A stretch of DNA of 35,956 bases. It comes from Pseudomonadota bacterium. GTDB lineage: Bacteria > Desulfobacterota > Desulfobulbia > Desulfobulbales > JAGXFP01. The DNA is taken from assembly GCA_018814305.1 (NCBI GenBank), contig JAHJAA010000066.1, positions 1 to 35,956 on the forward strand, read 5' to 3'. Shown piece by piece: positions 1-35,956 of this stretch (positions within the stretch are counted from its first letter, which is position 1; each line of letters begins with the position of its first letter). The notes under the pieces are model-generated. The model ran no database searches, had not been told where the DNA came from, and worked only from the letters and a program-made list of their open reading frames with translations. The position numbers and the translations under genes are program-made.

Positions 1-141
1 CCACGGCAACTCTCTTTGCCGTTCGCGGAATAGGATCTCAAATAACCAAGCTTACTTCCCTGATGCTGAGGGGGCGTTGCCTCAACGTTCCCTCATTTTT
101 GGAGGATATACCTCCCTTAATTTGCGAGTTCGCTCTCACTT

Positions 142-564
142 GTGGGTATCGGAAATGATACGACAACGACCAACTCATTAGGGCTCTATGCCCTGTCAAA
201 CCTCACCACAGGTAGTCGAACTATCGCAGCATCCCTGAATGGCTACGAGAGCTATCTTGGGACTGTAGTTGTCAGTACAGGAAGTACGGTCTCTCATAAT
301 ATCCAGCTAACACCTTCAGGTGGTGGGTCTTCGACAACGACAACAGTATTTCCGAATAATACCACTTCAACCACCTCAGGAGCTACAACCAGCACCTCAG
401 TGGGACAAACGACCACAACCAGCACCTCTGGGTCAGGTCCATCAACGACTATTCCTCCGGTTACAACAACCACCAGCACAACAACCACAACAACTACTGC
501 CCCAAGTTCAAGTGCCATTTTCAATACTTCGACCTTTGATAGTGGTGCGGTTTACGGAAACTAA
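142..564 (+). CDS. Thr-rich surface protein fragment with a carboxypeptidase-regulatory-like fold, probably broken at its 5' end
   Basis: The first ~60 residues resemble the second half of a carboxypeptidase-regulatory-like (PEGA/CarboxypepD_reg) beta-sandwich, with the typical pattern TTTTNSLGLYALSNLTTGS followed by a GY..Y..TVVVSTGSTV strand. Residues ~63-120 are a very Thr/Ser-rich linker of the kind seen in exported surface proteins. The frame is closed by several stops just upstream, the last ending at 120, and the GTG at 142 has no convincing ribosome binding site. No signal peptide or beginning of the domain is present. It therefore looks like the 3' part of a larger secreted protein cut by rearrangement near 120-140. 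Two other frames are open from the window edge (frame 2 to 180, frame 3 to about 170), but I recognise nothing in them. A real short gene is less likely. Confidence 0.45.
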   Translation: MGIGNDTTTTNSLGLYALSNLTTGSRTIAASLNGYESYLGTVVVSTGSTVSHNIQLTPSGGGSSTTTTVFPNNTTSTTSGATTSTSVGQTTTTSTSGSGPSTTIPPVTTTTSTTTTTTTAPSSSAIFNTSTFDSGAVYGN

Positions 565-598
565 TATTCTGAACAAGATAACGATAAGGCGAATAACG

Positions 599-1453
599 AT
601 GAAATATACAATAAAATGTTTAGCGATTGGTTGTCTTCTGATGGGTGTCCCTGCGGTAGCAATGGCAGGTGAAACGGTTACCAACTCCTTCTCATCAGGG
701 GAGGTAGTCAGTGCCAGTAAGATGAACTCGAATTTCAGCTTTTTGGCAGACAGGTCATGGGGGCTAATCGGTACTGATCTTTATTATACCGATGGCAGAG
801 TGGGGATTGGGACGAGTAGTCCAGCGACCAAATTAGATATTGTAGGGAATGGATCAACAAATTATAGCGCATTATTTCATGTTAAAGAAAATGGGACATC
901 CGCAATTGCTGATTTTGAACATTCATCTGGAGCAACTGCGACCGTCGTTGGAGGGGATATAAACTCATTTTTTGGATCTCGGAGCAACCATCCTGCCGCC
1001 TATGGGGCCAACAATACTGCGCATATATGGATAAATACAAATGGCAATGTCGGTATCGGTAAAACTACCACGTCCTACCCCCTTGAAATGGCATCAGGGG
1101 CCCACGTCACCATAGGAGGTGTCTGGACAGATGCTTCCAGTCGTGGGTTCAAAGAGAACATCAAAAAGCTGAAAGCTGAGGAAGCATATAAGGCACTAAG
1201 AGGCCTGGAACCAGTTACTTACAACTACAAAGTTGATCAGTCTGAAGAGTATGTTGGATTCATCGCTGAGGATGTTCCTGAAATGGTTGCCATGAAAGAC
1301 AGGAAGAGCCTGAGCCCGATGGATATGGTTGGTGTTCTGACTAAGGTTGTTCAGGAGCAGGATAGTCAGATTGTGGCCCAAAACACTCAAATTTCAGCTC
1401 TGACCGCCCTTGTATGTGTTGATCACCCAGAGGCTGATATCTGCCAGAAGTAA
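599..1453 (+). CDS. Secreted protein with C-terminal S74 (intramolecular chaperone) domain
   Basis: A 284-residue exported protein. Residues 1-23 form a signal peptide ending AVAMA before GETV. The middle (~50-175) carries two copies of a VGIG-type turn (68-71 and 151-154), as in tail-fibre-like trimeric proteins. Residues ~180-265 match the peptidase S74/endosialidase chaperone domain: SSRGFKENIKKL, then EPVTYNYK, YVGFIAEDVPEMV and SLSPMDMVGVLTKVVQEQ, followed by a short coiled coil. In this family the C-terminal domain drives trimer folding and often cleaves itself off. The ATG at 599 follows a weak AAGG; the frame is open further upstream, but that part overlaps the Thr-rich fragment and has no start signal. 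The signal peptide makes a secreted or surface trimer more likely than a phage fibre. A terminator follows at 1489-1526. Confidence 0.85.
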   Translation: MKYTIKCLAIGCLLMGVPAVAMAGETVTNSFSSGEVVSASKMNSNFSFLADRSWGLIGTDLYYTDGRVGIGTSSPATKLDIVGNGSTNYSALFHVKENGTSAIADFEHSSGATATVVGGDINSFFGSRSNHPAAYGANNTAHIWINTNGNVGIGKTTTSYPLEMASGAHVTIGGVWTDASSRGFKENIKKLKAEEAYKALRGLEPVTYNYKVDQSEEYVGFIAEDVPEMVAMKDRKSLSPMDMVGVLTKVVQEQDSQIVAQNTQISALTALVCVDHPEADICQK

Positions 1454-1488
1454 GCTCTAACAACAATCTTGAGTGAAACTCTCCTTTA

Positions 1489-1526
1489 GGGTGCTGGCTC
1501 TTTCTCCTTGGGCTGGCACCTTTTTT
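1489..1526 (+). terminator. Intrinsic terminator after the S74 protein
   Basis: An imperfect GC-rich stem (GGGTGCTGGC paired with GCTGGCACC) closes a pyrimidine-rich loop and is followed directly by six T residues. It lies ~35 bases after the stop of the S74-domain gene. Confidence 0.75.
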
Positions 1527-1613
1527 ATCGTCCAACCGCCCATACATCAAAATTCTGGCAATTTCGGGAACATCTTACTCAATTGCAAGCCAACATTTTT
1601 CCAAGGAGCTTAA

Positions 1614-1897
1614 TGGTGCATATTCCGGTCGAAGCCGACCGCTGTTCCGGCGGGAAGCCGACCGGCATTCCGATTTGATGGCGACCGGCATTCCGGCCGG
1701 ATGCCGACCGCTTTTCCGGAGCTATCCGACCGTTTATTAGTGATGTAGTCGCGAGGTAACTCAGCAGGTATCATCGCCCCTCATTCTACTGAGGGGAAAA
1801 GATGCCACAAGAGAGAGTTGCCATGCGAAAGATTCGAGATATACTCCGTTTGTCCTGGTCCTGTAACCAGAGCCGTCAAGCCATTGCCACCAGTTGT
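1614..1897 (+). mobile_element. Left-end remnant of an IS21-family insertion sequence
   Basis: Five copies of a ~23-base unit built on TTCCGG...GCCGACCG lie head to tail at about 1621-1732, after a TGGTGCATATTCCGG start. IS21-family elements characteristically carry multiple ~20 bp terminal repeats for transposase binding, followed by istA. The only coding part left starts at 1802 and is cut at about 1897. No istB and no right end are present in the window. The element is a decayed end and not a working transposon. Confidence 0.75.
1802..1897 (+). pseudogene. istA: IstA transposase N-terminal remnant (IS21 family)
   Basis: The first 32 codons read MPQERVAMRKIRDILRLSWS followed by CNQSRQAIATSC, the typical beginning of IS21 IstA with its first HTH helices (R-K-I-R-D-I-L-R-L, then S-R-Q-A-I-A). 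After Cys32 the similarity ends abruptly. The frame then runs into the foldback element at 1901 and unrelated sequence up to 2134. An IstA is normally ~340-510 residues, so over 90% is missing. Confidence 0.75.
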
Positions 1898-1900
1898 GAT

Positions 1901-2060
1901 TTGTTGCGTTGTTGCGTGTTGCGGGACGCTCTTAAACAACTAAACAACATGAGTGTTAAGATAAAGCCCAGACTCATGACTTCAATGGATTCAGGATGGG
2001 TAAGGAAAGGGATCAAGTTAGTTAGTTATTTAATAGCGTCCCGCAACACACGCCAACAAC
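1901..2060. repeat. ~160 bp foldback (MITE-like) element
   Basis: Outer arms at 1908-1930 and 2035-2060 are inverted copies sharing AGCGTCCCGCAACAC and CAACAAC. The complementarity continues more weakly inward (about 1931-1948 against 2017-2034), and an inner hairpin CATGAGT/ACTCATG is nested inside. No ORF of its own is seen. It abuts the break in istA, so it may mark the junction of the deletion that removed the rest of the IS. Confidence 0.65.
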
Positions 2061-2157
2061 TTGATTTTACCAAATTTGAGCACCAGACAGTTTATTTTAG
2101 CAATATTTTCCATCCGGAAATACTTGTGTTTTGAGGGTAAAAATATATCATTTTTAT

Positions 2158-2426
2158 ATGGAATTTGAATTTGATGAGAACAAAAGCCAACTGAACCGAG
2201 AAAAAATGGGATTGATTTTATTGAAGCCCAGATCCTTTGGGAAGATCCTGATCTGTTGGAAATACCAGCCAAAACGGTTGACGAACAGAGACTTCTTGTT
2301 ATCGGAAAAATCGCAGACAAGTATTGGTCCGGTATAATTACCTACCGTTCTACAAGAAGACGGATCATTTCAGTACGTCGTGCACGACAAGAGGAGGTTG
2401 CATTGTATGAAAGCGAAAGATTTTGA
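2158..2426 (+). pseudogene. brnT: BrnT-type toxin, frameshifted
   Basis: Two adjacent frames together encode a complete BrnT-like protein of ~90 residues. The first gives MEFEFDENKSQLNREK. After a one-base slip the second gives IDFIEAQILWEDPDLLEIPA, then KTVDEQRLLVIGKIADKYW, SGIITYRS and RRRIISVRRARQEEV, ending at a TGA at 2424-2426. The break lies in or beside the A-run 2201-2206, where the family expects a codon (usually His) before Gly-Ile-Asp. BrnT is a RelE-like ribonuclease toxin. As read, the frame would give only an inactive product. A one-base sequencing error or slippage on the A-run would restore it. The gene overlaps brnA by 20 bases, the usual BrnT-BrnA arrangement. Confidence 0.8.
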
Positions 2427-2634
2427 TAAGACATTCGAAAAAGGGGCGGATATAACCGCTCATCTTGATCTCGACAAAGCCCGAAGACCGGAGCAGATAG
2501 CAAAAAGAATTAACATCGATTTCCCTGCCTGGGTTGTTCAGCGGGTTGATAAAGAAGCAATACGACTAGGAGTGAGCCGCCAAGCTCTGTTAAAAATCTG
2601 GCTAGCCGAAAAGGTTGAAGGGAAGGCAACCTGA
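2407..2634 (+). CDS. brnA: BrnA-family antitoxin
   Basis: A 75-residue protein, MKAKDFDKTFEKGADITAHL..., with the family hallmarks: an acidic N-terminus (DFDKTFEKGADIT) that contacts the toxin, then ARRPEQIAKRINIDFPAWVV and a C-terminal ribbon-helix-helix-like DNA-binding region ending VSRQALLKIWLAEKVE. I chose the ATG at 2407 because GAGGAGG lies just upstream and because it matches the family start; the frame is open to 2380 without such a signal. BrnA neutralises BrnT and represses the operon. Here the antitoxin frame is intact while the toxin frame is broken, so it may be a relic or may still repress its promoter. It converges on the MFS gene with only 12 bases between stops. Confidence 0.85.
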   Translation: MKAKDFDKTFEKGADITAHLDLDKARRPEQIAKRINIDFPAWVVQRVDKEAIRLGVSRQALLKIWLAEKVEGKAT

Positions 2635-2646
2635 CCTTCATCTAGC

Positions 2647-3873
2647 TTACGAAGTAACTTTCGGCAACCTTGAAGCCAGGATCGCGCCAAGGCCTGCCAA
2701 AAAGGCGGTTATGAGAAAACTTGAGAAGAAAGAACCGCTCCGCTCTGCCATGAGACCTGCCGCAGCAGGGGCCGATATCTGACCCAACGAAAAAATAAAG
2801 GTAATAAACCCGAATACCCGGGCGGCATGACGAGGTCCGGCCAGATCGCCGACCAAAGCAGCCATGATTGATGGAATCGACCAGGCAGTGATGCCGAAGC
2901 ACCCTATGGAAAGATAGAGAAAAAAGTGAGGCAGTCCCTGCCAACCGGCAAAGAGATAGCTAATTGCCTGAATGGCAAAAACCGTGACCAATGCCGACCG
3001 GCGACTGAATCGATCGGACATAGTACCGAAGATCGGCCCGGACATCAGGCTCAAGCCACCCACCCAGGCCCAGAAATTCCCGGCCAGCGCTTCCGAAAAT
3101 CCCCGATCACGAATCATCGAGGTCACGATGAAGGTCACATAGACCACATAGGTGGCGCCGAACAAGAAATAGAGCGCCCCCAGATGGGCGAGATTTTTCC
3201 GGCTGATCCTTTTCTCAGGCTCACACCACTCACCACGGTCGGCAACTGGCGCTTTCTCTCCGTAAGGTTCCAGCCCCATATCCCTTGGAGAATTCCTTAA
3301 CACCAGTGCATCAATCAAGAAGACGACCAGCACCAGCCCCCCCAGGACCAGCCAGCCCGACCGCCATCCTTCGGCACCCCCACGACTATTGAGCCAGGGT
3401 ACCAACTTACCCGCCAGCAGGATGGCAAAGCCGCTACCGATCACCACGAACCCGGTGGCCCGCCCCCTGCGACTACTGGTGAACCAGGAGGAGGACAGTG
3501 CCATGATCGGCACATTAGCCCCACCGCTGCCTAGACCGGTGAAGAAATAAAGAACCAGAATCATCAAATAGGCATGGCTGATGCCGATCAGCATCATTGA
3601 CAAACCAACAATCAGAAGTGCCAGGGCGATGGTGGCACGATGGCCGATACGAGCCGCCACGGTGCCGCAGACCAGAACCGCAAGCAGGTAGCCGGTGAAG
3701 TTGATCGTTGAGATCAATCCCATCTGGGAGTAATCAAGACCCAAAGAAGCGCCCATGGCAGGCAGTAGCATGCCCAGAGCAAAACGCCCCAGTCCCAGAC
3801 AGGCGAAGATCCCCAGGGTGGAACTCCAGACGATATGCCAGCCGTAATGGAGGCGAGGGGAAGAAGTGGTCAT
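2647..3873 (-). CDS. MFS transporter, YbfB/YjiJ-like
   Basis: A 408-residue protein with about 12 hydrophobic helices and the usual MFS halves. It begins MTTSSPRLHYGWHIVWSSTL and carries a helix 2-3 loop (GTVAARIGHRATIA) and a second-half loop (FGTMSDRFSRRSALVT) with the D-R/RR signature. The FARFALG-like GRFALGMLLP motif in helix 1 and the overall pattern point to the YbfB/YjiJ (MFS_4-like) group of uncharacterised carriers in the inner membrane. It is 134 bases downstream of the aminotransferase on the same strand, so it may be co-transcribed and move an amino acid or 2-oxo/aryl acid; that role is inference from position. The ribosome binding site is weak. Confidence 0.85.
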   Translation of the reverse strand: MTTSSPRLHYGWHIVWSSTLGIFACLGLGRFALGMLLPAMGASLGLDYSQMGLISTINFTGYLLAVLVCGTVAARIGHRATIALALLIVGLSMMLIGISHAYLMILVLYFFTGLGSGGANVPIMALSSSWFTSSRRGRATGFVVIGSGFAILLAGKLVPWLNSRGGAEGWRSGWLVLGGLVLVVFLIDALVLRNSPRDMGLEPYGEKAPVADRGEWCEPEKRISRKNLAHLGALYFLFGATYVVYVTFIVTSMIRDRGFSEALAGNFWAWVGGLSLMSGPIFGTMSDRFSRRSALVTVFAIQAISYLFAGWQGLPHFFLYLSIGCFGITAWSIPSIMAALVGDLAGPRHAARVFGFITFIFSLGQISAPAAAGLMAERSGSFFSSFLITAFLAGLGAILASRLPKVTS

Positions 3874-4007
3874 ATCAGGCCATATACCTTAAAGCCAAAA
3901 TCTTCAATTACAAAGGCGCGCGGAAACCGAATACAGCAGGACAAAACCCGCTACAGCGACAAAAGAATGCAGCGAACGCCGAAGCGTGTGCGACATCAAC
4001 GGCGGAT

Positions 4008-5192
4008 TCAGGCCTTCGCCGCTGCCATGGCCCTTTTAAAGGCCTCAGCCGATCGCTCGATAACCGCATCCTCCACACAAAAGGCCAGTCGAAAATAGCC
4101 GGGCATCCCAAAACCCCGACCGGGCACCGCCAGGATTTTCTGCTCCTGAAGCAGACTGACGAACTTCACATCATCCTCAATGGGCGCTTTGGGGAACAGA
4201 TAAAAGGCCCCTTTGGGCGGCACAAACTCATAGCCCGCCTCAGCCAGGATCCGACAGAACACCTCACGCCGTTTGGCATAGATCGTGTTGTCAACGGCGG
4301 CCCCCTGCAGTTTGGCCACCACCCGCTGCATCAGGGCCGGGGCATTGACAAAGCCCAGGATCCGATTAGCCAGGGCCATGGAACCCAACAGCAATATCTT
4401 ATCGGTGGCCTCCGGGTGCACGGCAATGTAGCCAATCCGCTCCCCGGGGAGAGACAAATCCTTGGAGTAGGATGAGACCAGAATAGTGTTCGGAGTTGCC
4501 ATAAAAACCGAGGGGACCCGATACCCTTCATAGACGATCTTCCGATACGGTTCATCGGCCACCAGGTAGATGACGGAACTAAATTTTTTCCCGGCCTCGA
4601 TCAATAACTTGCCCAACGCGGCCAGTTCCTCTCCGGTATAGATCTGACCGGTGGGATTATTGGGGCTATTGAAGATGAGGGCCTTGGTCTGGGGGGTCAA
4701 GGCCGCCTCAATTGCCGGAAGATCCAAGCTGAAATCGGATCTGGTGTTAACCACCTTGGTCACTCCACCATGATTATCAACATAGAAGTTGTACTCGACA
4801 AAGAAGGGGGCCAGAATGATCACCTCATCACCTGGATTCAGCAGGGCCTTCATCACCACATTGAGCCCCCCAGCCGCGCCGCAGGTCATCAACATTTCCG
4901 TTTCATCAATGGTGATATTCTGCTCACTGGAAATCTGGGCGGCCACTGCTTTACGCACCGCAGGATACCCGGGATTGGGCATGTATCCGTGTACCCCAGG
5001 CTTCTCCTCGGCCAGCACCTCGTTCATGGCCATCATATATTCCGGAGGCGGCGGTAGATCGGGATTGCCGAGACTGAAGTCAAAGACATTCTCAGCCCCG
5101 AACTGGGCCTTCATCTTGGTGCCCTCCTCAAACATCTTACGGATCCAAGAGGAGCGGGTGGCAAAGTCGAGCATTTTTGCAGATAAGGTCAT
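4008..5192 (-). CDS. PLP-dependent class I/II aminotransferase
   Basis: A 394-residue fold-type I aminotransferase of usual length. Key sites: NPDLPPPP near residue 43, GAAGG at 105-109, NNPTG at 178-182, the cofactor-binding Asp213 in VADEPYR, the Schiff-base Lys244 in SSYSKDLSLPGERIGY, and the late substrate-carboxylate Arg in GYFRLAF. The family converts amino acids to 2-oxoacids with 2-oxoglutarate as acceptor. With IorAB and two phenylacetate-CoA ligases nearby, an aromatic amino acid aminotransferase is plausible, but sequence alone does not fix whether it prefers aromatic, aspartate or alanine substrates. Its start at 5192 lies just after AAAGAGGACC. Confidence 0.9.
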   Translation of the reverse strand: MTLSAKMLDFATRSSWIRKMFEEGTKMKAQFGAENVFDFSLGNPDLPPPPEYMMAMNEVLAEEKPGVHGYMPNPGYPAVRKAVAAQISSEQNITIDETEMLMTCGAAGGLNVVMKALLNPGDEVIILAPFFVEYNFYVDNHGGVTKVVNTRSDFSLDLPAIEAALTPQTKALIFNSPNNPTGQIYTGEELAALGKLLIEAGKKFSSVIYLVADEPYRKIVYEGYRVPSVFMATPNTILVSSYSKDLSLPGERIGYIAVHPEATDKILLLGSMALANRILGFVNAPALMQRVVAKLQGAAVDNTIYAKRREVFCRILAEAGYEFVPPKGAFYLFPKAPIEDDVKFVSLLQEQKILAVPGRGFGMPGYFRLAFCVEDAVIERSAEAFKRAMAAAKA

Positions 5193-5232
5193 GGGGGGTC
5201 CTCTTTTCTTTTTAGAATAGATTTTTTGATGA

Positions 5233-5268
5233 GTTATAAGTGTTAAGTTAAAAGTTATAAGTTGTGGA
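5233..5268. repeat. TTATAAG-type inverted repeat, copy A
   Basis: This 36-base AT-rich stretch, containing GTTATAAGT twice and ending GTTGTGGA, is the inverted partner of 5689-5724 (30 of 36 positions match). The pair brackets the four-helix-bundle gene. Similar TTATAAGTT-rich stretches occur at about 10629-10666, 10746-10772, 14348-14390 and 17751-17776, always in gaps between genes. Confidence 0.7.
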
Positions 5269-5281
5269 GGTTACGTTTAGT

Positions 5282-5656
5282 TTATTTCTGGGCGTTGGCA
5301 ATGGAGGTGAAGATGGCTAAAAGCTCGGTGCATTCTTTTAGATTGGGAGTAATTTCTTCCTCAGCTAAAAATCCTGCTTCACATATCACTTCTAGCCAAT
5401 ACTGGGTTTCACTGGCCTCGCTCTCGCAGATTTTGATCCGATTATTAAATTCAGCACGACTCCGGGCTCGATTTGCTTCCCGGTAGTTAGCCCCGATAGA
5501 CGTTCCGGACTTGGTGATCTGGTTTCGCAAAACCTTGCCTTCCGGAGAATGAGGCAGCATAGCGGATAGTCGGATAATCCTCACCGCAAACTGTCGAGTC
5601 CTCCGCTCAAGTTCCCGGGCAAATTCCTCATTACTCAGCCTGTTGCCTCTCTGCAC
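5282..5656 (-). CDS. Four-helix-bundle protein (S23/IVP-like)
   Basis: About 124 residues, helical throughout, matching the four-helix-bundle family first found in 23S rRNA intervening sequences: ...FAVRIIRLSAMLPHSPEGKV, then LRNQITKSGTSIGANYREA, a R-S-R-A-E-F-N-N-R-I-K-I helix and ESEASETQYWLEVICEAGFL. The conserved S-G-T-S-I-G-A-N-Y-R-E-A segment is clear. The function of the family is unknown; members form oligomeric bundles. The start is uncertain: no ATG lies near the N-terminus, and GTG at 5656 or TTG at 5665 or 5695 are possible, the last lying inside the flanking repeat. The gene is bracketed by inverted TTATAAG repeats, has no relation to its metabolic neighbours, and looks inserted. 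Confidence 0.8.
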   Translation of the reverse strand: MQRGNRLSNEEFARELERRTRQFAVRIIRLSAMLPHSPEGKVLRNQITKSGTSIGANYREANRARSRAEFNNRIKICESEASETQYWLEVICEAGFLAEEEITPNLKECTELLAIFTSIANAQK

Positions 5657-5688
5657 AATCGTCAAAACCCCCAATCCGATCCGTCCAA

Positions 5689-5724
5689 TCCACAACTTAT
5701 AACTTTACACTTTCAACTTACAAC
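5689..5724. repeat. TTATAAG-type inverted repeat, copy B
   Basis: Inverted copy of 5233-5268 (30/36 matches) on the other side of the four-helix-bundle gene. It lies directly after the stop of the first phenylacetate-CoA ligase gene, whose last codons touch it. Confidence 0.7.
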
Positions 5725-7016
5725 TGTCTTTTATCAACAATCCTCTTGGCTTTGCCTTCCGAGCGTTCCAAGGACTTCTCCTCAACCAATTTCACACCGA
5801 CACCAATACCCAGTTCAGTTGCCATGCGCTTCTTGATCAACTCAATCATCTCCCGCTGTTTCTTCATCTGATCAAAGAAAATCACCTCACTCACCTCAAC
5901 CAGCACGGTGATCTTATCCAAACGACCATCCCGTTCCACCACGATCTGATAATGAGGTTTTACGCCCTCAATCTCAAAAAGGACTTCCTCAATCTGAGAG
6001 GGATAAACATTGACCCCCTTGATGATCAACATGTCATCGGTGCGACCCATTACCCGTTGCATCCGAGTCAAGGTGCGGCCGCAGGGGCAAGACTCGGACA
6101 ACAGCCGGGAGAGGTCGCGGGTCCGGTAGCGAATCACCGGAAAGGCCTCCTTGGTCAGGGTGGTGATGACTATCTCGCCAATTTCACCAGGAGCCACTGG
6201 TTCCAGGGTATCGGGGTTGATCACCTCGACCAGGAAATGATCTTCATTGATGTGCAGGCCGTTCCTTTCCTGACATTCCCCGGCAACGCCCGGCCCCATG
6301 ACCTCACTGAGGCCGTAGTTATCAGTGGCGATGATGTTCAGCTTGTTCTGGATTTCGTTGCGCATGGCCTCGGACCATGGTTCGCCCCCGAACAGACCAT
6401 ACTTGAGGGAAAGGGCATTGATATCGATCCCCTTCTCCTCCATGATATCGGCCAGCAGCAGGGCATAACTCGGGGTACAGACCAAGGCGGTGGTCCGGAA
6501 GTCTTCCATGATCTGGAGCTGACGCTTGGTATTGCCGGAAGACATGGGAATAACCGAAGCGCCCACTGCTTCGGCCCCGTAATGAAGGCCAAAACCGCCG
6601 GTGAACATCCCGTAGCCAAAGGCGATCTGAACCACATCATCCTTGGTTACCCCGGCCCCGGTCAGAACCCGGGCAACGAGAGATGACCAGTTCTTGATAT
6701 CATTATGGGTATAACCAACCACGGTGGCCTGACCGGTGGTGCCGGATGAAGCATGAATCCGGACCACCTCACGAAGCGGCACGGCAAAAAGGCCGTAGGG
6801 ATAGTTATCGCGCAGGTCCTGCTTGGTAGTGAATGGTAATTTCGAAAGGTCATCCAGGGAGGAGATATCCTCCGGAGAAATAGCCAGATCCTTAAATTTT
6901 TTCCGATAAAACGGCACATGGGTGGCCACCCGATAGAGGGTGGACTGCAACCGCTCCAGCTGGAGCTGGGCTAGATCATCCCGGCTGATGCATTCCTTCT
7001 CCTGTTCCCAGTACAT
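5718..7016 (-). CDS. paaK: Phenylacetate-CoA ligase (AMP-forming), copy 1
   Basis: A 432-residue adenylate-forming enzyme of the PaaK type: aryl acid + ATP + CoA gives aryl-CoA, AMP and PPi. The P-loop-like motif [20 protein letters not shown] starts near residue 88, followed by [38 protein letters not shown] and [20 protein letters not shown]; the C-terminal domain ends [14 protein letters not shown]. The start is supported by AGGAGG seven bases before the ATG. It lies ~180 bases after livF, separated by a strong palindrome. It is clearly paralogous to the ligase at 12779-14092. Likely substrates are phenylacetate, indoleacetate or a related aryl acid; the exact one cannot be read from the sequence. 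Confidence 0.92.
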
Positions 7017-7090
7017 GGTGTCCTCCTAATAATGGTCCTACGTGTGCAAATAGTATGATCTCAGCAGAACGGAACAAGTCAACTTTCACC

Positions 7091-7200
7091 AATAACGGTC
7101 CAGCTGCACCCCAGATTCGGACAAGCGGGCTGGCGAGCAATAGCAATCCTATGCGAGCAGGACCGATCGTTCGAATCTGGGGTGCAGCTGGACCGTTATT
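7091..7200. repeat. Palindromic element A with 29-bp perfect arms over the livF stop codon
   Basis: Arms 7091-7119 and 7172-7200 are perfect inverted complements. The livF TAA (7196-7198) is inside the right arm. The loop holds the core TGGCGAGCAATAGCAATCCT followed by ATGCGAGCAG (7131-7160), which is shared with element B at 12677-12782. No U-tract follows the stem, so a simple intrinsic terminator is not the whole explanation; it may stabilise the livF 3' end or be a dispersed repeat. Confidence 0.85.
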
Positions 7201-7915
7201 CGACATCGCGGCCGAGGTAAGCCCGCTGCACATCCTTATTGGCCAAAAGATCCTCGGACGGACCCTGGAGAATGATCTTGCCGGTCTCTATAACATACCC
7301 CCGGTCAGCCACCCCGAGGGCGGCCTTGGCATTCTGCTCGATCAGCAGCACGGTGTTCCCTTCCTCCCGCATCCGGCGAATAACCCCGAAGATGGCCTTG
7401 ACCACCAGCGGGGCGAGACCGGTGGAGGGCTCGTCCAGCATGATCAAAGAGGGTCGGGCCATGAGCGCCCGACCCATGGCCAGCATCTGTTGTTCACCCC
7501 CGGAGAGGGTTCCAGCCAACTGATCCCAGCGCTCTTTCAAGACCGGAAACAATTCATATATATGCTCCAGATAGTCCCGAAATTTTTTATTGCCCCTGGC
7601 GTGCTGGACGTAGCCACCCAATACCAAATTTTCACGGACGGTCATGGTGGCAAAGACCTGGCGGCCTTCCGGCACCAGTGAACACCCTTTGCCAACAATC
7701 TTCTCGGCCGGGGTGCGAGTAATGTTTTCACCCTTCAACACAATCTCACCGCCGCAGGACCGGATCAGCCCGGTAATGGTGGAAAGCAGGGTGGTCTTCC
7801 CGGCCCCGTTGGCCCCGATCAGGGTAACAATCTCACCGGGATCGACATGGAGGGAGATCTTCTTCAGCACCCTCAGCTTGCCGTACCCTGCTTCAAGATT
7901 TTTGATCTTAAGCAT
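7196..7915 (-). CDS. livF: Branched-chain amino acid ABC transporter ATPase LivF
   Basis: An ATP-binding subunit of ~239 residues. Walker A is GANGAGKTT at 34-42, the ABC signature is LSGGEQQMLAMGRALMARP, and Walker B is LIMLDEPSTGLAP, with the Liv-type ...VLLIEQNAKAAL after it. It pairs with LivG on the cytoplasmic face of the LivHM permease. I place the start at the ATG at 7915 because the family begins MLKI-NL, and because the in-frame ATG at 7924 would sit directly on its own AGGGG. The gene overlaps the end of livG by 8 bases. Its stop codon lies inside palindrome A. Confidence 0.93.
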   Translation of the reverse strand: MLKIKNLEAGYGKLRVLKKISLHVDPGEIVTLIGANGAGKTTLLSTITGLIRSCGGEIVLKGENITRTPAEKIVGKGCSLVPEGRQVFATMTVRENLVLGGYVQHARGNKKFRDYLEHIYELFPVLKERWDQLAGTLSGGEQQMLAMGRALMARPSLIMLDEPSTGLAPLVVKAIFGVIRRMREEGNTVLLIEQNAKAALGVADRGYVIETGKIILQGPSEDLLANKDVQRAYLGRDVE

Positions 7916-8678
7916 CGTCGCCATCCCCTAAGTAAATCTTGATGACTTCGGGATTCTGCTGAATGGCAGTAGGGACATCCTCGGCAATCTTCTGACCGAA
8001 ACTGAGCACCACAATCTCATCGGAGATATCCATGACCAGGGACATATCATGCTCCACCAGAAGTACGGTGATCTTGCGCTCCCGGATCTTACTGATTAAC
8101 CGGGCCACCTCGGCGGTCTCCTGCATATTCAGACCGGCAGCAGGTTCATCGAGCAGCAGCAGGTTGGGCTCGGCAGCCAGGGCCCGGGCAAACTCCACCG
8201 CCCGTTGCTGCCCGAAGGCAAGGCTGATGGCCTCGGAATCCGCCAGCTCAGCAATTTCCAGCAGCTCCAGCAACGCCATGGATTCCTCCCGAATATCCCG
8301 TTCCTCCTTCCAGGTCCGGGGCAGATTGAGCATCCCGGCTATAAATCCGGACCTGGTTCGGGAGTGGCGACCAATCATGACGTTTTCCAGGGCGGTCATC
8401 CCGGGAAAAAGTTTGATGTTCTGGTAGGTCCGGGCAATGCCTGCCGTGGCAATCTGCCAGGGCTGACGCCCCTGGAGCGGTTTTCCTTGGAAGAGCACCT
8501 GCCCGGAATCAACCGGCAGCGCTCCGGAAATCAGATTGAACAGGGTGGTCTTGCCGGCGCCATTGGGACCGATCACCGCCTTAATCTGGTTCTCGGTCAC
8601 CGCAAAACTGACATCACTCACTGCCTTGAGCCCACCAAAGCGACGGTTGAGATTTTTCACTTCCAGGATCGGCGTCAT
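7908..8678 (-). CDS. livG: Branched-chain amino acid ABC transporter ATPase LivG
   Basis: A 256-residue ATPase with Walker A GPNGAGKTT, the Liv-specific sequence GIARTYQNIKLFPGMTALEN after it, a signature region ISLAFGQQRAVEFARALAAEP and Walker B LLLLDEPAAGLN. LivG proteins commonly have a degenerate LS-G-QR signature like this one. It overlaps livM by four bases (ATGA), so translation is probably coupled. It drives uptake through LivHM together with LivF. Confidence 0.93.
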   Translation of the reverse strand: MTPILEVKNLNRRFGGLKAVSDVSFAVTENQIKAVIGPNGAGKTTLFNLISGALPVDSGQVLFQGKPLQGRQPWQIATAGIARTYQNIKLFPGMTALENVMIGRHSRTRSGFIAGMLNLPRTWKEERDIREESMALLELLEIAELADSEAISLAFGQQRAVEFARALAAEPNLLLLDEPAAGLNMQETAEVARLISKIRERKITVLLVEHDMSLVMDISDEIVVLSFGQKIAEDVPTAIQQNPEVIKIYLGDGDDA

Positions 8679-9730
8679 TGTCCGCCTCCCCGAAGTTTTT
8701 TCAGGCGGGTAAAGAGCTTGAGCCGCAACAGACCCTCCGGGGCAAAAAGCATGATAACGATCAGAATCACTCCGAAAACCGCATCGTCATAGCTACCGAA
8801 CACCCCACGCAGGGAAAGAAAATTCAAGACCACCCCCATGGACAACGCCCCCCAGATACTGGCCATCCCACCCACCGCAACAATGGCCACATAACGCACT
8901 GATTTCATCACCCCCGCTTCAGAGGGTCCGATCCCACCGTTGTAATGGGTAAGAAAGACCCCGGCCAGGGCGGCCACCCCGGCGCTCAACATAAAAATTT
9001 TCAATTTGTATCCGGCGGTATTTACTCCCATGGCATTGGCCGCCTCTTCACTGCCATGGATGGCACGCAGGGCTCGGCCCACCCGGGAGTTGATCAGATT
9101 GATCAGGAGGATCATGAAAATCAGCACCAGTCCCCAGGCAATATAATAATTGCTGACCCGGGCTCCGAACCCCCCACTCACCGCAACCCCGGGCAGCAGG
9201 GGAAAAGGTGGCACCGAGGAGATCCCATCGGCCTCACCAAAAAGCCGGTTGGCCAACACCACCCGGTAGACGATGGTCCCAAAACCAAGGGTTGCCATGG
9301 CCAGGTAGTGCCCTTTCAATTTCAACACCGGGCCGCCAATCAGAAAGGCGATCAAAACAGTTACCCCCACCGCCACCAGGCAAGCAACCCACGGTTGCAC
9401 CACCAGGAGTTGCCCGCCATAGAGATCCTGCCCCGCCACCAGGCATCCACTCTTCTTGAGCAAAACAATCAGAGTATGATCCTGATAGGTCACCAGATTA
9501 TGGGTGGTGAGAGTTGCCGACAGATAACCCCCGATGGCAAAAAATCCGGCATGCCCCAATGAGATCTGCCCGGCATACCCCATCAACAGACAGAGTCCAA
9601 TGATCACCAACGAATAATAGGCGCTCATGGTCAACTGGGTCAGATAATAGGTGGTATGGGTCCAACTGGTGACAAGTTGCACCAGCACGACCAAGGCCAG
9701 GAGAACAAACAGGGGCAGATAACGCTTCAT
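8675..9730 (-). CDS. livM: Branched-chain amino acid ABC transporter permease LivM
   Basis: A 351-residue inner-membrane permease with many hydrophobic helices and the LivM signatures MGYAGQISLGHAGFFAIGGY near residue 50, LKGHYLAMATLGFG, and GSEEAANAMGVNT. Unlike minimal LivM proteins it has an insert of about 35 residues (THNLVTYQDHTLIVLLKKSG and following) between helices 3 and 4, of unknown effect. It starts three bases after the livH stop and overlaps livG at its end. Confidence 0.92.
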   Translation of the reverse strand: MKRYLPLFVLLALVVLVQLVTSWTHTTYYLTQLTMSAYYSLVIIGLCLLMGYAGQISLGHAGFFAIGGYLSATLTTHNLVTYQDHTLIVLLKKSGCLVAGQDLYGGQLLVVQPWVACLVAVGVTVLIAFLIGGPVLKLKGHYLAMATLGFGTIVYRVVLANRLFGEADGISSVPPFPLLPGVAVSGGFGARVSNYYIAWGLVLIFMILLINLINSRVGRALRAIHGSEEAANAMGVNTAGYKLKIFMLSAGVAALAGVFLTHYNGGIGPSEAGVMKSVRYVAIVAVGGMASIWGALSMGVVLNFLSLRGVFGSYDDAVFGVILIVIMLFAPEGLLRLKLFTRLKKLRGGGQ

Positions 9731-9732
9731 CC

Positions 9733-10623
9733 TTAAAACTCCTTGAGCCCGGCGGCATCTTTCCGGCCAAACAGACCGTGGGGGCGGATGAAGAGGATGA
9801 GCAAGAGAATAGCGATGGCGATGGCGTCTTTATAGGCCATCGGCATCAGGCTGATACTGAAGGCCTCGATCAGGCCCAGCATAAGACCTGCGGTCACCGC
9901 AGCCATACTGTTGCCGAGGCCGCCCATAATCGCCACAGTGAAACCCTTGATGGCCAGATCCGGACCACCGTCATAGGAGGTGTAGGTGATGGGCGACATC
10001 ACGCAACCGGCTAAAGCGCCGATTCCGGCGGAGAGCATAAAAGAAAGGGTCACCATATTGCGGGCGTTGATCCCACAGAGGATGGCGGCCTTACGGTTGG
10101 CGGAACAGGCCTGCATCTTCTGGCCGGTCAAGGTGTATCGGAAGAAGAGACTCAGGAGAATAACCATCACCGTGCAGACCCCCATAACCCAGAGAACTTG
10201 GGGTGAGACCCGCGCCCCCAGGATGGATATCGCCGAAATCTCATTGCCGACAAAATAGGGCAGAGCCCGGACCGATTCGCCCCAGATATGAAGAGCAACT
10301 TCACGACTTAAAATCGAGATGCCGATGGTGATGATGATCAAGCGGAGCACCGACGGTCGATCCAGCCAGCGGATAAAGACGATCTCAATCAAGGCGCCCA
10401 CGACCATGGTGATAGCCACCGCCAGGGCAATGGCCAGGGGCAGCGGCATCATCTTCTGCAGAGAGATGGCGATCATCCCCCCCAGCATGACGAACTCACC
10501 CTGGGCAAAATTGATGATCCCGGTTGTGTTATAAATGATATTGAAGCCGATGGCGACGATGGCGTAGATAATACCGTAGGTCAGTCCGGCAAAGACGTAT
10601 TGGATGAAGAGTTCGAAAGACAT
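9733..10623 (-). CDS. livH: Branched-chain amino acid ABC transporter permease LivH
   Basis: A 296-residue permease with ~8 hydrophobic segments. The LivH hallmarks are GLTYGIIYAIVAIGFNIIYN and TGIINFAQGEFVMLGG near the N-terminus, GINARNMVTLSFMLSAGIGALAG in the middle and KGFTVAIMGGLGNSMAAVTAG towards the end. The start has little Shine-Dalgarno character. A gap of 218 bases with a hairpin separates it from livK, a common layout that lets the binding protein be expressed above the permease. Confidence 0.92.
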   Translation of the reverse strand: MSFELFIQYVFAGLTYGIIYAIVAIGFNIIYNTTGIINFAQGEFVMLGGMIAISLQKMMPLPLAIALAVAITMVVGALIEIVFIRWLDRPSVLRLIIITIGISILSREVALHIWGESVRALPYFVGNEISAISILGARVSPQVLWVMGVCTVMVILLSLFFRYTLTGQKMQACSANRKAAILCGINARNMVTLSFMLSAGIGALAGCVMSPITYTSYDGGPDLAIKGFTVAIMGGLGNSMAAVTAGLMLGLIEAFSISLMPMAYKDAIAIAILLLILFIRPHGLFGRKDAAGLKEF

Positions 10624-10628
10624 AGACA

Positions 10629-10772
10629 GACAATTATAAGTATAAAATTATAAGTTATAAGTTATGGAAGATCCGAATCGGATACTTTCGGTAACTTCCT
10701 CTACTTTCATAAATGACTCCATTAAACAGTAACATCATCAACTTTAGACTTATAACTTGAAACTTATAACTA
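10629..10772. repeat. Paired TTATAAG-type inverted repeats between livK and livH
   Basis: An AT-rich stretch at 10629-10666 (ATTATAAGTTATAAGTTAT) and its inverted relative at about 10746-10772 (ACTTATAACTTGAAACTTAT) enclose ~80 bases without a gene. The layout resembles the pair that flanks the four-helix-bundle gene. Confidence 0.55.
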
Positions 10773-10783
10773 TTTCCAAAACA

Positions 10784-10817
10784 ACCGCCGTCAGGCCGAG
10801 AAGGCTCTGACGGCGGT
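10784..10817 (-). terminator. Hairpin downstream of livK
   Basis: An 11-bp perfect stem (ACCGCCGTCAG/CTGACGGCGGT) with a 12-base loop lies just after the livK stop. In the minus-strand reading it is followed by TTGTTTTGG, so it can act as a partial terminator or as a 3' stabiliser that keeps livK mRNA above livHMGF. Confidence 0.65.
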
Positions 10818-10841
10818 AAGACCATCTCTATGGAATAACCC

Positions 10842-11990
10842 CTACTTCTTATACGGTACGAATTTTCCGTCCTTGACCATCCACATGGCGAAAGCATCAA
10901 TATCAAGGCCATTGTGATCAGCAGCAGAGAAATTAAACACGCCGCCGGTACCGGCATAACCGGTCATGTTCTCGATGGCATCACGTACCTTTTCCCGGTC
11001 CGCCCCAACTTCCTGGATTGCCTTACAGAGGATCTTAAAGGCATCCTGGGCATGACCGCCGAAGGTGGAAACCGGCTCCTTGTACTTGGCCTCATAGTCC
11101 GCCTTATACTTTACGAGCAATGCCTTCTGAGGATTGGCATCGTCAAGCAGTTCCGGGGCCAAGAGCCGACCAGCCGGGAAGATGATGCCTTCGGAAGCGG
11201 CGCCACTGGCCTTGGCGTACTCGATGTTGCCATAGCCATGGCTCTGGAACAACGGGACATTCCACCCGGCCTGGCGCATATTCTTGGCCAGAATCCCTTG
11301 GGCCGGAACGATGGACCAGTTGACCACCGCCTGAATCTCCTTGTTGGCCATCAATTTTGCAACCACGGCGGAGAGATCGGTCTCTTTCTTGTCATAGACC
11401 TCGGACGCGAGGATCTCGATCCCGAATTCCGGAGCAATGGTCTCCAGTTGGCCCTTACCGGCATTGCCGAAACCAGTGTTGCCGGAGAGCACGGCAATCT
11501 TGGTGAATCCCAGATCCTTCATGGCCCCGAAGATCTTCTTAACCGCATCACTGTCCTTCTGCGGGGTCTTAAAGACATATTTGGCCACCGGGTTAACAAT
11601 CACCTCAGCGGCGGCACAGGAGAGCAGAATGGTCTTACCCTCTTCAGCAATTCCCTTAATCTTCATGGTCTCGCCGCTGGTGGAGGGACCGATGATGGCA
11701 AAGACCTGCTCTTCCTCGATCAACTGTTTGGCAAAGGAGATGGCCTTTTCGGGACTGGCGCCGGAATCCTTAATTACCAGCTCAATCTTATTGCCGTTAA
11801 CGCCACCTTGAGCATTCAGCTCAGCAGCCAACATCTCCAGGGTCCTGGCCTCAGGCCCACCCAGGAAAGAAGCGCCACCGGTAACCGCCAGGATGGCCCC
11901 GACCTTGATGGTTTCCGCCAGAGCGGTGGCCGGCAAAATGAACGTACCCGCCAACAGCGTTGCCATAAAAACGTTCCGAAGTTTTTTCAC
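10842..11990 (-). CDS. livK: Periplasmic branched-chain/aromatic amino acid binding protein LivK-like
   Basis: A 382-residue periplasmic binding protein (Peripla_BP_6 type). I chose GTG at 11990: AAGGAGG lies about six bases upstream, and the product starts with a proper signal peptide, VKKLRNVFMATLLAGTFILP then ATALA before ETIKVGAI. The in-frame ATG at 12083 would add 31 residues with no signal character. Family features include IKVGAILAVTGGASFLGGPE, the hinge-region IGPSTSGETM and a closing W-M-V-K-D-G-K-F. It delivers the ligand to LivHMGF. The neighbourhood of PaaK, IorAB and an ACT protein suggests that the ligand may be an aromatic amino acid or aryl acid and not leucine; this is inference. 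Confidence 0.92.
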   Translation of the reverse strand: MKKLRNVFMATLLAGTFILPATALAETIKVGAILAVTGGASFLGGPEARTLEMLAAELNAQGGVNGNKIELVIKDSGASPEKAISFAKQLIEEEQVFAIIGPSTSGETMKIKGIAEEGKTILLSCAAAEVIVNPVAKYVFKTPQKDSDAVKKIFGAMKDLGFTKIAVLSGNTGFGNAGKGQLETIAPEFGIEILASEVYDKKETDLSAVVAKLMANKEIQAVVNWSIVPAQGILAKNMRQAGWNVPLFQSHGYGNIEYAKASGAASEGIIFPAGRLLAPELLDDANPQKALLVKYKADYEAKYKEPVSTFGGHAQDAFKILCKAIQEVGADREKVRDAIENMTGYAGTGGVFNFSAADHNGLDIDAFAMWMVKDGKFVPYKK

Positions 11991-12131
11991 CTTACTCCTC
12001 CTTATCCCTATTTTATCTGGATATATCATCAGTCCTTCCCAAAACCCATTTCGGAGAAGACCTGTTGATCCTTTTTTTGCCACACCGAACGCCTTAGCGA
12101 TTCTGAAAGCCCCTTAAATCACCGGAAAGAC

Positions 12132-12563
12132 TCAGAGAGCATGCACCTCGCTACCGCTTAACACCTTGATTCCTGCCGCTTGCAGGGCAGTAACGGCCGC
12201 ATCAGTTTGCTCAAAACGAAAGAGCATCATGCCGGTCTTACCACTGACCTGGGTAAAGGCATACATATATTCCACATTCAACCCGGCCTTGGTAACCGCC
12301 TGGAGAATTTTGTCAAGTCCACCGGGGCGATCCTCAGCCGCCACCGCCACCAGATCGGTAATCCCCACCGTAAAACCCTTTTCCTTCAAAACCCGCTGGG
12401 CCTTATCCGTATCATCAGCGACGATTCTCAATATCCCGAAATCAGTAGTATCCGCAAGAGACAGCGCTCGGATATTGATCCCCGCCTCGGCCAGACAATG
12501 ACTGATCTCCGCCAACCGTCCGGATTTATTCTCCAAAAAAACCGCAACCTGCTTGACTTTCAT
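12132..12563 (-). CDS. Tandem ACT-domain protein
   Basis: A 143-residue protein made of two ACT domains: 1-~68 (VKQVAVFLENKSGRLAEISH, then CLAEAGINIRALSLADT) and ~70-143 (DLVAVAAEDRPGGLDKILQA, then VTKAGLNVEYMYAF). The R-L-A-E and G-G-L-D turns with the following A-G-I-N/A-G-L-N are the ligand-binding loops of ACT domains, which bind amino acids. Stand-alone tandem ACT proteins of this type are frequent next to PaaK and IorAB genes. A sensor role for an aromatic or branched amino acid is plausible but unproven. A good GGAGG precedes the ATG. Confidence 0.88.
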   Translation of the reverse strand: MKVKQVAVFLENKSGRLAEISHCLAEAGINIRALSLADTTDFGILRIVADDTDKAQRVLKEKGFTVGITDLVAVAAEDRPGGLDKILQAVTKAGLNVEYMYAFTQVSGKTGMMLFRFEQTDAAVTALQAAGIKVLSGSEVHAL

Positions 12564-12676
12564 AACTCAGCCTCCAATCAAAGTTGATGGCGTCGCCATC
12601 TCGAGACATTTAACAAATCCATCAAAAGATTAATTCGTAGTATTCAAAAACATTCTTTCCGGCACTATGAAATCCT

Positions 12677-12782
12677 GTAAACGAACAGCAGTGCCCCAGG
12701 TGTGCGCTCAGAATGGTGAGCTATAGTAAAGCTATGCGAGCCAGGCTGAATGCGTGCAGATGGGGTGCTGCTGTTCGTTTAC
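12677..12782. repeat. Palindromic element B over the paaK-2 stop codon
   Basis: Arms 12677-12706 and 12751-12782 are near-perfect inverted complements. The TAA of the second ligase gene (12779-12781) is inside the right arm. The loop core at 12715-12744 (TGGTGAGCTATAGTAAAGCT then ATGCGAGCCAGG) matches element A at 23 of its first 28 positions. The arm sequences differ outside a shared CCCCAG, but each arm still pairs with its partner. Confidence 0.85.
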
Positions 12783-14092
12783 AACTTGCGGTTGTCGAAA
12801 ACCCGCTTCGCCTTCCCCTCACTACGCTGAATGGTCTTGGGTTCAACCAGTTTGATCTTCGCTGAAATTCCCAGCAGATCCTTAATATCATTCTTAATTT
12901 TCGAACTAATTCCCTCCAGTACCTTGATCTCGTCGGAGAAGATTTCCTCACTGACCTCCACCTGGACCTCGATGGAATCAAGCGAACCTTCCCGTTCTAC
13001 CATGATCTGATAATGGGGTTCAACGCCTTCGATCTTCATCAACACCTCCTCAATCTGGGAGGGGAAGACATTGACCCCACGGATAATCAACATGTCGTCG
13101 GTCCGCCCGGTCACCTTAGGCATCCGATAAAAGGTCCGGCCGCAGGTACAGACATCGGCAATGAGATGAGAGATATCCTTGGTTCGATAGCGAATAACCG
13201 GGAAGGCCTCCTTGGTCAAGGTGGTAAAAACCAGCTCACCTGCCTCACCCACCGGCAGGGGAGCAAAGGTATCACGATCAACGATCTCGGCCAGAAAATG
13301 ATCCTCCATAATATGCAGCCCGCGCTGTTCTTCGACGCACTCGATGGCGACCCCGGGTCCCAGCACCTCAGAAAGACCATAGATATCGATGGCCTTGATC
13401 TTCAAGCGCTTTTCAAGCTCCCGGCGCATCTCTTCGCTCCAGGGCTCGGCCCCGAAGACCCCGACCCGCAGCTTCAGGTCGGCCGGATCAATACCCATCT
13501 CGGCCATGGTATCGGCCAGGTTCAAGGCGTAGGAGGGAGTGGAGAGGAGCACCGTCGAACCGAAGTCACGCATGATGGTGATCTGCCGTTTGGAGTTGCC
13601 GCCGGAGATCGGGATAACCGCACAGCCAATCTCCTCGGCCCCGTAATGGGCCCCGAGTCCCCCGGTAAAAAGTCCATAGCCGTAGGCATTATGGACGATA
13701 TCGCCCCGGTTCACCCCAGCAGCAGTCAGACTCCTGGCCATCATTTCAGCCCACATCCCAATATCGCGCTTGGTATAACCCACCACGGTAGGCTGCCCGG
13801 TGGTCCCTGACGAGGCGTGGATCCGAACCACCCGTTCCAAAGGGACGGTGAAGAGACCAAAGGGATAATTCTTCCGCAGATCTTCCTTGGTGGTGAAGGG
13901 TAACAACCGGATATCGGCCAGGGTCTTGATGTCCCCCGGAGCGACCCCGGCATCATCCATTTTCTGACGATAATAGGGCACGGTGGCATAAACCCTTTCT
14001 ACCTGGGCTTGAAGCCGTCGAAGCTGCACCAGCTCCAACTCCTCCCGGGGCATGGTCTCCTGTTTCTCATTCCAGATCATACGTTCCTCCAA
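12779..14092 (-). CDS. paaK: Phenylacetate-CoA ligase (AMP-forming), copy 2
   Basis: A 437-residue PaaK-type ligase, with [67 protein letters not shown] and [20 protein letters not shown] in the expected order, and a C-terminus [15 protein letters not shown] closely like copy 1. The cysteines in the loop VCTCGRTF (and PCGRT in copy 1) are common in this group. The two copies are clearly homologous but diverged, which suggests different aryl substrates. An ATG at 14092 follows TGGAGGAACGT. The gene lies between iorB (after a repeat-filled gap of ~290 bases) and the ACT gene. Confidence 0.92.
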
Positions 14093-14207
14093 AAGACAGT
14101 TATACGTGTAAAGTTATGCGCTATCAATCGTGGTAAATAACGGATCAGTTTTTAGAGTGTTATCTCTAACCTCGCTCGGAACCATCAAACCGTACCATCC
14201 GAAACTT

Positions 14208-14334
14208 GATGGCTAAGTAAAAAGTCTGATCTACTGCGTCGTAGCGCATTTTTGTTCGTTCGGCATACCACATGTATGGCCTCGCTCACAAAAATACACT
14301 ACTCCTTGTATATCAAAATTTTTACTTAGCCATC
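14208..14334. repeat. ~127 bp nested palindrome (MITE-like)
   Basis: Outer arms 14208-14223 and 14319-14334 are perfect 16-bp inverted repeats (GATGGCTAAGTAAAAA). Inside, the segment from GTAGCGCATTTTTGTTCG to CTCACAAAAATACACTAC forms a second stem, closed by GGCATACC...GTATGGCC. There is no coding capacity. It fills the gap between iorB and paaK-2 together with TTATAAG-type stretches. Confidence 0.8.
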
Positions 14335-14384
14335 CTGGGACTTTTTACGAGACTATCAAACTTCAAACTTATAACGTATAACTT

Positions 14385-14972
14385 TTAACTTTCTTTCCCC
14401 GCTTTTCGCCCGGCCTTGAATACCTTAAGATTGATCTCCAGGAACCGGGACGGGACCCGTTTTTCAATGGCGGTCAAAAACGAGGCCTCAGGAATCGGCA
14501 AAAGGGTAGAGAGAGCACCAACCAAAGCGACATTGGCCGCCTTAACGTTCCCTGCTTCACGGGCAATCTCAAAGCCGTCCACCGGTATTACTGTCAACCC
14601 ACGTCCGGTCAACTCTTCCAGGATATTTTCCGGATAGATGGTCTTGCCGGTGGCCACCGCCGGCGGCATGATCCGCTGGGTATTGACGATCACCTTGCTC
14701 TTTTCATGAAGATAGGGCAGGTAGCGCAGGGCCTCCATAATCTCAAAGGCCAACAGGAGATCGGCGGTTCCCGGTTCAATTAATGGGGAGTAAACCTTCT
14801 TGCCATATCGGAGATGAGCCTCCACCGAACCGCCCCTTTGGGCCATGCCGTGGACCTCACTCTTTTTGGCATCATGGCCTTGGGAAAGGAGGACCTCGGC
14901 AGTGAGTTCACTGGCCAGTAAAATACCCTGTCCACCCACCCCGCAAAAGAGGATATTACCGCTCTTTTTCAT
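14385..14972 (-). CDS. iorB: Indolepyruvate ferredoxin oxidoreductase, beta subunit
   Basis: A 195-residue gamma-domain type subunit: NILFCGVGGQGILLASELTA at the start, then KSEVHGMAQRGGSVEAHLRY with the conserved R-G-G-S-V, and DLLLAFEIMEALRYLPYL. With IorA it oxidises aryl-2-oxoacids (indolepyruvate, phenylpyruvate, 4-hydroxyphenylpyruvate) with CoA and ferredoxin to aryl-acetyl-CoA and CO2, or runs in reverse. The ATG at 14972 overlaps the iorA TGA by one base (TGATG), after GGGGG. A GTG three bases earlier is also possible. Confidence 0.93.
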   Translation of the reverse strand: MKKSGNILFCGVGGQGILLASELTAEVLLSQGHDAKKSEVHGMAQRGGSVEAHLRYGKKVYSPLIEPGTADLLLAFEIMEALRYLPYLHEKSKVIVNTQRIMPPAVATGKTIYPENILEELTGRGLTVIPVDGFEIAREAGNVKAANVALVGALSTLLPIPEASFLTAIEKRVPSRFLEINLKVFKAGRKAGKES

Positions 14973-16786
14973 CACTTGTCCCCCTTGCTGATGGCCTTGA
15001 ACTTACAGAGCGGCAAACAAAGTCCGCAGCCCACACAGGTGATCTCATCAATTTGGGCATAGCCCTTTTGTTTATCCTTATACCCCCTCTTTTGGGCCTC
15101 GGCCGGGGTCAAGGGATGCCAATGGATAGCCGGACAACCGATCCTGAGACAGGACTGGCAGCCGGTACAATTTTCAATAACGGTATGAAGGGGATACTTA
15201 ACCCGTTTTTTCTCTGATGGAATTAATACACAAGGATAACGAGTAATGACCACCGAGGGTTCATCTCGTTCGATCTCTTCCTTCAGCGCATCATAAGTTT
15301 CCTTAAGATCCTGGGGATTGACGGTACGGACATGCTTGACCCCAATGGCCCGGCAGAGCTCCTCGAAATTGATCGAATTGGCCGGCTCACCCATCAGGGT
15401 GGACCCCGAAGCCGGATTGGGCTGATGACCGGTCATGGCGGTGATCCGATTATCGAGAATAATCACCGTGGAATAATCCTTATTGTAGACCGTGTTGATC
15501 AGTCCGGTAATCCCCGAATGGATAAAGGTGGAATCGCCCAGCACCGCAACGATTTTCCCCTTTCCTTCGTCACCCAAGGCCTTGGCCATCCCGTGGGCCA
15601 TACCAATACTGGCCCCCATGCAGACACAGGCGTCCATGGCGGAGAGCGGCGGCAAAAAACCCAGGGTATAGCAACCGATATCACCGGAAACAAACACCTT
15701 AAGCCGATTCAGATTATAAAACAGACCACGATGGGGGCAGCCAGCACACATATTGGGTGGACGCGGCACCACCACCACCGGCTCAAACCCGGACGGGCCT
15801 GCATTTCCAGTCACCGAGCGCCGGACAATGGCGGAATTCAATTCACCAATGGCCGGAATTAGCTCCTTGCCACGGCATGGGATACCCATGGCCTTGATCT
15901 GGGTCTCGAGAAACGGATCAAGCTCCTCGACCACCACAACCTCATCAACCCCAGCGGCCAATTCACGGATCAGGTTGACCGGCAGGGGATAGACCATTCC
16001 CAACTTTAAGACAGTGGCCTTGGGAAAGGCCTCCTTCACATAAAGATAGGAGGTTCCGGCCGTGACAAAACCGATCTTCTTGTCCCCCCACTCGAGTTGA
16101 TTTTCTGCAAAGGTCTCGGCAAAGGTGGAGAGTTTTCCTTGACGCTCTGCCACGGCCAGTCGGCGGGCCCGGGCATTGGCTGGGAGCATCACCAACTTGG
16201 CGGGCATCCGCTCAATACCGGGCTTAACCTTCGACTTTTCGATCTTGCCGGCCGAGACCACTCCTTTAACATGGGCGACCCGGGTGCAGCTCTTCAAAAG
16301 CACCGGCGTGTCGAACTGTTCACTCAACCGATAGGCCAGTTTCAAATACTCCTTGGCCTCGGCCGGATCGGATGGCTCCAGCATGGGCAACTTGGCGGCC
16401 AGCGCATAGTTACGGCTGTCCTGCTCGTTCTGGGAACTGTGCATGGTGGGATCATCGGCAACGACAATCACCAACCCACCCCGCACCCCGGTATAGGAGG
16501 CGGTGAACAGGGGATCGGCCGCAACGTTTAGGCCCACATGTTTCATGGTGGCCAGAGCCCGAACCCCGGCAAAAGAGGCGCCGATGGCCACCTCCAGACC
16601 CACCTTTTCGTTGGGGGCCCATTCGGTATAGACATTTGAATACGTGGAGAGATTCTCCAAAATTTCGGTGGAAGGGGTGCCGGGATAGCCAGAGGCAACC
16701 TTGACCGAGGCCTCATGGGCCCCCAAAGCCAAAGCCTCATTCCCGGAAAGCCAGAGTTTTTCCGAAGCAGGTTTTTTTGGGGCCAC
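14972..16786 (-). CDS. iorA: Indolepyruvate ferredoxin oxidoreductase, alpha subunit
   Basis: About 604 residues, the usual IorA length. The pyrimidine domain contains ASGYPGTPSTEIL and MKHVGLNVAADPLF. The TPP domain contains CAGCPHRGLFYN, SGDIGCYTLGF, MGASIGMAHGMAKAL and the Mg/TPP motif GDSTFIHSGITGLINTVYN. The C-terminus holds a ferredoxin-like domain with CTGCQSCLRIGCP and CVGCGLCLPLCKF, though the first set is atypical of a plain CxxCxxCxxxC. I prefer GTG at 16786, six bases after AAGGAG, over the in-frame ATG at 16807, which has no ribosome binding site. It is followed without a gap by iorB, and the 2-oxoacid it uses probably comes from the nearby aminotransferase. Confidence 0.93.
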   Translation of the reverse strand: MAPKKPASEKLWLSGNEALALGAHEASVKVASGYPGTPSTEILENLSTYSNVYTEWAPNEKVGLEVAIGASFAGVRALATMKHVGLNVAADPLFTASYTGVRGGLVIVVADDPTMHSSQNEQDSRNYALAAKLPMLEPSDPAEAKEYLKLAYRLSEQFDTPVLLKSCTRVAHVKGVVSAGKIEKSKVKPGIERMPAKLVMLPANARARRLAVAERQGKLSTFAETFAENQLEWGDKKIGFVTAGTSYLYVKEAFPKATVLKLGMVYPLPVNLIRELAAGVDEVVVVEELDPFLETQIKAMGIPCRGKELIPAIGELNSAIVRRSVTGNAGPSGFEPVVVVPRPPNMCAGCPHRGLFYNLNRLKVFVSGDIGCYTLGFLPPLSAMDACVCMGASIGMAHGMAKALGDEGKGKIVAVLGDSTFIHSGITGLINTVYNKDYSTVIILDNRITAMTGHQPNPASGSTLMGEPANSINFEELCRAIGVKHVRTVNPQDLKETYDALKEEIERDEPSVVITRYPCVLIPSEKKRVKYPLHTVIENCTGCQSCLRIGCPAIHWHPLTPAEAQKRGYKDKQKGYAQIDEITCVGCGLCLPLCKFKAISKGDK

Positions 16787-16870
16787 GCAAGACTCCTTTT
16801 TATTCATGACTTGAGCGGAGAAAGTGAAACCGGGAGAATGGTTTCAAAGCATTGTGTGACCGATTTTTTA

Positions 16871-16899
16871 CCACGAATCTTGGTCGAATTCAAGAGTGG
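16871..16899. promoter_or_regulatory. Imperfect palindrome upstream of iorA, possible operator
   Basis: The sequence CCACGAATCTTGG, a short spacer and TTCAAGAGTGG form an inverted repeat in the 209-base gap between iorA and cobS. No U-tract follows on the minus strand. It could be an operator for the ior genes or the end of the cob transcript; the evidence is position and symmetry only. Confidence 0.3.
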
Positions 16900-16995
16900 T
16901 TCCCAGGAAACCGATAAAGATGTCAAAATGATAAAAATGAGCGACGATTCAAAATCACTTCATTGTCATCCAAAGTGGCTGGAGCAGACTCCGGA

Positions 16996-17736
16996 TCAAA
17001 CCGGGGGAGAAAGGGAAAAACCAATCAGGACAGCCGTCTCGGCCAGTTCACTGCAGGCCCCCAAGGTATCACCGGTGGCGCCGCCGATCTTTCGAGAACA
17101 AAAAACAACAAAGCACAGAAGGGTGAGCAGAACGGCCCCGATGGACCATAGCCCGGTTTCTCCACTGGCCCAGGAAACACAGATGAGGACCACCGCGGAC
17201 CAAAGTGCCGGACCTCGACTTCGGGCCGAATAGAACAGGGTGGCAAGCCCCCCTTCCGACCGGGCGTAGGGCAGGATGGCCATCATCATAACCATGGAAC
17301 AACGGCCTGCTACCGGGGCCAAAAACAAGGCCTTCCCCATTTGCGCCAGGGGCAGTTCACCAATGGCGACCCACTTTGCCCCGAGAACCAGGAAAAGCGC
17401 CACCACCCCCATTACGCCCACATGACTGTCCCGCATGATCTCAAGGATCCGCGCCCGGGGACGGGAGGAGAAAAAACCATCGGCGCAATCAGCCAGCCCG
17501 TCCAGGTGGAGTCCACCGGATACCGCCAGGAGAAGGCCCACCGCCAACAGGGCATTGAGTCCTTTGGGAAGAAACGGGGCCAGGCCGAGACTGGTCACGG
17601 CAACCACGGTCCCAACCAGAATTCCCACCACCGGGAAGAACCAGAGACTACTGACCAGGTCACACTCAGCGTTCCCCCTTTTACCCGGAAGCGGCAGGAT
17701 GGTGAGGAAACGGATGGCGGCGAAGAGAGCGTTCAT
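16996..17736 (-). CDS. cobS: Adenosylcobinamide-GDP ribazoletransferase (cobalamin synthase)
   Basis: A 246-residue inner-membrane enzyme joining adenosylcobinamide-GDP and alpha-ribazole (phosphate), the last joining step of cobalamin synthesis. The Mg-binding signature GGLHLDGLADCADGFFSS is at ~85-102, followed by MRDSHVGVMGVVAL, and KIGGATGDTLGACSELAET is near the C-terminus. About six hydrophobic helices are visible. It is the last gene of the cob set, after a 153-base gap from cobT that carries TTATAAG-like repeats. Confidence 0.94.
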   Translation of the reverse strand: MNALFAAIRFLTILPLPGKRGNAECDLVSSLWFFPVVGILVGTVVAVTSLGLAPFLPKGLNALLAVGLLLAVSGGLHLDGLADCADGFFSSRPRARILEIMRDSHVGVMGVVALFLVLGAKWVAIGELPLAQMGKALFLAPVAGRCSMVMMMAILPYARSEGGLATLFYSARSRGPALWSAVVLICVSWASGETGLWSIGAVLLTLLCFVVFCSRKIGGATGDTLGACSELAETAVLIGFSLSPPV

Positions 17737-17889
17737 CAGGGAAAGTGCCTAAAGTTATAAGTTTTAAGTGCCTAAAGTAAATGATGATTACGGATCATAT
17801 TTTTTTTGAATCCAGGTACATTTCGCAACTTCAACAGGACACAGCGTCGCATCGGAGAACCCTGTTATATTAGGGGCACTTCAGACACT

Positions 17890-18954
17890 TTACTTATCCG
17901 CCGTGGCCACGGCGGCCTCTTCAAACGTCGCCACTTCGGTCAAGATCCGGCAGGCCGCTTCCACCAGATTCATGGCCAAGGCAGCCCCAGTGCCTTCACC
18001 CAGACGAAGGTTGAGATCGAGGAGCGGCTCAAGCTGAAGATGTTGGTGCATGATCCGATGACCCTGTTCCACACTACGGTGGGAGGCAATCAGATAGTCT
18101 CGGCAGGATGGTGCTATCGTCGAGGCAATAAGCGCACCGGCCGTGGAAATAAAGCCGTCGATCAGCACCGGTTTCCGCTGGGCTGCCGCCCCAAGAATCA
18201 GACCGGCAATCCCCCCAATCTCAAAGCCGCCAACCTTGGCCAGCACATCAAGCCCGTCATGGGGATCTGGTTGATTAACCTTCAGGGCCTCTTCGATCAC
18301 TTTAACCTTATGATCCAACTGGGCATCGTCCAGGCCGGTGCCCCGGCCGGTCACCGTGGCCACTGAAATGCCGGTAATCGCCGCCACAATTGCGGCACTG
18401 GGGGTGGTGTTACCGATCCCCATATCACCGGTACCGAACAGATCAATCTCTCCACCCAGCAAACGGGCAACGTCGATCCCCGCCTCAATGGCAGCTACTG
18501 CCTGTTCGCGGGTCATGGCCGGGCCTTTAGCCATATTGGAAGTGCCAAAAGCAATCTTCCGATCAATAATCTTGCCGCTTTTCGCCATGGCCGAGAGATC
18601 GGCGGCCACTCCCATATCGACCACCACCACCCGGGCGCCGACCTGATTGGCCAGGGCGTTAATCCCAGCTCCGCCGTTGACAAAGTTCCCCACCATCTGG
18701 GGGGTGACCTCGCTGGGGAATTTACTCACCCCTTCGGCCACCACCCCGTGATCGCCAGCCATGGTGACCACGGCCTTTCGGGAGACCGGCGGGTTCATTG
18801 ATCGAGTCATCCCGGCCAGGTCCACGGCCAGATCCATCAGCCGTCCCAAGGCCCAATGCGGCATGGTCAACTGATCCAAACGATTCTTGGCCTGGTCTCG
18901 CCACTCCTGATCCTGGGGTAAAATGGCCTGAAGGGTTTCCTGTAACAATGTCAT
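17890..18954 (-). CDS. cobT: Nicotinate-nucleotide-dimethylbenzimidazole phosphoribosyltransferase
   Basis: A 354-residue CobT of standard length that activates the lower-ligand base to its alpha-ribotide. Motifs: KAVVTMAGDHGVVAEGVS, NFVNGGAGINALA, DLFGTGDMGIGNTTPSAAI, KVGGFEIGGIAGLILGAAAQ and VLIDGFISTAGALIA, with the catalytic Glu in LRLGEGTGAALAM. It overlaps cobU by four bases (ATGA), so the two are translationally coupled. No gene for making dimethylbenzimidazole is seen nearby, so the base that the organism uses is open. Confidence 0.95.
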   Translation of the reverse strand: MTLLQETLQAILPQDQEWRDQAKNRLDQLTMPHWALGRLMDLAVDLAGMTRSMNPPVSRKAVVTMAGDHGVVAEGVSKFPSEVTPQMVGNFVNGGAGINALANQVGARVVVVDMGVAADLSAMAKSGKIIDRKIAFGTSNMAKGPAMTREQAVAAIEAGIDVARLLGGEIDLFGTGDMGIGNTTPSAAIVAAITGISVATVTGRGTGLDDAQLDHKVKVIEEALKVNQPDPHDGLDVLAKVGGFEIGGIAGLILGAAAQRKPVLIDGFISTAGALIASTIAPSCRDYLIASHRSVEQGHRIMHQHLQLEPLLDLNLRLGEGTGAALAMNLVEAACRILTEVATFEEAAVATADK

Positions 18955-19490
18955 CTTTTCTCCTTGATAGATTGTGCGATTCCGCAGGTAATCAGATACA
19001 CCCGGTCGGCCCCTTGAGCGGTCTGCTGGTTACAGCGCCCCACCAGGTCCCGAAATAACCGGGCCAGAGGATTTTCCGGCACAATGCCCAGCCCAACCTC
19101 ATTGGTCACCAGGATCACTGTGCCCGATCGTTTGCCACAGGCGGCGACCAACTGCCCGGCATATTCCGTTATCTCGTCCTCGGTGAGTTCCGCAGGATCG
19201 CTTTTAAACAGCAGGTTGTTGATCCAGAGGGTCAAACAGTCGATGAGCACCACATCATATTCGCTTGATCCCTCCACCATAGCCGCTAACTCGAGGGGTT
19301 CCTCAACGGTCTCCCAACCCCGCCCCCGGCGCTCGTCTCGATGACGGGCAATCCTGCGGGACATCTCCTCGTCGGTCACCGGACAGGTGGCCACAAAGAG
19401 GCACCGCTTTCCGAGCGACTCGGCAAGTTCCTGGGCAAAGCGACTCTTGCCGCTCCGAGCCCCACCAGTGATCAAAATTATTTCCGCCAT
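18951..19490 (-). CDS. cobU: Bifunctional adenosylcobinamide kinase / adenosylcobinamide-phosphate guanylyltransferase
   Basis: A 179-residue CobU/CobP protein. The P-loop is GGARSGKSRFA at 9-19, followed by FVATCPVTDEEMSRRIARHR with the guanylylated-His region (RIARHRDERR), then VVLIDCLTLWINNLL (Walker-B-like) and VTNEVGLGIVPENPLARLFR. It makes adenosylcobinamide-GDP, the CobS substrate. It starts 10 bases after the cobC stop. Confidence 0.95.
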   Translation of the reverse strand: MAEIILITGGARSGKSRFAQELAESLGKRCLFVATCPVTDEEMSRRIARHRDERRGRGWETVEEPLELAAMVEGSSEYDVVLIDCLTLWINNLLFKSDPAELTEDEITEYAGQLVAACGKRSGTVILVTNEVGLGIVPENPLARLFRDLVGRCNQQTAQGADRVYLITCGIAQSIKEKR

Positions 19491-19500
19491 AAATCCTTCA

Positions 19501-20091
19501 TTACAGATTGAGGCCAGTCAAGACTCCACCCTCGGGAAAAAGATCCAGAGTGGTCAGCCGGGCCGGCTGGATATCAAACAACAGGTAATTCTGAGACGGA
19601 ATTTTAAGCAGGTGACAGATCAAGGCTCGGATCACTCCGCCATGGGCCACCACCAGGATCCGTTCCTCCCGGCAACCAACCAGCTTCTCTGCCACCCTCC
19701 CCACCCGATCCAGAAAATCAACCACCGCTTCACCCTCAGGAAAAGCGAACTCATGGTTCCAGATCGACCACCGTTTGACCAGTTCCGAATCCCCTTCAGC
19801 AATCTCAGTAAAACGCTTGCCTTCCCAGCGTCCGAAATCAATCTCCCGTAGATCCGGATCCTCAAATACCCTGGTAGAGATCGCCGAACCCAACATCGAA
19901 ACCGTCTGTTGGACCCGGCCCAAAGGGCTATGAAAGGTCACTTCCGGGGCCAAGGGTTTCAAGACCTCAGCCAATCGCGCCACTTCTTCCGGGGCTTTCG
20001 CCCCCAGGGGAATATCCGAAGAGCCGATAAAACGACCGGCATATTCCGTTCCGGTCGAACCATGACGGACCAGAAGAATTTTTTTGATCAT
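19501..20091 (-). CDS. cobC: Alpha-ribazole phosphatase / histidine phosphatase
   Basis: A 196-residue phosphoglycerate-mutase-like phosphatase with the catalytic motif LLVRHGSTG at residues 6-14, HSPLGRVQQTV, REIDFGRWEGKRFTEI and ILVVAHGGVIRALICHLL (second His). In this locus it most likely removes the phosphate from alpha-ribazole-5'-phosphate or adenosylcobalamin-phosphate. I chose the ATG at 20091 because the family starts directly before the R-H-G motif; the frame extends to 20142, but those residues are basic, and the terminator covers the U-tract there. It is the first gene after the riboswitch. Confidence 0.9.
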   Translation of the reverse strand: MIKKILLVRHGSTGTEYAGRFIGSSDIPLGAKAPEEVARLAEVLKPLAPEVTFHSPLGRVQQTVSMLGSAISTRVFEDPDLREIDFGRWEGKRFTEIAEGDSELVKRWSIWNHEFAFPEGEAVVDFLDRVGRVAEKLVGCREERILVVAHGGVIRALICHLLKIPSQNYLLFDIQPARLTTLDLFPEGGVLTGLNL

Positions 20092-20140
20092 ATTCTGTCT
20101 CTTCTCCCTCTTTTCTTCTTTGTTCGGTAACCGGTTGCTC

Positions 20141-20182
20141 AAAAAAAAAATCCCGGATCAATATATGAATATCGATCCGGGA
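20141..20182 (-). terminator. Intrinsic terminator between cobalamin riboswitch and cobC
   Basis: On the minus strand a 9-bp perfect stem (TCCCGGATC/GATCCGGGA) is followed by ten T residues. It sits ~80 bases after the aptamer and 50 bases before the cobC start, so it is a good candidate for the expression platform: B12 binding would favour termination before the cob genes. Confidence 0.85.
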
Positions 20183-20264
20183 ATCCCGTAAATACAAAAT
20201 GATCAATCGACTCACCTGATCCACGCAGGGGGTCGGACGGAGGTCCAATCCGCCATTTATGCAC

Positions 20265-20420
20265 TCAAGGCAGGTCTTCTGACTCCCGAATCAACCCACC
20301 GATCACGCCTTCCCGTCATGCTGACAGTGGCAAAATGTGACCGAGGTCCCCGGTTACAGCGGCGGGCCCGTCCCTGATTTGCACAGGGTTCCCTCTTCAG
20401 CTCTTGCGAGCACCTTGAAG
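20265..20420 (-). ncRNA. Cobalamin riboswitch aptamer
   Basis: Read on the minus strand it shows the B12-box hallmarks in order: AAGGTGCTCGCAAGAGC, GAGGGAACCCTGTGCAAATC, the pair AGGGACGGGCCCGCCGCTGT with AACCGGGGA, then GCCACTG, GGGAAGGCG, and the 3' closing GAGTCAGAAGACCTGCCTTG. It sits upstream of cobC-cobU-cobT-cobS and would switch them off at high adenosylcobalamin. Confidence 0.95.
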
Positions 20421-20428
20421 CTTTATTA

Positions 20429-20455
20429 ATTATTCACCCATATGACTTATGTCAA
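20429..20455 (-). promoter_or_regulatory. Putative sigma-70 promoter for the riboswitch-cob transcript
   Basis: On the minus strand a perfect -35 TTGACA (20450-20455) is followed after 15 bases by AATAAT (20429-20434), a short but usable spacing, just upstream of the aptamer start at 20420. Confidence 0.5.
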
Positions 20456-20539
20456 TGTTTTTTATCCATGAAATGGCTATCCTGATAGTGATGTCGTACC
20501 CATAAAACCCATAGCTTCCGAAGAATAGCAGGTGAACCG

Positions 20540-21562
20540 ATGAATGACCGAGAAACGAAGAACGAAGGGCTGTTGACTGACAAATACTTTTCATCATGGC
20601 GGCTCCTGGTGCAGAGCTCTTTCGCCTTATTCTGCCTCTATTGTGGCTGGCGATTTTATCTTTTTTATCAATGGGCCCTGGGCAATTCACCCACCTATGT
20701 CACTCGCCCTCCCTCGGTGGAAGGCTTTCTGCCAATCAGCGCCCTGGTCAGCCTGAAACGGTTGATCCTGACCGGGAACTATGACCAGATCCACCCCGCC
20801 GGATTGACCATCTTTCTGGCCGCCCTGTTCCTGGCCGTCTTCCTGCGCAAAGGATTCTGCGGCTGGATCTGTCCGGTGGGCTTTACCTCTAATCTGGTGG
20901 AGAAGGCCGGGCGAAAGCTGAAGTTATTGAAACGACTCCCCGACTTTTTTGACTACCCAATGATGGCTTTGAAGTATCTCCTCCTGGGTTTTTTCAGCTT
21001 TCTGATCCTGATCAAAATGAACCTTACCGCCATCGAGTCTTTTAATCGTTCTCCCTACAATCTGGTGGTGGACGCCAAAATGTTGTTGTTCTTTCTTGAA
21101 CCGGGCCACCTGACCGTTTTTTTTCTGGCGGCCATCTTGCTCTCCTCCCTCTTTCTCCGCAATTTCTGGTGTCGCTACCTCTGCCCTTACGGGGCCCTGC
21201 TTGGTATCCTCAGCATGTTCGGCCCGCTCCGGATCAACCGGGACCAGGAGTCCTGCATCAATTGTAAGAAATGTGAAAAGATGTGCCCAGGATCCATCCG
21301 GGTCCACCAGGAGGTTCAGGTGGAAAGCCCGGAATGCATCGGTTGCCTGGAATGCGTCGCGACCTGCCCGGTTCCAAATTGCTTGACGGTCTCGATCTAT
21401 AGCCGAAAAAAACTGCCGCCGAGAATGGTGCCGCTTGGGGTGGTGGGAATTTTTCTGTTGTTCTGGCTGGTTGCCTTGACCACCGGCCACTGGCATAATG
21501 GAATTGATCCGGCCATCATGCAGGAGGCCTATCGAATAGGCAGCAATCTAGGCCATCCATAA
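20540..21562 (+). CDS. Membrane-bound 4Fe-4S polyferredoxin (NapH/NosR-like)
   Basis: A 340-residue inner-membrane protein with about five hydrophobic helices and two paired cysteine signatures at helix ends: FCGWICPVG (near 114) and CRYLCPYGALLG (near 214). After these comes a two-cluster ferredoxin domain, CINCKKCEKMCPGSI and CIGCLECVATCPVPNC (residues ~236-285). A final helix and a short tail follow. The family relays electrons across or along the membrane between quinol and soluble or periplasmic redox partners. It stands alone, divergent from the riboswitch, so its partner is unknown. The ATG at 20540 follows AGGTGA. Confidence 0.85.
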   Translation: MNDRETKNEGLLTDKYFSSWRLLVQSSFALFCLYCGWRFYLFYQWALGNSPTYVTRPPSVEGFLPISALVSLKRLILTGNYDQIHPAGLTIFLAALFLAVFLRKGFCGWICPVGFTSNLVEKAGRKLKLLKRLPDFFDYPMMALKYLLLGFFSFLILIKMNLTAIESFNRSPYNLVVDAKMLLFFLEPGHLTVFFLAAILLSSLFLRNFWCRYLCPYGALLGILSMFGPLRINRDQESCINCKKCEKMCPGSIRVHQEVQVESPECIGCLECVATCPVPNCLTVSIYSRKKLPPRMVPLGVVGIFLLFWLVALTTGHWHNGIDPAIMQEAYRIGSNLGHP

Positions 21563-21606
21563 AAACTTGGCTTCAGCGGATGGGGGGCTGGGGGTAGAAA
21601 CGTACT

Positions 21607-21789
21607 CTAGGAGCCTGTCGGACTTAGAGAATCATAGCGAAAATTTGAGAAATTGAGACCAGATTTTCATGGATTTGAGACGAATAGCAGAAGACACCGC
21701 TTCGCTGTTATTTAACGAAAAACCATGGGAATATGGGCCGATTTCTCAAATTTGCAGTTGATTTATATCTAAGTCCGACAGGCTCCTAG
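21607..21789. mobile_element. MITE-like element, 22-bp perfect terminal inverted repeats
   Basis: The ends at 21607-21628 and 21768-21789 are perfect inverted repeats built on GGAGCCTGTCGGACTTAGA and closed by CTAG, which may be a palindromic target duplication. A second pair inside (AAATTTGAGAAAT/ATTTCTCAAATTT) makes the whole ~183 bp able to fold back. It encodes nothing and lies between two converging genes, six bases from the pilin-like stop. The parental transposase is not in the window. Confidence 0.85.
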
Positions 21790-21795
21790 GAAAGG

Positions 21796-22257
21796 TTATT
21801 CGGAGACTCCCAACTTATCCGCCAGAGGGCCACTTAATCTCCAGATCACAATCCGGCTGTTCTCGATCCGGGGCCGGGCGTACAAAATCATCCCGTTCAG
21901 CCTCCCAAGCTGCTGGGGAGAATCAATGGTGAGTTTCAGTTGGCCGTCAACCATCTCAATATTAAAATGGGAGGTATCCGCTACTGCCGTCATCTCTCCC
22001 ATATCTGTTGTGCCGGGCATGGTCGCCTGGGTGGCATAAAAGAGGCCAATATTAGTTTCAATGGCGTGCAGTCCGGGATAGATAAGGCTTACGACCTTAG
22101 CTCGATTAATATGACTGATGTACAGGGGAATGGCCACTGCAGCAAGGATGCCAACAATGGCTAAGACAATCATGACCTCGATGAGCGTAAATCCGGGACA
22201 GCACTTCTTTCGGGAAGACCGGGGCAGACACCCCATTTCACCACTCGAATCAGCCAT
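21796..22257 (-). CDS. Type IV pilin-like protein
   Basis: A 153-residue prepilin. After a 22-residue leader (MADSSGEMGCLPRSSRKKCC, P, G) comes the class III cleavage site G|FTLIEVMIVLAIVGILAA with the conserved Glu at +5. About 20 more residues are hydrophobic or helical, then a small beta-rich head (...GMILYARPRIENSRIVIWRL). The leader is longer than usual and has two adjacent cysteines. I chose ATG at 22257 because GAGGAGGTAACC precedes it; the frame extends to 22296, overlapping the upstream gene. It is probably a minor pilin or pseudopilin assembled in the inner membrane. It is downstream of, and probably co-transcribed with, the HAMP protein. Confidence 0.88.
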   Translation of the reverse strand: MADSSGEMGCLPRSSRKKCCPGFTLIEVMIVLAIVGILAAVAIPLYISHINRAKVVSLIYPGLHAIETNIGLFYATQATMPGTTDMGEMTAVADTSHFNIEMVDGQLKLTIDSPQQLGRLNGMILYARPRIENSRIVIWRLSGPLADKLGVSE

Positions 22258-22292
22258 GGTTACCTCCTCATTGAGGATTTGACTCGTATCTA

Positions 22293-22895
22293 TCATTTGC
22301 TGCTCCGAAAGGTGAACCGCTGCAGCACCTGGCAGAACTCATTCTGATCAGCCTTCATTTTTTCTACCAGTCGAGTAAGTTCCCGGGTGTCAGCCTCACC
22401 AACGGAAAGCTCTTTGCCCAAGGCAGAACAATGCGCTTCGCCCTTGCGACACCCCTGCTCCAGATCAGCCAGAAGATTTTCCAGGTTGGTGGCCATAACA
22501 TTGAAGTTTTCGTGAAATTCACGAAGATCATCACCGTCACGAATTCGGGCGCGTGCCGTCAGGTCACCGCCAGCAATCTGACGGATGGTGCGGTCGATGG
22601 AAAAAAGAGGGCCGACAACTTTGTGGGTTACGACAATACTGAGTGCAGCAAACAACAGAATCACCACTGTTACCGCCGGCCAGATATGGGTATGCAGTTC
22701 CAGTAAAACATGGGACGACGCAGCCTTTTCAGCCAATGTCACTATAGCGCCGGACGGTGGATTATCAATGGACCAAAGGATAGCGCCCATCAGAAACAAG
22801 GTGTACAGCAACAGCGTGGCCATAACCAAGAGCGCATATTTAAACTGGACCTGCCGATTGATCAGATACTTTCTTCGATGATATGCTTTAGCCAT
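22293..22895 (-). CDS. Two-helix membrane protein with a HAMP domain
   Basis: A 200-residue protein with transmembrane segments at ~20-42 and ~70-92, a short periplasmic loop between them, then a HAMP domain at ~90-145 (KVVGPLFSIDRTIRQIAGGD, LTARARIRDGDDLREFHENF, NVMATNLENLL) and a C-terminal coiled coil. No kinase, cyclase or methyl-accepting domain follows. Such short HAMP proteins beside a prepilin-like gene are a recurring pair in this group, and a pilus-linked signalling or structural role is inferred. AGGGGGAA precedes the ATG. Confidence 0.8.
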   Translation of the reverse strand: MAKAYHRRKYLINRQVQFKYALLVMATLLLYTLFLMGAILWSIDNPPSGAIVTLAEKAASSHVLLELHTHIWPAVTVVILLFAALSIVVTHKVVGPLFSIDRTIRQIAGGDLTARARIRDGDDLREFHENFNVMATNLENLLADLEQGCRKGEAHCSALGKELSVGEADTRELTRLVEKMKADQNEFCQVLQRFTFRSSK

Positions 22896-23029
22896 GAATT
22901 CCCCCTGCCAGATTCCCTTTAGACTGAGATATTGACGAGTCTTACATCCAAAGTAAATTAAAATCGCAAAAAATACGAAACTTTCCCACTCCTTATACCC
23001 TAAAACTCCACCGATGGCCCCAAAACAAA

Positions 23030-23069
23030 AGGGCGGTCAGGAGGATATACCTCCAGCCGCCCTTTTTTT
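23030..23069 (-). terminator. Intrinsic terminator after the NMT1-type binding protein
   Basis: A strong stem of GGGCGG and GGAGG with their complements (loop ATATA) lies ~30 bases after the stop of the minus-strand gene. A-rich sequence on its left gives CCCTTTTGTTTT on the minus strand, and seven T residues lie on its right, so it can work in both directions. Confidence 0.8.
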
Positions 23070-23096
23070 GACTCTTGCCGATATTTCTTTTTGAGC

Positions 23097-24086
23097 TCAG
23101 TGAGCCCCGACAGCGTAAGTATTGCTCACATACTTTTTCATATCCACTGTCTTTTTAATCTTCGGGGCCATGAAATCAGCTGCTTCGGCCATAATCCGAA
23201 AGTCATCTTCGGTGAAGGTCACCCGAATCTCCTTCCGTGAAGTAACGTGGACATTTGGCTCAATGGATGCAGCCACGTTACAGGCCGCCTGATCGGCACC
23301 GTTCAGACCCGCCTCGGCCATGAACCAGCCATTGGCCTCCTCGATATGCTGCCGATAATAATCATAGGCGTCGAACATGGCCTGCATCATCTTTTCCGCC
23401 ACCCCTGGTTGCGCCTTGATAAAGTTCTCGTTCATGAGGACCACCGAACAGACCTTACCCACATCGAGCACCTTGATCAGCCCCTTGGCCTCGAAGATGG
23501 CCGGAGTTGGATCAAAACCGCTCAAGGCGTCAATACTGCCCCAGGTTGCTTTATCCTCACCCCCCAACACCAACGGGCCTTGCTCACGGATCCCGAGATT
23601 GATAATCTTGACATCTTTCAGGGGATCAAGCCCGGCCCGCTTCAAGGCGGCAACGGTGATCCGTTCAGCGGCAGCACCGATGGGAATGGCGATAGTCTTG
23701 CCCGCAAGTCCCGCCAGGTTTCCGATCTCCGACTTGGGCGGAACATAGGTCAGGGTCCGGTTGTACATCAGACGACCAACCCCGATCCATCCCTTATCCT
23801 TAGAAAAAAGGGCGGCGGCAGGCTGATCAGCAGTGAGAACCACATCAATTTCACCGGCCAGGGCAATCTCATTTAAAACCGGGCCGTAGGTCCGACCGAT
23901 AAACTCCGCCTCCAAACCGTTCTTTTCCAAAATATCGGTGTGCTTGAGAATCTGAACCAACTGCCCCTGGGTAGCCCAGGGAATCTGCCAGCCAATGCGG
24001 ATTTTCGTCAAAGCGTGGGCCGTAGCCGGTATACAAAACCAGGCCAGCACAGTGATCATAATAATCTTGAGAGTGCTTCTTTTCAT
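23097..24086 (-). CDS. ABC-type substrate-binding protein, NMT1/SsuA/TauA-like
   Basis: A 329-residue exported protein. The signal peptide is MKRSTLKIIMITVLAWFCIP then ATAHA before LTKIRIGWQIPWAT. The NitT/TauT binding-protein pattern follows: LKHTDILEKNGLEAEFIGRT, GEIDVVLTADQPAAALFSK, LAGKTIAIPIGAAAERI, then a hinge and second lobe. Ligands of this family range from sulfonates and nitrate to thiamine precursors; the ligand here is not evident. No permease or ATPase gene is adjacent, so it is an orphan binding protein. It is divergent from an HTH-PAS regulator across 355 bases. A run of G residues upstream serves as ribosome binding site. Confidence 0.85.
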   Translation of the reverse strand: MKRSTLKIIMITVLAWFCIPATAHALTKIRIGWQIPWATQGQLVQILKHTDILEKNGLEAEFIGRTYGPVLNEIALAGEIDVVLTADQPAAALFSKDKGWIGVGRLMYNRTLTYVPPKSEIGNLAGLAGKTIAIPIGAAAERITVAALKRAGLDPLKDVKIINLGIREQGPLVLGGEDKATWGSIDALSGFDPTPAIFEAKGLIKVLDVGKVCSVVLMNENFIKAQPGVAEKMMQAMFDAYDYYRQHIEEANGWFMAEAGLNGADQAACNVAASIEPNVHVTSRKEIRVTFTEDDFRIMAEAADFMAPKIKKTVDMKKYVSNTYAVGAH

Positions 24087-24441
24087 TTCCCCCCCTTACC
24101 TTCAGTTCCTTAAATTTCTTGAATAAATCGCTGCCCAGGCAACCGTCCAGAATCCTTGCGACTTCCCGCTCCCAACTGCTACCCACTCTCCGGGAAGAAC
24201 GCACAAATACCGCTGAACTCGGGGCGCCTTGAGCAACGCGTCACGGCGAAAGGGTATGCCAAAACGTCCGGAAAGACAATACAAAGTTGTACATTTATCC
24301 ACTTATTATGTAGCAAAAGATTGAACAATAGGGTAATAGCTATGCATTCTCAGAAGATTCCATGCTTGTCTCAAAAACAAAAATGCACCATCCTGACTCA
24401 TCACCATCCCGGTAAAAAACTACGCCGAAAGGATACTTCCC
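24087..24441. other. Divergent intergenic region, no gene seen
   Basis: This 355-base gap lies between the 5' ends of the NMT1-type gene and the HTH-PAS gene and so must hold both promoters. Open frames in it have no ribosome binding sites and no recognisable product. I see no clear -35/-10 pair with good spacing. Confidence 0.5.
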
Positions 24442-25485
24442 GTGGAATACGAAAATTTTTATGAATCACTGCTCTACCATATCCGAAAAAAAGGGCATGG
24501 GGGGCAGGCCCTCGTCTGCCGACATACCGACATCCCGCGATCGTATCTCTCGCGAATCGTCAAAAAAGGCCGGCGGGCCGGCCCCAAGACCCAAAGGAAG
24601 ATCTCCCGTTTTTTTGGCTTAGGCCTGGAAGAGTTCGGTGAGATCGGTCGCAGGATCACCTTAGGCGAAGACCCGGAGTCCTCAATGGATCTGATCCAGA
24701 GAATGCCCGAAGAGCATCTGCTGGACCGTCTGACCTCAGCAATCCGCAAGGAGATGAACACCTCCCGCCAACTGACCCGGACCCAGTTACTTTATGAGGA
24801 TATTGTCGAGAATTCCCACCAGTTGATCGCCCGCTATGACCGCAACCTGAAGATCAGCTTCGTTAACCGGGCCTTTGCCGGATTAGCCGGCCGATCACGC
24901 GCCGAACTTCGGGGCCTCCCCTGGTTGGAACTGGTGGGAGAAGGTTGCCACCACGAAATAACCACCAGGCTTGCCGAGTTCGGCCAACACGGCGGCACCT
25001 TTACCCTGGAGGCACCTGGCAAAAACGACCTGCAATGGTTGTATCTCAGCGTAACGATTTTCCCGGACGGAGACGATCCGGAAGACAAGGGGCAACTGGT
25101 CGGGTTTGACATTACCGAACAGAAAAAGCTGGTTGACCGGTTGACCTTTATCCAGCATGGGGTGGAGATGAGCTTTGTCCCGACCCTGTGGATCGGCGAC
25201 CAGGCCAATATCGTTTATGTCAACCAGGCGGTCTGCGACCTGCTGGGCTATACTCGGGAAGAGTTGGCTTCCATGCATGTCTGGGAGATAAACCCATTAA
25301 TCCCCCAAGAGAGCTGGTCCGCAAAATGGGCCTGGTTCGAGCAACAGGGCAAGGCGATCTTCGCCGGAGAATACCGGACCAAGACCGGCACCATTATCCC
25401 GGTGGAATTCCAGGTCAGCAACCTCAAATATCCCGACGGCCGCCGCTATAACGTGGTCTTCGTCAGGCCCCTGGCCGGTTCATAA
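24442..25485 (+). CDS. HTH-PAS-PAS regulator
   Basis: A 347-residue cytoplasmic protein. The N-terminus (~8-70) resembles a lambda-repressor/XRE-type helix-turn-helix: QALVCRHTDIPRSYLSRIVK, then G-R-R-A-G-P-K-T-Q-R-K-I-S-R-F-F-G. Two PAS domains follow: ~116-232 (LYEDIVENSHQLIARYDRNL ... GFDITEQKKL) and ~235-345 (FVPTLWIGDQANIVYVNQAV ... LKYPDGRRYNVVFV). No kinase or cyclase output is attached, so DNA binding is the likely output, with ligand or redox sensing in the PAS domains. The start is GTG at 24442, after AAAGGA. It is divergent from an orphan binding-protein gene and is the obvious candidate regulator for it; that is inference. Confidence 0.8.
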   Translation: MEYENFYESLLYHIRKKGHGGQALVCRHTDIPRSYLSRIVKKGRRAGPKTQRKISRFFGLGLEEFGEIGRRITLGEDPESSMDLIQRMPEEHLLDRLTSAIRKEMNTSRQLTRTQLLYEDIVENSHQLIARYDRNLKISFVNRAFAGLAGRSRAELRGLPWLELVGEGCHHEITTRLAEFGQHGGTFTLEAPGKNDLQWLYLSVTIFPDGDDPEDKGQLVGFDITEQKKLVDRLTFIQHGVEMSFVPTLWIGDQANIVYVNQAVCDLLGYTREELASMHVWEINPLIPQESWSAKWAWFEQQGKAIFAGEYRTKTGTIIPVEFQVSNLKYPDGRRYNVVFVRPLAGS

Positions 25486-25595
25486 TATTCTTTCATCACT
25501 CACTTTTGGGCTGGATATTTTCTTATGGGTACATTCCCAAGGTAAATTCCAACCCTATCATCCTTTTGAAAAGGGGGAAAAGATCAAAAGTCATG

Positions 25596-25625
25596 TTTCA
25601 AAGTATGGCTGTTTTATGGTATGAT
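25596..25625 (+). promoter_or_regulatory. Putative promoter upstream of the haem diguanylate cyclase
   Basis: TTTCAA (25596-25601), 18 bases, then TATGAT (25620-25625) preceded by TTTTATGG, an extended -10-like context. The same layout and similar bases occur upstream of the diadenylate cyclase gene (29445-29474). Confidence 0.45.
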
Positions 25626-25761
25626 CTTTTTGTCAGGGATATTTTTAGCTATGCCATAGATGAAATGTCCTCGCTTTTTCCGCAGCACCGATTCATGTCG
25701 TCACAATTTGCCTTTCGCCCTCACTTCAACCGGAAAGACCGGCGATGGAGTCCATGACCAC

Positions 25762-27573
25762 ATGACCATCTCTCATTTCAATTTATTCAAGACCATCAGA
25801 TTCAAGCTGATGGCCAGCCTTTTTACCGTCCTGACCATTTCAATCGGAACAGCGATGTTTGGGATCTGGACCTATGAACGGGATCAGTTCATCGAATCTG
25901 TCACCCTCGAGGCCTTGCGGGGTGGAAGAATCATTGAAAAATCCCTGACCACCTCGATGCTCGGCAATGACCGACAGGCCATCCAGCAAACCATCACTGA
26001 AATCAGCGAGATCATCGAGCCACCATCCCGGCTGACCATTATCTCCCCAAACGGCACCGTTGCCTTTTCAAGCGATCAATCCATGATCGGCTCGAATTTC
26101 ATCCGCGCCCAGGATCCAACCTGCACCATCTGCCACCTTCACGAAGGGACTCCCCCGGAGCGCAGCACCATCCTGATCGATTCGGCAACCGGCCCCATGC
26201 TCCGCAACATTATCCCGATCAGCAATCAACCCAGTTGTCACCAATGTCACTCCGCCGACACGAAGACGCTGGGGATTCTCCTCTTCGACGCGTATGTTGA
26301 AAGCACCTTTCAAATGCTGCGCACGGTGGCTTTCCGCATCTTACTGACCGGGTTCATCACCTTTGTGGCCCTCTTCCTGGTCATGACCTGGCTGGTGACC
26401 AAACTGATCCACCGACCGATCCAGGATTTGATCACCGGTTTTGAGGAAGTCGGCACCGGCAATTTCAACTATTGGGTCGAGATCCAAGGCAGTGATGAGT
26501 TTTCTGAAATGGCGGATTCCTTCAATGTCGTGAGCCGGGCAATTGGTCGCTATCTCGACGAAATCAAGGTGCGAAGCGCCGAAACGTCCACCCTCTATTC
26601 GATGTTGCTTCAATTGAGCAAGACCATCAAACTTACCGAACTGACCGGAGTTGTCTTCGACCTGCTCTACGAATTTTTCGACTATGAGGAAATCCTGCTG
26701 GTTCGTATCGAGGAGAACAGGGCCCACTGGTTCGAAGCCACCTGGAGGAAAAAATCAGAGCCCCGCCTCCACCACACCCGCTTCAATCTAGACGTGGACA
26801 GATTACCGGGAACGACCATGGCGGTGGAAGAATTACGCCGTTGGGCATCCGACGGGATCACCCTGCCCATCTTTACGGAGGACCATGACCCCAGGGTATT
26901 AATTCCCCTGATCTACAACAACGAGAAGACCGGCATCTTCAGCCTTCGAATGCCCGGTGGACGACCGATCCCTCCCCAGAAAAAAAGACTGATCGGGGCC
27001 TTGGCGAGCCATGTCGCCATCTCCTTTGCCAATGCCAAACTCTATCACATGGCAACCACCGATGGGCTGACCGGTCTCTTTACCAAGCGATACTTCCAGG
27101 AAACCATCGCCCATATGGCTGCCGCCGACCCACCCTTTACCAAGTCGTTCTGGTTGATGATGATGGATCTTGATCACTTCAAGGAGGTCAACGACACCCA
27201 TGGCCATCCAGCCGGTGACCAGGTGTTGATCCAGTTCGCCGATGTGATCCGGGCCAATATCCGCTATGGAGATATTCCCTGCCGGTATGGGGGAGAGGAA
27301 TTCATCGTGGTCCTGCCCGAGGTCGGAGAAAATGCAGACTTTATCGAGAGTATGGCAGACCGTCTTTTAAAGGCGGTCGAAAATAACAGCTTCAGCTGCC
27401 CGGACTGCCCCCCCATCCGGCTAACGGTCAGCATTGGCCTCGCCTCCTTCCCAGAACACGCCTCCTCGGTTGAGGGGGTTATTCAAGAGGTCGATAGTGC
27501 CCTCTACGACGCAAAGAGGGGCGGCAGAAATCAAGTACGTTGCGCCATCCTGCAGCCAACGACGAAAACCTGA
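25762..27573 (+). CDS. Diguanylate cyclase with a two-CxxCH haem sensor domain
   Basis: A 603-residue membrane protein. TM1 is ~18-36. The periplasmic region ~40-185 holds two c-type haem motifs, CTICH (121-125) and CHQCH (159-163). TM2 is ~190-212, HAMP ~212-265 and a GAF-like domain ~275-428. The GGDEF domain is ~430-595 (TTDGLTGLFTKRYFQETI, MMDLDHFKEVNDTHGHPAGD, active site YGGEEF at 509-514). An RxxD inhibitory I-site (RYGD, 501-504) lies five residues before the active site. It should make c-di-GMP in response to a haem-bound signal such as redox state or a gas. I chose ATG at 25762; the frame opens at 25660, but those extra residues have no membrane or family character. GGAG lies upstream. 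Confidence 0.9.
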   Translation: MTISHFNLFKTIRFKLMASLFTVLTISIGTAMFGIWTYERDQFIESVTLEALRGGRIIEKSLTTSMLGNDRQAIQQTITEISEIIEPPSRLTIISPNGTVAFSSDQSMIGSNFIRAQDPTCTICHLHEGTPPERSTILIDSATGPMLRNIIPISNQPSCHQCHSADTKTLGILLFDAYVESTFQMLRTVAFRILLTGFITFVALFLVMTWLVTKLIHRPIQDLITGFEEVGTGNFNYWVEIQGSDEFSEMADSFNVVSRAIGRYLDEIKVRSAETSTLYSMLLQLSKTIKLTELTGVVFDLLYEFFDYEEILLVRIEENRAHWFEATWRKKSEPRLHHTRFNLDVDRLPGTTMAVEELRRWASDGITLPIFTEDHDPRVLIPLIYNNEKTGIFSLRMPGGRPIPPQKKRLIGALASHVAISFANAKLYHMATTDGLTGLFTKRYFQETIAHMAAADPPFTKSFWLMMMDLDHFKEVNDTHGHPAGDQVLIQFADVIRANIRYGDIPCRYGGEEFIVVLPEVGENADFIESMADRLLKAVENNSFSCPDCPPIRLTVSIGLASFPEHASSVEGVIQEVDSALYDAKRGGRNQVRCAILQPTTKT

Positions 27574-27657
27574 AAAGGTTTATCCTGCTTTACTCTTTTA
27601 TTCCCTTGAGAACAAATATCGGTCTCAATAGTTCCCCGGCAAGTCAGGCAATTCGGA

Positions 27658-29139
27658 TTATTCATTTCTGGTTATCATAAAAACCTTGGGCCCCGGTAGC
27701 CGCAGGAGCTGGATATCGAAGATGGTCGTGGTGTGGGGACGGATCCATTCCTTGAGTTTAGCCGCCGGGATCTCATGGCGGAAGGGCAGATAGGTGATGA
27801 GGTCGGTCTCCGGTTCCGTGGCCGAAATCTCCAGATGAATATCACCCACCTGATCCAATTTATTGACCCATTGCTTCAGTTTCTTATCAAAGGCGGCAAC
27901 CCGGAGATAGAAGCAGATACAGTTGGACGACTGCTGGTTAACATGCTTGTCTTCGATCAGGCTCCCGATGGGTGTTGCCCCTTTCACCTGGCCGACATGG
28001 GAGTCAAAGAAGATATCATAATGGCGGATCGGGCGACCGTCCTGATCGCGCAGCCGGAAAATCACCTGGGCATGGGGATCATATTGGGTCCGGGGATCCG
28101 TTGACCAGGGCCATTTCGCCGGCTTCTTTTTGGTTTTGACCTGTTCATAGGTTGAATCGGTTTCCTGTTGAAAGAGGCCAACCCGCCCCGGCCAATTTGA
28201 CCCATCGGACAGCAAGGCAAGGTTGATCAACTTCAAGACCTGTTGCCGGCATTTCGACCCGATGACAATGCCCATTTCATCACCAGTATGGGCACATTCG
28301 TAGGGAATGGCAAAGGGCAATTCAGCCCGTCCGTCCCCCCCTGGCACAGATAGAGTAGTCACCCGGTAGAACTCCTTCCGCTCACCGGTCCGGCTAAGAT
28401 GCATGGTCTCTTCCTCGGCAACCGTCTCCCAGTCCAGTTGTTCCGCTTCCTCGGTCGGGGTCAGATGACAATAGATAAAATTGAGATTCCCGGCCGCGGC
28501 CCGGATTACCCCATCGGAGCCGTCTTCCTTGGCATAACGGATGGGCATCTCGAACCATTTGACATCCGCCTGACTGCCAATAACCACATGCTCCCGAACC
28601 TGGTAAACCTGATCCAGGGAGTGCTCCGGATCCAGGAAAAAGAGATGCAGGTCCAGGGCCTCCTCCGAACCGAATTCCAGGGCATCAAGGACCTGAACCC
28701 CCCGCTCGGCCCCACCCTGAAAGATAAAACGCCCCCACTTGGCCAACTGCCCCTTGCCGATATGGGCCCACCCGCTCCCCAGGTTGGCCCCGGCCAGATA
28801 GATCAAATTACCAAGCGGTGAAGGCCTGGGACTGAACTTCTTGAACCAGTTCCTGATTACCAAGGCCCCGGTGGAGTGGATGATCACATCAAAGCCGTCA
28901 ACCAATAAATCTTTGTACTCATCCGCCTGCAAGGCCCTCTGCAACCCTCGGGCGATATCATCAATGGTCAGACCGTCTTCCAAGGAGATCCAGCGGCTCA
29001 GATCTATTTCCACCACTTGATCAGGACCGTAGATCGTTCGCAGGTCATCGGGCATGGTGCCATAAATCCCTTCAATTGACTTGGAATCAGTCTCCGTTGA
29101 CTCCGCTGAATACCCGTGGATCAATACGATTGGGCGCAT
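27658..29139 (-). CDS. Large alpha/beta-hydrolase, lipase-like
   Basis: A 493-residue protein without signal peptide or membrane segment. The first ~300 residues have an alpha/beta-hydrolase pattern: VLIHGYSAES (oxyanion region, residues 5-14), FDVIIHSTGALVIRNW with the probable nucleophile Ser89 (IHSTG in place of GxSxG), and LIYLAGANLGSGWAHIGKGQ. The last ~170 residues form a second, beta-rich region (HAQVIFRLRDQDGRPIRHYD, ... DIHLEISATEPETDLITYLP) that I do not recognise. It may be a phospholipase or esterase; the size and extra domain recall secreted or injected lipases, but no secretion genes are near. It stands alone, with a good GGAGAT before ATG. Confidence 0.75.
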   Translation of the reverse strand: MRPIVLIHGYSAESTETDSKSIEGIYGTMPDDLRTIYGPDQVVEIDLSRWISLEDGLTIDDIARGLQRALQADEYKDLLVDGFDVIIHSTGALVIRNWFKKFSPRPSPLGNLIYLAGANLGSGWAHIGKGQLAKWGRFIFQGGAERGVQVLDALEFGSEEALDLHLFFLDPEHSLDQVYQVREHVVIGSQADVKWFEMPIRYAKEDGSDGVIRAAAGNLNFIYCHLTPTEEAEQLDWETVAEEETMHLSRTGERKEFYRVTTLSVPGGDGRAELPFAIPYECAHTGDEMGIVIGSKCRQQVLKLINLALLSDGSNWPGRVGLFQQETDSTYEQVKTKKKPAKWPWSTDPRTQYDPHAQVIFRLRDQDGRPIRHYDIFFDSHVGQVKGATPIGSLIEDKHVNQQSSNCICFYLRVAAFDKKLKQWVNKLDQVGDIHLEISATEPETDLITYLPFRHEIPAAKLKEWIRPHTTTIFDIQLLRLPGPKVFMITRNE

Positions 29140-29544
29140 GACGATCTCCTTTTAGTGATGTGTTGACGAAAAGTGCCACTGAACAAACCGGATGGCTCCA
29201 AGCAACACCCCACCATCTACTGGTCATAACAACACAACTACCTGACCTGTTTATTGATGACAAGTTTTTTTTGGTCTCGTCTTGCACCACCACTTCCTCC
29301 CCAACATGGAATAGAACTATTAATGTATCCCTTCAGGGGCAGACGCAGAGTTTTTGGGATTTCGGGAGATAATTGACCGAAAGCTTAATTAGTCCGGAAC
29401 ATAAATGCATTTTTGTTCTGGACGAGAAGAAAGAAAAAGGGATATTCCAAAACCTGCCGGTTTTATGCTATGCTTCAAGGCTAGATCCCCTTGCTCCACG
29501 ACCCTCGGATTGAAAACGATTTATACGGGAGAAAATAGCCGCAG
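29140..29544. other. Intergenic region of ~400 bases, no gene seen
   Basis: This gap between the divergent hydrolase and diadenylate cyclase genes is AT-rich and has only short open frames without ribosome binding sites. It holds the putative cyclase promoter at 29445-29474 and otherwise shows no repeat or RNA that I recognise. Confidence 0.5.
29445..29474 (+). promoter_or_regulatory. Putative promoter upstream of the diadenylate cyclase fusion gene
   Basis: TTCCAA (29445-29450), 18 bases, then TATGCT (29469-29474) inside GGTTTTATGCTATGCTTC, an extended -10-like sequence 70 bases before the start codon. It resembles the promoter proposed at 25596-25625. Confidence 0.45.
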
Positions 29545-30969
29545 ATGCTCGATTCACTCTTCAACATACTTTCCGATTGGCGATCCCTGCTGGACATCGT
29601 GCTCCTCGCTACCATTGTTTACATCCTCTACCATTCTCTGAGGACCTCCGGCACCTTGAAAATTGCCGTTGGCCTGACCCTTGCCGCCGGCACGGCCCTG
29701 GTCGCAGGTTTGCTTGATCTCCGGGGGGTTGAATGGGTCTTTTCAAATTTAAGCCAGATAACCTTCCTGGCCCTGATCATCATCTTTCAGCCTGAACTCC
29801 GGAAAATCCTCGAGCGTTCAACCTCTCTGCTCCACCACTCTTCCTCGGATAATAGAGGTGTGCTCTTTTCCCTCCTTGATGAAGCGGCATTCTCCCTTGC
29901 CGAGAGAAACTGGGGCGCCCTGATCGTGATCCCCGGTCGAACCTCGCTCCAGCAATGGACCAGTGGTGGGATTGAACTGGATGCTTTACCGAGCCTCCCT
30001 CTGCTGCTCAGTATCTTTGATCCGGACTCCCCGGGACATGATGGGGCACTCATTGTCAACAATGGGAAATTAGAACGATTTGCAGTCCGACTCCCCCTTT
30101 CACAGTCCGGCATTCTCTCCGAATCACTCGGAACCCGCCATCACGCTGCCATGGGACTGGCTGAACAAAGCGATGCCTTAATCCTTGCCGTCTCCGAGGA
30201 ACGGGGCACAGTCAGTGTTTTTTGCCATGGCGAGATGGCCATCCTGAAAAAAAGAGGGGACGCGGCCACCCGGATCTCTGCCCACCTGAAGGATGGTGGT
30301 CTGCCACAATCGACGCCTTTGCCCAAACAGCGCTGGAAGGTCAGCCTGGAAATCATGACCAGTTTAATTGTGTCTATTCTCTTCTGGTCAACGGTTATTG
30401 CCAGCCGGACGGAATCCCGTGAAATGTTCTTTACCCTGCCCATTGAGTTCAATAAACCTCCAGCCGGGCTTAGCTTGGTAAGCGATAATACTCCCGATTG
30501 CCGAGTTCTTCTGGAAGGCCCTTTTTCCTCACTCATGAACCTTGATACCTCCCGCTTGCGCGTTTCGGTGGATCTGGCCGGCATGGAGGCCGGCAACCAG
30601 TTGGTCATGTTATCCGGCGAAAATGTCATGACCCCGAAAAACATCAGGGTTTTGGATATAAAACCTTCGGCTCTTGAGGTGGAACTGAGCCGGATCAACT
30701 CCTCTTTCATGTCCATAAAACCGCAGCTGATCGGTTCGCCGCCCTCGGGTTACTCAATTGCTTCAATTGAGGTACTGCCGGCCCAACTCAAGGTCTTTCT
30801 CCCGGAAGAAAACCGCCTCAACCAACAACTGTTGACCACGCCTATCTACCTCCATGGCGTACGAGAGGATACCTCGGTGTTCTGCAAAATTATTATCCCC
30901 CAGGGTGTCCGGCCAATGAGCATTCCCCTGCCTGATGTCGAGGTCCGCATCCATGTGGAGAAGAAATAG
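29545..30969 (+). CDS. cdaA: Diadenylate cyclase CdaA fused to YbbR/CdaR-like domains
   Basis: A 474-residue membrane protein. Residues 1-~85 hold three N-terminal helices ending in FQPELRKILERS, as in CdaA. The DAC domain (~100-245) carries both catalytic motifs, DGA in GHDGALIV (166-168) and RHHAA in GTRHHAAMG (198-202), so it should make c-di-AMP from two ATP. A further helix (~267-286) crosses the membrane, and ~295-474 reads as one or two YbbR-type beta domains outside the membrane (FTLPIEFNKPPAGLSLVSDN, ... IKPQLIGSPPSGYSIASIEV). In Firmicutes CdaA and its regulator CdaR (YbbR) are separate neighbouring genes; here both are one chain. The next gene starts ~90 bases later. Confidence 0.88.
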   Translation: MLDSLFNILSDWRSLLDIVLLATIVYILYHSLRTSGTLKIAVGLTLAAGTALVAGLLDLRGVEWVFSNLSQITFLALIIIFQPELRKILERSTSLLHHSSSDNRGVLFSLLDEAAFSLAERNWGALIVIPGRTSLQQWTSGGIELDALPSLPLLLSIFDPDSPGHDGALIVNNGKLERFAVRLPLSQSGILSESLGTRHHAAMGLAEQSDALILAVSEERGTVSVFCHGEMAILKKRGDAATRISAHLKDGGLPQSTPLPKQRWKVSLEIMTSLIVSILFWSTVIASRTESREMFFTLPIEFNKPPAGLSLVSDNTPDCRVLLEGPFSSLMNLDTSRLRVSVDLAGMEAGNQLVMLSGENVMTPKNIRVLDIKPSALEVELSRINSSFMSIKPQLIGSPPSGYSIASIEVLPAQLKVFLPEENRLNQQLLTTPIYLHGVREDTSVFCKIIIPQGVRPMSIPLPDVEVRIHVEKK

Positions 30970-31061
30970 TCGGCCCACCAATCATGGGTGTACTGATGAA
31001 TAGAGATCAATTCAGGCTGTCCTTTTCGCCTGATTAAAAACTGACAATCGAAGGAGAATCC

Positions 31062-33275
31062 ATGAAATTCTTAAAAAAACTATTCAAGGCACTCAATTCA
31101 GCCCAGGCCCCTTGGCAGGTGACCTTGGCCATAGCCTCGGGGATGGTTTCAGGACTGACTCCGATTTCGGGTCTGCAAACGGTGGTCATCCTTTTTCTGG
31201 TTTTTTTGTTGAATATCCACCTGGGACTCTTTTTTGTCGCCTCAGCCTTTTTTGCCGGCATCGGCTATCTGTTTGATCCGTGGTTTGAGCAGATCGGTTA
31301 CGCATTACTCAACAGCGACAGCCTCGTCGGACTGTGGACGACCTGGTACAACAGCGAAGTAATCAGGATGAGTTATTTCAACAATACCCTGGTTCTCGGT
31401 TCAACCTTGGCCTCGCTGGTGTTGGCCCCCCCGCTCTATCTTTTTCTTGGTTGGATAATCAGACATTACCGGGAGACCCTCTCAGTGGTACTGGGCAAAT
31501 ATCCGCGCTTAGGACTGTTCGGGATCCTCAAGACAGTACCAACCAAGGATCCGCTGATTCGCTGGTGGGGTGCGGGGCTCTTTCTCGGAGTAGCCGTCTT
31601 GGCCTGCGTCATCGCTCTGGTCTTTATCAACCCGACCGCGAAATGGGTGATGGAAAAGGGTGGCAGTCGGCTGTTGCAACGTGACGTGCGGGTCGGCGAC
31701 GTCGAGGTAGGTTTGGGGGTAATTGCCATTAACCGTATTGAAATTGCCAGCGAGAAAGAGGGTGTTGATGCCCTTTCGGTCGAGCAAACCTTATTTGACC
31801 TTGACCTGGTGGCCCTGCTGATGAACCGAACCCATATCGAGGATCTATCCTTCATAGGGCTCGGCTTGAACACCCCGGCCACCCTGAAAAAATCGGTGGC
31901 ACTCTCCACCTCTGTTGATCCAGGAACGGTTCAATCCGACGACCGCACCATCACCCTGCCTACCTTTGAGCTGCCCACCCCGGAATCGATCATGGCCAAG
32001 ACCGACCTGGAATCGGTCAAAGTCTACCATCAGGGAGAGCAGGAAATTCCAGCGCTCGTTGCCAAATGGAAGCAAGTCGCCAACAACGACTTCTCCCCCG
32101 ATGAATTGGAGCAGTTGAAAATGGAGTTTGAGGCCCTCAAAAAGAAAAGCGAATCCAAGGATCCCCAACAGATGCTCCAACTCATCAACCAGGTTCCAGC
32201 CTTCACCACGAAGCTTCAGACTAAGCAGAAACGAATCACCATGTTGCAGGATGAGTTTAAAGCTGACCGGCAAAGGATCGAACAGCTCTATGAGAAGTTC
32301 GATCAAGCATCCAAGGCGGATTTTGAGCGGCTGAAGGCAAACTATACCCTGGACAACAACGGGGCCATGAATGTGATCGGTTTACTACTCAGCGATAAAA
32401 TCAAAACATATCTTACACTGGCCCAAAGATATTATACCAAGGTGGCACCGTATCTGAAAAGTGAACCGAAACCTCCGGTTCCTCCTCGGGGTGAAGGCCG
32501 CTGGATGACCTTTCCCTTGAGAGAGGCGCGCCCTGAACTCTTTATCGCCAAAGCCGAGATTAACGGAATCGTAGACGCCCAATCTTTCATCCTGACCGCC
32601 CACGATATCTCCGATAACCAGAAAGCCGTGGGGCGTCCGATATCCTTTGAAATTAAAAGTGAAGGACCCCGGATCAGTTCGTTATCCATCCGCGGAGAAG
32701 ATAACCGTCTGGGCGAGCAGTCCTTGGATCGGCTGAATTTTGAGGTCCAAGGACTTACACTTGAGGCCATAAACTTTGATGCCATACATTTTGGACAGAG
32801 CCGCCTTGCCGTGGGCGGAGATATCGCCCTTGAAGCAATGCAAAGACTCAGCGGCACCAACACCTTGACCTTCAGCGAAACAACCATGGGCATGTCTGGT
32901 GACACCAAGACCTCAAGGATCGTCGGGGATGTCCTGAGTTCCATCAAGAGCTTTAAAGCCTCAGTCTCGCTTGCAGGAACCCTCGAAAAGCCCGAAGTCT
33001 CGGTGGACACTGACCTTGACCAAAAGCTGTCCGCCGCAGTATCGGGTGAACTTAGCAAACAGGCCACAACCTTCCGGAACGACCTCCAACGGAAATTAAA
33101 CAGCCAAGCGAGCAGCCAACTTAAAGCACTTAAAGGAAGTGCCGGGGGATTGGTTGATATCAATACCTTGGCTGTTCAGCAAAATGCGTTGATCAGTGGC
33201 TATCTTACCGAAGCCGGTGGACTGCTGGGAAAAAAAGGTGGCGGAGGATCACTGAAGGGAATTCTCCCGTTTTAA
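31062..33275 (+). CDS. Fused TIGR03546/TIGR03545-like membrane protein
   Basis: A 737-residue protein. Residues 1-~160 match the small DUF2062-like membrane family TIGR03546 (MKFLKKLFKALNSAQAPWQV, then GMVSGLTPISGLQT and LFDPWFEQIGYALL). A further helix at ~168-190 (WWGAGLFLGVAVLACVIALV) starts a large TIGR03545-like region: GGSRLLQRDVRVGDVEVGLG, an AsmA/DUF748-like beta segment, a coiled coil at ~345-425, more beta repeats with RPISFEIKSEGPRISS, and a C-terminal LAGTLEKPEVSVDTDLDQKL. In other bacteria I know these two families as adjacent separate genes; here they are joined. Both have unknown roles, and an envelope or lipid-transport function is only suggested by the AsmA-like parts. AAGGAG precedes the ATG. 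Confidence 0.8.
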   Translation: MKFLKKLFKALNSAQAPWQVTLAIASGMVSGLTPISGLQTVVILFLVFLLNIHLGLFFVASAFFAGIGYLFDPWFEQIGYALLNSDSLVGLWTTWYNSEVIRMSYFNNTLVLGSTLASLVLAPPLYLFLGWIIRHYRETLSVVLGKYPRLGLFGILKTVPTKDPLIRWWGAGLFLGVAVLACVIALVFINPTAKWVMEKGGSRLLQRDVRVGDVEVGLGVIAINRIEIASEKEGVDALSVEQTLFDLDLVALLMNRTHIEDLSFIGLGLNTPATLKKSVALSTSVDPGTVQSDDRTITLPTFELPTPESIMAKTDLESVKVYHQGEQEIPALVAKWKQVANNDFSPDELEQLKMEFEALKKKSESKDPQQMLQLINQVPAFTTKLQTKQKRITMLQDEFKADRQRIEQLYEKFDQASKADFERLKANYTLDNNGAMNVIGLLLSDKIKTYLTLAQRYYTKVAPYLKSEPKPPVPPRGEGRWMTFPLREARPELFIAKAEINGIVDAQSFILTAHDISDNQKAVGRPISFEIKSEGPRISSLSIRGEDNRLGEQSLDRLNFEVQGLTLEAINFDAIHFGQSRLAVGGDIALEAMQRLSGTNTLTFSETTMGMSGDTKTSRIVGDVLSSIKSFKASVSLAGTLEKPEVSVDTDLDQKLSAAVSGELSKQATTFRNDLQRKLNSQASSQLKALKGSAGGLVDINTLAVQQNALISGYLTEAGGLLGKKGGGGSLKGILPF

Positions 33276-33517
33276 AAACTGATATCTATGCATTACCGGC
33301 CATGGAATAGGCAACAATAATGATTTGGAATAGGATTCCAGAGTTGATGGTTCAAGCGAAAAAGATCAAGGGCTAAAAACGAGGTTCACTGAAAATCCGG
33401 GCTGGATGACCTGAAAAGGGTCATATTATCAGGAAGTTCGATTCATCTAGACGGTCTCGAAAACAAACGCAAACCTTCAACCTGTCCTGAAATAGCCGAG
33501 CAACAAGACCATTCTAC

Positions 33518-34573
33518 TCACTCATTCTGATGGGCGCTGACAATGATCCATTTATACTCGCCCTGATCTTCCTCACCGCTTTCAGTGGGGACCATGGCCG
33601 CCACGTAAATCCGACAGGTGTTGTCCTCAAAACAGATGATCTTAGGATCGTTTAAGGACCGCACCTCGAACTCGGTAAAATCCCTCCAGGCAAAAAGGCG
33701 GGTTTCATACATAAAAGTTTCGCCATCATCGCTGATGAAACTGTACAAGGTCCCGGTCCGCCCCAGGGGGGGCATGGGGGTGTCCCGGTCCTGCTGCATG
33801 ACGATCAGCCGCACCCGGCCATCGGCCAGGACAATGGCGTTGGGATCGGCAAAACTCTGGGGCAGGCCGTCATCATAAGCCAGGCCGATCACATCCTCGT
33901 TGGTCAACACGAAATTCAGGCCGTTATCACCCGGTTGAGAATAGGCCCGTTTGACAAAGATCACCTCGTTACCGTTGATCTGTAAATTATTGTTGTAGAG
34001 CAGCACCACCCCACCGTCCTGATCGACAAAGAAAGTCCTGACCCCCATATTGCCATGGTCATGGAGACTAAGATCATAGCGGGCCCCGGCATCCGGAACA
34101 TAGGTGACCCCGTCGGTGGAACTTTCACTCACCAACGTCCCTGTAGCCTGATCCTCGGAATAGCGACGGTAGGTCATGTCCGGCAACAAAACACCCTTAC
34201 CCTTGCTTTCCCCGGCGAGAAATTGCCGATTGCCGGCAAAACTCAGCCCGTCTGAGGAGAAGGCGATATAGCCTCGCTCACTCGGCGTATCGGCCAGTTC
34301 GGTCGCCCGATATTCATAACCCAGGGAGAGGACCCCGCCGGCATAGTCCATGATTCTTGGGTTGGAGGCCAGATTGATCCGATAGCCGCTGTCGATGGTA
34401 AAGGACACAGTAGGGGCTGTACCAGAATCCTCTGTCCCATTCCCCGAAGGAATCACCGACCCGGAATCCCCTGATCCGCCGCCGGAAGAGCAGGATACGA
34501 CCGAGAGACTCACCAACAGAACCCAAATCCAGGCAAGCTGCTTACCGACCACTCCATATTTTCCCTTAATCAT
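33518..34573 (-). CDS. Lipoprotein with sialidase-like repeats
   Basis: A 351-residue outer-surface or periplasmic lipoprotein. I chose ATG at 34573: AAGGAGG lies nine bases upstream, and the product has a lipobox, LVSLSVVSC followed by SSGGGSGDSGSV, with Cys28 as the lipidated residue. The frame is open to 34762, but those residues lack signal character. The rest is beta-rich with Asp-box-like turns, FSSDGLSF, ESSTDGVTY and SDDGETF, as in beta-propeller glycosidases or sialidases. Catalytic residues cannot be assigned. It may bind or cleave sugars, or simply be a propeller scaffold. Confidence 0.75.
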   Translation of the reverse strand: MIKGKYGVVGKQLAWIWVLLVSLSVVSCSSGGGSGDSGSVIPSGNGTEDSGTAPTVSFTIDSGYRINLASNPRIMDYAGGVLSLGYEYRATELADTPSERGYIAFSSDGLSFAGNRQFLAGESKGKGVLLPDMTYRRYSEDQATGTLVSESSTDGVTYVPDAGARYDLSLHDHGNMGVRTFFVDQDGGVVLLYNNNLQINGNEVIFVKRAYSQPGDNGLNFVLTNEDVIGLAYDDGLPQSFADPNAIVLADGRVRLIVMQQDRDTPMPPLGRTGTLYSFISDDGETFMYETRLFAWRDFTEFEVRSLNDPKIICFEDNTCRIYVAAMVPTESGEEDQGEYKWIIVSAHQNE

Positions 34574-34903
34574 GCCGCCATCCTCCTTCGACAAATTACG
34601 TCTCCCTGACCATTGCTCAGCAGGAAGCATCACCGGTCCCCACCAACCGCCCCAACTTCCTGATTCTATCCTAATTCCCAGATGAAAATCAAACGAACCA
34701 ACCCTAAGGTGCTGGTAACTCCAACTATTGTGTGATGGAACACCCTGACAAGAATTAAACATCGACTGCGCACAACCCTAACTAATTGATTTTTTATAAA
34801 ATTTTATACCGTATTCCTGATTTTTTATTTGACCGCCGGATAATTTGACCGCCATAATTAATCCGTTACGGTTCAGCTCAATATTTAAAGGGGAACAAAT
34901 CCA
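34574..34903. promoter_or_regulatory. Divergent intergenic region with a direct-repeat operator candidate
   Basis: This 330-base gap separates the lipoprotein and CZB genes. Two identical 11-base repeats, ATTTGACCGCC, lie at 34827-34837 and 34843-34853, 16 bases apart, ~50-75 bases before the CZB start, where a regulator could bind. AT-rich sequence (34785-34826) precedes them. I see no other element. Confidence 0.4.
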
Positions 34904-35839
34904 ATGCATGGCATGACAATCGGTAAAAAAACAACTCTCGGCTTCGGTACGGTTCTGGTCCTGTTACTTTTGTTAAATATCAGCACCGAATTGGGTATTC
35001 GCAGTATCGTCAACAATGCCAATGAGGTCATCAACGGTAATCAGCTTGATAAAACCCTGGCCCAGAAAGAGGTTGATCATCTGATGTGGGCTGAGCAACT
35101 CAGCTCCTTTTTGACCGATGACAAGATCACCGAACTGACTATCCAGACCGATGACCACCAATGCGGCTTCGGCAAATGGCTTTACGGAGATGGACGACTT
35201 CAGGCAGAGTCTCTGTTGCCCGGCCTGGCCTCAATGTTCAAAGAAATCGAAAAACCCCATGCGGAGCTCCATCGCTCGGCCATCGCTATCAAAGGGGTAT
35301 TCAAACAATCTGACCCAAATCTCCTGACCACCATCGGCGGAATCAAAGCGGCCCACCTGATCTGGGCCTCCAAGGTCAAGGATGCCCTCTTGAACAAATC
35401 TTCCGGGCTCTCGGTGGAGACAGACCCCAGCAAATGCGGGCTCGGCAAATGGCTGGGCTCGGAACAGGCCACCTCCCTGTTAACTGGCGACGGCGAGGAA
35501 ATCGAAGGCATTTTCGCAGCAATCCCGACCAGCCACAATGCCCTCCATGCCTCGGCCAACGAAATCAACAAACTCCTGGTTGCCGGTAAATTTAATCAGG
35601 CCCTGGATTATTTTCAGACCACTACCACCCCGCAACTGGACAGCACCCTCGCCCTACTACTAAAACTTGAAAAGTACGTTCAGCACGACCTGGACGGAAT
35701 GCGGGAAGCCAACACGATCTACGTCGATCAGACAGTGCCGGCCCTTCATGAAGTCCAAAGTCTGCTCAAAAAAATCAGAACCGTGACCGGCGACAACATC
35801 ATGAGTGAAGATGTCATAAGGGTGTTGAAAAGTATCTAG
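34904..35839 (+). CDS. Membrane-anchored protein with two CZB (zinc-binding) domains, no signalling domain
   Basis: A 311-residue protein. A hydrophobic helix at ~12-28 (TLGFGTVLVLLLLLNIS) anchors it, as in chemoreceptors. Two CZB domains follow: ligands His59, Cys87, His119, His123 in the first (VDHLMWAEQL, CGFGKWLYGD, KPHAELH) and His151, Cys178, His211, His215 in the second (AAHLIWASKV, CGLGKWLGSE, TSHNALH). A helix region ~230-311 resembles the end of a chemoreceptor sensory domain, but the chain stops before TM2, HAMP and the methyl-accepting part. The next 117 bases show no continuation. It is either a truncated chemoreceptor or a stand-alone periplasmic zinc or oxidant sensor. GGGGAA lies ~10 bases before the ATG at 34904. 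Confidence 0.8.
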   Translation: MHGMTIGKKTTLGFGTVLVLLLLLNISTELGIRSIVNNANEVINGNQLDKTLAQKEVDHLMWAEQLSSFLTDDKITELTIQTDDHQCGFGKWLYGDGRLQAESLLPGLASMFKEIEKPHAELHRSAIAIKGVFKQSDPNLLTTIGGIKAAHLIWASKVKDALLNKSSGLSVETDPSKCGLGKWLGSEQATSLLTGDGEEIEGIFAAIPTSHNALHASANEINKLLVAGKFNQALDYFQTTTTPQLDSTLALLLKLEKYVQHDLDGMREANTIYVDQTVPALHEVQSLLKKIRTVTGDNIMSEDVIRVLKSI

Positions 35840-35956
35840 TTCTAACCAATTTTCGCTTTTCCGTTAATGCTATTCAATGCATTTTTCTGTAGCCTCTTGT
35901 TATTGGTGATCGTTGTCTAAACTTATCAGATTAGTTTTTAGGCTTTTGATCCCTGG

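Follow-up and report, generated by a model that had tools for sequence, protein, structure and literature searches.

The window, a stretch of 35,956 bp from a Desulfobulbales genome (Desulfobacterota), carries on its forward strand an uninterrupted open reading frame (positions 29545–30969) that starts with ATG, contains no internal stop codon, and encodes a protein of 474 amino acids, an extent backed by full-length homologues. According to Pfam, the N-terminal part is a CdaA_N transmembrane domain (PF19293; residues 13–84, 29581–29796; 38.1 bits, 1.8e-9) and is followed by a diadenylate cyclase (DAC) domain (PF02457; residues 113–230, 29881–30234; 111.4 bits, 2.6e-32), both above the curated cut-offs. 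Hydropathy analysis placed three helices in the N-terminal part (residues 14–32, 40–58, and 62–80) and a fourth transmembrane helix after the DAC domain (residues 268–286, 30346–30402; hydropathy 1.9), flanked by basic residues on the DAC side. The remainder of the chain comprises a first YbbR domain (residues 292–384, 30418–30696) and a second YbbR-like domain (residues 385–473, 30697–30963); the Pfam YbbR model (PF07949) matched with 27.4 bits (4.2e-6) against a cut-off of 22.3, its best stretch covering residues 299–369 and a second stretch also being reported. The next gene, about 93 bases downstream on the same strand, encodes a membrane protein of 737 amino acids (31062–33275) that unites the NCBIfam families TIGR03546 and TIGR03545, otherwise represented by separate models.

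An AlphaFold2 model obtained with 23 homologues as input (mean pLDDT 80.7) contained the N-terminal transmembrane domain and the fourth helix (residues 260–288); because its pTM was low (0.40), the relative placement of the parts in this model is not to be trusted. Taken individually, residues 98–250 matched CdaA crystal structures with Z scores of about 25 (e.g., 8ogk: Z 25.5, rmsd 1.8, 152 residues aligned), residues 292–384 matched the YbbR structure 3lyw (Z 12.7, rmsd 1.6, 86 aligned), and residues 281–474, which span both YbbR units, matched 4qdy (Z 12.0, rmsd 5.7, 183 aligned). The protein thus belongs to the DAC superfamily by profile, fold, and the presence of the catalytic Asp, Arg, and His, and to the YbbR family by an above-cut-off domain, a YbbR fold, and a preceding membrane helix. 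The fourth helix is predicted to put the YbbR domains across the membrane from the DAC domain.

The original prediction had placed both functions in one chain of 474 residues with a fourth membrane helix between them. Pfam and the fold comparison bear out the single chain, and hydropathy and the model agree on the helix. Neither of the two faults the prediction had allowed for was found, since the C-terminal half scores above the YbbR cut-off and independent homologues align across the junction without a stop or frameshift between the parts. A frameshift or an assembly join was ruled out as the origin of the reading frame, full-length homologues with 38–50% identity spanning the junction in independent genomes. 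CdaA_N and DAC were present in all 23 aligned homologues and YbbR in 22 of them.

Active-site signature and position among diadenylate cyclases

The ATP site was compared in an alignment of 157 DACs, composed of 66 one-chain proteins and 91 separate CdaAs. DGA and RHHAA had initially been listed as the two DAC motifs. The first stands, in the form HDGA (residues 165–168, 30037–30048), whose His, Asp, and Gly are invariant in the 157 sequences and whose Ala occurs in 131, the others having Gly or Ser. RHHAA is not the standard motif but a departure from RHR: the window protein reads GTRHHA (residues 196–201, 30130–30147), with His200 at the third RHR position, where Arg is found in 91 of 91 separate CdaAs and in 14 of 66 one-chain proteins (His in 25, Thr in 16). 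No sequence of the alignment deviates at the Gly, the first Arg, or the His of GxRHx, or at the Ser-Glu of SEE. Alanine at the Asp of DGA (D172) or at the first Arg (R203) abolished the activity of Leptospira CdaA (PMC12974146), and the equivalents of both residues are present in the one-chain protein; in M. tuberculosis, changing RHR to AAA abolished activity (PMC3328451). The third RHR Arg is nevertheless not universal in DACs, since a DacZ-like protein of the same phylum reads GARHHAA.

Other positions of the site also set the group apart. HDGA lies within a group-specific FDPxSPGHDGA (FDxxSxGHDGA as the signature of the one-chain group), and 56 of 66 one-chain proteins share the preceding Gly164 of the window protein, whereas 84 of 91 separate CdaAs have Leu or Met there. 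Tyr187 of CdaA, which stacks on the adenine and is described as crucial for catalysis (PMC10167629), corresponds to Arg182 (30088–30090); among the 66 one-chain proteins, 54 have Arg or His here, against none of the 91 separate CdaAs, of which only 45 have Tyr. The Leu that forms a hydrogen bond with the adenine (Leu188 in CdaA) is retained as Leu183. Further downstream, the window protein reads SEERG (residues 217–221, 30193–30207) where most canonical CdaAs read SEETG; at position 220, after SEE, 55 of 66 one-chain proteins have Arg, as do 3 of 91 separate CdaAs, while 85 of the latter have Thr. A basic residue follows SEE in 47 of the 52 one-chain members devoid of the third Arg, which suggests that it may partly replace the third Arg of RHR. 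At the position by which B. subtilis CdaA contacts GlmM (R126), the window protein has Arg, and a basic residue is found in 32 of 66 one-chain proteins versus 79 of 91 separate CdaAs.

A tree of 113 DACs was calculated from the residues preceding and including the DAC domain, with the tail excluded and the two motif residues under study masked. A single branch with an SH-aLRT support of 100 divided 66 long-tailed proteins, defined by 170 or more residues downstream of RHx, from 47 separate CdaAs of Firmicutes and Desulfobacterota plus single rows of other phyla. A tree of 81 rows showed the same split with 100/100 support, in 100% of the bootstrap trees examined. Among the sampled proteins, the one-chain enzymes therefore appear as a single branch of their own, sister to the known CdaAs; the sampling was guided by resemblance to the window protein and leans towards Desulfobacterota and Firmicutes, and the tree is unrooted, so that the order of fusion and fission is not readable from it. 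The window protein falls in a sub-branch of 26 rows with a GTRHHAAMGL-type motif (GTRHYA in one row), usually found beside a canonical CdaA. The combined trait of fusion and motif change shifts once on the tree and thus provides one evolutionary pair for comparison; the Fisher p value for this association therefore reflects related sequences rather than separate events. Because all active-site differences coincide with this one branch, they are to be read as lineage signatures rather than as independent tests. Within the canonical CdaA branch, none of the proteins was found to be fused.

The NCBIfam CdaA model TIGR00159 scored the one-chain protein at 165.2 bits, below its cut-off of 188.8, and the canonical copy of the same genome at 242.7; among seven other one-chain proteins only L025 exceeded the cut-off (201.7). 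The scores against the NCBIfam models of DisA (38.4 of 201), CdaS (107.1 of 225), and CdaM (73.1 of 225) were all below their cut-offs. Like CdaA (DacA), the protein has a three-helix CdaA_N anchor and a predicted cytoplasmic DAC domain with HDGA and GxRH, and, like the CdaA/CdaR pair, it would hold its YbbR domains on the membrane side opposite the DAC. It differs from CdaA (TIGR00159) in bearing the regulator domain on the cyclase chain, in having His as the third RHR residue (GTRHHA, not GxRHRxA) and SEER instead of SEET, in having neither a cdaR nor a glmM neighbour in the window, and in falling opposite the separate CdaAs in the DAC tree. With the CdaR/YbbR proteins 3lyw, 4qdy, and 5hqh it shares a single membrane helix that leads into YbbR domains of matching fold; unlike in CdaR, these domains are borne on the cyclase chain downstream of the DAC, and there are only two units. 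Relatives from Desulfobulbus elongatus (L062), Desulfogranum marinum (L059), and an Omnitrophota bacterium (L063) have the same architecture, the group motifs, and the same tree family.

Canonical system in the same genome and distribution of one-chain proteins

A canonical cdaA-cdaR-glmM operon was located on contig C58 of the same 4.15 Mb genome, composed of a CdaA-type DAC gene with the motif RHRAA, a gene for a separate YbbR protein (335 aa), and a GlmM-type gene of the phosphoglucomutase family. Although the idea of a covalent CdaA-CdaR version holds insofar as both functions are on one chain, the one-chain gene is not a fusion of the genome's own CdaA and CdaR, both of which are present as separate genes; the existence of this operon elsewhere in the genome makes the one-chain protein an additional cyclase and not the local pair joined together. 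Five DHH-domain proteins were also identified in the genome, one of which, on contig C44, is homologous to the DHH neighbours of one-chain genes elsewhere, together with six TrkA_C matches. The genome was also searched for the c-di-AMP riboswitch (RF00379), with no match above the threshold, and for a PgpH-type phosphodiesterase or the PgpH extracytoplasmic domain (PF07697), with no match.

Homologues on the contigs were recovered with an alignment as query; a single-sequence query gave no match. A survey of the Desulfobacterota for the same fusion, as the original prediction had proposed, yielded full-length matches (the N-terminal part through about residue 360 or further, with no internal stop) in roughly 90 of 297 genomes sampled across the phylum, counted by eye. 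The architecture is common rather than rare in the phylum and extends to others: records of Omnitrophota and Patescibacteria include proteins that combine CdaA_N, DAC, and YbbR, and in Planctomycete and Verrucomicrobia records CdaA_N and DAC are joined to a tail unrecognised by Pfam. In about 20 further genomes the match crossed a single stop, corresponding to cdaA and cdaR adjacent in the same frame (e.g., L023, 1387–2925), an arrangement one mutation short of a fusion.

The named close relatives are Desulfobulbus elongatus DSM 2908, Desulfogranum marinum DSM 2058, Desulfopila sp. IMCC35006, and Desulfobulbus MAGs. Within the order Desulfobulbales, the close group was found in 19 of 146 genomes scattered across six families, nearly always alongside a canonical CdaA. 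The window's own family has the protein in one of five sampled members, and it is therefore dispensable there. Elsewhere, at least 10 sampled genomes, including those of family f35 and others, gave no DAC other than the one-chain protein, and in several of these it is also the only YbbR protein. Seven of eight f35 genomes checked had a single YbbR match, located in the fusion, and G131 had two, both in the fusion. In G350, a single-contig genome, no DAC other than the one-chain protein has intact motifs, and there is no YbbR match outside it; the next DAC match has a degenerate site (VDGA...GARYN).

Two further kinds of DAC-related proteins were observed. DAC-like proteins of about 480–520 residues with a degenerate site (VDGA, GARYN, VSSDRP; e.g., L215 419–1975 and L216 1486–2934) occur in many Desulfobulbales genomes and may be nucleotide-binding sensors. 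DacZ-like DACs, best known from archaea, were found in this bacterial phylum in L217, L219, L220, and L221, with RHI, RHH, or RHR. Both kinds share the DAC fold family with the one-chain protein and have other N-terminal parts, with no CdaA_N or YbbR apparent by sequence inspection.

Gene neighbourhood

The genes next to the one-chain gene in the window have no known link to c-di-AMP, and most close homologues have unrelated neighbours. A shared operon function with the downstream TIGR03546/TIGR03545 gene was considered and rejected, no relative having that gene within the flanks examined; since the linkage is absent from relatives, this gene probably lies outside the one-chain system. A conserved neighbourhood of the close homologues was likewise rejected, the surroundings being varied beyond a genus-level conservation in Desulfobulbus, where the upstream neighbours encode an M16 peptidase, a short-chain dehydrogenase, and an unknown protein. 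Other one-chain genes adjoin genes encoding LptF/LptG (L207, 7705–8784) or DUF2914 proteins (L210, L211, L212).

In some genomes, the neighbours fit c-di-AMP biology, a pattern that is suggestive only. Five loci belonging to several phyla have a gene for a DHH or DHH-DHHA1 phosphodiesterase-type protein directly next to the one-chain gene (L052 7222–8247, L063 4148–5224, L064 6599–7657, L065 6627–7694, and L093 6735–7985), and the DHH-type and one-chain genes overlap by 4 bases in L052/L034. In the close homologue of G135 (L036), genes for a TrkA_N-TrkA_C-Usp protein and a Na/H exchanger follow on the same strand (381–3229, minus strand), possibly forming a c-di-AMP-controlled ion transport unit. 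Elsewhere in bacteria, TrkA_C and Usp domains are established receptors of c-di-AMP, and the Usp domain of KdpD has reportedly been studied as such a receptor. Close homologues in two other loci are followed, after about 52 or 36 bases, by a gene for an MgtE magnesium transporter that contains CBS domains (L059 1878–3215; L202 7535–8878).

Proposed function and alternative explanations

On balance, the one-chain protein is probably an active c-di-AMP synthase that carries its own regulatory module in the periplasm. The three N-terminal helices would anchor the cytoplasmic DAC domain at the inner membrane, and the chain would recross the membrane after the DAC and end in two periplasmic YbbR domains. 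Two DAC domains meeting face to face would make c-di-AMP from ATP, and the state or contacts of the YbbR domains may alter the packing of the helices and hence this meeting, as is thought for the action of separate CdaR on CdaA. In the genome analysed here the protein would provide a second c-di-AMP input beside the canonical CdaA-CdaR-GlmM, and genomes with no other DAC would depend on it entirely for c-di-AMP. This reading is supported by the domains and folds, the invariant HDG, GxRH, and SE residues, the genomes with no other DAC, and the fitting neighbours of some members. It is weakened by the departures of the ATP site from the canonical one at Arg182, His200, and Arg220, by the lack of a c-di-AMP link among the gene's own neighbours, and by its presence in one of five family members. 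Regarding regulation, an interaction of separate YbbR with the transmembrane region of CdaA has been described (PMC6368335), and CdaR may activate or repress CdaA depending on conditions, by a mechanism stated as unclear (PMC8573169); that no conclusive regulatory role of YbbR was found in S. aureus (PMC6368335) also weakens the reading.

The S. aureus result would also fit constitutive c-di-AMP synthesis by an enzyme whose YbbR part is a structural anchor, stabilising or placing it at the envelope with no sensing role. In favour of such an anchor, the YbbR part is the most divergent region of the one-chain alignment, and in shorter members the tail fits one YbbR domain only. Against it stand the retention of the YbbR part in 22 of 23 aligned members and across phyla and the reported change of CdaA activity by CdaR in other Firmicutes (PMC8573169), and we regard this explanation as unlikely. 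A catalytically dead or weak paralogue, serving as a nucleotide-binding receptor or as a modulator of the canonical CdaA, could be envisaged from the intact canonical CdaA in the same genome, the change of the third RHR Arg to His, and the lower DAC score (115 versus 147 bits for the canonical copy). Against it stand the invariant catalytic Asp, first Arg, His, and SE pair, the many genomes in which the protein is the only DAC, and the RHH of a DacZ-like DAC of the phylum, and we regard it as improbable. Least probable of all is that the remodelled ATP site, with its coordinated group changes (Tyr187 to Arg/His, a relaxed third RHR position, SEET to SEER, and Leu to Gly ahead of HDGA), yields a product other than c-di-AMP or acts on another nucleotide or a mixture of nucleotides under YbbR regulation, given that HDGA, GxRH, and the adenine-bonding Leu are all retained, that DHH-type phosphodiesterase genes adjoin some members, and that about half of the separate CdaAs likewise have no Tyr at the Tyr187 position.

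Beyond the reading of a c-di-AMP synthase with a built-in regulatory module, we tentatively raise the possibility of an ancient, separate family of transmembrane receptor-cyclases. Such a family would use an ATP site independent of Tyr187 stacking and of the third Arg, escape control by GlmM, convert an envelope signal directly into c-di-AMP, and replace CdaA-CdaR-GlmM entirely in several bacterial lineages.

Each of the domains and the CdaA-CdaR partnership are already known, and the one-chain arrangement can readily be seen in public genomes; a description of it was not found in the literature searched, and an earlier listing may exist in the census of DAC architectures by Galperin (2023). 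The apparent additions of this analysis are the single separate branch with its own active-site signature, the role of the protein as sole DAC in several genomes, and its coexistence with a canonical system in this one. Since cyclase and YbbR are paired at a fixed stoichiometry in a natural one-chain protein, domain deletions or point mutations in one gene could test YbbR signalling through the membrane. The altered ATP site raises the question of which active-site residues a diadenylate cyclase really needs, and the protein offers a concrete entry point to the c-di-AMP biology of Gram-negative anaerobes, some of which have it as their sole DAC.
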